A DNA stretch of 47,900 nucleotides. It comes from Deltaproteobacteria bacterium (GTDB taxonomy: Bacteria > Myxococcota_A > Polyangia > HGW-17 > SLPX01). The notes under the pieces are model-generated. The model ran no database searches and was not told the DNA's origin. It saw nothing but the letters and a program-made list of their open reading frames with translations. The stretch is taken from the NCBI GenBank assembly GCA_021162935.1, contig JAGGXR010000049.1, positions 1 to 47,900 on the forward strand. Direction: 5' to 3'. How positions within the stretch are numbered: position 1 is the stretch's first letter; each line of letters opens with the position of its first letter. Positions 1-47,900 of this stretch are shown here, in pieces. The position numbers were made by a program, and so were the translations under genes.

Positions 1-270
1 CCCCAAAAACGGCGCCACCCCGCCGTCTCGCCTCCCGCCCCCATCGTCGAAACCAGCGTCGCCGGGCCCAGCATCACCTTCCATGTGGCCGTCCAGGCCG
101 CCATCCCCATCGCCGGACCCGGACGCATCATGCTGGGCCGCATCGACCAAGCTGGTCGGTCCGTGCCCTCCACAGGCAACCGGGACGAACAGCGCTGCCA
201 CCAATGCCGAGCAGGCCCCGACGGACCAATATCCCTTCCGACTCCATCCTTCGTGATCATCCCTCATCAT
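1..270 (-). CDS. Lipoprotein, N-terminal part (runs off left edge)
   Basis: The minus strand is open for 90 codons from an ATG at 270 to the window edge, so only the N-terminus is present. A GGAGGG Shine-Dalgarno lies about 5 nt upstream of the start. The product has a charged start, a hydrophobic stretch and a lipobox (LFVPVAC, Cys at about residue 33), so lipidation and export are expected. A linker rich in Asp, Gly and Ala follows, typical of surface lipoproteins in myxobacteria-like organisms. The mature domain lies outside the window, so no function can be given. The gene is divergent from the lipoprotein gene at 558. Confidence 0.72.
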   Translation of the reverse strand, partial: MMRDDHEGWSRKGYWSVGACSALVAALFVPVACGGHGPTSLVDAAQHDASGSGDGDGGLDGHMEGDAGPGDAGFDDGGGRRDGGVAPFLG

Positions 271-474
271 GACAACCCTCCGGCCGACCGGCCAACCTGT
301 TCTTCATCAATGACATCCATCATGCCGCGATGTTCGCCAACTGGCAAGCCTGGTCAAATCGACGGCTGGCCTCGATCGTTGACCAAAAACCATCCAACAG
401 ATGCATCTCTACTGAGATTTCCCAGGATTCTCCGCCACCGAAAGCGCTTTTTGTCTTGCAATCCAAATGCTTTT

Positions 475-514
475 TTGACACCTTTTCACTAGTAACTCAT
501 ACCTGAGTCACTAG
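475..514 (+). promoter_or_regulatory. Candidate promoter with overlapping inverted repeat
   Basis: A perfect TTGACA box (475-480) is followed by an 11-bp inverted repeat. The arms are 489-499 and 504-514, with 10 of 11 positions paired and a 4-nt centre. The repeat covers the place where the -10 box should be; the best -10 match, CATACC, is poor. It lies 43 nt upstream of the start at 558. The arrangement fits an operator over a promoter. It is inferred from sequence only. Confidence 0.4.
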
Positions 515-557
515 AAAACATCTCGGGCCGATGAAACAGCCCAAGGAGAACCGAATC

Positions 558-2204
558 ATGGCAACCACAACGTCCCATTCATGTCCGACTCGACGAACCC
601 ATCCGAGTCTGGACGCACGTCCAGGCCGCTCGATGCAGCACCGTGTCCAAGCAGTCGTCGCATCCGTCGGACTGTCCCTCCTTGCCATGTTGACGACGAA
701 TCTCGGCGCCTGCAGCGCCCAGTCCACGCAACCCACGGATCGCACGGAACACGCCGTTCAAGCGACGGAACCGGCCACGGACAAAGCCGACGGCACCGAC
801 CTGGCGGACCATGGTTGCCAGATCGTTCTGCGCTCGGTGACGCGAACCAGGGACGCGAACGGACAGTATGCTGAGACCTGCGACGCAGACGGCTGCCACT
901 GGGCATGGGAGGCGACCATCGACGTGGCCACCGAATTGGTGCGCCAGGGCGCATCACCCGCACTGCTCTACCACCGCACGACCGACCCGACATGGTGGGA
1001 GACGCCGGCCGATCCGATCGGCGTGGGCGATGCCGGGTTCACGCGCTATCGCGTCCTCCTCGCAGAGCATGTTGCGGGCCCAGGCGACAGCGACGACATG
1101 GAATGCATCCCCGTGCTCCACGAAAACGGCGGCATTCGACTCTTCGACCACAACATCGTGGAACGCGACTTCGACAACTATCGACTCGAATCAAACCAGG
1201 GCTACAACCTCTGGCCCAGGGGAGGCATCTGCACGCACCGGCCGGACACGGCGGCTCTTGTCTTCATGGCCCACTGGGTCCAGTTCGTGGAACGCAACGA
1301 CCTGAGGGCCGGCGGTCGCGTGGCCATCGAGTACGATCCCAGCCGCCTGCCCGACTGCCGCGCCACCCACGACGGATTCCCAGCCTGGGGAATCGAGGCG
1401 ACCATCCAATTCCTGCCCGGCGGTCAGATGGAAACCGGACCAGTCGTGGCCTTCAAAAACGACCACGGCAGGCCCATCGACGAGAGCTATCCTATCCCCT
1501 TCGAGGTGGCCGTGCCCGAAGACGCCACCGAAGCGGTGCTGTGGTTCCACAACGCCTCGGGGGCCGGCAACTTCTGTGACGCATGGGACAGCAACTACGG
1601 CCGCAACTACCATTTTGATGTCAAGCCACCCAGAGGCCAAGATCCCTGTGCCGGCTCCCTCCATTGGCTGGCCGACTCTCAACGAACAGAGGCCTGGTGT
1701 CCTTCGTATCGCATCGACGACAACGTGGATGCGACCCACTGCGAGTTCTACCTAAACGCCATCGACGAAATGCTCAAGAGCCACTATGGTATTCCTGAAT
1801 ATTGGATCGAGGCGAACCTGGCCGTGGGACCTCAGGACGGTCAGGTGCTTGCAGCCGGAATGTACGTGGACTACTTCGACCGGGGAGACGCCACGCAAAA
1901 GCAGGCCTGGATCGAGGGCAACGAGGACATGCCTGGTCATTGGAAAACCGGATTCCAATATGTCACGACCATGTCGCCCCCTTCGGGCAGCGAACTCGAT
2001 CGCATCGACGCCTTCGCCTTCTTCCTGGACGTACACCGTCCCAACGGCAAGGTGCACCGACTCTGGCTCAGTCGAGGAGGCGCCAACTACCATTGGGAGG
2101 ATGCCTTCGGCCTGCCCACCACCAGAGAATATATCTCCTACGGCCATGAGGAACACGCCAATCAGTCCGCTCCTGTCTACGACAGCAAGTGGGCCTGTCA
2201 GTAG
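558..2204 (+). CDS. Exported lipoprotein, DUF6209-like
   Basis: A 548-residue protein of unknown function. The ATG at 558 is chosen because AAGGAG (543-548) sits 9 nt upstream; an in-frame ATG at 531 has no such site. A long basic N-region precedes a hydrophobic segment and a lipobox (NLGAC, Cys about residue 52), so it is probably a lipoprotein. An internal ATG at 633 would give a more usual signal length. The mature part has patterns such as IEYDPSRLPDC, PAWGIEATI and DSNYGRNYHFDV that I recognise from DUF6209-type proteins of myxobacteria, and the C-terminal third (FFLDVHRPNGKVHRLWLSRGGANY) looks like a second, related beta-sandwich. The family match is from memory. Neighbours are other exported proteins in the same orientation but 275 bp away. 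Confidence 0.8.
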   Translation: MATTTSHSCPTRRTHPSLDARPGRSMQHRVQAVVASVGLSLLAMLTTNLGACSAQSTQPTDRTEHAVQATEPATDKADGTDLADHGCQIVLRSVTRTRDANGQYAETCDADGCHWAWEATIDVATELVRQGASPALLYHRTTDPTWWETPADPIGVGDAGFTRYRVLLAEHVAGPGDSDDMECIPVLHENGGIRLFDHNIVERDFDNYRLESNQGYNLWPRGGICTHRPDTAALVFMAHWVQFVERNDLRAGGRVAIEYDPSRLPDCRATHDGFPAWGIEATIQFLPGGQMETGPVVAFKNDHGRPIDESYPIPFEVAVPEDATEAVLWFHNASGAGNFCDAWDSNYGRNYHFDVKPPRGQDPCAGSLHWLADSQRTEAWCPSYRIDDNVDATHCEFYLNAIDEMLKSHYGIPEYWIEANLAVGPQDGQVLAAGMYVDYFDRGDATQKQAWIEGNEDMPGHWKTGFQYVTTMSPPSGSELDRIDAFAFFLDVHRPNGKVHRLWLSRGGANYHWEDAFGLPTTREYISYGHEEHANQSAPVYDSKWACQ

Positions 2205-2332
2205 AACCCTCATCGCCCGATTCCGGTACGGATTCGATCTCGCCGATACGATGGTCCGATGATTCCCGACAGACCATCGCAAAGTCGTCCCTTCCTGTTG
2301 GAAACATTCCGTAAGAAAATGAACACTTTTGG

Positions 2333-2360
2333 TTGCAATCAACGTTTCACTGCGTATCAT
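2333..2360 (+). promoter_or_regulatory. Candidate sigma70-type promoter
   Basis: TTGCAA (2333-2338) and TATCAT (2355-2360) are separated by 16 nt, matching 4 of 6 and 5 of 6 consensus positions. The pair lies about 120 nt upstream of the metallophosphoesterase start at 2480, leaving a long 5' leader. It has not been tested. Confidence 0.4.
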
Positions 2361-2479
2361 AGCCAGGATAGATTACCGTAGAACGAGGTATTGAGACCAG
2401 AATGGGCGGAACAACCACACCCTTAACGACAACCAACAGAGTGAAGAAACTCACACCTGTAACATGGAGGGCAATGCGC

Positions 2480-4546
2480 ATGAAAACGAAACGACTGATG
2501 GCAATCCTTGGCAGTGTCACGACCGTGGCATGGCTTCTGGTCGCATCTGCTGCCTGCAGTGGCTGCAGCGATGACGACAACGGAGGCAATAACAACGTCA
2601 ACCAGAACAACAACACAAACAACAACACAAACAACAACACAAACAACAACACAAACGACAACAATAACCAGAACAACAACAACAACAACAACACCGAACA
2701 GAAAAAACTGACGCTCATCGAGACCACCGACATTCACTCGCACGCCAAGGGCTTCAACAATTTCCTGGACTACACGCCGCTCGACACAAGCGACAACGAC
2801 GACGTGGTCGGTGGCCTGGCCCGCGTGACGACCGTCATCAATCAAATTCGAGCCCAGAAGGCCGAAGAAAACATCCCGGTTGTCCTGGTGGACGACGGCG
2901 ACTTTTTCATGGGCACCACGTATGACATGGCCACCGACTACCCGATCGCCCTCATGTTCTTCCAAACCATGGGATACACGGCCACAACTATTGGAAACCA
3001 TGAATACGACTGGGGTCCTGCCGGTCTGGCCCTTCTTTATGGTAACGCCGTCACCAACGGAGGGTTCTCTATTCCCGTACTCGCCACCAACACGGTGTTC
3101 GACGCCACGAACACTGCCGATGACGACCTCGAGGCCCTCAAGTCCGCTGGCGTGATCATGGACAAGTACGTGACCACCCTGGACAATGGTCTGAAGATCG
3201 GATTCCTGGGCAACATGGGTCCACAGGCCGACGACATGGCTCCCACGGCACCTCCTGTGACGTTCAACCATGACTACGACTTCATGCAAGAGAAGGTGGA
3301 TGATCTGCGAAACAACGACAACGTGGACCTGGTCATCATGCTCTCCCACGGCGGTCTCCACACGGGCGGCACCGGAGACGATGCGAACTTAGCGGCCAAC
3401 GTCGACGGCATCGACATCGTCTGCTCGGGCCATTACCACGAGCTTACCCCCACGCCATACAATATCAACGACACCCTGGTCTTCATCTCCGGCGCCTATA
3501 CGGACCATGTGGCTCAGTTGGACACCACCTGGGACATGACCGCGGACGGCGCCAAGCTGGCGGACTCCCACTTGAATGAGATTCCCATCGACGACTCCAT
3601 CATGGGTGACGCCACGATGCAAGCCCTCATCGATCAGTACGACCAAGGCATCGATGCCAAACTTCTGCCTGCCATCGGCATGGCCATGGCCTCACCTGTC
3701 GCAGACCTGGACTTCCCCTTGATCGTCCAGGAATACCAATACATCGAACTGAACATCGGAAACCTCGTGGCGGATGCCATGAGGACCGTAGCCTCGGCGA
3801 TCGTGGCCCAGCAAGGCCAACCGCCCTTCGACTTGGCGGTCATCCCGGCCGGCGTGCTCCGCGACGACCTCCTCCCTGGTATGACCGGCACAGTCTGCTT
3901 CTCGGACGTATTCAGCACTGTCCCGTTGGGCGTGTCCCCGGACCCAGCCAACCGCTTCGCGCCCGGCTGGCCCCTCGTGGAGGCCTATCTGACCGGCGAA
4001 GAAATGCGGCTCATCGGCGAGGTGGCGCTCACCCTGTCCCTGGCCATGGGCGACTACACGCTGTGGACGAACGTCTCCGGCGTGCGATACGACTACGACT
4101 CGACCGGCACGCCGCTCAACAAAATCTCAACCGTCCATCTGTGCGGCAACACGCTGCCGTCCGGCTTGGGTGGTGACGAGGACTACTTCAGCCTGACATG
4201 CAACACCACAGTGGACACGAACGACACGTCCACGCTCTATCACGTGGTGACCGACCTCTACACCTTGCTGATGCTCCACATGGCCACGTCCCATGGCGTA
4301 AACATCGTGCCGAAACATGCCGACGGCTCGCCTGTCGATCTGAGCGATCCTACGGACTACATGGCCATGCGCATCGACAGTGATCCCGGGACGGCCGGCA
4401 TCCAGGAGATCAAAGACTGGATGGCGCTCCTGTTCTTCCTCCAGTCACTTCCGGACACGGACACCAACAATCTGCCCAACATTCCCAAGTTAATCTACGA
4501 CCAGGACACTGGTCTTGCCATGGGGCGGTACAACAAGACAAACTAG
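2480..4546 (+). CDS. 5'-nucleotidase/UshA-family metallophosphoesterase lipoprotein
   Basis: Probably an extracytoplasmic phosphoesterase acting on nucleotides or other phosphomonoesters. The start at 2480 is chosen because GGAGGG (2466-2471) lies 8 nt upstream. A signal peptide ends in a lipobox (LVASAAC, Cys about 26), followed by a linker of almost only Asn and Thr. The metallophosphatase motifs occur in order: a D-x-H motif (TTDIHSH, about 81-87), DDGDFF, GNHEYDW (about 172), SHGGL (about 288) and GHYHE (about 317), which are the dinuclear-metal ligands of the family. A 5'-nucleotidase C-terminal domain begins near residue 417 (IGNLVADAMRT). In that domain the usual Asn of the N-x-G-x-R substrate motif reads PAGVLR, so specificity may differ from UshA. 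At 688 residues it is longer than UshA, mainly because of the linker and C-terminal insertions. Confidence 0.92.
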   Translation: MKTKRLMAILGSVTTVAWLLVASAACSGCSDDDNGGNNNVNQNNNTNNNTNNNTNNNTNDNNNQNNNNNNNTEQKKLTLIETTDIHSHAKGFNNFLDYTPLDTSDNDDVVGGLARVTTVINQIRAQKAEENIPVVLVDDGDFFMGTTYDMATDYPIALMFFQTMGYTATTIGNHEYDWGPAGLALLYGNAVTNGGFSIPVLATNTVFDATNTADDDLEALKSAGVIMDKYVTTLDNGLKIGFLGNMGPQADDMAPTAPPVTFNHDYDFMQEKVDDLRNNDNVDLVIMLSHGGLHTGGTGDDANLAANVDGIDIVCSGHYHELTPTPYNINDTLVFISGAYTDHVAQLDTTWDMTADGAKLADSHLNEIPIDDSIMGDATMQALIDQYDQGIDAKLLPAIGMAMASPVADLDFPLIVQEYQYIELNIGNLVADAMRTVASAIVAQQGQPPFDLAVIPAGVLRDDLLPGMTGTVCFSDVFSTVPLGVSPDPANRFAPGWPLVEAYLTGEEMRLIGEVALTLSLAMGDYTLWTNVSGVRYDYDSTGTPLNKISTVHLCGNTLPSGLGGDEDYFSLTCNTTVDTNDTSTLYHVVTDLYTLLMLHMATSHGVNIVPKHADGSPVDLSDPTDYMAMRIDSDPGTAGIQEIKDWMALLFFLQSLPDTDTNNLPNIPKLIYDQDTGLAMGRYNKTN
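2606..2653 (+). repeat. 12-bp tandem repeat (4 copies) encoding NNNT linker
   Basis: Four perfect consecutive copies of a 12-nt unit (aacaacaacaca) lie inside the metallophosphoesterase gene, followed by degenerate AAC-rich sequence to about 2697. Each copy encodes four residues of the Asn/Thr linker behind the lipidated Cys. Gain or loss of units would keep the frame and change only the spacer length between membrane anchor and enzyme. Confidence 0.9.
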
Positions 4547-4560
4547 GCCAACCGAAGCAC

Positions 4561-4581
4561 CGGGGCTGCGCCGCGGCCCCG
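4561..4581 (+). terminator. GC-rich hairpin after metallophosphoesterase gene
   Basis: A 6-bp GC stem (CGGGGC/GCCCCG) with a 9-nt loop starts 14 nt after the stop at 4546. Only a short, broken T run follows (atttctcctt), so it is a weak intrinsic-terminator candidate. Confidence 0.35.
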
Positions 4582-4773
4582 AGCATTTCTCCTTCAGCTT
4601 CCTCCTGATACAATCCACCCAAATTTTATCTTGGCGCATCGTCGCATTCCTCTGTGCTGATGCCAGACATCTCGCATCTCCATCGACCGAAACACCCCCT
4701 CGCGCTCCGAGACAAACCCGTGTATCCTCACTACAGGCACAGCGAGGATTTCAGGCACGTGAGAGGTTCGACC

Positions 4774-6213
4774 ATGTATTCGTTCTCCTCGAATCGAATC
4801 GTCGCCCTGGTCGCGACCTGTGGGCTCTGGTGGTCTGCGTCCTGCAGCGGGCCAGCCGTCCAGATCGATGACGCGGCCATTCGGGACGCTGCGACCGCCG
4901 ACGCCAATCGCGGTGATGCCCAGACGCGAACCGAGGGCGGCCCAAGAACCGATGGCGCCCTGGACGCCGGTTCCCGAATCGACGAAATCGTCGCCGCCCT
5001 GTCCAACCCATCTACGGGCATGGATGGTGCCGAGGCGATCCGTCACGACGTGGCCTGGCACGAAGGCTGGCCGCTCCACGAGGGCAACCGCTGGCTCTTT
5101 GTGACCTTTTGGCCAGGCCACCCGGCGGACGTGAGCCTCGTGTGCGACTGTAATGGCTGGGCACCCGGTGCAAACCCGGCACAACGCTCCCCCTGGGACG
5201 ACCATCTGTGGGTTTTGCTCTCCGACGACGAGGTCGGCAATCCTTCGGGCCGGAAGTACAAGTGGTGGGCTGATGGGCCCACCTGGCTCCCGCCCCCCGA
5301 GGCAACGGCCTACGACTACGATGATTTCGGAGAAGTGGGCTATGTACGCCCACCCACTGACCGTGCCTGGCTGGAACGATTCCCGGACCTGACCACCGCA
5401 ACCCTGCCCATCCCACGCACCATGAGGGCCAGACTACCCGCCGGGTTCGTGCGCGGATCACCGGCTGCCTCGGCGAGGCGGATCCTCTTCATGCACGACG
5501 GCCAAGACCTATTTCGCCCCGACGCACCCTGGGGAGGCTGGCAACTCGGCGACATCCTCGAAGATGGCTGGAACGACGTGGTGGTCCTGGCCATCGACAG
5601 CGTGTCCGACCGCATGGACGTCTACACGCCCGTGCCCGACGACATCAATGAACGCCAGAACTGGATCGGCGGCCGAGCCGACGCGTATCTCGACCTCATG
5701 CTCGATCAGGTGCTGCCCTTTTTTCAGTCCCGCTACGGCCTGACCCACGATCCGGCCCGACTCATGGTGGCCGGATCCTCTTTGGGCGGACTCGTCAGCC
5801 TCTACCAGGCCATGACGCGACCGAACAGACTGGCCTGTGCCGCAGGTCTATCCTCCTCCCTGGGCTGGGGTGCCTATGCGGCCACCGCGGACGGGTCGGC
5901 CACCCTCACGAGGCGCTGGCCCCTCGAAAGAGGCCACGGAACCGTCGCCCTATACATGGACTCGGGCGGCGACGTCACGGGGCAATGCACGGACGTGGAT
6001 GGCGATGGGATCTTCGAGGACAGCGACGATGAGGACAACTACTGCGTCACCCTCCAATTTCGAGACATGCTCTTGGGCCTGGGCTACCAGGAAAGCGTGG
6101 ACCTGTCCTACTGGTGGCAGCCAGGCGTCCAACACAACGAGGCATCCTGGAGGCAGCGCTTCTGGCGGGCGCTGAGCGCATGTGAGTCAGCCGGCTGGAC
6201 CGCCGCGCCCTGA
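4774..6213 (+). CDS. Esterase-D/Fes-like alpha/beta hydrolase lipoprotein
   Basis: Probably a serine esterase at the cell surface. The ATG at 4774 is preferred: GAGAGG lies about 7 nt upstream and a clear lipoprotein signal follows (lipobox WSASC, Cys 24). After a D/A/R-rich linker, residues about 105-205 resemble the early-set/CBM48-like N-terminal domain of enterochelin-esterase relatives (VSLVCDCNGW). The catalytic domain has the nucleophile elbow GSSLGG (Ser about 335) and a C-terminal histidine in QHNEASW (about 452). The acid residue is probably the Asp in YMDSGGD (about 396). Just after it sits an unusual acidic segment (TDVDGDGIFEDSDDED, about 406-422) that looks like a calcium-binding DxDxDG loop. 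The substrate is unknown; siderophore or acyl esters are possible from the family. It is convergent with the Cys-rich lipoprotein gene ending at 6344. Confidence 0.87.
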   Translation: MYSFSSNRIVALVATCGLWWSASCSGPAVQIDDAAIRDAATADANRGDAQTRTEGGPRTDGALDAGSRIDEIVAALSNPSTGMDGAEAIRHDVAWHEGWPLHEGNRWLFVTFWPGHPADVSLVCDCNGWAPGANPAQRSPWDDHLWVLLSDDEVGNPSGRKYKWWADGPTWLPPPEATAYDYDDFGEVGYVRPPTDRAWLERFPDLTTATLPIPRTMRARLPAGFVRGSPAASARRILFMHDGQDLFRPDAPWGGWQLGDILEDGWNDVVVLAIDSVSDRMDVYTPVPDDINERQNWIGGRADAYLDLMLDQVLPFFQSRYGLTHDPARLMVAGSSLGGLVSLYQAMTRPNRLACAAGLSSSLGWGAYAATADGSATLTRRWPLERGHGTVALYMDSGGDVTGQCTDVDGDGIFEDSDDEDNYCVTLQFRDMLLGLGYQESVDLSYWWQPGVQHNEASWRQRFWRALSACESAGWTAAP

Positions 6214-6285
6214 TCAAAGCTCCGGTTCGAATTCGAGCCCGCCAGCCGAACCGCATCGCGGGCGTGGATGCGAGCACCTGCCGGC

Positions 6286-6300
6286 CGTGGATCATCCACG
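6286..6300. other. Inverted repeat in convergent intergenic region
   Basis: A 7-bp perfect dyad (CGTGGAT, one base, ATCCACG), flanked further out by CCTG and CAGG, sits between convergent genes ending at 6213 and 6344. It could act as a transcription-end hairpin for either strand, but no T run accompanies it. Confidence 0.3.
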
Positions 6301-6343
6301 ACAGGCGGGATCAACTCCCGTGACGATCACGAAACGAGGAGGC

Positions 6344-6952
6344 CTACCTGGGGGCAGAACCAGCAGGTGTCTTGCTTGGTGCAGAAGGTCCTGTATGCGG
6401 CGTCTTTTCCTCCACGGGTGCAGAAGGTCCTGTATGCGGCGCCTTTCCCTCGACGGGTTTGGACTTGTGCTGACTGATGACCACCTTGAAGCAGGCGGCG
6501 AAGACTTTGCAATCGGACGGCTTCGCCATGCAAGCTCTGATGCCCCGGTTCTCTTCCGAATCCGGATGTGCGGTCACGTCCGGCGTACATTTCCGAATGC
6601 ACTTTGGCACGTCGCTCATTTCCTTCTTCATGGCCGTCCGCATCTGAACCTTGGCCGCCTCGGGCATCCCCACGCTCATCACGTCGCAGATAGCGTCCGA
6701 GCAGGTGCTGATCCGCCCGCAAGCAGACTCACAGAAAACTCTCGCAGCGGACGCCGAAGCAGCGGCTGCCGGGCGAGAAGACGCGGTCGAACGCGCCTCA
6801 GCCCCCTTCGCACCAGACTCCGATGCGGTCGCATTGGGCCCCGGGGCGTCTGCGCTCTTGGCATGAACGGCCCCGTTGTTCGCCTTGTTTGCACAGCCAA
6901 ACGACACGAGCATCCCGACGGCCAGAACGATCACGAGCAGCTTCTTTTTCAT
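6344..6952 (-). CDS. Small Cys-rich lipoprotein, paralogue 1
   Basis: A 202-residue lipoprotein with no known function. GGAGG lies 8 nt upstream of the ATG, and the signal ends in LVSFGC (Cys 20). An Ala/Ser-rich linker leads to a core of about 90 residues with nine cysteines (FCESAC, STCSDAIC, KCIRKC, CMAK, DCKVFAAC). The core contains PEAAKVQMRTAMKKEM, shared almost word for word with the product of the next gene upstream (7208-7762). The C-terminal tail has a 13-residue tandem duplication containing PHTGPSAP. The core is probably a disulfide-stabilised helical domain in the periplasm or on the surface; that is inference. It looks like a tandem duplicate of its neighbour and carries one extra Cys. 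Confidence 0.85.
   Translation of the reverse strand: MKKKLLVIVLAVGMLVSFGCANKANNGAVHAKSADAPGPNATASESGAKGAEARSTASSRPAAAASASAARVFCESACGRISTCSDAICDVMSVGMPEAAKVQMRTAMKKEMSDVPKCIRKCTPDVTAHPDSEENRGIRACMAKPSDCKVFAACFKVVISQHKSKPVEGKAPHTGPSAPVEEKTPHTGPSAPSKTPAGSAPR
6378..6455 (-). repeat. 39-bp direct repeat, two copies
   Basis: Two adjacent copies with a 39-bp period lie in the 3' part of the Cys-rich lipoprotein gene and encode a duplicated 13-residue tail segment with PHTGPSAP. The first half of the unit (ggtgcagaaggtcctgtatg and following bases) is identical in both copies, and the second half has diverged slightly. Confidence 0.75.
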
Positions 6953-7207
6953 CTCGAATCCTCCAATCCTGTAGCGACAGATGCCCTGACTCCTGCTGCA
7001 AGGACACTGTCATTTTTAGGACCAACACGAGGACCCGTCCCGATCGCATCCTTGAGGCACTTGACCAAATCAGGTCGAGCAGGCCCCATGAGGCAACCGA
7101 CACCAGCCCCTCATCATCGCGTGGATCCTATTGGAAATCAGACCGCAGACGACCGCGGTCATCGGTCGAGAAAGGCTATCGTCCCGCTGCAAAAAGCAAC
7201 CAGCGGA

Positions 7208-7762
7208 TTACTTGCGGGGAGCAGGACGCGCAGGCGCCATGGCGGCAGGCGCCATCGCTGCGGGAGCCATGCCGGCTGCCGGAGCCATACCGGCTGCTGC
7301 AGGAGCCATACCGTCTGTGGGGGCCGTACCGGCTGCGGGAGCCATACCGGCGGCTGCTGGGGGAGCCGAGGGCACCTTAGGCGCATCGTTGATGGCGGCC
7401 TTGAAGCAGGCGGCGAAGGCCTTGCAGTCGCCGCCCTTGGCCATGCAGCCCTTGATGGCCTTGGTCTCTTTGGAGTCGGGGTTCTTCTTCATGTCCGCGT
7501 CACAATGCTTCGTGCACTTGGCGACATCACCCATTTCCTTCTTCATGGCCGTCCGCATCTGAGCCTTGGCCGCCTCGGGCATCCCTTCGCTCATCGCGTC
7601 AGAAATGGCGTCGGAGCACTTGCTGATCTGCTCACAGGCGGACTTGCAGGAGAATCCGGCGGCCTTGGCGGCGGTAGCACTCGCTTCCGTCTTTTTCTTC
7701 CCACAACCGAACGACACGAGCAACCCAACTGCGAGCATACTCACTGCGACTCTCTTCAACAT
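7208..7762 (-). CDS. Small Cys-rich lipoprotein, paralogue 2
   Basis: A 184-residue lipoprotein, start at 7762, where GGAGGAGG lies 5 nt upstream; reading further upstream in frame adds a non-signal-like leader. The lipobox LVSFGC (Cys 20) is the same as in paralogue 1. The core has eight cysteines (SCKSACEQISKC, KCTKHC, CMAKGGDCKAFAAC), matching the neighbour at 6344-6952 residue for residue at the Cys positions. The tail differs: it is a low-complexity series of MAPAA/GMAPAA units encoded by near-repeats of gccataccggctgc. So core and lipid anchor are conserved while the tail evolves quickly. Function unknown. The 255 bp between the two genes show no further gene, and each gene has its own strong ribosome site. 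Confidence 0.85.
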   Translation of the reverse strand: MLKRVAVSMLAVGLLVSFGCGKKKTEASATAAKAAGFSCKSACEQISKCSDAISDAMSEGMPEAAKAQMRTAMKKEMGDVAKCTKHCDADMKKNPDSKETKAIKGCMAKGGDCKAFAACFKAAINDAPKVPSAPPAAAGMAPAAGTAPTDGMAPAAAGMAPAAGMAPAAMAPAAMAPARPAPRK

Positions 7763-7916
7763 CTCGACCTCCTCCAATGGTGTTACGACACGAGTGGCTG
7801 CAGCCGTATCAATACGGCGCACAGCACCCTGCCCTTTCGACGTGAACCGACAGCGATAGGTCACCCACGTCCTGTTCGAATTACCTTATGGAGATTGTCA
7901 ATTGAGTCCCTGGATG

Positions 7917-8318
7917 TCAAGAATTAGATGACTGGTCGTCGAGGTTGAGACGATCGGGCAAAGGGGTCAAATTTCCGTCTGGATCGATGCACACGACCTG
8001 AGTCTCTGCCTCGACCAGCTTGGTCTCGCCTCGACGGACTTCCTGCCAAAACGTAAGCCGAAATTCCGAGGCCTTTTCGTATCTGGTCATGACTTGGATA
8101 TCATCGCCCAGCAAGGCTGAGCGCAGATATTTCATATGGACCTCGTGCACCACGAACCGATGAGCCCCACGGCCCTGCTCATCGATGCTGACTCCCTTGG
8201 CCGCCAGCAGGTCGCTGCGGGCTCGCTCAAAGAATTTCAGATAATTTGCGTGGTACACGATGCCCTGGGCGTCCGTGTCGTCCAGGTACACGCGATGCAC
8301 ATACGGCTTTGCCTCCAT
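7917..8318 (-). CDS. YbgC/FadM-type acyl-CoA thioesterase
   Basis: A single-domain hot-dog thioesterase of 133 residues, the usual size for the YbgC/4HBT family. It is expected to hydrolyse acyl-CoA thioesters in the cytoplasm. The family signature with the catalytic Asp is clear near the N-terminus: YLDDTDAQGIVYHANYLKFFERAR, with the Asp in DTDAQG. The start at 8318 follows GGGAGG by 5 nt. In many proteobacteria ybgC lies beside tol-pal genes; no tol gene is nearby here, so a link with the Tol system cannot be inferred. Two overlapping dyads (8338-8357) lie 20-39 nt upstream in its leader and could be regulatory. It is divergent from the gene at 8719. Confidence 0.9.
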   Translation of the reverse strand: MEAKPYVHRVYLDDTDAQGIVYHANYLKFFERARSDLLAAKGVSIDEQGRGAHRFVVHEVHMKYLRSALLGDDIQVMTRYEKASEFRLTFWQEVRRGETKLVEAETQVVCIDPDGNLTPLPDRLNLDDQSSNS

Positions 8319-8337
8319 CGAAACCTCCCATCCACCA

Positions 8338-8357
8338 GGCGCCCACGGGCGCCCGTG
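8338..8357. promoter_or_regulatory. Overlapping GC-rich dyads upstream of thioesterase gene
   Basis: GGCGCCC-AC-GGGCGCC (8338-8353) overlaps a perfect 14-bp palindrome, CACGGGCGCCCGTG (8344-8357). Only one of the two can form a stem at a time in RNA. They could form an operator or a leader hairpin; no partner is known. Confidence 0.3.
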
Positions 8358-8623
8358 AAACAATCGTCAACCAGTCTCACCTGCGTGAGGCACGATCCAT
8401 CGAACCGTGTTGCGATGACGAACCATCGCCAGCTTCTTTTTGCAATCGACGGTCTGCGCCTGTCAAGGGACAACCGACAAAGCAGAAGGGGCAGATTCGC
8501 TTCTGTGCCGTCTTTCCAGCCCGATTCCTAAGGACGCTCCATGCCAATCCAGCAAGGTCCACCAACTGTGACGATCCCCTCCAAGCAGGGACCCCAAATT
8601 CTTTGCGGAGTCCACAATAGACT

Positions 8624-8651
8624 TTGTGGTACTTTTTATCCCGATTATACT
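8624..8651 (+). promoter_or_regulatory. Candidate promoter for DUF1858 fusion gene
   Basis: TTGTGG (8624-8629) and TATACT (8646-8651) are separated by 16 nt, 68 nt upstream of the start at 8719. The -10 box matches the consensus well and the -35 poorly. The surrounding bases are notably AT-rich for this window. Confidence 0.4.
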
Positions 8652-8718
8652 TGCCTTTCCAAAAAAACGTCGCATGTTGATTGCGGTTACAAAACCCGAG
8701 CCTCCTAGGAGTCAGGCC

Positions 8719-10266
8719 ATGCTCATCACAGCGGAAACACGCGTCGGTCAGGCGCTCGAAGCCCATCCCAACCTCAAGCCCATCCTCATCTCGTTGAGTC
8801 CCAGGTTCAAGAAGCTCAACAACCGAGCCATCTTCAAGATGGTGGGCCAATGGGCACGCATGAGAGACGTGGCCCGGATCGGTGGCCTGTCGATCTGCGA
8901 ACTCCTCTACACCCTCAACAGAGAACTGGGCCAGACAGAAGAAATGAGCCGACGGTTCCCAGAATGTATCCAAGAGACGGCAACGCCGCCCACCCAGCCG
9001 CCGGATTGGTTTTCAACCTTGAGCAACGTCCCCGTCAAGGACGTGCGGGGGCGAGACGATTTCTTCCTGCCCGAGATCCAACTCCTGCTCGACACCCTGG
9101 CTCCCGACGCGGCCATCGAAGTGGTCAATGCGTTTGATCCCGCACCCCTCAAGGCAATGGCCGAATCGGACGGTCTCCTCCATCACACCGAAGAACGGGG
9201 CGTCGACGAGATCCACGTCACGTTCTATCGGCCTGCTGCCGGTGCAGACTCCGCTGCCGACACAGGGCCCGCCACGGCGACGGGACGGCCGGCTGCCGTT
9301 GACCGAGACCGAGCCGAACCAGAAGGCCGAACCAAGCGCTCCGTTCCTGCCAACCAGGACGATCGCGTATCGGTCGTGCTCCAATCCGCCACCCCCGTGG
9401 TCTGGCCGGTGCTCGTCCGGATGCTCGAAAGCGACCGCCTCATGACACGAATGAAGTTCGACGAGGTCAAAGTCTGGGACAAGACGGAAAAGCACCTCGG
9501 TTGGATGGTCCAGGGCAAGGCGGACATCAGCTTTTCGGCCGTGGTTGCTGCCACGCGACTGTTCACCACGGGCAAAAACATCAAGATGGTCTCGGTGGAT
9601 GTGTGGGACAACTTTTACGTGCTGAGCCGGGACGGCGCCGTCAAACGCCTCGAAGATCTCAAAGGCCGCCGACTCCAGATGCCCCTGATCAAGACGGCTC
9701 CTCCTGCGGCGGTCACGAATTATCTGCTGCGCGCCAACGGCCTCGATCCGTCCGACTTCGAATTTGCCTTCGGCGATCCGTTCGGCCGCCCCGAAGACAT
9801 CAAAAACGGGTTCATCGCAGGAACCTACGATACGGTCCTCCTCAGGGAACCCGAGGCGAGCTTCGCGCTCGAAGCCACGGGCGGTGATTCCTGCGCATGT
9901 CTGTCCTTTCAGGATCTGTGGCAAAAACTCCACCCCGAATCAGGAGACCTGCCCAATGCGGGACTCGTCTTCAAGGGCGAATTCCTCGAACAACATCCCA
10001 AAGAGGCCAACCTGTTCCAGGAGGAACTCGACACCGCAATCACCTGGGTCACGACCCACCAGGAGGAAGCCGCCGACCGATCCTGGAAGATCATGGGCCA
10101 CAGCAAGCAGCAGGTGGCGGCCTTCCTGGCACACGTCCACCTGGAACACCGCCCAGCCTCGCAGGCCAAAGACGCAGTGGCCCACTACCTCGAAGTGCTT
10201 GCCAACGAAGGTGGTATGAAGATCAAGGGAGGGCTCGAAGCCGCCATGGCGTTCTTCGAGCCATAA
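8719..10266 (+). CDS. DUF1858-DUF2249-substrate-binding-like fusion protein
   Basis: A 515-residue cytoplasmic protein. The start at 8719 is set by AGGAG (8707-8711), 7 nt upstream. Residues about 1-75 match the DUF1858-like helical domain (TRVGQALEAHPNLKPIL, then a GGLSICELLYTLN segment). Residues about 105-175 match DUF2249 (DVRGRDDFFLP ... VVNAFDPAPLKAM). From about 215 to the end it resembles NitT/TauT/THI5-type periplasmic binding proteins (SATPVVWPVLVRMLE, LKGRRLQMPLIKTAPPAAVTNYLLRANGLDPSDFEF, FLEQHPKEANLF). There is no signal peptide, so the binding domain would work inside the cell, perhaps as a ligand sensor. DUF1858/DUF2249 domains occur in hemerythrin- and denitrification-related proteins, so a nitrogen/redox role is possible but unproven. 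The stop lies 2 nt from the stop of the convergent next gene. Confidence 0.82.
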   Translation: MLITAETRVGQALEAHPNLKPILISLSPRFKKLNNRAIFKMVGQWARMRDVARIGGLSICELLYTLNRELGQTEEMSRRFPECIQETATPPTQPPDWFSTLSNVPVKDVRGRDDFFLPEIQLLLDTLAPDAAIEVVNAFDPAPLKAMAESDGLLHHTEERGVDEIHVTFYRPAAGADSAADTGPATATGRPAAVDRDRAEPEGRTKRSVPANQDDRVSVVLQSATPVVWPVLVRMLESDRLMTRMKFDEVKVWDKTEKHLGWMVQGKADISFSAVVAATRLFTTGKNIKMVSVDVWDNFYVLSRDGAVKRLEDLKGRRLQMPLIKTAPPAAVTNYLLRANGLDPSDFEFAFGDPFGRPEDIKNGFIAGTYDTVLLREPEASFALEATGGDSCACLSFQDLWQKLHPESGDLPNAGLVFKGEFLEQHPKEANLFQEELDTAITWVTTHQEEAADRSWKIMGHSKQQVAAFLAHVHLEHRPASQAKDAVAHYLEVLANEGGMKIKGGLEAAMAFFEP

Positions 10267-10268
10267 TG

Positions 10269-11837
10269 CTATGAGCAGGTGCCGGTGATGCAGGCCATCA
10301 ACTCTGCACTGCACGAATTCATCAGGCACTGCTGGCACTGGGGATTGTTCGGACTGATGCATTGCATGAGACAGTTCGAAATCATACATTGGAGCACCGC
10401 ATGCCCTTCCTGCTGTGCCTCGTAGCAACCCGATGACAGGCAATCGTTGGGGCAGATGATGGTCGAACAGTTCGTCATGCATTGGAGCACCACGGCGCAC
10501 GTGTCGCCGCCGCACTCACAGTCCTGCGGACAGACGGCACAACTCTCTCCCAAGAGTTGCTCACACTGTCCGTCACCACAGGTCAAGGCGCACTTCCCGC
10601 AGTCGTCGGCACATGAGTTGCAATCCTCGTTCTTATCGCAATACCCGTCACCGCACCAGGCGCAGGGACCGCAATCCTGGGGGCACGTGTTACAGTCCTC
10701 GTAGGCCTGGCAGTAACCGTCTCCACACTGGTCCGGACACTGACCGCAGTCGTCGGGACAATTCGTACAGTCCTCTTCAGGCTGGCATTGTCCGTCGCCG
10801 CAATGAGCGGGCCCGCAAGTGCCGTTGTAGCAGGCCATGGCCTCGGCGCTGCAGTTCGTCATGATGCATTGCATGCAGCCCTGATCCTGGGGATTTTGAC
10901 ATTCGGTGACGCAGTTTGCGAGCATGCAGGCAAACAGAGCCGACGCCTGAACCTGCGCCTCGTAGCAGCCATCCTCGGCACAAGTATTCATGCAGCTTTG
11001 GTCCATGTTGCACCCTGACGTGCAGTTGAGCACGTCCTGGCACGTATCGGTGCCGCAGGTACAATCAGAAGGACAATTCGCGCAGGTTTCTCCGCCGAGG
11101 GGCTGGCACTGCCCGTCGCCGCAACTCTGGGGGCATTCTCCACAATCCTCCGAACAGGAGTTGCAGTCCTCGTCATGGTCGCAGTAACCATCGCCGCAAA
11201 AAGATGGACATTGCCCACAGTCTTGCGGACAGGACGTGCAATCCTCGTCGTCGGCGCAGGTTCCGTCGCCACACCCCGTGCAGGCGCCGCAGTCATCGGG
11301 GCAATTCTGGCAGTCCTCGGCGGGATCCGTACAGATCCCATCACCACAGGTGACCGGACCTTCGCAGTCCTCGGGACAGGTGGCAGGCGTCTCGCCCTTG
11401 GCGTCCTCACAGACCCCATCGCCGCAAACGGCGCAGGCGCCGCAATCATCGGGACAGGTGTCGCAGGTCTCGTCCCCGACGCAGAACCCGTCGCCACACC
11501 CTGTGCAGACGCCACAGTCATCCGTACAGGTCTCACAGGTCTCGTCTCCGACGCAGAACCCGTCACCACACCCTGTGCAGGCACCGCAGTCATCCGTGCA
11601 GGATTCACAGGTCTCGTCCGCCGAGCAGAATCCGTCACCGCACGTTCCGTTGCAGGCACCGCAGTCACCGGGACAATTCTGGCACGTCTCGTCGCCCTGA
11701 CAGACACCGTCGCCGCAGGTCAACGCCTGACCACGAAACGACCGCCCACAACCGACGAGCCACAAAGACCCGAGCAGCACCAACCCGCCACGCACCTTGG
11801 GCATTACAACCAAGTTCTTCAAGAAACGACGCATCAT
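10269..11837 (-). CDS. Lipoprotein with 13 CGDG Cys-rich repeats
   Basis: A 522-residue extracellular lipoprotein. GGGAGG precedes two adjacent ATGs (11837 and 11834); either may be used. The lipobox is LWLVGC (Cys about 30). The mature protein is built almost entirely of repeats of about 22-25 residues with pattern CGDGxCxxxExCxxCxxDCGxC. I count 13, nine before and four after a first interruption. Two longer modules of about 70 residues interrupt or end the array; both contain DTC-V-CM/T-C, GCYEAQ, CM-NC and CQQC/CMQC patterns and end near MAC-GTC, so they are internal paralogues. Such repeats are known from myxobacterial surface proteins and are probably disulfide-rich and metal- or ligand-binding, though no activity is established. 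The gene lies beside the IS remnant and convergent to the gene at 8719. Confidence 0.9.
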   Translation of the reverse strand: MMRRFLKNLVVMPKVRGGLVLLGSLWLVGCGRSFRGQALTCGDGVCQGDETCQNCPGDCGACNGTCGDGFCSADETCESCTDDCGACTGCGDGFCVGDETCETCTDDCGVCTGCGDGFCVGDETCDTCPDDCGACAVCGDGVCEDAKGETPATCPEDCEGPVTCGDGICTDPAEDCQNCPDDCGACTGCGDGTCADDEDCTSCPQDCGQCPSFCGDGYCDHDEDCNSCSEDCGECPQSCGDGQCQPLGGETCANCPSDCTCGTDTCQDVLNCTSGCNMDQSCMNTCAEDGCYEAQVQASALFACMLANCVTECQNPQDQGCMQCIMTNCSAEAMACYNGTCGPAHCGDGQCQPEEDCTNCPDDCGQCPDQCGDGYCQAYEDCNTCPQDCGPCAWCGDGYCDKNEDCNSCADDCGKCALTCGDGQCEQLLGESCAVCPQDCECGGDTCAVVLQCMTNCSTIICPNDCLSSGCYEAQQEGHAVLQCMISNCLMQCISPNNPQCQQCLMNSCSAELMACITGTCS

Positions 11838-12043
11838 GACACCTCCCGTGCACAACCCGCACAACTCCCATCGTGGAACTCACGCAGACGAGTCTATCTT
11901 GCCACTGTCAGACCAGGCTTACAACACGAAAACCAAACATCAACGAGATCATCGCAACATCGACTTGAAGTGGACCCCAAGTTTTGGACCAGGGTGTAAG
12001 GTGGTATGTGGGGCTTGCTCCCAAGAAGAAAGGAGCAGGAGCA

Positions 12044-12145
12044 ATGACGAGGAAACGCAAAAGGTACGGGACGGAATTCAAGGCCAAGGTTGCCCTGGAG
12101 GCGATACGGGAAGAACAGACAGTGGCGGAAATCGCGCGCAGGTAC
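12044..12145 (+). pseudogene. IS3-family transposase OrfA, N-terminal fragment
   Basis: An ATG at 12044 follows AAAGGAG. The first 34 residues (MTRKRKRYGTEFKAKVALEA, then IREEQTVAEIARRY) match the helix-turn-helix N-terminus of IS3-family OrfA proteins. Homology stops at ARRY, where the sequence runs directly into an IS4-type reading frame. About two thirds of OrfA and all of OrfB, with the DDE catalytic site, are missing, so it cannot transpose. Confidence 0.85.
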
Positions 12146-12586
12146 GTCGAAGTCGCCGGGCTCTATCACGAATGCTGGGAGTTGGAACTCGGTTATGACG
12201 AAATCAAGACGCACATGCTTGAGCGCCAAGAAGCCCTTCGCAGCAAAAACCCCGAAGGCATTCGATAAAAAATATGGGGCATTCTTCTCGCCTACAATCT
12301 CGTCCGCAAAAAAATGCTCGACGTTGCCGAAGCAGCGGGAGTAGAGCCGCTCAGAATCAGCTTCCGTCACTCGTTGCAGCTCATCCGGATTTTCTGCTTG
12401 ATCGAGGCTTGGACTTGCGCACCGGGCAATCTCCCCAAGCGACTCTCATCTCACCTCGAGATGATGGAGAGCCTTCTCATCTTGCCCGAACGTCGGCCTG
12501 ATCGTCGCTACAAGCGACACGTGAAAATAAAGATGAGCAGCTACAAAAGAACCCCAGGGCGACCGATCACCAAGGGAGCGAAATGA
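12146..12586 (+). pseudogene. IS4-family transposase, C-terminal fragment with nonsense codon
   Basis: About 146 codons match the end of IS4-family transposases, from the region of the YREK signature (LYHECWELELGYDEIKTHML) to a basic C-terminus (GRPITKGAK). Two lesions are visible. The conserved Arg of the Y-2-R-3-E-6-K signature is Cys. An in-frame TAA at 12266-12268 interrupts EGIR/KIWGILLAYNLVR, where relatives read a Gln-type codon. The N-terminal part with the first two catalytic Asp residues is missing. The frame is otherwise open, so decay is fairly recent. Confidence 0.85.
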
Positions 12587-12630
12587 TCCAACAATCCCCT
12601 TATCTGACCGGCATTGGCCCTAAGCTGGTT

Positions 12631-14448
12631 TCACGGACGGACGGAATGGGGCAGCACCACCACCGAGGGGTGGTCTGTGAACTTGTCTCTTGTGAAGCTG
12701 AAATCCTCGGTATAACCGGCTTCCTCGGCGGACGAGTAGTGATTGTTGTTCGCCAAGGTGGCCACGAAAGCCGAGTTGTTTCCGCCCAGGTCATTCCAGA
12801 CGTCCGGGCTATTGCAGATGTCGTTGTTTTGGAACGTGCTCTCTGCATCGTTGCCCGAGGCTTCCAGGTACCCACTCTGACAGTCTATCAATGTGTTTTC
12901 TTCGACGATCGTGGCATAAGATGCCAGTTTGAGTGGAAAGTGCCCTTCGTCGCCGCAGTTATAGAAAAGATTGTCCCTCAACTCCGAGTAGGCAAATCCC
13001 GTTCTCAGGCTGCCCTCTCCTTCGTTGTTCGGGGGCCCCCCCGATCCGGAGCTGATGCAAGGTGCCGAATCGAAGATCACGTTCTTGGTAAATATCGTGT
13101 TTCGGACGTTGTAGTGTCCCACCACTGATGCCCGTCCACGATTTCCGACTCCCGTGTAGCCCCAGAGGATATTGCCGGTGATGATCATGGGGTTGTCCGG
13201 ATTCATGGAACCGCCCTTGAAGTCGAAGCCGTTCTCCGTGGTGGGCTTGGTGTCATCGTCGATGTACATCTGGTTGCAGGCGCAAAGGAGCCCCTCCACG
13301 TCCAACGGTTGCCTGAGCCCGGTGTCGGGATTGATGAACCTGACGGGCATGATGGCATCGTTCTGGTTGTAGAACTCGTTGTTGATGATCTTGGTGTTCA
13401 TGATGTGGATGCCGGTGGTCCGAGTCATGCCTCCCAGGATGATACCCACGGCGTCGCATTCTCTCATGTCTTCGAATCGGCTGTTTTGAATCGTGTTGTT
13501 GTGGGCGCCGCTCCTGATGTTGATGGCATTGTTGATAGACCAGGTGTAGGCTCGGTTGACGACGTTGTGTTCGGCTCCTGCCTTGAATGCAAAGATCCCG
13601 TAATTCGAGGCGGTGTATTGATCCCAGAGCGCCATCCGGTCGATGGTCCAGTACGATGAGTCTACGTCGAAAAGGACCTTTGCGAGATGATCCGTGTCCC
13701 TGGGAAGAGCACCTGGGTGATCGTCGTTTCCGTTGTAGAGCGCGATCGTCCTACGACGTGATTCGGTGCCGCTTTGTGTCAGGACGATTCGATCGATGCC
13801 GGTGTAGTCATTCGGGACCACGTAGAAGTGGAACTTGTCCGGGTCATTGATGTGTGACCAATCTTCGTCTGTTTGGATCAAGAAATGCTCCGGATCGTTC
13901 GAGTCGTAAGGGGGGATCGATACCTCTTCGAGATACTGCCTCGCACAGGCATCGCCCATGTGCTCGATGCATGCCAAGCCGTTGGGATAGTACCCGGCCT
14001 CGCAGTCACATTGGGCTTCGCCCTCCACGACGCTGCAGGTGCCGTGCCCCGAGCAGTCGATACCATCACAGGGGTCAGCGCTGTCCTCGATGCATGCCAG
14101 GCCGTCTGGGTGGTACCCGGCCTCGCAGTCACATTGGGCTTCGCCCTCCACGACGCTGCAGGTGCCGTGTCCCGAGCAGTCGACATCCTTGCAAGGGTCG
14201 GCGGCGTCCTCAATGCAGGACAGGCCGTCTGGGTGGTACCCGGCCTCACAGTCACAGATCGCAGCGCCGTCGGCCACGGCACAGGTCCCGTGGCCCGAGC
14301 AATCCACGTCTGCACAGGGATCGCTTTCGTCCCCGAAGTCTCTCTCGCACCCACCAGTCAGACCAGTCAGAAAGATGGACAGAACCGACACCCCCAAGTA
14401 GAGCGGTGCCCAAGAGTTCGTTGCTATAGTTTTTGTTTCGTTTATCAT
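12631..14448 (-). CDS. EGF-like / parallel beta-helix lipoprotein
   Basis: A 605-residue surface lipoprotein. GGAGGG lies about 7 nt upstream of the ATG; the lipobox is LTGGC (Cys 34). Residues about 42-165 hold three EGF-like modules of 41 residues, each with DPC--VDCSGHGTC and CDCEAGYHPDGL. The remainder has repeated short Asn-rich strands (ITGNILWGY, FTKNVIFDS, LRDNLFYNC) typical of right-handed parallel beta-helix proteins, which often bind or cleave polysaccharide; no catalytic set can be named. The stop codon lies immediately beside the IS4 remnant, so the original C-terminus may have been changed by that insertion. It is divergent from the FHA gene and has a promoter candidate at 14485-14515. 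Confidence 0.87.
   Translation of the reverse strand: MINETKTIATNSWAPLYLGVSVLSIFLTGLTGGCERDFGDESDPCADVDCSGHGTCAVADGAAICDCEAGYHPDGLSCIEDAADPCKDVDCSGHGTCSVVEGEAQCDCEAGYHPDGLACIEDSADPCDGIDCSGHGTCSVVEGEAQCDCEAGYYPNGLACIEHMGDACARQYLEEVSIPPYDSNDPEHFLIQTDEDWSHINDPDKFHFYVVPNDYTGIDRIVLTQSGTESRRRTIALYNGNDDHPGALPRDTDHLAKVLFDVDSSYWTIDRMALWDQYTASNYGIFAFKAGAEHNVVNRAYTWSINNAINIRSGAHNNTIQNSRFEDMRECDAVGIILGGMTRTTGIHIMNTKIINNEFYNQNDAIMPVRFINPDTGLRQPLDVEGLLCACNQMYIDDDTKPTTENGFDFKGGSMNPDNPMIITGNILWGYTGVGNRGRASVVGHYNVRNTIFTKNVIFDSAPCISSGSGGPPNNEGEGSLRTGFAYSELRDNLFYNCGDEGHFPLKLASYATIVEENTLIDCQSGYLEASGNDAESTFQNNDICNSPDVWNDLGGNNSAFVATLANNNHYSSAEEAGYTEDFSFTRDKFTDHPSVVVLPHSVRP
13964..14332 (-). repeat. 123-bp tandem repeats encoding EGF-like modules
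   Basis: Three units with a period of exactly 123 bp (41 codons) encode the three EGF-like domains of the lipoprotein. Unit borders can be seen at the tcgatgca/tcaatgca matches at 13964, 14087 and 14210. The first two copies share long identical runs, so duplication is recent or conversion is ongoing. Confidence 0.85.
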
Positions 14449-14484
14449 ATTGAGCCCTCCTTTCCTTTGTGGTTCCCTGTTTCG

Positions 14485-14515
14485 AGTATACCCTTGATGA
14501 GTGCACAGGTGTCAA
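14485..14515 (-). promoter_or_regulatory. Candidate promoter of the beta-helix lipoprotein gene
   Basis: Read on the minus strand: TTGACA (14515-14510) and TATACT (14490-14485), a full and a 5-of-6 match, but with a 19-nt spacer, longer than the usual 17. Such a stretched spacer is seen at activator-dependent promoters. The -10 lies 36 nt upstream of the ATG at 14448. The large palindrome at 14532 begins 16 nt upstream of the -35. Confidence 0.5.
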
Positions 14516-14531
14516 CCGTAAAGGCAGGACT

Positions 14532-14579
14532 GAGTGTGGCTCCTTTTCCCCGACGCGTCGGGGAAAAGGAGCCGCACTC
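14532..14579. repeat. 48-bp near-perfect palindrome without loop
   Basis: The inner 36 bp (14538-14573) are a perfect palindrome centred between 14555 and 14556 (CGACG/CGTCG). The arms contain GGCTCC, TTTT and CCCC runs on one side and their complements on the other. Six more bases on each side pair with one mismatch. It lies between divergent genes, just upstream of the lipoprotein promoter candidate and 58 nt before the FHA gene start. No other copy was noticed in the window. It could be an operator, a cruciform or RNA hairpin, or the footprint of a small mobile repeat. Confidence 0.9.
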
Positions 14580-14637
14580 CACGAAAAACCGGACCTTGCA
14601 TCCATCCTTCAAAATAGGTACCCTAAATCGTGTCATC

Positions 14638-16029
14638 ATGGAACAGCCGCAGCCCCACAAGACCAGGACGCTCAAGACGGAAATCGGTGCTGATGAACCG
14701 ACACCCATGACCGAAGACGTGCATCCCGAGCAGCTCTCCGAACAGGATTCCTTGGTATTTGCGGCGAGCTGGAACCTCGCAACCAACTATCAAATGGTGG
14801 GCCGCATCCAAGAATCGGTGGAATATTATTTGGTCTCTGCGGCCATTCTGGAACGATCTGGTCAGTATCCCAAACAAATCTACGAGATGGTGCTCACCCT
14901 CGACCAGGACAACGCCCTGGCCGCCTCCCGACTGGATCCGTCGGCCGTATCCCGATCCCGGGGCGCCTTGTTCGTGCAACACGTGCTGTCCCGTCACGAC
15001 GTGGAGCAGATCCTCGAAACCCTGAAGGACGAGGAACGACGCCGATGGGTGACCCCGCCCAGGGGCAACCAGCGGGCCTGCCCCGAATGCGGCATGGGCA
15101 TCGCCGAGGGCCAAACGGTCTGCGCCATGTGCGGAGCCAAGCTCCAGTCGGCCTATCAACGCCGATCCACTGCAGCCTATTCGGTCACGGCCGATGGCTC
15201 CATCGAGCCCATCGCTCTCGCAGCGGCATCGACCAACGCTACAGCCGACGAGGCACAGGCCCCGATCAAGCAGATGGATCCATCACCCAAACAGGAATCC
15301 TCGTCCCCAGTGCCGAACGAAAACGCCGATGACCTCCAGACGGATCCGATCGTGCCTCGGACTCAGGCGGACAGGACGGATACGGCCAAGATTCGCATCA
15401 GCAACGTCGCCGGGATCCAGAATAGCGCAACGCCTCCGGTCGGACGGCAGGTGAACAACGCCTTCGTGGCGCTCGTGGATATGGAAGGCAAGCCGCTCGG
15501 ACAGGCCGCGGGCCCCGTCATCGAAGTGGGCAGTGCTGTGGGCCGCCTGGGCACAGGCCGCCCAGGCCTTGCCGACGAGCAGGCCCGCATCGAGTGGAAC
15601 GGCTCGGCCTTCACCGTACGGACGGCAGACGGAGCCCCCGTCCATGTCGTGGTCCATGGGGAGTTTCTGTGCCAACCAGGCCAGCATGTCCAGGTGGGCC
15701 GACAGGTCCTTCGGATCGACTCGGTGCCGAAAGGCATCCAGGTGGCGCTGCTGGGGCCGAATGGACAACCCACCATAATCTGCGCCTTCAAAGAGGATCG
15801 GATCAACCTGGGCGCCTCGGATGCGTCCCTTTCCTTTCCCCAGGACCCATACCTCGCGCCAGGCCACGCAGAACTCGTCCGCACGGATCAAGGGGTGCTC
15901 CTGCGCGACCTGGACACGGATTCGGGCACCTTCGTAAGCCTGCCGAGCCCCGCGGAAGTTTCTCCGGGCACCGTGTTGCGCTTTGGGGACTACTTCGCCT
16001 CCCTGGACCTCTCTGGCACGCAAAACTGA
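14638..16029 (+). CDS. Zinc-ribbon and FHA-domain protein
   Basis: A 463-residue cytoplasmic protein, probably a phosphothreonine-binding adaptor. The ATG at 14638 is the first plausible start after the palindrome; no strong ribosome site is seen, and ATG 14707 is an alternative. The N-terminal ~130 residues are helical and TPR-like (AASWNLATNYQMVGRIQESVEYY). A zinc ribbon follows at about 147-171 (CPECGMG ... CAMCGAKL). After a disordered linker there are two FHA-like regions, about 295-375 (VGRLGTGRPGLADEQARIEW) and 380-463 (LGASDASLSF ... LAPGHAELV ... LRDLDTDSGTFV). The second keeps the D-S-GT-V pattern but not the usual G-R and S-x-x-H motifs exactly. FHA proteins commonly read marks placed by Ser/Thr kinases; the kinase at 24105 is a possible partner. 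lipB begins 9 nt downstream. Confidence 0.82.
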   Translation: MEQPQPHKTRTLKTEIGADEPTPMTEDVHPEQLSEQDSLVFAASWNLATNYQMVGRIQESVEYYLVSAAILERSGQYPKQIYEMVLTLDQDNALAASRLDPSAVSRSRGALFVQHVLSRHDVEQILETLKDEERRRWVTPPRGNQRACPECGMGIAEGQTVCAMCGAKLQSAYQRRSTAAYSVTADGSIEPIALAAASTNATADEAQAPIKQMDPSPKQESSSPVPNENADDLQTDPIVPRTQADRTDTAKIRISNVAGIQNSATPPVGRQVNNAFVALVDMEGKPLGQAAGPVIEVGSAVGRLGTGRPGLADEQARIEWNGSAFTVRTADGAPVHVVVHGEFLCQPGQHVQVGRQVLRIDSVPKGIQVALLGPNGQPTIICAFKEDRINLGASDASLSFPQDPYLAPGHAELVRTDQGVLLRDLDTDSGTFVSLPSPAEVSPGTVLRFGDYFASLDLSGTQN

Positions 16030-16038
16030 GCTTTCGCC

Positions 16039-16836
16039 ATGGCTTCTGCAGAATCCCTGTCCGCACCCGTTTCCCCAGGCGAAAACCCGAAAATTTTTTC
16101 ATCGGAACGGGGACAACGGCCGGTCGCTGCCTCCCTCGGCCTCGTCCCCTATGGTCGGGCCCACGACCTCCAGGTCCACCTGCGTGACTGCATTCTCCGC
16201 AAACGCCTGCCCGAGGTGATCCTCGCCCTCGAACACCCACCAGTCATCACCCTGGGGCGCCGCGGGGATCCCGCCAACATCACGGTGCCCGATGAAACAC
16301 TCGCCAATCTGGGCGTGGAGGTGCACCAGATCGAACGAGGCGGCGACGTCACCTACCACGGCCCAGGCCAGCTCGTGCTCTACCCGATCATGCGCATCGA
16401 TCGATCGGTCCGGGCCCACGTGGCCGCCATGGCTCAGGCCGCCACCGAGGTCCTCGCCGACCTGGGAATCGAAGCAGCCTGGGACAACGACCGACCGGGG
16501 CTGTGGGTGGACAATCGCAAGATTGCCGCCATCGGCGTCCACGTGCACCACGGCGTGGCCATCCATGGCCTGGCCGTCAACCTGTCCACGGATCTGTCTG
16601 GATTCGACCTCATCGTGCCCTGCGGCCTGCGGGACGCAGGGGTCACCTCGGTCGCCGAGCAGCAGGGACGATCTCCCAACCCGGCGGACCTGTCTGAAGT
16701 GCTCATCACGCGATTCTTAGAGGCGAGTCACCGGCCAACTGCTCACTTTTTGCGAGACTTTGAACTTTTTTCATATCTTCATGAGCAGGACTGTCCCTTC
16801 GATGGAGAAAAGGCCGCCGATCGAAACGGTCGCTGA
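16039..16836 (+). CDS. lipB: Octanoyl-[acyl carrier protein]:protein N-octanoyltransferase
   Basis: LipB transfers octanoyl groups from acyl carrier protein to lipoyl domains of dehydrogenase complexes, the first step of lipoate synthesis, in the cytoplasm. Family motifs are intact: RGGDVTYHGPGQLVLYPI, GLWVDNRKIAAIGV with the catalytic Lys (about 161), and HGLAVNLSTDLSGFDLIVPCGL with the catalytic Cys (about 195). At 265 residues it is slightly long, with about 30 extra residues at each end. It starts 9 nt after the FHA gene stop with a weak ribosome site, so it may be translated from the same message. No lipA is present in the window. Confidence 0.95.
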   Translation: MASAESLSAPVSPGENPKIFSSERGQRPVAASLGLVPYGRAHDLQVHLRDCILRKRLPEVILALEHPPVITLGRRGDPANITVPDETLANLGVEVHQIERGGDVTYHGPGQLVLYPIMRIDRSVRAHVAAMAQAATEVLADLGIEAAWDNDRPGLWVDNRKIAAIGVHVHHGVAIHGLAVNLSTDLSGFDLIVPCGLRDAGVTSVAEQQGRSPNPADLSEVLITRFLEASHRPTAHFLRDFELFSYLHEQDCPFDGEKAADRNGR

Positions 16837-16989
16837 TGGAATTGAACCTGGCGATCGGCGTCTCTGCGCCCATTGGCGACCCCACGAGCCTGCCCACAAG
16901 GCCACAATCGGACCTTGCGTCACATGGTTCGTATTTTGCATGACACTTGTTTCATCAAAGATTGGATTCGAACCCGCTCGGAGGACAAC

Positions 16990-17628
16990 GTGCGACATCC
17001 ACCGATTTCTACTCAAGGCCACCACGCCCCCAGTCATCACGCCTGGCCAGCAGGACAACGGGGCTTTTCCCTGGTCATCGTGTTCCTGATCCTATCCCTG
17101 ATGGCGGCGGCGGCCATGGCCGTGCTCCTGTCGACACGAACAAACGTCCAAGTCGTGGGCCACGAACGGGAAAATGCCGTGGCCTTCTACTCGGCCGAGG
17201 CAGGGCTGGCCTATGCCAAGGCCGATTTGCTTCCAAAGTGGAACAGTTCCACGTTCTGGACGCCGGTCCTGCGCACCTCGAGCTACACGATCGGCGTCAC
17301 GAGAGATTACAAGTTCGGCGGGCAGCAGGGCATACCCCAAATCCGGGCGAACTACACGTTCCGATTCTCCAACAACGACAGCGACCCGAGCGCGTCGGCC
17401 AATACCGACAGCGACGGCAAAATCGTCATCACGTCGGTGGGGCGCGCGTTCGACTCATCTGGCACGAGAGTCATCGCCACGGTGACCCTGCAGATGGAAG
17501 TGGAATGGCAGGCAGCCGCGTCCAGTGCGGCCGACTACCAGGCCCAGTCGAATCAGGGAGCCACCGGATCCGCGCAATCGACGTCGGACACGGGAGCTGT
17601 GGACATGACAGGCCATACAAGTTTGTAG
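16990..17628 (+). CDS. pilX: PilX-like type IV pilus assembly protein
   Basis: A minor pilin-like protein of 212 residues. The start is a GTG at 16990, chosen because GGAGG lies exactly 5 nt upstream; in-frame ATGs further up lack this. An unusually long leader of about 24 residues ends at QRG, followed by the PilX N-terminal helix (FSLVIVFLILSLMAAAAMAV ... RTNVQVVGHERENAVAFYSAEAGLAYAK). As in other PilX proteins there is no Glu at position +5. It should sit in the inner membrane and join the minor-pilin priming complex with PilV, PilW, FimT and PilY1. The C-terminus is Ala/Ser/Gln-rich. It is the first gene of the pilin run, 153 bp after lipB. Confidence 0.88.
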   Translation: MRHPPISTQGHHAPSHHAWPAGQRGFSLVIVFLILSLMAAAAMAVLLSTRTNVQVVGHERENAVAFYSAEAGLAYAKADLLPKWNSSTFWTPVLRTSSYTIGVTRDYKFGGQQGIPQIRANYTFRFSNNDSDPSASANTDSDGKIVITSVGRAFDSSGTRVIATVTLQMEVEWQAAASSAADYQAQSNQGATGSAQSTSDTGAVDMTGHTSL

Positions 17629-17647
17629 AGCACGAGGAGGCCCGAAG

Positions 17648-18223
17648 ATGAAACGTATGCTGACCATCGTCGCCGTCACGGCGGCCGTCCTCTTCTGGTC
17701 GAGCGGCGCCGCTCGGGCAACAGATCGATATTCGAGGGGCAGGACCCTCTACTTTCGACGCTGTGGCCCCTGCTTCAGCATGGGATGGAAGTGGAACCCC
17801 TCGCCCATCCGCACCAAAAACCTGAACCTGTTTGCCCTGGCTCGCAAGTGGAGTCCGGCAAAGGTCTGCACCTGGATGCGGACCTCCACCAAGCACCTGA
17901 CCCCACCTGGCTGCTACCCGGGCAGGATCCGATACCGCAACAAAGTGGATATCCTCTATTACATCATGCGCGCGAGTCAGGGGCCCATCAGACGACCTCG
18001 CATGGAAGCACTTTGGCCGGGACGTCTCAAGCCGATCCGATTCAAGCGTCTCCTTCCGTCCAAGTTGGCAACGGCTCGAAAACGCCTCAAGAACCTCCTG
18101 GAACTGCGCCGATTGCGCTGGCATAGCCCCATCAAGAAAGGGAAGTGGAGCGGTTCCACCACCCCTCCCACATCCGCCGGGTCCAAGAGCAATGCCAGTG
18201 ACCGCCGTCCGGTGAAGAGGTGA
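17648..18223 (+). CDS. Small basic exported protein, cytochrome c-like without haem His
   Basis: A 191-residue protein with a signal peptide (cleavage near ARA-TD, about residue 24). A strong GAGGAGG precedes the start. The first part of the mature region resembles a class I cytochrome c (YSRGRTLYFRRCGPCFSMG). The CxxC is present (Cys 39, Cys 42), but the residue after it is Phe, not the haem-ligand His. A second pair (VCTW ... PPGCYPG) is also present. The C-terminal half is very rich in Arg, Lys and Pro. So it probably does not bind c-type haem in the standard way; a cytochrome-derived fold or unrelated disulfide protein are both possible. It lies between pilX (20 nt) and pilY1 (5 nt), so it is surely part of the pilus operon, but its role there is unknown. 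Confidence 0.8.
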   Translation: MKRMLTIVAVTAAVLFWSSGAARATDRYSRGRTLYFRRCGPCFSMGWKWNPSPIRTKNLNLFALARKWSPAKVCTWMRTSTKHLTPPGCYPGRIRYRNKVDILYYIMRASQGPIRRPRMEALWPGRLKPIRFKRLLPSKLATARKRLKNLLELRRLRWHSPIKKGKWSGSTTPPTSAGSKSNASDRRPVKR

Positions 18224-18228
18224 TGGTC

Positions 18229-21200
18229 ATGAAAAAAACAGCACTCACCCTCATCCTTGGCGCCATTTTGCTTCCGTCGTCCGCCCGGGCCACGAATCCA
18301 TACTGCTTCAACAACCTGGACCGGACCACGTACGACAGTGGATTTTCAGACTCGGACTTTCAATCCAAAACCGACATGGAGGTCCAAAGCGGCCATCTGA
18401 AACTCGTCACCGACGACAAAAAACTCGGCGACGTGAACCACATCACGATCCGAACGAGGCAGGATCTGAGGATCTATTATTTGTATGAGTCGGCCGGTGG
18501 AAGCCACACCCTGGGTTGGTTTTTGTGGGACGACAACGTCAAGAAATACACCACGGACAACGGCTGGAACTACACGTCCCAGACCTGCGGGAGCGACAGC
18601 GACTGTGACACGGGCATGCGGTGCCAGAGCAACGGCAGCGGCAACTATTGCGCCTACCATCGCTACAAACTACGCGACGACGGCACGGCCGGCGGCGTGG
18701 CCAACGACCAGTCCTACGACTGGTTCGAAGACATGTACCTCAGCTCCTGCACCACCTGCACCCCATACCTCCTGACCGGCAACCAGTCCGACGGGGGCGC
18801 CTATCCCCATATTCCGAACCTGCTCGAACACCTCGTGTCCCAGGGCGGCGGCTGGATCTTTTTCCTCTGCGACGACGACACGGATCTCGCCACGGGTGGC
18901 GGATCGCCCAGGTTGCCGCCGGTCGCCGACATCTCACGGACAAACAACGGCATCCCGGACTACGACGTGAACGGCGACGGCGACATCACCCTGGACGACC
19001 GAATTCATGAAATGGGCACCTTCGACTCTGGCACCGAACTCGTATTCTTCCACGTCATGTACTACGGCCAGTATATGAACAAGGCGTCGGCCGGCATTGG
19101 TTCCACGCAGCAATGCCAGTCGGTGCACATCACCTGCGCGAGTTCCTGCGATGGCACAGAATGCAACCAGTGTCCCACAAAATGCAGCAGTCGGCGGCAT
19201 TATCGCCGTACCTGGTGCTATCGGCATGGCTGCCACGCGTGCTACGACCACTGGGAACAGCAATGTTCCGGCTCGGGCAACTCGGGCACCATCCACTCGA
19301 ATATTATCCCGTTCTTCTCGAAGCGGGTGCTGAACCCGGACTACGCATCATCGGGCAATGAATCCTGGGACCGAGACATCGGATGTGGATATCCACACTG
19401 GTGCAGCGGCTCTCAGGGCTGGCTGGACCAGGCCACGCTGGATCGGCTCAATTCCGATTTCGGCATCGTGATGCCCCACGAGGTCAAACGTATCTACGTG
19501 CGCCAGGACGGTCAGATGAATCACATGTTCCTGGGCGCACCCAGCACCGACCCCACTTGGTGGCTCCTTGGCTTCGAAGACCTCTACAACGGAGGCGACA
19601 AGGACTACAACGATATCGCCTTCCTGGTCTGGAGAACGAACGGCGGCGAGGCCGTGTCCGACATCGTGTCGGACGAGATTCCTGCAAACGAGCGCAACGA
19701 AGTCACCATTACAAAAGTACACATCAAGAAAAGCGATCACATTCCCATTCCACCCTGTTCTTCGGATCCGGCCAAGACACGGATCGAGTATTATGTCGCC
19801 GTCAGCGAAGACGCCCACGGCAACCCGCTCTGGATCAAAGTGGACTTTCCCGCCGACAGCCCCGACGAGGTCACGTTGGACATCCAGTCCATGGGGTACA
19901 CGGGCGGCGAACTGCGATGGAAGGCCGTCATCATCGCGGACAACCACAAGTGTCAACCCGAGGTGGACGACATCGACGTGGGCTACGAGGCGCTCAAGCA
20001 TGGCGAGTACGTGTTCACCCAGCCCATTGTCTTAGCCAATGCTCTCTACCGCGGCACCACCGAGACTCCATCCTCGACCTGGAGCGTGACCGGCAACGAC
20101 CGGTCCAACCGCGGACACTTCACCATGTATGAAATGTATGCGCCGTCCAATCCGAACAACACGATCAACCAGGTTGTGTGGGATGCGGGCCAGTCTCTGG
20201 CAAACACGAACCCGGACCAACGGCACATCTACACGAACAACAACGGATCGCTCGAAACCTTTGCGGCTCCTGGTTCGAGCTGGTTGCTCCAAAGGATCCT
20301 GACCAGCACGGACCGCACCACGAAAAACAACGGGCTGCCAGTCTACGATCTGGATGGGGACCGGGACAGCGACGACGACGATGCGCGATTCGTGGTCCAA
20401 TGGGCGCGTGGCTGGGAACAGCCCAACACGGTCCAACGAGCCTGGAAGCTCGGGTCCATCAACTCATCGAACGCCGCAGTGGTGCACGTGCCGGGCCGGC
20501 CGGCCTGGCTGGAAGGCACTGGCATCAGCGGAACGATCAAGTCGGGCTACCAGACATGGGCCAAAAACCAGGCCGGCCGACGGAGTATCGCTATCGTGGG
20601 CGCTCAGGACGGCATGCTCCACGCCTTCGATGCCGGTGAGTTCGAATGGGGTGACAACCCACAGACAAGCGTCGTGGAGCAGCGGGGCTACTTCAAGTTC
20701 GTGTCGGGCAATCCATCCTACGGTGACGGCCATGAGGTATGGGCCTTCGTGCCGGAAAGTCTGCTCAACTTCATGAAGAACAACGAGGTGCGCAACTACT
20801 ATCCGGAACTGAACCCCTTTGCCATGGTCGATGGCTCGGTGATGATCACGGATGTCTACACACAGAGCAGTTGGAAGACCGCCGTTTTCTTCACCATGGG
20901 GCGACAGCACCCATACCTGTCCGGTCTGGACGTGACCACACCGACCCAACCGCGTCCCCTATGGCCCCAGGACTGGAGCGACTCCGACTTCCACGGCACC
21001 GTCGCCGCCCCGACAGCCTCGTGGGTGAACGTGGGCTCCGTGGACCCCAAGGGCAAGATCTGGATGGTCGCCACCTCATCGGGCCTGGCGGACACCCCAT
21101 CCGACGTATACCTTTTCCTGATCGACGCTGCAACGGGCCAAACCCTGACCCACGGGAAGGTGAAACTGAACGTGGGCGCAGGCGTGCGATCCGAACGGGC

Positions 21201-21900
21201 GTACGGCGTGGCCGGTCGCCCTGTCCTCGTGGACCGAGACGGCGATGGCTACACGGACGCAATCTACGTAGCCGACACCACGGGACGCGTCTGGCGGCAC
21301 GAGCCCAACGGGGCTGCCGGCAACTCCTGCCTCGTCGCCTCGGTGGGCCAACCCATCTACGTCACGCCGGTGGTCTCGGTCCGCCAGGACACGTTGAGCG
21401 GGTCCAACGTGGTCGCGTTCTACTTCGGAACGGGCGACCGGCCCGATGAAAACGACACGGTGCATCCGCCTTACTCCTTCTATGGATTCGTGGACCGGGA
21501 CACGCCGGGCACATGCAGTCTGTCGGACCAGCTCTACAAGGCCACCCTGCCTCCGGACGAAAAGGTCTGGGCCGACGCCTTCGTGTCCGCCGATCGCGTC
21601 TACGTGGGCACCTCGACCGGCGACAAAGCGAACATCTGCGACGAGGATCCCACAAACCCGGGTCATATCTATACCTTTGACCTGCAACCTGATTCGAACG
21701 GGCATGCCCAGCAGCTCTCCAACCCAGTCAGCGCAGGCGGCAGCGTGGTCTCTGGCGTCATCGTGTATGACCAGCACCTCTTTGCGAATACCCTGGGTGG
21801 CAAGACGCAGATCGTGGGAGGTTCGACATGGAACAACCTGGCCTCATCGGCCTCGAATACGGGTCTCCACGACGTCTATTGGCAGGAGGTGGTCCAATGA
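18229..21900 (+). CDS. pilY1: PilY1-like pilus tip/biogenesis protein
   Basis: A 1223-residue exported protein. ATG 18229 fits the GAAGAGG upstream; two alternative starts lie just before it. A signal peptide (cleavage near ARA-TN) is followed by a long N-terminal region without the von Willebrand A domain found in many PilY1. Instead there is a Cys/His-rich stretch with ten Cys (about 293-347) and a DUF4114-like domain (LGFEDLYNGGDKDYNDIAFLVW, about 444-465). Two similar Asp-rich loops (PDYDVNGDGDITLDDR and PVYDLDGDRDSDDDDA) look like calcium sites. From about residue 786 the PilY1 beta-propeller is clear (IAIVGAQDGMLHAFDAGE, VWAFVPESLL, FGTGDRP), with the calcium loop DRDGDGYTD near 1003. 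It probably caps the pilus and controls extension/retraction and adhesion. pilV overlaps its stop by 4 nt. Confidence 0.92.
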   Translation: MKKTALTLILGAILLPSSARATNPYCFNNLDRTTYDSGFSDSDFQSKTDMEVQSGHLKLVTDDKKLGDVNHITIRTRQDLRIYYLYESAGGSHTLGWFLWDDNVKKYTTDNGWNYTSQTCGSDSDCDTGMRCQSNGSGNYCAYHRYKLRDDGTAGGVANDQSYDWFEDMYLSSCTTCTPYLLTGNQSDGGAYPHIPNLLEHLVSQGGGWIFFLCDDDTDLATGGGSPRLPPVADISRTNNGIPDYDVNGDGDITLDDRIHEMGTFDSGTELVFFHVMYYGQYMNKASAGIGSTQQCQSVHITCASSCDGTECNQCPTKCSSRRHYRRTWCYRHGCHACYDHWEQQCSGSGNSGTIHSNIIPFFSKRVLNPDYASSGNESWDRDIGCGYPHWCSGSQGWLDQATLDRLNSDFGIVMPHEVKRIYVRQDGQMNHMFLGAPSTDPTWWLLGFEDLYNGGDKDYNDIAFLVWRTNGGEAVSDIVSDEIPANERNEVTITKVHIKKSDHIPIPPCSSDPAKTRIEYYVAVSEDAHGNPLWIKVDFPADSPDEVTLDIQSMGYTGGELRWKAVIIADNHKCQPEVDDIDVGYEALKHGEYVFTQPIVLANALYRGTTETPSSTWSVTGNDRSNRGHFTMYEMYAPSNPNNTINQVVWDAGQSLANTNPDQRHIYTNNNGSLETFAAPGSSWLLQRILTSTDRTTKNNGLPVYDLDGDRDSDDDDARFVVQWARGWEQPNTVQRAWKLGSINSSNAAVVHVPGRPAWLEGTGISGTIKSGYQTWAKNQAGRRSIAIVGAQDGMLHAFDAGEFEWGDNPQTSVVEQRGYFKFVSGNPSYGDGHEVWAFVPESLLNFMKNNEVRNYYPELNPFAMVDGSVMITDVYTQSSWKTAVFFTMGRQHPYLSGLDVTTPTQPRPLWPQDWSDSDFHGTVAAPTASWVNVGSVDPKGKIWMVATSSGLADTPSDVYLFLIDAATGQTLTHGKVKLNVGAGVRSERAYGVAGRPVLVDRDGDGYTDAIYVADTTGRVWRHEPNGAAGNSCLVASVGQPIYVTPVVSVRQDTLSGSNVVAFYFGTGDRPDENDTVHPPYSFYGFVDRDTPGTCSLSDQLYKATLPPDEKVWADAFVSADRVYVGTSTGDKANICDEDPTNPGHIYTFDLQPDSNGHAQQLSNPVSAGGSVVSGVIVYDQHLFANTLGGKTQIVGGSTWNNLASSASNTGLHDVYWQEVVQ

Positions 21901-22406
21901 GTCACGCCCCGACCCCTCCGGTATGGCGTTCCTGTGCCTTGCCGAATCGTGGGCAGGCAGGGATCACGCTGACCGAGGTGCTCATCTCCATGCTCCTGGT
22001 GGTCGGTGGGCTGCTGGGTCTGACCCGAGTCGCATCCGTGGCCGTTTCGTCGAACAGCAAGAGCTTCCGCATGGACCAGGCAGTGAGCAAGGCCCAGGCG
22101 CGCCTGGAAGCGCTCAGGAACGTGCCCACGGCAGCCCTATCCTGCCTGGCCGGTGGCTCCGCTCCGTCCGCGTGCGTGTCCAGTTGCACCGCGGCAGGCG
22201 GCGAGCAGGTCGCCTGCCAGACGGCCATGGGGACGGCGCCCGGCAACAACACCGACCAGATGGCGACCCCGTACCAATATGCATTCCTCGTGCGGCAGTC
22301 GAACGCAAACGTGTACGACATCCAAGTCCTGGTCACCTTCAACGACGACTCGGTGGATCCCCCAAAACCGGTACGCATCCTGCTGCGGACCGCTGAGTTC
22401 AGGTAG
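21897..22406 (+). CDS. pilV: PilV-like minor pilin
   Basis: A 169-residue type IV prepilin-like protein. The ATG overlaps the pilY1 stop as ATGA, with GGAGG 7 nt upstream, so translation is probably coupled. The prepilin peptidase site is GQAG/ITLTE, with Gly -1 and Glu +5 intact but Ile rather than Phe at +1. The hydrophobic helix (VLISMLLVVGGLLGLTRVASVAV) is typical of PilV. The periplasmic part is short and has four cysteines in CLAGGSAPSACVSSCTAAGGEQVAC. It should take part in the minor-pilin complex that primes pilus assembly and carries PilY1 to the tip. Confidence 0.9.
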   Translation: MSHAPTPPVWRSCALPNRGQAGITLTEVLISMLLVVGGLLGLTRVASVAVSSNSKSFRMDQAVSKAQARLEALRNVPTAALSCLAGGSAPSACVSSCTAAGGEQVACQTAMGTAPGNNTDQMATPYQYAFLVRQSNANVYDIQVLVTFNDDSVDPPKPVRILLRTAEFR

Positions 22407-22412
22407 GCAGCC

Positions 22413-23487
22413 ATGCACGATCGAATCATGAAACGAACCATCAGCCAACGACGCACAGCCGGATTCACCCTGATCGAACTGATGATCGCCATGTTCCTGG
22501 CAAGCTTCGTGGTGGTTGCGGCATTCCACATCCATAGCACCTTCCAGTCGGCCCTCCATCGCCAGGACCAGGTCAGCCGCATGCAGCAGACCATGCTCGT
22601 GACCAGACGCTTGCTGGTGCGGCGACTCCGATCGGCGGGAGGCGGTCTGACCACGAATCTCTGGTCCACCTGCGGCGGAACGCATCAGGTCGGCCCTTTC
22701 ATCCTGCACAACAGGAACCAATTCGGCGCAACGGACACATCGAACAGCGGGTCGGATCCGGACCCGGACTGGTTCGAAATCATGTCGGTGGATCACTCGC
22801 GAAGCGGCGTTCTGAGTAGAACCTTTCCGCTCTCGAGCCAAGAAATCCCCACGAATCAGGCCAGCAACTTCCATCCGGGAGACATGTTCGTACTCCAAAA
22901 CGAGCACGGCGCCTGCCTCCTCATGGTAAGCAAAGTCCAACACAATCCAGCATCAACCGGCCGGCTGGGGTTCGACCAAACTGGCAAACTGTTTCAATCA
23001 AGGGCGCTCCATGACAGCCTGCAAGAACGAAATGAAAACAAACAAACTTCCTGTAGGCTCTCCGATCCTGAACCTGGGCAGCGGCAGCGCGGCCTTCCGC
23101 ATCGACGACTCGAACCCAAAGCGCCCCCTGCTCATGATGGCGTCGAGCCAGGCGGGAGGCGACCCCTCTCAATACGATTGGCAGCCCGTCGCCGAAGGTG
23201 TCGAGGACATGCAGATCGCGGTCCAACTGGACACGAGCGACCCACCGGACGCCATCGGAGACGTCTGGGTCAACAGCCGCGACCTCCAGACGAGCGAACT
23301 CGGCAAGGCCCGTGCAGTGCGTATTTCATTGGTGTTCCGCTCCATGTCGCCGGCGACGGGTTGGAGTTCCGGCAGGCGCCCGGCACTTGAGGACCGCCCG
23401 GCGGCAACGAGCCAGGACGGCTACATCCGTAGGGTGCTGACCACCATGGTCAAGCTCCGCAACGTCCCCACGGAGGCGAAACCATGA
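22413..23487 (+). pseudogene. pilW: PilW-like minor pilin, apparently frameshifted
   Basis: The N-terminal half (from ATG 22413) has the prepilin site TAG/FTLIE and a PilW helix (LMIAMFLASFVVVAAF). It reads as a normal protein to about HGACLLMVSKVQ (22940). After that this frame turns into Arg/Pro-rich nonsense typical of an out-of-frame GC-rich shadow. The expected PilW ending (SPILNLGSGSAAFRIDD ... GVEDMQIAVQLD ... ARAVRISLVFRS) is found in the +1 frame to the stop at 23487, where the next gene overlaps by ATGA. That frame is open only after a TAA at 22927, so the shift lies between about 22930 and 23010. The cause may be a real mutation, a sequencing error or programmed frameshifting. Full length would be about 357 residues, normal for PilW. 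Confidence 0.8.
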
Positions 23488-24038
23488 TTCGCACTCGAAA
23501 AACCATCACATCGAGCCAATCAGGCTTCACCCTGATCGAATTGATGATCACCATGGTGATCGCCGTTGTCTTGACCACCGTCGCCTACTTTTCGACCCGG
23601 CAGGATCGATTCGAACGGGACATGGACGATGACGCCGCGGCCATCATGGCCGCCATGCGCGAAGCCCGGATTCGCGCCATCAATCATGGGGTGCGCTACG
23701 CCGTCCGTTTCACCCGCACGTCGGTCCAATGGTGTGAGGACACCTGCCCACCGCAATCCGGAAAAGAATTCGGAAAGCGGTACTGGGTCCCCAAAGGTCC
23801 TCTTGCAATCAGGTATGCAAACGTGGCAGACTTCGACCTGCCAGCTATGCCGTCGAACTACTCCATGTGGTCCAAGTTGATCTACTTCCTGCCCGACGGC
23901 ACCATGGACGCAAACCTCACCACGACGCAAAAGGAGGGCTTCACGGTTTACCTCCGCCATCAAAAAAAGTTCGCCTTGCGGTACCGCATCGTGGTCCTTC
24001 CCCTGTCCGGGCAGGTCCGCCTGTTCAAGAACTGGTAG
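23484..24038 (+). CDS. fimT: GspH/FimT-family minor pseudopilin
   Basis: A 184-residue prepilin-like protein. The ATG overlaps the pilW stop as ATGA with GGAGG 7 nt upstream. The leader ends in SQSG/FTLIE with Glu +5. The helix LMITMVIAVVLTTVAYFS and then MAAMREARIRAINHGVRYAVRF match GspH/FimT. It is the last gene of the compact pilin cluster. FimT relatives serve as minor pilins and some bind DNA during natural transformation; the sequence does not show which role applies here. The overlap with the intact C-terminal frame of pilW supports that frame as the real ending of pilW. Confidence 0.88.
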   Translation: MIRTRKTITSSQSGFTLIELMITMVIAVVLTTVAYFSTRQDRFERDMDDDAAAIMAAMREARIRAINHGVRYAVRFTRTSVQWCEDTCPPQSGKEFGKRYWVPKGPLAIRYANVADFDLPAMPSNYSMWSKLIYFLPDGTMDANLTTTQKEGFTVYLRHQKKFALRYRIVVLPLSGQVRLFKNW

Positions 24039-24104
24039 CCGAACGATCGACACGCCGATCTGATTGTCCTTTTCTTTCGTTTCCGGTTTGGATACAACCC
24101 AATA

Positions 24105-26873
24105 ATGCACCACGCGGAAGCATTCATCGGGAAGACATTGCTGGGAAACTACGTCATCGAGACATCCATCGGCCATGGCGCCATGGGAGCGATCTATCAA
24201 GGACGGCACCGCGTGCTGGATCGCAAGGTGGCCGTCAAGGTGCTGCGTCACAACCTGCGCGATGACCCGGACGAGCGACACAGATTCCACGTGGAGGCGG
24301 AAACCGTTGCCAAACTCACGCACCCCAACGTTGTGACCATCCTGGACTTCGGCACGACGGACGAGGGCGCGCCCTGCATCGTGACCGAATTCATCGCCGG
24401 CGAGACCATCACCGACATCCTGGACAGCGAAGGGCCTATCGAGCCCTGGAGGGCCACCAATATCATCGAACAGGTTCTGTCCGCCCTCATCGAGGCCCAC
24501 TCCATGGGAATCGTGCACCGAGACATCAAGTGCGACAACATCATGGTGCAACGACTCCGCGACGGCCAGGAACAGGTCAAGCTCGTGGACTTTGGCATCT
24601 CGCTCATGAAGGGACACGAGGTGTCCGACTCCGGATACATCTTCGGCACACCTCTCTACATGTGCCCGGAACAATGCAAAGGGATGACGCCCGACGGACG
24701 CGGCGACCTGTACTCCCTGGGCGTCGTGTTCTTCGAAATGCTCACGGGCGAGCCCCTGTTCTACTTCGACAGCCCGTACGACTACCTCAACGCCCACATC
24801 ACGATCGTACCGCCCAGACCGAGCGACATGGCCGATCAGCCCATCCCACGAGCCATCGAGGCCATCATCCTCAAGCTCCTCGAAAAGAATCCAAACGACC
24901 GCTACCAGTCCGCACAGGAAGTGAAGCAGGCCCTGCACCAGTGGAGTGTCTCCCGAGTCTCCACGGACAAGGGCATCATGCCCATTCGAGAAGGATCAGA
25001 CTCCGACAGGACCCAACGATTCGACGATCGGACCACGTCGGTCCGCACGGCCACGGACATCGAACGGGAGCCGTACCGAGCCGCCATTCTGTCCGAGGAC
25101 CATGACTTGGTCGAGGTCCTCTCGTCCACCCTGGTCAAGGCGGGTCTGGAGCCCTCTGCCTTCGAAGATCCGACAGACCTTGCGTCGAGCCTGCGGTCCG
25201 ATCAGACCTTCGACCTGTACTTCTTGACCACGCCACGAGAACCACAACGCCTCGGGCCACTTGCCACGGATATCCTCGTCCGAGACCCCCTGGCCGAAAT
25301 TCTGATTCTGGGAGGCATGGCCCATATCCAGGAATTCCCCGATGGACTGCAATGGGCGGCTTCGGATTTCCTCATTCGCCCCTTCGGCAATGCGCGGACC
25401 CTCATGGGGCGCATCCGGGCGGCCCGCAGGCGCAGACAGGAAAATCGGGTCCAATCCGATCTCCTCCGCACGGCCATGGCCGCCCTGGCCCAGGCCGACC
25501 GACAGGGAAACTCACTGGCCGGCGAACTCCAGGCCATGCTGGAACGCATTGCGGCGAACCCTCCCCATATCGTTCTGTTGGGCACCGACGCCACCCAACG
25601 AGCCCTGCAACGACGAGGCCACCAGGTCCTCCTTGCCGAAAACGTGGAAGACATGTGCCGTCTCATCGCGAAACGAGGTCTGGACGCGGTGGCCATCGAG
25701 ACGAACATATCGAAACAGTCGGCCGTGGAGGCCACGTCGGCCGTGATCTCCAGACGCCCAGACCTGGAGGTCATCCTGGCAGGATTCCAGGCCGAGCTGT
25801 CGGACCTGCTCGAAGCGGTGGACATGGGGGCCACCGACTTCTCGGTCCGGCCTATCGAGGACCTGGAAACCTTTTGTCTCAAGGTGGAGCTGGCGGTAAC
25901 GCGCCGCAGGAGACGCCTGCGCATCCGACGCCTCCTCAAGACCCTCGATACGGTGGTCGAGTCCACGGACGAACAGACCACCAGGGAACGATTCGAACAC
26001 GTCCGTGCGGCCCTCTCGGAAACCCTGACTATCGAAGCAGAGCCTCCAGACTACCATGAGACGTCACCGCTCCAGGGTCTGTCCAACCCCGTCATCCTTG
26101 TTGCAGAGCCCGATCGGATCGTGGCAAGCCTCATTGAACGCAGCATCGAAACCACTGGATGGACGGTGGTTGGTGCCCATTCCATGTCCAGCGCCATCGC
26201 GGCCATCCGGCAGAATGAATTCGATCTGGCGGTGGTGGCGAGCAAGGCGCCCACGGATCCCGCCTGGACCCTGGGTGCCTTGCTCGCCGGTATCGCCGAG
26301 GGTCAAAAACAGACCCCCGTGATCCTGATCGGCCAGCCATCGCCTGGACAGATCACGGGAAAATTTCCCACCGAACGCATCGCCGGCCGTATCGCCACCC
26401 CCTTACAGGGAATCGCCTCGATCAAGACAGCGGTGCAACTCGGCATTCGCCTGAGGAAACGTCTCCTGCAGATCCGATCCGATACGAATATGGTCCCCAA
26501 CGATCTGACCGTGCTGCTCGTGGAACCAAATACGACCATCGCGGAGCGCCTCTCGAATCATCTCCACCAGCACCGCATCCCCGTGCTCCATGCCACGGAT
26601 CTCGAACAGGCTTGTAATCTGGTGGCTCGATACGACATCAGCGTCGTGGCCGCCAACATGGAGATCCTGCTGGCCGGAACCGGCGACGAACTCGAACGAA
26701 TCCATACCATAGAATCTCAAGTCCCCATCGTGGGATATGGCCCATCCCCCAACCGAACCCAAGTGCTGTCAAGTCTGGCATCGGGCGCACGAACCGTCAT
26801 CGCCGACCCAGTGACCAACTTCCCTTCGTTCGTCGAGGCCATCCAAAGCGCCCATGACGAACGTGATTCGTAA
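24105..26873 (+). CDS. Ser/Thr protein kinase with four degenerate receiver domains
   Basis: A 922-residue cytoplasmic Hanks-type kinase. The kinase domain (about 13-285) has the glycine loop IGHGAMGAIYQG, VAVKVL (Lys), VEAETVAKL (Glu), VHRDIKCDN, VDFG and GTPLYMCPEQ, so it should be active; CPE replaces APE. There is no transmembrane segment or PASTA domain. Four response-regulator-like domains follow, at about 323-440, 486-600, 661-780 and 800-922. Each starts with a receiver-type strand (AAILSEDHD, HIVLLGTD, VILVAEPD, TVLLVEPN). In all four, the position expected for the phospho-acceptor Asp is changed: FDLYFLT, LDAVAIE, FDLAVVA, YDISVVA. So they probably act as docking or pseudo-receiver modules; the second carries Glu, which can mimic phosphate. 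The gene begins 66 nt after fimT in the same direction, with no clear ribosome site or promoter between. Confidence 0.9.
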   Translation: MHHAEAFIGKTLLGNYVIETSIGHGAMGAIYQGRHRVLDRKVAVKVLRHNLRDDPDERHRFHVEAETVAKLTHPNVVTILDFGTTDEGAPCIVTEFIAGETITDILDSEGPIEPWRATNIIEQVLSALIEAHSMGIVHRDIKCDNIMVQRLRDGQEQVKLVDFGISLMKGHEVSDSGYIFGTPLYMCPEQCKGMTPDGRGDLYSLGVVFFEMLTGEPLFYFDSPYDYLNAHITIVPPRPSDMADQPIPRAIEAIILKLLEKNPNDRYQSAQEVKQALHQWSVSRVSTDKGIMPIREGSDSDRTQRFDDRTTSVRTATDIEREPYRAAILSEDHDLVEVLSSTLVKAGLEPSAFEDPTDLASSLRSDQTFDLYFLTTPREPQRLGPLATDILVRDPLAEILILGGMAHIQEFPDGLQWAASDFLIRPFGNARTLMGRIRAARRRRQENRVQSDLLRTAMAALAQADRQGNSLAGELQAMLERIAANPPHIVLLGTDATQRALQRRGHQVLLAENVEDMCRLIAKRGLDAVAIETNISKQSAVEATSAVISRRPDLEVILAGFQAELSDLLEAVDMGATDFSVRPIEDLETFCLKVELAVTRRRRRLRIRRLLKTLDTVVESTDEQTTRERFEHVRAALSETLTIEAEPPDYHETSPLQGLSNPVILVAEPDRIVASLIERSIETTGWTVVGAHSMSSAIAAIRQNEFDLAVVASKAPTDPAWTLGALLAGIAEGQKQTPVILIGQPSPGQITGKFPTERIAGRIATPLQGIASIKTAVQLGIRLRKRLLQIRSDTNMVPNDLTVLLVEPNTTIAERLSNHLHQHRIPVLHATDLEQACNLVARYDISVVAANMEILLAGTGDELERIHTIESQVPIVGYGPSPNRTQVLSSLASGARTVIADPVTNFPSFVEAIQSAHDERDS

Positions 26874-26944
26874 CACCGGACGCGCCAACCAAAACAACCG
26901 CCGCCGAACGAGGCTCCAAAGCAACCCGCTCGCCGAATGGAGCG

Positions 26945-29410
26945 TCACACCACGATGGGGCCGCCTCCCAGCCGCTGTGCCTTGTCGGCAAAATCGTCCA
27001 GGCGAGCCGCCACGAGGGCGTTGATGCTCCCATCGGTCCAGGGACCGTTGCCCCGCCTCGTTCCAGCAGGCAACCCCGTCAGGATCTCGATCCCCTCGTC
27101 CACCGTTTCGATGGCCCAAATATGGAACCGACCCTTGGCCACCGCCTCGACCACCTCTGCGTCCACCATGAGATTCGCAAGGTTGGACTTGGGAATGATC
27201 ACCCCCTGTTTGCCGTCGAGTCCCTGCATCTCGCTGATCCGGAAAATCCCCTCGATCTTCTCGTTTGCCCCACCGATGGGCTGCACCACCCCTTGCTGGT
27301 TCACCGACCCGGTGACCGCCACCCCTTGTCGAATGGGAACCCCGGCCAAACTCGACAGGAGCGTAAACAACTCGGCCGTGGAGGCCGAATCGCCTTCGAC
27401 CTCCTCGTAGCTCTGCTCAAAAGTGATGGAAGCCGAAAGGCTCAGTGGATGACTGATGGCAAATCGCCCACCCAAAAAACCACTGAGGATCATGGTGCCC
27501 TTGTTGTGGATGGCACCGGTCATTCTCACCTCACGGTCGATGTGCACCACTCCCCGATTGCCCACGTATGCCTGCCCCGTGATCCGGGACGGCACGCCAA
27601 ACGCATAGTTTCCCAGGTCGTAGACGGCGATGCCGTTGACCTGCCCCACACGCGTACCGTGCGTGTCAATCAGGAGCATGCCTTCCCGGATGTCGGCCCG
27701 AACCAGATCGTCGAGCTTCGAGTTTCGTTCATGACGCCCCATCAGAGCCCGATCCACGTCCATGGCCGTGACCACCGTGTGCCTCGACCGCCTGGCCCAA
27801 TAGTCCGCCTCACCGACGAGGTCCACCACGGACGAGAGCTGCCCCGTCAGGCGGCCGTTGTGCTCGGCAGCCCTGGAGCAGGACTCTACGATCCGACCAA
27901 TGGCGCCCCGATCCAGGGGTCGATAGTCCTCTTCCTCGCAGACGCGCGCCACGAACCTGGCGAGACGATCCACGTTCCGTTTCGTCCTGGGAAACGTGTC
28001 CTCGAAATCAGCCCGCACTTTGAAGAGGCGGTCGAAGTCCGATTCGGCCCCCAGAAACGTCTGATAGGCATCCATGGTTCCCAGGAGAATCACCTTCACG
28101 TCCACGGACACGGGATCACAGGTGACGGACCCGGCAAGACGGTGCTGGCCGTCTTCACGGCCGTCTTCCACCTTGGCGTACTGGTACTCAAGGGTCTGCT
28201 TGACCGCATCCCAGGCAGCGGGCCGACGAATCAGGTCCATGGCCTGAAGCACCAAGTAGCCACCGTGGGCCCGATGGAAGGCGCCTGCACGAACCAGGGT
28301 ATGGTCCGTTTGCATGACCCCGCGCTGCTCGCGATATTCGAGATACCCCACCAGATCCATGGCCGTAGGATTCTGTTCATAGATGACCGGAGCGCCCTTG
28401 GACTTCGCCCGATTCACCAAAACGTTGACCTGCAACTCCACCAGGTCCGGCCCGTCGTCGGCGATCATCTCCGACGTGTCGCCCTCGCCTGCATCCTGAC
28501 GTGACTCCTCGTTGCCCGCTGAAAACCGATCGTGGTTCTTGAGCACGAACTGCTCCACGTCAGCCAGGTAGCCAAGCACCGCGGGGCCACACCGTCGGTA
28601 CCTCGCCTTGAGTTCCGCCACCAATTCCTTGACGAACGGCTCGATGGCCGCTCGTTCCTCATCCAAAATATGCGCCTGGACCTCCCGTTCCAACTTGCTT
28701 CGCTGACGCTCGAAATTGGCGATGCGCTGCTGAAACGTGAGCACCCGCTCGTCGAGCACCCGCTGCACATCCACGGGCATGGATTCGAACTCCTCGGGGC
28801 CCACGGGCTCGCCATCGACCAGAGGCGCTATCAAAAGACGATCCTCATCCTGCTGCACCCAAAGATGCTGCCGCTTCGCACTGTCCATGAGCCTGTGGAG
28901 TTGCTTCTCCACGCCCATGCGAAAGGCCGCCATCAACTCGGCACGCCGGTGTGCCAGCGTTCTGGCCCCCAGCACCTTCGGCACCTGTCTCTTGAGTTCG
29001 GTGACGAACTGCTCCATGTCATGAGCAAGATCCGGCCCCCTGCCGGGAGGCAGAAACAGGACCTTGGGTCGAGTCACCTCATCGAAATTGTAGATGTAAC
29101 AGATGTCATCCGGAACCGCCTGCCTGCCTGCCCGCCGTTCGAGGAGGCGACGCACGATGGAGGTCTTGCCACTGCCCGACTGCCCCATCACGAAGATATT
29201 GTAGCCCCGCTTGCGCATACCCAGACCAAACTCGATGGCCGCCATGGCGCGCTTCTGTCCCATGACCCCCACGAGGGGCTTGAGATCCCTCGTGGTCGAA
29301 AAGTCGAATGCTGACGGCGGACAGGTCCGCCGCAGCTTCCGCGCCGCAACATGACGTCGCACTTCCGACCTGGTCACGCCCCCCCCGCGCTTCCTCTTCG
29401 TCCGACCCAT
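26945..29410 (-). CDS. Lon-family ATP-dependent protease (AAA_32/Lon-related type)
   Basis: An 821-residue cytoplasmic AAA+ protease of the Lon-related group that lacks the classical Lon N-domain. Walker A is GQSGSGKT (76-83). A long coiled-coil-like insertion (about 150-290) and a Walker-B/sensor region (AHGGYLVLQAMDLI, VKVILLGTMDAY) follow. The protease domain has the Ser/Lys dyad: Ser about 675 in EGDSASTAEL and Lys about 718 in GGANEKIEG, 43 residues apart as in Lon. It should degrade or remodel selected or misfolded proteins. The start at 29410 is the Met before a basic stretch, with AAGGA 11 nt upstream. The winged-helix protein gene lies 87 bp upstream in the same direction. It is convergent with the kinase gene. 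Confidence 0.92.
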   Translation of the reverse strand: MGRTKRKRGGGVTRSEVRRHVAARKLRRTCPPSAFDFSTTRDLKPLVGVMGQKRAMAAIEFGLGMRKRGYNIFVMGQSGSGKTSIVRRLLERRAGRQAVPDDICYIYNFDEVTRPKVLFLPPGRGPDLAHDMEQFVTELKRQVPKVLGARTLAHRRAELMAAFRMGVEKQLHRLMDSAKRQHLWVQQDEDRLLIAPLVDGEPVGPEEFESMPVDVQRVLDERVLTFQQRIANFERQRSKLEREVQAHILDEERAAIEPFVKELVAELKARYRRCGPAVLGYLADVEQFVLKNHDRFSAGNEESRQDAGEGDTSEMIADDGPDLVELQVNVLVNRAKSKGAPVIYEQNPTAMDLVGYLEYREQRGVMQTDHTLVRAGAFHRAHGGYLVLQAMDLIRRPAAWDAVKQTLEYQYAKVEDGREDGQHRLAGSVTCDPVSVDVKVILLGTMDAYQTFLGAESDFDRLFKVRADFEDTFPRTKRNVDRLARFVARVCEEEDYRPLDRGAIGRIVESCSRAAEHNGRLTGQLSSVVDLVGEADYWARRSRHTVVTAMDVDRALMGRHERNSKLDDLVRADIREGMLLIDTHGTRVGQVNGIAVYDLGNYAFGVPSRITGQAYVGNRGVVHIDREVRMTGAIHNKGTMILSGFLGGRFAISHPLSLSASITFEQSYEEVEGDSASTAELFTLLSSLAGVPIRQGVAVTGSVNQQGVVQPIGGANEKIEGIFRISEMQGLDGKQGVIIPKSNLANLMVDAEVVEAVAKGRFHIWAIETVDEGIEILTGLPAGTRRGNGPWTDGSINALVAARLDDFADKAQRLGGGPIVV

Positions 29411-29497
29411 GCGACACCAATTCCTTTCACCAGCGTTTCAACAACGATGGGAATACGAGACACCGTCGATGACATGGATTTCAAAAAAGGCGGACCG

Positions 29498-30199
29498 TCA
29501 TCCCTTGACCTGCGCGAGCCCATCCTTCGTCGCCCGGTACTCCATGGCGCCACGCCGGCTGCCCTCTCTCGGACGCATCTCGATGAGTCCTTCTCCGCGC
29601 AGACGAATCGCCTTCCGCACGTTGCCTGGCAAAATCTTGTTTCCCTGACGATCCGTGGCTGCGGACAATTCTCCGGCGCTCATCCAACGGGAGGGATCCT
29701 CGGCCAGGATCCCAAGCAACCGAAGGATCTGGCTGCCCCCGGTTCCGGCCCGCTTCTTCGTCTTGGCGGCTCCTTTTCCCTTCTTTGCCTTGCGCGCCTG
29801 CGCCTTGCTGCCCCCCGATGCCTGCTTCTTGGGAGCGGTTTTCCGTTTCGCCGTCGTCTTTGCGTCTTCCAAGGCATCGTCCTTGGATGCAGACGCTGGT
29901 ACAGCGGCAGCCAAACCAGCCGACGTGGTCGCCTTCACCGGCTCGGTCACGGCCTGCTCCACCACCTCACCGACCTCATCGTGGAATGGGTCCCTGCCTC
30001 CCTCGTCATACGTCTGTGTCGACGAAGGCTGCTCCCAGGACTTGACCGGAGCGCCGAAAGGCACTGGAAGCCCCGTGTGCTCCTCGACCTTCAAGGCCAC
30101 GTCCCGGACCAATTCCATGACGCTCGACAGGGCCTTGCCTGCCAATGCCACTCCGGCACCACTGATGTTCTGACCCAGCTCCCACAATGTCTCAAGCAT
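29498..30199 (-). CDS. Winged-helix-like protein with histone-H1-like basic linker
   Basis: A 233-residue protein with GGGGAGAG about 5 nt before the start. Three parts are visible: an N-terminal amphipathic helix (about 1-45, LWELGQNISGAGVALAGKAL); a Pro/Asp-rich then strongly Lys/Ala-rich linker (about 110-150, TAKRKTAPKKQASGGSKAQA), similar to histone H1 or AlgR3-type tails; and a C-terminal winged-helix-like domain (about 155-233, SQILRLLGILAEDPSRWMSA). The composition suggests DNA binding, perhaps nucleoid-associated. No exact family is recognised. A 14-bp palindrome (30215-30228) lies 15 nt upstream of the start, a natural place for autoregulation. The Lon-type protease gene follows 87 bp downstream. 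Confidence 0.72.
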   Translation of the reverse strand: MLETLWELGQNISGAGVALAGKALSSVMELVRDVALKVEEHTGLPVPFGAPVKSWEQPSSTQTYDEGGRDPFHDEVGEVVEQAVTEPVKATTSAGLAAAVPASASKDDALEDAKTTAKRKTAPKKQASGGSKAQARKAKKGKGAAKTKKRAGTGGSQILRLLGILAEDPSRWMSAGELSAATDRQGNKILPGNVRKAIRLRGEGLIEMRPREGSRRGAMEYRATKDGLAQVKG

Positions 30200-30480
30200 G
30201 GCACTCTCCCCTCACGGCCCATGGGCCGGCTGACCCTCGACCAAATATTCTCAAGCAACCCCATGAAGGGGCAAGGCGAGGGATTCGAATCCACCTATCC
30301 ATTAAAACTTACCGGATACGAGCAAAAAGAGAACCCCTTTTTTCTCCCGCCCCGTCAGTCGAAGAAAATGGCCAACTCGCCCACCCAAGACACTCTACAT
30401 GACGAGACTTCAATAGGGTGGCATCGTAACATCGATCCACTTCGGCCCGCTCCTCCCATGAACGCTCGGCCCCAAATCTT
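30200..30480. other. 281-bp intergenic region between two minus-strand genes
   Basis: No gene is supported. It contains the palindrome at 30215-30228, a GGATTCGAATCC dyad near 30279 that superficially resembles a tRNA T-arm but has no tRNA around it, and an A/T-rich stretch near 30300-30345. Confidence 0.5.
30215..30228. promoter_or_regulatory. 14-bp palindrome upstream of winged-helix gene
   Basis: CGGCCCATGGGCCG is a perfect palindrome ending 15 nt before the ATG at 30199. It is a candidate operator for the basic winged-helix protein itself; it could also simply be a chance GC dyad. Confidence 0.35.
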
Positions 30481-33400
30481 CTACGGATGTCTCTCTCTTT
30501 TCCCTGCAAGGGCGCTTCGAGCTGCCTGCTGCACCAACGAGGACTTATCCTGGAGGGCTCGACGCAAAATCGTCCTCGCCAGGGCACCGCCCATGCGAGC
30601 CACCACATCGACCACATCGAGACGATCCTGGGCGGTTCCTCGCGCCAAAATCGTTTCCAACACACCACGCATTCGAATCCGGTCGAGACGAACCAGAGCC
30701 TCAAGGCCACAACGGCTCGCACGACCCCGCCTTTCGACCCAGCGCCGTAACAGGGACCAGGCGGTCCGACCGCCGATCTTCGACATGGCGCCGATGACGG
30801 AGCAGGGATCCTGGAACCGGTCCGAGGCCAGTCGTTTCTCCAACGTGGACAAGAGCGCGCCCCGGTCCCCCGGCCTGCGCCTGGCCGCACTGACGGCAGC
30901 CCGCAACGCCGCGGTCCGAACCTTGCCGACAGGGTCCCCCAGCCCCTTGGCCACAAGGGGCGCAATGGACGTTCGTGACACCTTGCCCAGCACCGACAGC
31001 GCCAGCGCCCTCACGTCCGGGATGGGGTGCCGCGTGAGAGAAACGAGTCTAGACGCCAATCCCGCACCCACGACTTCCACCGAAGAGGGACTCCTCTGTC
31101 CGGGATCGAGGGGCCCCAGGCAGAATCGCTCGCCGCAGGAATCCAACTCCAAAAGGGTTGCAATGAGCACTTCCGTATGTCGGTGGAGCGCACGATCGAG
31201 GGACCGGACGATCCGCCGGGCGTACCCCGTCACCAGCCGCACCCGACCAGCCACAGGAAGAGTGACCCTGCCGGGACGGAGGTGCCGAACCATCCAGGCC
31301 ACCGGCAATCTCCCCGAATCAGCCACGTCCAATTCTTCGATGGCACGCAGGCCCAACTTGGATGGTTTCCCCAATGCGCTGCGAACCAAGCCCCAACGAA
31401 CCGCGATGCGTCCCTGACCCCGCCTGGTCCAAAGGAGGTCCAACAAAGACGGCACTGCGGCGGAACGCGCCAGCATACCAAGCGCCCAGGCAGCCTTATG
31501 ATGCAGCAGGGACCGACCTCTGACCACGATGGACAACAGCGGCGAAACAGCCCGGTCGTCATTCGTCCACCCCAGTGCCCAGGCGCAGGCCGCCCGGATC
31601 TCCACCCGGCGGGTGCGATCGGTCACGACGGACACGAGTTTGGGGACTGCTTTGGCACCGTAGCGACCGAGCCCGAGACATGCCAGGGCCTCGACCCCCA
31701 CCTTCCGATCCGACAGGGCAGCCGACAGGGCACGAAACGCCTGCGGTCCCCCAATCAACCCAAGAGACCACACGGCAGCCTCTCGGACCGCCGGCTCACT
31801 GTTTCTCGCCAACCGGACGAGATCCGAAACCGTACGCGGATCTTGCAAACGACCGGCTGCCACGAGGGCACGAACCTGGAACGCAATAAGGCTCGAACGA
31901 TCCGAGGATGACAAGGACCCTGGACCAGAAGACGACTCCGGCGGCTCCAGTACGAGTCTGACGAGCGAAGGCGCGGCGTCCTTGTTCCCCAGGTGGCCCA
32001 CGAGGCTCACCGCCAACTCACGATCCCTGGGACGCCCCGAGGACAGAGACTCCAACAGCGGCTTGAGCGCCCTCTTCCCCAATTCGGCAAGCTGATGTCT
32101 GGCAAAATCCCGCGCCTTTTTCGACGAACCAAACCGCTTTCTTCGCACGAGGGCCGGAATCCAACGCCCATAGACCTGCACGAGTAACCGGCCGTAGACC
32201 GGCTTATGGCTATACACAAAGCTCAACGGAATCAGAATGCGCTCCAGCTCGGGCAGGCGTCCCAGGTACTCGTCCAAATCAAGCGAACGCCGCCCCGCTC
32301 TGGCCACCATTTCCTGATTCGGACTCCTGCGGACCACGTCATGATAGAGGCTTACAGCGTGGTCGTAGTCTCCTCTCCTCAGGTAAATCCGCGCCAAGGC
32401 AAAGGAAACGCTGAAAAACCTGGGCCGGATCTTGATGGCTCTGCGATAGGCTTCGATGGCCCGAACGTCATCCCCCTTCTTTTCGTAGATTCTGGCCACC
32501 CTGGCCCATCCTTCGGCGTCTCCCTTGCTGATGGTCAGGGCCTTACGTGCATAGGCCAAGGCCTTATCGTCGCGGTACATGAGGAGATACAGCTCGGCGA
32601 TCCGCATGTAGAACTCCCGAGCACGGGAAGGCACCAACTTCGCCAGGCGCAAAAGCACCCCAACCGCCTTGGCCAACTGATGCTGCCTCCTGTATATCTC
32701 GCCGAGCGCAAGCAGGGCCTCGACCTGTTCGGGATGATGGGCCAGAATCGTTCGAAACACGTGCTCCGCCTTGGGTAATTTTTTCAAACGGATGTAGGCC
32801 TCACCCAGGAAATAACCCGATTCCAGATCCGCCGTCCTGTCGAACACCGATCGATACCGCGACAACTTCCGCGTGATGGTCCCCTGTCGGATCCACAAGG
32901 CGATGATCGCACTGCGAGCCTGCCGCCGCCAGGGCTGCTTGTCGATGCTCTTGGCCAACTCGATGACCTTCAGCCAGGCCGACACGGCCTTGGCGTATCT
33001 CCTGGCCCGCTCGTAAACGGGAGCCACGGCTCGATAGAGGCTCGGATCCTTGGGTGCCAATTTGATCGCCTTGCGATAATTCCGGAGGGACTCGGCGAAT
33101 TGGTCATGGTCGGCCAGGACCTGGCCCAGCATGGACAAAGCCTCGCGTTTCGTCTGGTACAATCCAGGCTTGAGCAAACGCCTCCACAGACCAAGCGCCT
33201 GAGCCTTGCGGCCCCTCTGCCAGTACTGCTCGCCCAGGTTGACCAGGTGCGAGGGCTCATTCGGTTCGATGCGCACGAGCCTTTGGTACTCCTTGAAGGC
33301 CAAGTTCGGCTTTCCCCACTTGTTGTACAGATCCGCCAAGGCCGTGTGCACTGAGGCATCTCGAGAAAATTTTCTACCACAGGTCCGCAGAAGACCAATA

Positions 33401-34638
33401 GCACGCCTCTTGTCCTTTCGCCTCCAGTACATGCGAGCCAGCCGCAGCAGGTACCTCGGCTCGCCGGGTGCGAGATGCATCTGACGCTCCATGGCCTTGA
33501 GCGCCTCTCCGTGCCGTCCGACCCGCTCCAAGAGTCTGATCATCTTGTCGCGCGTGTCCACGGCGGACGGACGAAATGCGAGCGCCCGCCGGTACGCCTT
33601 GATCGCCTTGAACTGCTTACCCAACTCGTCGTACAGCTCCGCCAGAACCCGCCACTCGAAGAACCCCTTGTGATGCCAGGCATGTTCATAATAGGCCACC
33701 AACGACTGGATGTCGTTCTTGCGCCGATAGATAGCGACCACCTTGTCCGTGAGTTCCCGGCGCAGCCAGTGTCCATGCACGGTCAGGCGCATAGCCTTGC
33801 GATAGGTGGCAATGGCCTTGGGGTCGCTCCCCATTTTTTCGTAGAGTTCTCCGACCTCCTTGAGCAGCTCTGCACGGCGCTTGGCGTCGCCGCGCGCCTG
33901 ACGGAGCAGAACCTTGTATTCGACCAGGGCGTCCTTGTACATGAGGTGCCGCGTCAGCATCCTGGCGTACTCGCCACGAAGATACCGATTTCCCGGTTCG
34001 AGCAGCAGCAACTTGTGGAAGTACCGCTTCGCCCGAGCCAGGTCCTTTTGCACGATGGACACGTCCACCAGAGAACGCAGGATCTTTCTCCGTCCCGTCT
34101 TGGACCGAGTGAGCGCCAACGCCTTTTCATAGGAAACAACGGCCTCACGCCACTTCTTCATGACCTGCAGGACTCGCCCCAAAGACCAATGGGCGGACGG
34201 GAGATTGGGTTTGAGCGCAATCGCCTTTCGATACTGCGCCACTGCATCGACGCGACGCTTCGATGATCGGTACAGATGACCGAGCACCACGTGCCCGGCA
34301 TACCAAGACGCATGGTGCCTCAACCGTGATTCGTAATGTTTGATCAGAATCGTCAGGGACCGACACTTGCGCAGCTTCCGCATGGGGAACGAATCATTGG
34401 GGTTCGCATCCAGCATCGAATAGTACCGACGGAGCAGACAGACATTACAGGGATCTCGCCGCAGTCCCCACTGACGACAGTTCTGCCCCCTCGCCTGACC
34501 GGCCTCCAACCACATGGACAGCAGCATCACGACGAGCAGTCCCACGCGGTTGGACCAAGCGGCATCGAACCGCCCCCTGCACGCCCATCGCAATCGGCCG
34601 TCCCATGGGCCGCTGCGCCTCCAACCGCTGGACTTCAT
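30481..34638 (-). CDS. Very large exported TPR/HEAT-repeat protein
   Basis: A 1385-residue protein made of helical repeats. ATG 34638 is chosen because GGAGG lies 4 nt upstream; the in-frame extension to 34722 lacks a ribosome site. A basic N-region precedes a hydrophobic segment (VGLLVVMLLSMWLEAGQARG, about 30-50), so it is exported or anchored. Residues about 110-870 contain a long series of tetratricopeptide repeats (for example AVAQYRKAIALKPNLPSAHW and AIKAYRRALAFRPSAVDT). From about 890 to the end, HEAT/PBS-lyase-like repeats take over (VREAAVWSLGLIGGPQAFRA, ALACLGLGRYGAKAVPKL). Both repeat types form protein-binding solenoids, so a scaffold role in the periplasm is likely. No catalytic domain is seen. 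It is extremely Arg/Lys-rich for an exported protein. Confidence 0.88.
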   Translation of the reverse strand: MKSSGWRRSGPWDGRLRWACRGRFDAAWSNRVGLLVVMLLSMWLEAGQARGQNCRQWGLRRDPCNVCLLRRYYSMLDANPNDSFPMRKLRKCRSLTILIKHYESRLRHHASWYAGHVVLGHLYRSSKRRVDAVAQYRKAIALKPNLPSAHWSLGRVLQVMKKWREAVVSYEKALALTRSKTGRRKILRSLVDVSIVQKDLARAKRYFHKLLLLEPGNRYLRGEYARMLTRHLMYKDALVEYKVLLRQARGDAKRRAELLKEVGELYEKMGSDPKAIATYRKAMRLTVHGHWLRRELTDKVVAIYRRKNDIQSLVAYYEHAWHHKGFFEWRVLAELYDELGKQFKAIKAYRRALAFRPSAVDTRDKMIRLLERVGRHGEALKAMERQMHLAPGEPRYLLRLARMYWRRKDKRRAIGLLRTCGRKFSRDASVHTALADLYNKWGKPNLAFKEYQRLVRIEPNEPSHLVNLGEQYWQRGRKAQALGLWRRLLKPGLYQTKREALSMLGQVLADHDQFAESLRNYRKAIKLAPKDPSLYRAVAPVYERARRYAKAVSAWLKVIELAKSIDKQPWRRQARSAIIALWIRQGTITRKLSRYRSVFDRTADLESGYFLGEAYIRLKKLPKAEHVFRTILAHHPEQVEALLALGEIYRRQHQLAKAVGVLLRLAKLVPSRAREFYMRIAELYLLMYRDDKALAYARKALTISKGDAEGWARVARIYEKKGDDVRAIEAYRRAIKIRPRFFSVSFALARIYLRRGDYDHAVSLYHDVVRRSPNQEMVARAGRRSLDLDEYLGRLPELERILIPLSFVYSHKPVYGRLLVQVYGRWIPALVRRKRFGSSKKARDFARHQLAELGKRALKPLLESLSSGRPRDRELAVSLVGHLGNKDAAPSLVRLVLEPPESSSGPGSLSSSDRSSLIAFQVRALVAAGRLQDPRTVSDLVRLARNSEPAVREAAVWSLGLIGGPQAFRALSAALSDRKVGVEALACLGLGRYGAKAVPKLVSVVTDRTRRVEIRAACAWALGWTNDDRAVSPLLSIVVRGRSLLHHKAAWALGMLARSAAVPSLLDLLWTRRGQGRIAVRWGLVRSALGKPSKLGLRAIEELDVADSGRLPVAWMVRHLRPGRVTLPVAGRVRLVTGYARRIVRSLDRALHRHTEVLIATLLELDSCGERFCLGPLDPGQRSPSSVEVVGAGLASRLVSLTRHPIPDVRALALSVLGKVSRTSIAPLVAKGLGDPVGKVRTAALRAAVSAARRRPGDRGALLSTLEKRLASDRFQDPCSVIGAMSKIGGRTAWSLLRRWVERRGRASRCGLEALVRLDRIRMRGVLETILARGTAQDRLDVVDVVARMGGALARTILRRALQDKSSLVQQAARSALAGKRERHP

Positions 34639-35032
34639 GCTACCTCCTGTCTTCGAATGCAGAAGAGACCTTACCATCCGAATCGAGGCAGCGGCAAGCA
34701 GATCGTTGCCATCCCGGTCCACGACTCATACCCCAATCACACCATTCCAGGAACCAGCGACGTCACAAGGCTGTCGTCACTCGGCGCAACGAAACTTCAT
34801 CCCCCTGTCACCGCCCACCCCGAGGTGAGGAGTTGGATTCGCAAAAAGCGAGGTCCAGACCGCTTCTGGCGGGAGGCACAGGACTACATCACTGAGCACA
34901 GACACCGCAGCATATGCCGTAGATGCCATTTCAAACGCAACCATTTCGACTTGATACAATAAAGGCACGATGACGCCCGCCGCGTCGCATGATATGTTTC
35001 CTCCATCACGACATGGAGGCCTGCGGCGCGGA
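34639..35032. other. 394-bp divergent intergenic region
   Basis: Separates the TPR/HEAT gene (minus) from the radical SAM gene (plus). No coding region or RNA gene is convincing. A TACAAT box at 34955-34960 could be the -10 of the radical SAM gene, but no matching -35 is seen. Confidence 0.45.
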
Positions 35033-37114
35033 ATGAAACCAATGCACCCGATCCCCCTTTCTCCAGCACAACTTCATCGAAGCGGCTTCGATCGACCCGA
35101 CGTGCTGATCCTGTCGGGAGATGCCTACTGCGACCATCCTTCATTTGGCACCGCCCTGGTCGCCCGACTGCTCGAATCCTTCCACCTCACGGTCGCAATC
35201 GCGGCCCAGCCCGAATGGAAGAATCCAAGCGACCTGGAGGCATGGGGCAGGCCGCGCCTGTTCGTCGGGGTCACGGCCGGCAACATGGATTCCATGGTTA
35301 ACCACTACACGGCTCACAAAAAGAAACGCCGCACCGACGCCTATTCGCCAGGCGGTCGGGCCGGTCTACGCCCCGACCGAGCCTCTATCGTGTACAGCCA
35401 ATTGGCCCGCCAGGTATTTCCCGACAGTCTCATCATCCTTGGAGGCGTCGAGGCCTCCATGCGACGATTCACCCATTACGACTACTGGCAGGATGCCATC
35501 CGCCGCTCCGTCCTCCTCGACGCCAGGGCGGACTTACTCGTGTACGGCATGGCCGAGCGGCCGCTGCGTGCCATCGTGGACCGGCTGGTCCCTCGGGGCT
35601 CGAATCAAAGCACTCCATTTGGAACGGAAAAGCGACCGACCATACCAGACATGCCCCGTCGAGACGCACCCAAGCTCATGGGGATACGCGGCACGGCGTT
35701 CGTCCTAGGGACTCGGACCCTGGCCGAACGGAACCTTGCACTCGACCATGGCGACATGGTGCCCCGCGACGTTTTCTGCGCACCAGTCGGCACCGTCGCA
35801 AACGCCGAGCCTAACAACAATGTGATACCCAGCCATGAGATCGACGCCCCACCATCGGGCCTATTTCGCGACGAACCCGAGACAGCGCCTTGGAAGGTCC
35901 GGCGTCTGCCAGCCTTCGAGGCGATCACCAAGGATCATCGACTGTTGGCCATGGCGTCCCATATCATCGAGCGCAGCTCGAATCCGACAGTGGGAGAAGT
36001 CCTGGTCCAAGAGCATGGCCGTGCCCTACTCGTGGTCATGCCTCCTGCTCGCCCTCTTTCTTCGACGGAGTTGGATTTCGTCCACGAACTCCCCTACGAA
36101 AGGGCATCGCACCCAAGCTACAGGGAACGTATTCCTGCCATGGAAATGATCGAGACATCGGTCCAGATCAACCGCGGCTGTTTCGGCGGTTGCACCTTCT
36201 GCGCCATCACCATGCATCAGGGCCGGGCCATCCAGTCCCGGTCGGCGGCCTCGGTCCTGCGTGAGGTCCAAACGCTGGTCGACATGGGCCACAAGGTCGT
36301 CTCGGACCTCGGCGGACCGACCGCCAACACATGGAACATGGTGGGACGAGACCAGTCCATCTGCAATCGATGTCGTCGTCCTTCCTGCCTCCACCCCACC
36401 ATCTGCCCCAACCTGGATACGGACCACGAACCCCTCCGCGACCTGCTCCGCCAGGTCCGCAGGGTACCTGGCCTCAAGCGGGCGATCGTGGCGTCGGGCG
36501 TCCGGCACGACCTGGCCCTCCGCTCTCCCGACTACCTCTCGGATCTCGTGGAGCATCACGTGGGTGGGCACCTCCACGTGGCTCCCGAACACGACAATCC
36601 TCAGGTCCTCGCGCTCATCCGCAAACCCAGCTACGATCGATTCGAGGCCTTCCGCAGCCTTTTCGATCGGCTCAAAAGAAAACTGCACAAGCAGTGCTAC
36701 CTCAATCCGTACTTCATGTCGGGGCTGCCCGGATCCACCGACGTCCGCATGGCCGCCCTGGTCCGACGTCTTCGGACCGAAGGCTGGAAGCCGCAACAGG
36801 TCCAGAGCTTCATCCCCACTCCTGGAACGCCGGCCACAGCGATCTTCGCCTCGGGCGTGGATCCGGACGATGTCTCGCAACCCATCGAGATGCCCAGGAC
36901 ACTGGGCGACAAGATCCGCCAGCATCGCATCCTCATCGAAGACCTCTCCGGGCAGCCGCACCACTTCCAGGCGAACCGATCGCCCTCCGACGGGGCACAC
37001 CCGAAGACGCATCGCCTCACCTCCACCAAGATGAAAAGGACGACGGCCCACAGACCGCACGGTCGGCCGACCACGAAACGTGTGCGCCCACATCGAAAAA
37101 GACGCCGTCGTTGA
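35033..37114 (+). CDS. ygiQ: YgiQ/UPF0313-family radical SAM protein
   Basis: A 693-residue radical S-adenosylmethionine enzyme of the YgiQ family, whose reaction is not established. The N-terminal family motif is LSGDAYCDHPSFGTALVARLL, with a cobalamin-binding-like alpha/beta region expected there. The radical SAM cluster is RGCFGGCTFC (Cys 383, 387, 390), giving the family's CX3CX2C spacing. Further family patterns include GGVEASMRRFTHYDYW and KPSYDRFEAF. The C-terminus is extended and strongly basic. The start is uncertain: ATG 35033 or 35042 fits family length best, while ATG 34970 has AAAGG 4 nt upstream. The next gene follows in the same direction. Confidence 0.93.
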   Translation: MKPMHPIPLSPAQLHRSGFDRPDVLILSGDAYCDHPSFGTALVARLLESFHLTVAIAAQPEWKNPSDLEAWGRPRLFVGVTAGNMDSMVNHYTAHKKKRRTDAYSPGGRAGLRPDRASIVYSQLARQVFPDSLIILGGVEASMRRFTHYDYWQDAIRRSVLLDARADLLVYGMAERPLRAIVDRLVPRGSNQSTPFGTEKRPTIPDMPRRDAPKLMGIRGTAFVLGTRTLAERNLALDHGDMVPRDVFCAPVGTVANAEPNNNVIPSHEIDAPPSGLFRDEPETAPWKVRRLPAFEAITKDHRLLAMASHIIERSSNPTVGEVLVQEHGRALLVVMPPARPLSSTELDFVHELPYERASHPSYRERIPAMEMIETSVQINRGCFGGCTFCAITMHQGRAIQSRSAASVLREVQTLVDMGHKVVSDLGGPTANTWNMVGRDQSICNRCRRPSCLHPTICPNLDTDHEPLRDLLRQVRRVPGLKRAIVASGVRHDLALRSPDYLSDLVEHHVGGHLHVAPEHDNPQVLALIRKPSYDRFEAFRSLFDRLKRKLHKQCYLNPYFMSGLPGSTDVRMAALVRRLRTEGWKPQQVQSFIPTPGTPATAIFASGVDPDDVSQPIEMPRTLGDKIRQHRILIEDLSGQPHHFQANRSPSDGAHPKTHRLTSTKMKRTTAHRPHGRPTTKRVRPHRKRRRR

Positions 37115-37193
37115 CAGATGGGGCCCGGCCGGACACATACTCAGTGACATGGAATCCAATGGAAGACATCGGACCACGGGCGTCCACCACGGC

Positions 37194-37937
37194 ATGAGTC
37201 GTCACCCCAAAAAACCAAAGCCGCCCGAATCGAACCCAACTCAGTTTGAAGAGGCTGGCCCGAATCCACCACGACTCCGCCTCGTTCTGGATCACATCGA
37301 CGCCACGAGGGGACGACGCCCACTGCCACAAATGAATCAGTCCGCTTTGCTCCTCGTGGACCTGCAGGCCCTTTTCACAGCCCCAAATTCTCCGGCGCGG
37401 CTTGCCGGATGGCCCGCTGCAAAAATCGGGTGTCTCCAGTTGCTCGCTACGGCAAGAAAACTGGGCCGGCCCGTGCTGTGGACCAGGCACGTCCATCCGC
37501 CAAACGATCGCGACAGCGCCATCGAGCACTTCTTCGGCCGTCTGATCACCAGCCAGGACCCCCTATCCGAAATCGGACCCGATTGCCGGCCTGAACAGGA
37601 TGAGCCGGTGATCGAAAAAGCACGACATTCGGCCTTTTGGAACACGGACCTCCAAGAACGGCTCCGGAACCAGGGGGTGGACACCCTGGTCATCGCCGGC
37701 GTCCAGACCGCGCTCTGTGTGTTGGCCACGGCGGCCGACGCGAACAGCAGAGATATCGTTCCCGTCGTGGTAGCAGACGCTTGTGCTGCAAAACGAATCG
37801 AAGAACACGATGCTGCAGTGACGGCACTGGCATCGGGCCTCGCCCATGTGACCGACACCGCTGAGATCGTGACGGCATGGAACAACCAAAACCATCCAGC
37901 TCTCGCCCGAATCGAATCGCAAAAAGAACACACATGA
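37194..37937 (+). CDS. Isochorismatase-family cysteine hydrolase
   Basis: A cytoplasmic hydrolase of the isochorismatase/nicotinamidase superfamily. The catalytic triad is in place: Asp in LLLVDLQALF (about 54), Lys in EKARHSAFWNTDL (about 142) and Cys in VIAGVQTALCVLATA (about 176). The last motif is the YcaC/isochorismatase-like form rather than that of nicotinamidase. About 45 residues precede the domain, and none of the candidate starts (37149, 37194, 37332) has a good ribosome site, so the start is uncertain. The substrate cannot be told from sequence. No siderophore or NAD-salvage genes are adjacent. Confidence 0.87.
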   Translation: MSRHPKKPKPPESNPTQFEEAGPNPPRLRLVLDHIDATRGRRPLPQMNQSALLLVDLQALFTAPNSPARLAGWPAAKIGCLQLLATARKLGRPVLWTRHVHPPNDRDSAIEHFFGRLITSQDPLSEIGPDCRPEQDEPVIEKARHSAFWNTDLQERLRNQGVDTLVIAGVQTALCVLATAADANSRDIVPVVVADACAAKRIEEHDAAVTALASGLAHVTDTAEIVTAWNNQNHPALARIESQKEHT

Positions 37938-38066
37938 GCAGCACCATGAACAACGAAGGACAGCACAACGTCCAACGGGAAGTGGCACCATGAACACACC
38001 TCATGGCATCGAGGAAGTGATCGTGCGTTGCGCCCCATCGCAAACAGACAGCAAGCAGAAAGTCTC

Positions 38067-39371
38067 ATGCTCCCGATCGTCCTGATAGCAACCGCATGCA
38101 TGGCGGTGCCAGCCACACTGCACCAAGCCGCCCCATTGCGCGACCGACGTCTCCTCAGCTCGGACCGACACAGGGCCGATGCGGACCTGTGCCTTCTCCC
38201 CGACGGATCGGCCATGGTTGCATCCGAATGGCTGCTTGCTGCAAACGTGCGCCGCGTGTCCATATATCACTGCCGGCCGGTCCGACATCGGTGGGCCTGC
38301 CGACGCATCCGGGACCTCGTTGTGCCGCACGAAGACTGGAGCATGGACCACCCAACCTTGATCTGTTCGACCAGCGCACCTTCGTCACGAAACCCGACCA
38401 CCGCACGGAGACCGCCACGACGAACATCCCAAAGCTGGACCATTCGGTTGTGGACGAGACAACGATCCCCGGACAAACAACAGTCCGAAGTCCAGTCCTT
38501 CCGAATCGACGTTCCTGTTTCCAGACGCCATGGGTCGATCGCAATCGCGCAGCCTGCATCGATCGTCGTCCGCGCCCTGGGCGCCCTGGCCATCGCCGGC
38601 CTTCCGCAAGCCTCAAAAATGCGCGTCCCCAACCCACCGCAACCGACGCAGCACGAGGCTGGATCAGACGTAGGGGCGACCGCACGAACGACGCCAACAG
38701 TCCGGATCCCGTCGCTGATGCCCTTCGCTCGACTGGACCACAAGGGACACGTCATCTTGTCCCTGTCGTCCCAGCAAGACGGATGTTTCATCGCCTCCTG
38801 TTCGATGAACGGCACCTGCAGATTTCTGGCCAAGGGCCCTCGAACCGCCGGACGTTGCGGAGTCATCACGATGGGCCGTCACACATGGCTCGCCCTGTAC
38901 CACCAGAAGGGAACCGCCCCAAACGCATGCCGCATGGCCTGGAGCGACGGAGCGCCTCACTGGACCTGGAGCATCCTCCCGTCCCGGCTCTATGGCTGCG
39001 ATCCCAGACCTTCTCTCATCGCATCTCATCAGGCCGCAGTGGCCCTGGTTTTGACACCGGGTTCTCGCTTGACCGTTGCGATCTCGTCCGTACAGCGAAC
39101 CGGGGCAAAGGCACGCGTTTGGCATCTCGCACGCCGCCGAATCCATGTGCCGCGCAGCCGTCTGCGCCGCCTCCATCCGTTTCTCGCGGGCAACGCCACG
39201 CATCTGTTTGTCTCATACATCCAAGAACGTCCCAGGTTGCTATTCGAACAGAGAATGGCATCATGGGTCACGTCGACGATCCCGGGACACGGGCATCCTC
39301 GCCACCGTCGATCGAAGCGACAACGCTCCAGGGCCGAACGAAGTTCCGAAAGGATGCGATCTGAAAAATGA
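38067..39371 (+). CDS. Exported protein of unknown function, beta-propeller-like
   Basis: A 434-residue protein. A signal peptide is visible after ATG 38067 (LPIVLIATACMAVPATL); a TTG at 38028 with GAGGA upstream is an alternative start. Two parts look like repeat-rich beta structure: about 30-110 (DADLCLLPDGSAMVASEWLL) and about 225-420 (LDHKGHVILSLSSQQDGCFI, MGRHTWLALYHQKGTAPNAC, SLIASHQAAVALVLTPGSRL). These recall sialidase- or BNR-type repeats but no family is recognised. The stretch between them is Arg/Ser/Pro-rich and reads almost like non-coding sequence. A second, overlapping plus-strand frame (38096-39364) is also open but more Arg/Pro-rich. I prefer this frame because it has the signal peptide and the repeat-like ending. 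Confidence 0.6.
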   Translation: MLPIVLIATACMAVPATLHQAAPLRDRRLLSSDRHRADADLCLLPDGSAMVASEWLLAANVRRVSIYHCRPVRHRWACRRIRDLVVPHEDWSMDHPTLICSTSAPSSRNPTTARRPPRRTSQSWTIRLWTRQRSPDKQQSEVQSFRIDVPVSRRHGSIAIAQPASIVVRALGALAIAGLPQASKMRVPNPPQPTQHEAGSDVGATARTTPTVRIPSLMPFARLDHKGHVILSLSSQQDGCFIASCSMNGTCRFLAKGPRTAGRCGVITMGRHTWLALYHQKGTAPNACRMAWSDGAPHWTWSILPSRLYGCDPRPSLIASHQAAVALVLTPGSRLTVAISSVQRTGAKARVWHLARRRIHVPRSRLRRLHPFLAGNATHLFVSYIQERPRLLFEQRMASWVTSTIPGHGHPRHRRSKRQRSRAERSSERMRSEK

Positions 39372-39389
39372 CCGAATACCAAGTGGTGG

Positions 39390-39698
39390 ATGATTTCCAT
39401 GCCAGGCAATACTGAGGAACACGATCATGGCAAAAGCCCCACGAGCCTGATTCCCGCGTTCGAGGAATTTCTGGCAAGAAAAGGGATGCCCCGACCCTAC
39501 CTACCCCTGTACTCGGTCCTTGCCCACCGACTCGTTCACCAGTTCGGCGTCGAACGCCTCAAACGTCTCAATCCGGAAGAAGCGGCGACACTGGTTGCCC
39601 AAACGGCCAAACCAGACGACTCGGCCCACAACATATCAAACAAACAAAAAGTGGTCCGTGCGTTGGTTCGGTACCTGTCCACCCATAAGAGCATGTGA
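39390..39698 (+). CDS. Small hypothetical protein (102 aa)
   Basis: A short cytoplasmic-looking protein with no signal peptide. After a polar start it has two or three predicted helices (LIPAFEEFLARKGMPRPYLP, LYSVLAHRLVHQFGVERLKR, KVVRALVRYLSTHK). The composition is balanced, unlike neighbouring shadow frames, which supports it as a gene. The start may be 39390 or the in-frame ATG at 39399. The helix pattern faintly recalls the SAM-like N-terminal domain of tyrosine recombinases (FEEFLARKG), but nothing catalytic follows. Function unknown. Confidence 0.6.
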   Translation: MISMPGNTEEHDHGKSPTSLIPAFEEFLARKGMPRPYLPLYSVLAHRLVHQFGVERLKRLNPEEAATLVAQTAKPDDSAHNISNKQKVVRALVRYLSTHKSM

Positions 39699-39753
39699 AT
39701 CGGGTCACAGGGATCGTACGACAGGACATGCTGCGTCCGACCGACGACCCCGG

Positions 39754-40791
39754 TCAGTTGAATTCCCTAACAGATTTGAGCAAATCGTTCAGGTGCCTGG
39801 ACGCCACGTCAATACGCCCCTCATCGAGGGAACCGAGCGCCGCATCGATGTGTTCGGTCAAGACGGACACCTTGGCATGGACCCGACCCGCGTCGTCCAC
39901 CGACGTGGCCGCGTCCGCCAGGCGCTTGAGCTTCAGCCGCGCCGGTGCGATCGCCTCCTGACGAGCCGGTCCTTCGTCCGGATAATGCGATTCGAGTTCC
40001 TCCAACTCATGCAGCACCCGCTCGATCAGCCCGAGATCCGGCAGCCGCATGGTGGGCGCCAAGGCAAGCTCATCGGACGAAATGCGAATATCATGGCCCT
40101 GCCCCCTCAAGAAACGCTCCAGAGACTGAGCCACCGTGGTCAGACCGGCACGAATCTCGGGACTTTCGTCGAACTGTGTGGTCGCGTGGGTCAGACGACT
40201 CGAACACCGTTCCAAAACCTGAACCTGGTCTTCGATGCTCGTCTCCAACGCGTCCACAGTCACGGCGGTGCGAACCTCGGAAATATCGCCACCCATTCGC
40301 TCGATCAATTTCTTGTGCAGTTCCACCAGCCGCTCCTGGACGTCAGCGGCTCTCCTTGTCCTGGTCGTCACCGACCGGTCCGAACCGTTCGACGCCACGA
40401 GGTCGACGGCCGAAGATTGGAGTTCACCCAGGATAGGGCCAAAATCTGCGAGATCTTCCGGCTCAGACACGAGACGAAGGAGATCGAGACAGGTTTCGAG
40501 CGAATGCACCAACAGAGCGGAAACCTGCCTCGCCTTCAACCTGGTCCCACGCCCAGTGACACTTGCCCCGCCCCAATTCGAATCAGGACTCGAAGCAGGC
40601 TTCGCGGAATCGCCCCCGCCAGCTCCTCTCTTGATAAACAGCTTCCAAAACATCATCACGAGCCCGACCAGCCCGACAGAAACCAATGCCACCGCCGCAT
40701 ACAATGATCCAGGAAAGGGTCGGCGGAAAAACAGGGCCAGGCCCGCACCCGTGGCAAGGCCGGACATGATGAGCAACAACCAGTACAGCAT
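39754..40791 (-). CDS. Two-TM membrane protein with coiled-coil cytoplasmic part
   Basis: A 345-residue protein of unknown function. ATG 40791 directly starts the first membrane segment; a TTG 15 nt further up is also possible. Two hydrophobic helices (about 2-22 and 30-50; LYWLLLIMSGLATGAGLALF, VALVSVGLVGLVMMFWKLFI) are separated by a short basic loop. After a Gly/Ser linker, the remaining ~270 residues are helical, with long charged heptad-like stretches (VQERLVELHKKLIERMGGDI, VLHELEELESHYPD, IDAALGSLDEGRIDVASRHL). Both ends are probably cytoplasmic. No enzyme motif is seen; a structural or regulatory role is possible. It is convergent with the small gene at 39390 and divergent from the beta-helix lipoprotein. 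Confidence 0.78.
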   Translation of the reverse strand: MLYWLLLIMSGLATGAGLALFFRRPFPGSLYAAVALVSVGLVGLVMMFWKLFIKRGAGGGDSAKPASSPDSNWGGASVTGRGTRLKARQVSALLVHSLETCLDLLRLVSEPEDLADFGPILGELQSSAVDLVASNGSDRSVTTRTRRAADVQERLVELHKKLIERMGGDISEVRTAVTVDALETSIEDQVQVLERCSSRLTHATTQFDESPEIRAGLTTVAQSLERFLRGQGHDIRISSDELALAPTMRLPDLGLIERVLHELEELESHYPDEGPARQEAIAPARLKLKRLADAATSVDDAGRVHAKVSVLTEHIDAALGSLDEGRIDVASRHLNDLLKSVREFN

Positions 40792-41050
40792 CGACGTTCC
40801 ATCCAAAGGAAATGACGACCCAAGCAGGCGACCATCGTCTCATTTCGTTGTGGCGCCTGCACCCGGCCAGCGTGTCTTTTCATGACATACCAAGTTCATA
40901 GCATACCGAAACCCCGAAGATTCGTCCAGACACAGTTCTTCTGACAGAAATCCTGGACCCACGCCCCGCCAAAGGGTATCGTCGAAAACACAACACAAAC
41001 GCAGGTGGGCGCGGCAAGCAACCCCACCACGATCGAAAAGGATGAGGCAA

Positions 41051-43468
41051 ATGAAAACCATGACACTATCATTCAAACGACTCTGGCCAGCCCTGATGAT
41101 CGTTGCATCCTTCATGCCCGCCTGCAGCGACGACAGCAATGGCACACAGCAACGAGATGGAAGCATCACGGACGGAACCAACCAAGACGGCAGCGCCACG
41201 AACCACGACCCCGTTGCAGCCGATGACAGCGCCCAAACCACCTTGAATCAGTCGGTGAGCATCGATGTCCTGGCGAACGACACCGACCCGGACGGCGACG
41301 CGCTGACGGTCTCCAACGTTGCTGCCCCGGCCCATGGAACGGCGTCCATCGAGGCCGACGGCACCGTGACCTACAGACCCAAGGTCGGCTTTGCGGGCGA
41401 AGACACCTTCACCTACACGGCTCAGGACGACCAGGGAGGCAGCGGCCACGCCCAAGTGACGGTGACCGTGACCAGTACGAGCGGCAAGGACTATTACGTG
41501 GCTACGGATGGCGACGACACCAACCCGGGAACGGCCGACGAGCCCTTTGCCACATTGAATGGCGCCCAGGCCGCCATCCGAGCAATCAAGACGGCTTCGG
41601 GTCTTCCGGACGGCGGCATCACGGTTTGGATTCGCGAAGGCATCTACGACCGAACCGAAACATTCCATCTCACATCGGAAGACTCAGGAGACGCAAGCGC
41701 CCCCATCACCTATCGATCCGTTCCCGACGAAACGGTACGGATCATTGGAGCCCTACGCTTGGACCCAGCCGACTTCGTCGAAGTCACGAACGATTCGATT
41801 CCCGACGTGTGGAGCCGCATCGACGAGGCAGCGCATGGTCACGTGATGCAGGTGGACCTGTCTGCCTACACCACGGACTACGGCACCTTGACCGATCGCG
41901 GATTCGGTGGCTGGTCCGGCGATGTGGCGGCGCTGGAACTCTTCTTCGACGGCGAGCCCATGCAGCTCGCCCGTTGGCCGGATGCGGACGATGCCTCCCC
42001 CTTCGCCCGTGTCGACTCGGCCATCTCCGACACTCGGTTCACCTACCTGGGAAACCGCCCGGACAGATGGACCCAGGCCGAAGAAATATGGTTCCACGGC
42101 TATTGGAGACATATGTGGGCCGACAGGTACATGAACGCCGTTTCCATCGACCACGCCAGCAAGACAGTGACCCTGGCGGCGAAGCCAGGCTATGGCATTG
42201 CCGATGGTCAGCCCTACTACGCACTCAATCTCCTCGAAGAAATCACCAAACCCGGTGAATGGTATCTGAATCGAGACACGGGCATCTTATATTTCTGGCC
42301 GCCTGCCACCATGTGCGATCCGGACCCGGAGGTCTTCGTCTCGATCCTGGCCGAACCGCTGCTCTTCTTCGATGACGTGGAGTACGTGCGATTTTCTGGC
42401 ATCACGTTCGAAATGGGCCGTGATCATCTCATCCGCATCGATGGAGGCGCCCACGACCGCATCGACCACTGCGTCATCCGAAACGCCGGCCGCAAAGGCG
42501 TGCTCATCCGCGGTGGCGCCAACAACGGAGTGGAACGCTGCGACATCACCAACACGGGCGACGACGGCGTGGACATGAACAGCGGAGACCGCGCCAGCAT
42601 CACATTGGCGAAAAACTACGTGCGCAACTGCCACATCCATCAGTTCAGCCGATGGGTCTGGACCTACACTCCCGCGGTCCGCTTGGCCGGAGCCGGCAAC
42701 ATCATCGCACACAACCTCATGGAGAACGCACCACATACAGCCATCCTATTCGGCGGCAACGAACAGGTCATCGAATACAATCACATCCACGATGTCTGCA
42801 TCTGGTCCTCGGATGCAGGTGCCATCTATACCGGGCGTCATTGGGGATATCGAAACAACGTCGTGCGGTACAACTTCATCCACGACGTAGACAGCTCATT
42901 CGAAGGATACGGCACCCATGGCATCTACCTGGACGACTGCGTCAGCGGCATCACCGTGTTCGGCAACGTGCTCTATCGCATCTCGGGCAATGCCATCCAG
43001 GAAGGAGGCGGCCGGGACAACACCATGGTCAACAACGTCATCGCACGATGCGGGAGAGGCTTGGCAGCAGACACCCGCGGCACGTCGCGCATCGTGCACG
43101 ACGGATCGAGTTGGGACCTCCTGCTCAAGCTCGAACAGATGAACTACAAACAAGAGCCGTGGAAATCGGCATACCCACGTGTGTATGCCATTCCAGACGA
43201 CTGGAATCAGATCCAGGGATCCCACTGGCTCTACCCTGAAGGCTGCATTTTCTCCCGCAACATCGGCTTTGCGAATGACACCTGGATCCACGGAACGAGC
43301 GCGGTGGACCATTACGAAGAAGTCGTGGACAACATCGAAGACGAAGACCCCCACTTCGTGGACGAGGCCAATTTGGACCTGAGCCTCCAGGCGGACTCAC
43401 CCGCCTACGACATCACCGGCTTCCAGCCCATCCCATTTGACGATATTGGAATCCAGCAGGAGCCCTAA
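41051..43468 (+). CDS. Cadherin-like / parallel beta-helix surface lipoprotein
   Basis: An 805-residue lipoprotein. ATG 41051 is favoured by AAAAGG 9 nt upstream; ATGs at 41042 and 41060 are alternatives. The signal ends in a lipobox (SFMPAC, Cys about 21). Residues about 55-140 form one bacterial cadherin/Ig-like tandem domain with the typical VLANDTDPDGDALTV and FTYTAQDD motifs. From about 145 (YYVATDGDDTNPGTADEPFA), a DUF1565/pectate-lyase-like start leads into a right-handed parallel beta-helix (IDHCVIRNAGRKGVLIRGGA, VERCDITNTGDDGVDMNSGD, IVRYNFIHDV-type rungs). Proteins of this design often degrade or bind polysaccharides. It is the second beta-helix lipoprotein in the window but has no EGF modules. 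It stands alone in its orientation. Confidence 0.9.
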   Translation: MKTMTLSFKRLWPALMIVASFMPACSDDSNGTQQRDGSITDGTNQDGSATNHDPVAADDSAQTTLNQSVSIDVLANDTDPDGDALTVSNVAAPAHGTASIEADGTVTYRPKVGFAGEDTFTYTAQDDQGGSGHAQVTVTVTSTSGKDYYVATDGDDTNPGTADEPFATLNGAQAAIRAIKTASGLPDGGITVWIREGIYDRTETFHLTSEDSGDASAPITYRSVPDETVRIIGALRLDPADFVEVTNDSIPDVWSRIDEAAHGHVMQVDLSAYTTDYGTLTDRGFGGWSGDVAALELFFDGEPMQLARWPDADDASPFARVDSAISDTRFTYLGNRPDRWTQAEEIWFHGYWRHMWADRYMNAVSIDHASKTVTLAAKPGYGIADGQPYYALNLLEEITKPGEWYLNRDTGILYFWPPATMCDPDPEVFVSILAEPLLFFDDVEYVRFSGITFEMGRDHLIRIDGGAHDRIDHCVIRNAGRKGVLIRGGANNGVERCDITNTGDDGVDMNSGDRASITLAKNYVRNCHIHQFSRWVWTYTPAVRLAGAGNIIAHNLMENAPHTAILFGGNEQVIEYNHIHDVCIWSSDAGAIYTGRHWGYRNNVVRYNFIHDVDSSFEGYGTHGIYLDDCVSGITVFGNVLYRISGNAIQEGGGRDNTMVNNVIARCGRGLAADTRGTSRIVHDGSSWDLLLKLEQMNYKQEPWKSAYPRVYAIPDDWNQIQGSHWLYPEGCIFSRNIGFANDTWIHGTSAVDHYEEVVDNIEDEDPHFVDEANLDLSLQADSPAYDITGFQPIPFDDIGIQQEP

Positions 43469-43569
43469 GGAGTGTCCGCCCGACAACGCTTCGAGCTGAC
43501 ACACAGCCTCTGTCACATTCGAGTCTCGGTTCCTCATGGGTCATCCTCCTGCCGAATTCATTCATCCAG

Positions 43570-43588
43570 CGGCCGCGTATGGCGGCCG
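43570..43588. terminator. Hairpin in convergent intergenic region
   Basis: A 7-bp perfect stem (CGGCCGC/GCGGCCG) with a 5-nt loop lies between the convergent genes ending at 43468 and 43658. There is no T run, so it is only a candidate for ending transcription on one or both strands. Confidence 0.35.
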
Positions 43589-43657
43589 AGAGCCCTCGCC
43601 AACAAGCAGCCTAAAAAGTGATCATCTCGGCAGCAAGCAGAAAATGCGCCCAAACGA

Positions 43658-45907
43658 TCAAGGGCGAGGCCTGACTGCTCGGGCTGATTTCGCCAGAATG
43701 TCGGACGCGATGCGATCCAGTTCATCGCGCCAGTCTTCCTCGGAGCCGGATCCCTGCTGGCCGGCCTGATGCGCAAAGTCGGACAGGTGTCGCATGTCCG
43801 ACCGATCCGGATCGAACGCAGGCGCGTCGAGACGGGAGATCGCCTTCTTACCCAAAGCCCGCTTCGAACCGGACGCCAACAGTCGCAGCCGTCTCTTGAT
43901 GGGAGTCGAGTTGAGCAAGCCGGCCACATACCAGGCTTCCTGCTCCGAATCTAGGGCCAGGCTGTAGCAGCCGCCGTCTACCAGGGGCGGCTTGCGCCCT
44001 ATCCACTCATCGTCCAATTCGGAAAGAACCACGAACAGGGGACGAAATCCCAGGCCGCTCCAGGCGACCCGATAGCGATTCCACGTGTATGGGCCCAAAC
44101 CGAACATGTTGTAGAACGGACCAATGCGAAACACCTTCGACTTACGTGCATCGAGGCGTGCTCGGTTCCGACGCAGGTATTCATAGGTCCTGGGAAACCG
44201 CTCGGCCAACTCTTCCTCGTTGTCTTCACCCGTACGCAACTGGGGAACCAGGACGTATCGCCACCCCTTCAACGTCAGGGCGCCGATGTGCCTCGGTTTG
44301 ACGTAGGGAAAGATGCAATCCGGTTCCAACAGCACGGCCTCCCCGCCCCCCTTGGGCTGAGCCACAACCACGTCTTTGCGACGCTCCAGGGCATCAAAGA
44401 CCAACAATCCCTCAGCGTCGTGCTTGAGCCCGTGGCGCACCCGATCAGCATAGGCCCAACGTCGATGATCGGCTTCGTCGGCGTTGCCGACAAAGCTGCC
44501 CATAGGAACCACCTGCCAGGTGGAGCCATGCTCCTTCGGATTGATCGGAACCGCCTGGACCGTCTGGTCCGGACGGAGGTGCGCCTTGCTCAAGGTCCAG
44601 ATCCGCCAGGGAACGGGAAATGCCGCCGGATGTCCCAAACGAGCCAGCATCAAGGCCGTTTGCTGTCCCCCTGAGCCGAACAGGCTGTGACAGTCGCTCA
44701 GATCCTCGACGCCAACCACGCCAAGAGGCAGGCATCTTGGTCCCTGGCGACCCAAGGCACGCAGAGCCGAACCAGTCTCGTTCGTAAAGAGCGTCTGTTT
44801 GACCAGAAACGCCATCACGCCCGACCGCCGAAGATGCCGCTCTACCGACAGGGCCACGAAAACCGACGACAGATCGTCGCTTGCACCTCCCGTCATGGCG
44901 GAAAATCCAGTCTCTGAGAATAGATAGGGCCGACTTTGTCCCATGGCCCGAATCCGACGACGATACGCGGCCGAGACACGATCCCATGGGACCCAGGGCG
45001 GATTTCCGACCAGCGCATCAAAGCAAGGATCGACCGATTTTCCCTCAGGGCCCAACCCCACAATCACGTCCTCGATTCGAACGGCCCGCATGACCCACTG
45101 CTGGGCGGACGACACGCTCCAACCAAAACCACGAACGAGTCGCTCCAACAGGACGAGGCGAGACAGATAGACTGCCAAGGGACTCACGTCCCGGCCTTGA
45201 ATATCGAGGTCCGTTCCGAAGCGTTGCAGAAGGCTCACCAGGAACACGCCGAATCCGCATCCAGGATCCAACACGGAACGAATGGGCCTGGCCAGGCCTA
45301 AATCTGAAACGCTCACGAGTCGATCCACGACCATGTCGGCCAAAAATCCAGGCGTATGAAAGGTGCCGGTCGTCTGTCGATCCGACCGTTCGAAGACCAA
45401 CTCGTAAAGTCGTGTCAGAAATTCGGTGACCACGAACCAGGATCCAGACCGCTCTTCGGCTCGATCGATGGCGTCGACCGAGCTTTGCACCGATGCGAGC
45501 CATTCACCTGGGCCAACGCCTCGGTCCTGCGCCCACTCCAACCCAACTTTCAAATCGAAGGGAAGGTCCACACCAAGGCGCACAAGGGTCTTTTGCCTTC
45601 CCAGGCCGAGGCCCTCCATCAGGCTCGTGGCCCAACAGGCGACCGCGATTTCCTGGCGGTACTGTCGCTCCCTATCCGGTCCCACGAAGGCGCCAACCAT
45701 GTTCGTCCAGGCCTCAAATGAGGAAAACACGTCGCCCAGGGACACCCGTGGCGGATCGTCCGCGCCCATGGCCGCAACCAGACCTGCCACGGCGCCAACC
45801 GCCTTGCTACGACGGGTCAACAGGCGGCCATGGCGGACCACGGTCCAACCGGGCCCAACAAACGTTCCCCCATCGTCATGAAATGGTGTGTTGGACCTAT
45901 CGACCAC
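43658..45907 (-). CDS. N6-adenine DNA methyltransferase (Eco57I/type IIG-like)
   Basis: A 749-residue protein that should methylate adenine N6 in DNA. Motif I (VLDPGCGFGVFLVSLL, about 211) binds S-adenosylmethionine, and motif IV is NPPW (about 301, FDALVGNPPWVPWDR). The N-terminal ~190 residues are helical; I see no PD-ExK nuclease motif there. The C-terminal part (HIGALTLKGWRYVLVPQL, RIGPFYNMFGLGPYTWNRYR, WYVAGLLNSTPIKRRL) matches the target-recognition and tail region of Eco57I-like enzymes. With no nuclease or helicase gene adjacent, it may be a solitary methylase or part of an unrecognised defence module. The start is a GTG at 45907, 6 nt after the lipoprotein stop, so the genes are probably co-transcribed, an odd pairing. 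Confidence 0.88.
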   Translation of the reverse strand: MVDRSNTPFHDDGGTFVGPGWTVVRHGRLLTRRSKAVGAVAGLVAAMGADDPPRVSLGDVFSSFEAWTNMVGAFVGPDRERQYRQEIAVACWATSLMEGLGLGRQKTLVRLGVDLPFDLKVGLEWAQDRGVGPGEWLASVQSSVDAIDRAEERSGSWFVVTEFLTRLYELVFERSDRQTTGTFHTPGFLADMVVDRLVSVSDLGLARPIRSVLDPGCGFGVFLVSLLQRFGTDLDIQGRDVSPLAVYLSRLVLLERLVRGFGWSVSSAQQWVMRAVRIEDVIVGLGPEGKSVDPCFDALVGNPPWVPWDRVSAAYRRRIRAMGQSRPYLFSETGFSAMTGGASDDLSSVFVALSVERHLRRSGVMAFLVKQTLFTNETGSALRALGRQGPRCLPLGVVGVEDLSDCHSLFGSGGQQTALMLARLGHPAAFPVPWRIWTLSKAHLRPDQTVQAVPINPKEHGSTWQVVPMGSFVGNADEADHRRWAYADRVRHGLKHDAEGLLVFDALERRKDVVVAQPKGGGEAVLLEPDCIFPYVKPRHIGALTLKGWRYVLVPQLRTGEDNEEELAERFPRTYEYLRRNRARLDARKSKVFRIGPFYNMFGLGPYTWNRYRVAWSGLGFRPLFVVLSELDDEWIGRKPPLVDGGCYSLALDSEQEAWYVAGLLNSTPIKRRLRLLASGSKRALGKKAISRLDAPAFDPDRSDMRHLSDFAHQAGQQGSGSEEDWRDELDRIASDILAKSARAVRPRP

Positions 45908-45913
45908 CGTTGG

Positions 45914-46573
45914 TCACCGAACCGGTTCCTGTTCGTCATCGTGGGTTGGGTCGGCCATGTGGCGGCCCTGATCATCGAACTGGATGTCTCCCTTGTCGTC
46001 CCGCTTCCAACAGCCCGGATCCATGTCGTCGATCAAGCCGTCTTGGTCATTGTCCACTCCGTCGAGGCACTTGGCAGGCCTGAAGAGTTGGACCTGCGTA
46101 TCAGTCGTCTCGCCGCTGCGCACCTCGACCCCGCGCACCCAGGTCATCACGAGATGGCCTCCCGTATCTGGATCCAGAAAACTCCTTCCGTCGAATCGAA
46201 TGCCCTCGACCTGCAGATCGTACGTGCCGGGATCGAGTTTCATGCTCAGACGCTCAGGTGGAAAGCACCGCACCCGCTGCGACCCAATCTGCTCGCCTCC
46301 GCCGGAACGAAAAACCGTAATCTGAACCAGTCCGACACCTCGACTGGAGCAATCGGCGGCATCGACCACCGGTCCATCAGAAAAACTCCAGGCCAACCGG
46401 TATCGACCACTGTCGTCACAGCCTGCCACAAACACAGCCACCAGAAGCGAAACGCACAGTGCTAAAACCGCAAGGCCACGAGTCCTGCGACGAACCGGTC
46501 CACGAAACGATGTCTCGTCCGTCATGCCCATCCCACCCATCTCCATCCCACCCTTGTCCGTTCTCCTCGACAC
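45914..46573 (-). CDS. Beta-sandwich lipoprotein with C-terminal metal-binding motif
   Basis: A 219-residue lipoprotein. The GTG at 46573 is chosen because AGGAGG lies exactly 6 nt upstream; the ATG two codons earlier directly abuts that site, and several later ATGs (46546, 46540, 46525) are possible. The lipobox is FVAGC. The mature part starts with a domain of type YRLAWSFSDGPVVDAADCSS, ending in an LDPGTYDLQVEGI strand, related to the two domains of the next lipoprotein upstream (46644-47453). Near the C-terminus there is CLDGVDNDQDGLIDDMDPGC, the MopE-like metal-binding motif common in myxobacterial surface proteins. The last 30 residues are Asp-rich. It is probably a cell-surface protein; its partner is unknown. 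It is followed by the DNA methyltransferase after 6 nt. Confidence 0.82.
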   Translation of the reverse strand: MSRRTDKGGMEMGGMGMTDETSFRGPVRRRTRGLAVLALCVSLLVAVFVAGCDDSGRYRLAWSFSDGPVVDAADCSSRGVGLVQITVFRSGGGEQIGSQRVRCFPPERLSMKLDPGTYDLQVEGIRFDGRSFLDPDTGGHLVMTWVRGVEVRSGETTDTQVQLFRPAKCLDGVDNDQDGLIDDMDPGCWKRDDKGDIQFDDQGRHMADPTHDDEQEPVR

Positions 46574-46643
46574 GTCCATCCTCCTCGATCAGAGTCGGGC
46601 GCCACGGTCTCACCCGGTCCAAAGCATGCTCTTTGGAACGTGC

Positions 46644-47453
46644 TCAGTGATTCAGTCCCACATCCGTTGCATCGAAGGAAACTGCCACGGATTCCGCCGT
46701 GATGCCAGCCTCCACCGTGGTCGATCCGGCGTCCTTCCAACCGGTCAGGTCGCCACCCGAAGCATCGAGCAGCCGGACCGACACCTGGTAGGTATCCGGC
46801 GTCAGGGGCGTAAAAGGCGTGGCATCCGAAGACCCTGCGGCGCAATCGAACCCACGCGTCTCATCTTCTCCTCCGCCTTGTCCCACCACATGCACCTCCG
46901 CCGTCTTGGCGCCTACGCCTGCGCAATCCAAGCCGCCGGAGAAGTTCCATGTCACGTCCGCCCGACCAAAGGGCACCTCGACGTTTACGTCCAGCCGCGC
47001 CCGGCCCCCCCGATGGACCTTCACAGAACTTTCAACAGGCACAGGATGCTCCAGGTCACGGCCATTATGATCCACGAAGGACAGGCGGACCTGATACGTG
47101 CCAGGCGTCAGGTCGAACAGCGATACTGCGTACACGTACGGAGGTGCTTCCGTCATGTCCTTATAGAAACCGAGCGGATACTCCACGTCGCGATTGTCGC
47201 ACACCACGAAATCCACGAAATGGGTCGGTCCCGTCACCTCGATACGTGCCAACCCCGAAGGCGTGGACCGTCCAGAAGCGTTGAACACGGCACAGACATC
47301 GTCTGTCGACCTGGACACCGGCTGATCGTTGAACCGCCAGGTCACCACGAGATCGCCGCGATCGACGATCTCACACCCTCCGGCCGCGATCGCCGCAGAT
47401 GTCAGCGCCATCACCACCACAGACTTTCGTACCTGCGACCACGTAGCCCTCAT
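46644..47453 (-). CDS. Lipoprotein with two related beta-sandwich domains
   Basis: A 269-residue lipoprotein. GAGAGGG lies 6 nt upstream of the ATG. The lipobox is AAGGC (Cys about 27). Two domains of about 110 residues follow, starting LVVTWRFNDQPVSRSTDDVC and ADVTWNFSGGLDCAGVGAKT. Each then has an alternating strand pattern with an ARIEVTG- or AEVHVVG-type strand, a Cys, and a TPGTYQVRLSFVD or TPDTYQVSVRLLD strand. A third related copy is the domain in the next gene (45914-46573). They resemble carboxypeptidase-regulatory or transthyretin-like folds, but I do not recognise an exact family. Probably a surface or periplasmic protein; function unknown. Confidence 0.82.
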   Translation of the reverse strand: MRATWSQVRKSVVVMALTSAAIAAGGCEIVDRGDLVVTWRFNDQPVSRSTDDVCAVFNASGRSTPSGLARIEVTGPTHFVDFVVCDNRDVEYPLGFYKDMTEAPPYVYAVSLFDLTPGTYQVRLSFVDHNGRDLEHPVPVESSVKVHRGGRARLDVNVEVPFGRADVTWNFSGGLDCAGVGAKTAEVHVVGQGGGEDETRGFDCAAGSSDATPFTPLTPDTYQVSVRLLDASGGDLTGWKDAGSTTVEAGITAESVAVSFDATDVGLNH

Positions 47454-47661
47454 CCATCACCCTCTCGACATCGCACCACGGCTCATTGCGCCGCAATGAA
47501 AACAGGACCAACAATGAAACTGTTGGTGTTTTCGCACAGGGCACGGCTACGGTCAACCCTGCACAGGCGCCATTGTTTGCCACCCAACTCACGCGTCGAT
47601 GATTCGGCAGCCAAAACATCCGGAGGGACGATGAACTGGACAAGAAAGGACTTGGGAAGGA

Positions 47662-47900
47662 TTACGACTGCTCAGCCCAAGGAAGCTCGACGGTCACGAC
47701 ACCGGCGTCCCCTTCGAACTCCGACGTCCAGGTCCCGCCAAGCAGCCTGGCGGCCCGACGGCCGAGCCAGGCTTCCACCCCTTCAGAAAACGGTTTCGAC
47801 CCCGTTCGCCCCTTGGGCAGACCGGAAAAATCAACATCGAGACGAAAAACGTTTCCTCGTAAAATGGCGGCACGCACCGCCACGGCCTTGGCGCCCACGG
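47662..47900 (-). CDS. C-terminal end of a histidine kinase-like ATPase protein (partial)
   Basis: Only the last ~79 codons are in the window; the gene enters from the right edge, so its real start is outside. The ending GVEAWLGRRAARLLGGTWTS, followed by GVVTVELPW, matches the last part of the HATPase_c domain of sensor histidine kinases. There a G-x-GL-x-AR-x-x-x-x-x-GG helix and a final G-T-x-F-x-V-x-LP strand are usual. The Gly-rich G2 box is only partly kept (GVEAWLG). The assignment rests on this short piece, so it remains tentative. It is followed after 208 bp by the two-domain lipoprotein gene in the same direction. Confidence 0.6.
   Translation of the reverse strand, partial: VGAKAVAVRAAILRGNVFRLDVDFSGLPKGRTGSKPFSEGVEAWLGRRAARLLGGTWTSEFEGDAGVVTVELPWAEQS

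Follow-up and report, generated by a model that had tools for sequence, protein, structure and literature searches.

A Hanks-type kinase gene with four serial pseudo-receiver modules downstream of a minor pilin cluster

Pseudo-receivers, or Asp-less receivers (ALRs), are domains that can be identified as receivers but in which the acceptor aspartate is missing (PMC12632262, PMC4395418). Known examples work by being covalently modified, through their multimeric state or by binding a ligand, and the working of the bacterial members has been described as largely unknown (PMC12632262). In ShkA and CikA, the pseudo-receiver keeps its own kinase inhibited, and binding of a ligand or partner lifts this restraint (PMC12632262); the fungal protein kinase Rim15 also carries an Asp-less receiver (PMC8510515). 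Going by a title cited in PMC6213207, the Ser/Thr kinase SpkA has been reported as a regulator of pilA operons and motility in Synechocystis.

The gene described here lies on the forward strand at 24105–26873 (stop codon included) of the window, by which we mean the whole stretch of 47,900 nucleotides that was analysed (contig JAGGXR010000049.1, Deltaproteobacteria bacterium). Its product of 922 residues is predicted to be a Ser/Thr kinase followed by four pseudo-receiver modules (R1–R4). The ORF list shows it as one uninterrupted frame of 922 codons, GC3 is high and coding-type from end to end, and the distance from the start ATG to the kinase domain equals that in a relative from a second genus (see below).

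The kinase domain (24150–24929, forward strand; residues 16–275) matches Pfam PF00069 (Pkinase) with an E-value of 2.7e-46 and 158.5 bits, against a cut-off of 31.7. The Hanks motifs occur in order: the P-loop GHGAMG (23), VAVK (K45), HRDIKCDN (138), DFG (162) and CPE, APE-like (187). With its catalytic residues complete, this Hanks-type Ser/Thr kinase is expected to be an active enzyme, as the preliminary description of the locus had supposed. The domain is PknB-like: within NCBIfam, a prokaryotic library, the nearest model is that of the PASTA kinases of the PknB/Stk1 family, at 286 bits against a cut-off of 450. It is followed by a linker of ~45 residues without a membrane segment, and no membrane segment was found anywhere in the 922-residue protein (maximal 19-residue hydropathy of 1.36), which is thus probably soluble and cytoplasmic. 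No known input domain besides the receivers was found in the protein either. The proposal that the kinase senses the state of the pilus finds no backing in these results; direct sensing is unlikely, since no part of the kinase crosses the membrane. No Rfam family was matched in the window between 23000 and 30500.

The remainder of the protein holds the four receiver-like modules, all on the forward strand: R1 (25071–25454; residues 323–450), R2 (25551–25940; residues 483–612), in which helix 1 is shortened, R3 (26076–26474; residues 658–790) and R4 (26493–26870; residues 797–922). Pfam Response_reg matches the protein in four stretches with a whole-protein E-value of 2.3e-20. Taken singly, the modules score 16.1, 30.8, 19.2 and 22.3 bits from R1 to R4, and R2 alone passes the cut-off of 30.2. 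An HMM trained on receivers of the same genome matches all eight modules (four in the window, four in the relative), with the qualification that 6 of its 20 members were in the wrong frame; a clean rebuild was used for the acceptor columns described below. The four receiver-like modules of the preliminary description are thereby borne out, with only the first half of R3 aligning to the receiver HMM.

Structural comparison places R4 most firmly. An AlphaFold2 model of R3–R4, built from two sequences, has a pLDDT of 62. Within it, R4 (model residues 146–269) superposes onto solved receivers with Z-scores of 16–17.6 and an rmsd of about 1.8–2.2 and is the only module that is well covered in the VIA structure comparison; R3 is modelled at a pLDDT of about 34–72 and is barely covered there. 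The top Foldseek matches over both modules are the tandem receivers of PleD, with an rmsd of about 22 Å over the pair, and full-length ShkA (6qrj) is also among the matches. A single-sequence prediction of the full-length protein reached a pLDDT of 35.5, and statements about the fold do not rest on that model.

Alignment with hmmalign to the rebuilt receiver HMM identifies the residues in the acceptor column as Thr375 (R1), Glu532 (R2), Ala712 (R3) and Asn851 (R4), while the relative has Ser, Glu, Ala and Lys, respectively. The same column is occupied by Asp in 20 of 20 canonical control receivers from this genome; these are its best-scoring receivers and serve as a check on the column, not as a census of Asp-less receivers. 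Of the acceptors previously read as T, E, A and A, the first three stand and the fourth does not. In R4 (YDISVVAANMEI), the acceptor is an asparagine encoded at 26655–26657. Three observations converge on it: the HMM alignment, a phmmer alignment to AdeR, and its distance of 44 residues from the acidic pocket, which R1 and R3 share. Ala849 (nucleotide 26649), a candidate from a motif-based reading, lies two residues upstream of Asn851 and was overruled by the alignments. The acceptor Asp that defines a canonical phospho-receiver is thus present in none of the four modules, other pocket residues have mostly been lost as well, and on these alignments R1–R4 fit the definition of pseudo-receivers. 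Because the acceptor Asp is missing from all four, control of the kinase by the usual two-component phosphate transfer is unlikely, and something else probably controls it.

Among 59 related genomes, a match was found in one, G001, which shares the GTDB family of the window but not its genus (Deltaproteobacteria bacterium isolate S10.Bin075, contig JAABSF010000189.1). Contig scans of named genomes returned nothing with the single protein as query and only this contig with the alignment. Searches of the order (13 genomes) and, with a profile, of the phylum (379 genomes) gave, beyond the window and the relative, only single-module matches; in the phylum, besides the window, this was one such match in an apparent NtrC-type regulator. 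The kinase domains of the two proteins are 69% identical, and the modules 39% (R1), 48% (R2), 31% (R3) and 32% (R4). Every module has its best match in the corresponding module of the other genus, so the four-module array is older than the split of the genera, and all four modules have been kept. R1 and R2 resemble each other, as do R3 and R4, which weakly suggests an array of two pairs. Three stretches, DPLAEIL, SDFLIRPF and VISRRPDLEVI, are identical in the two proteins. In the relative, the kinase and the array lie in open frames of different phase, which share 175 nt within the linker (L011 2390–2564; L046 3420–3594). This offset may reflect an assembly error, a real frameshift or two genes; we infer a single gene. 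As far as two sequences can tell, the combination of a kinase with a four-module array is a narrow yet inherited feature, and its conservation is thin.

The kinase gene directly follows genes for minor pilins, as had been noted before. A minor pilin/PilY1 cluster on the forward strand (16873–23487) comprises a pilX-like gene, a small gene (17648–18223), pilY1 (18220–21900), a pilV-like gene and a pilW-like gene, and is followed by a fimU/gspH-like minor pilin gene (23484–24038; N_methyl E-value of 1.7e-8, weak GspH match). The latter ends 66 nt before the kinase start at 24105, on the same strand. The order of the pilin genes is constant across the order. In the relative, the kinase also follows pilY1-pilV-pilW-fimU on the same strand, with a gap of 137 nt after fimU, and the downstream neighbours differ: LonB on the opposite strand in the window, and a radical SAM protein in the relative. 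Since the adjacency is kept in two genera while the downstream genes differ, the upstream side is the conserved one. Elsewhere in the order, outside this family, BLAST of the sequence following the pilins, of which about 0.5 to 7 kb is available in most cases and none in two that end at fimU, gave no hit to the present kinase domain. Neither a promoter nor a forward terminator was seen in the 66-nt gap, by weak scans and in a space that could fit an unseen promoter, and the one forward terminator-like site detected is inside the fimU gene. Co-transcription of the kinase with the pilin genes is plausible on this arrangement.

Two further observations concern the cluster itself. A frameshift near 23000 divides the pilW-like gene (22413–23487) into ORFs 22413–23390 and 23011–23487; in relatives, the gene is a single frame of ~350 codons. 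The split may be an assembly error or a real break. Directly upstream of pilX, in the window (16039–16836) as in the relative, lies lipB, a gene of the lipoyl ligase A/B family. It stands beside pilX only in the two kinase-bearing genera, and elsewhere in the order it is found on contigs apart from the pilin cluster.

The preliminary description also proposed that an FHA protein encoded near 14638 might read the phosphorylation. An FHA domain is indeed present, at about 15820–15987 (25.8 bits, cut-off 20.7), in a protein (14635–16029) that probably starts near 14635 and also has a zinc-ribbon match. Its gene lies upstream of the kinase on the same strand, with lipB and the pilin genes between them. 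Across the order's twelve other genomes, matches were confined to the FHA domain, with no full-length counterpart, and the contig of the relative ends inside lipB, short of the position of the FHA gene. A pairing of the kinase with this protein is possible, without backing from conservation.

We consider the array to be a phosphorylation-independent docking and autoregulatory scaffold on a soluble kinase that is expressed with the minor pilins and acts on the type IV pilus machine, and give this reading a probability of about one half. The four receiver folds, unable to take an Asp phosphate, would form the regulatory part of the kinase. They might bind a partner or ligand, or one another across a dimer, and such binding would free or restrain the kinase, in the way that the histidine kinases ShkA and CikA are governed by their pseudo-receivers. 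The kinase gene would be expressed together with the minor pilin/pilY1 genes, and its product would phosphorylate components or regulators of the pilus machine. We infer that the kinase is active and under the control of the array, that its gene is co-transcribed with the pilin genes, and that its substrate is pilus-related; the tie to pili is drawn from the neighbourhood alone.

The same neighbourhood could be fortuitous, the kinase being a general signalling enzyme that is unrelated to pili and lies downstream of them by chance. Kinase neighbourhoods are common in a genome with roughly 80 kinase matches, the pilin genes of the order's other families have no kinase match after them over the available sequence, and the gaps before the kinase in both genera are looser than the spacing of the pilin genes. 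This reading is nevertheless rather doubtful, since adjacency and orientation have been kept in two genera although the genes downstream differ. It is somewhat less probable still that the array is the decaying remnant of a working receiver chain, once part of a phosphotransfer-fed hybrid kinase and now drifting to loss behind a constitutive kinase. The receivers have diverged much further than the kinase domain (31–48% versus 69% identity), part of helix 1 of R2 is lost, R3 aligns to the receiver HMM in its first half only, kinase and array are out of frame with each other in the relative, and the other receiver-kinase fusion of the genome keeps its Asp. However, a useless tail of 600 residues would be expected to be truncated, and the four modules are instead open, in order and without Asp in both genera, with Glu in R2 and Ala in R3 of both and with the three unchanged stretches named above.

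The acceptor residues themselves allow a further reading, in which the former acceptor site of R1, now Thr375 (Ser in the relative), is phosphorylated by the kinase and the Glu of R2 is a fixed phosphate mimic. A hydroxyl residue in R1 and a Glu in R2 are found in both genera, and GlnR, a pseudo-receiver protein, is known to be phosphorylated on Ser/Thr (PMC12632262). Only two sequences bear on this pattern, though, and the acceptor pocket is perhaps beyond the reach of a Hanks kinase; we regard such control as improbable. The bolder version, in which the array swapped Asp phosphotransfer for Ser/Thr chemistry through phosphorylation of the R1 hydroxyl and the four modules are read serially to set the output of the kinase on the pilus machine, is more improbable again. 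If the scaffold reading is correct, the locus would add a Ser/Thr kinase to the set of genes accompanying the pilus tip complex. As four differing pseudo-receivers sit on one, probably soluble, kinase that can be assayed directly, the effect of each module on the enzyme should be measurable.

In the genome (5.1 Mb), Ser/Thr kinases account for roughly 80 matches and receivers for 72, and some of its open frames have two kinase matches (e.g. C160 and C114). Two receiver-kinase fusions emerge when the kinase matches are compared with the receiver matches: the gene described here and a second one of 476 residues on another contig (C103, 21500–27000). The claim that such a protein is rare thus holds within this genome, where one other fusion, with its Asp retained, stands among all the kinase matches. 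A limited literature search, which included papers on kinase architecture and had most subscription papers outside its scope, did not recover a Hanks kinase with serial receivers. The parts of the protein are known and their combination has analogues; it is the presence of four serial pseudo-receivers on a Hanks kinase that was not recovered in that search.

The closest arrangement in the same genome, the C103 protein, likewise consists of a Hanks kinase followed by a receiver, but it has one module, and the acceptor column of that module is occupied by Asp. The NCBIfam model nearest to the kinase domain, that of the PASTA kinases (PknB/Stk1 family), is matched with a score far under the model cut-off, whereas the kinase described here has neither PASTA domains nor a membrane segment. 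PleD resembles the array in having two serial receiver folds, although the match does not extend to how the modules are placed relative to each other (rmsd of about 22 Å) and its output is a diguanylate cyclase rather than a kinase. Rim15 is alike in being a Ser/Thr kinase with a C-terminal receiver fold, whose acceptor position is occupied by Glu in Ascomycota, Ala in S. cerevisiae and Gly in C. albicans (PMC8510515). It differs in having one receiver instead of four and in being a eukaryotic kinase, of the Greatwall family by the titles cited in PMC8510515, with no pilus context. ShkA and CikA share with the present protein a kinase-borne Asp-less receiver, and in them intramolecular inhibition is relieved by a ligand or partner (PMC12632262), a role that is proposed here for the array; unlike it, they are histidine kinases, with one pseudo-receiver described in each.
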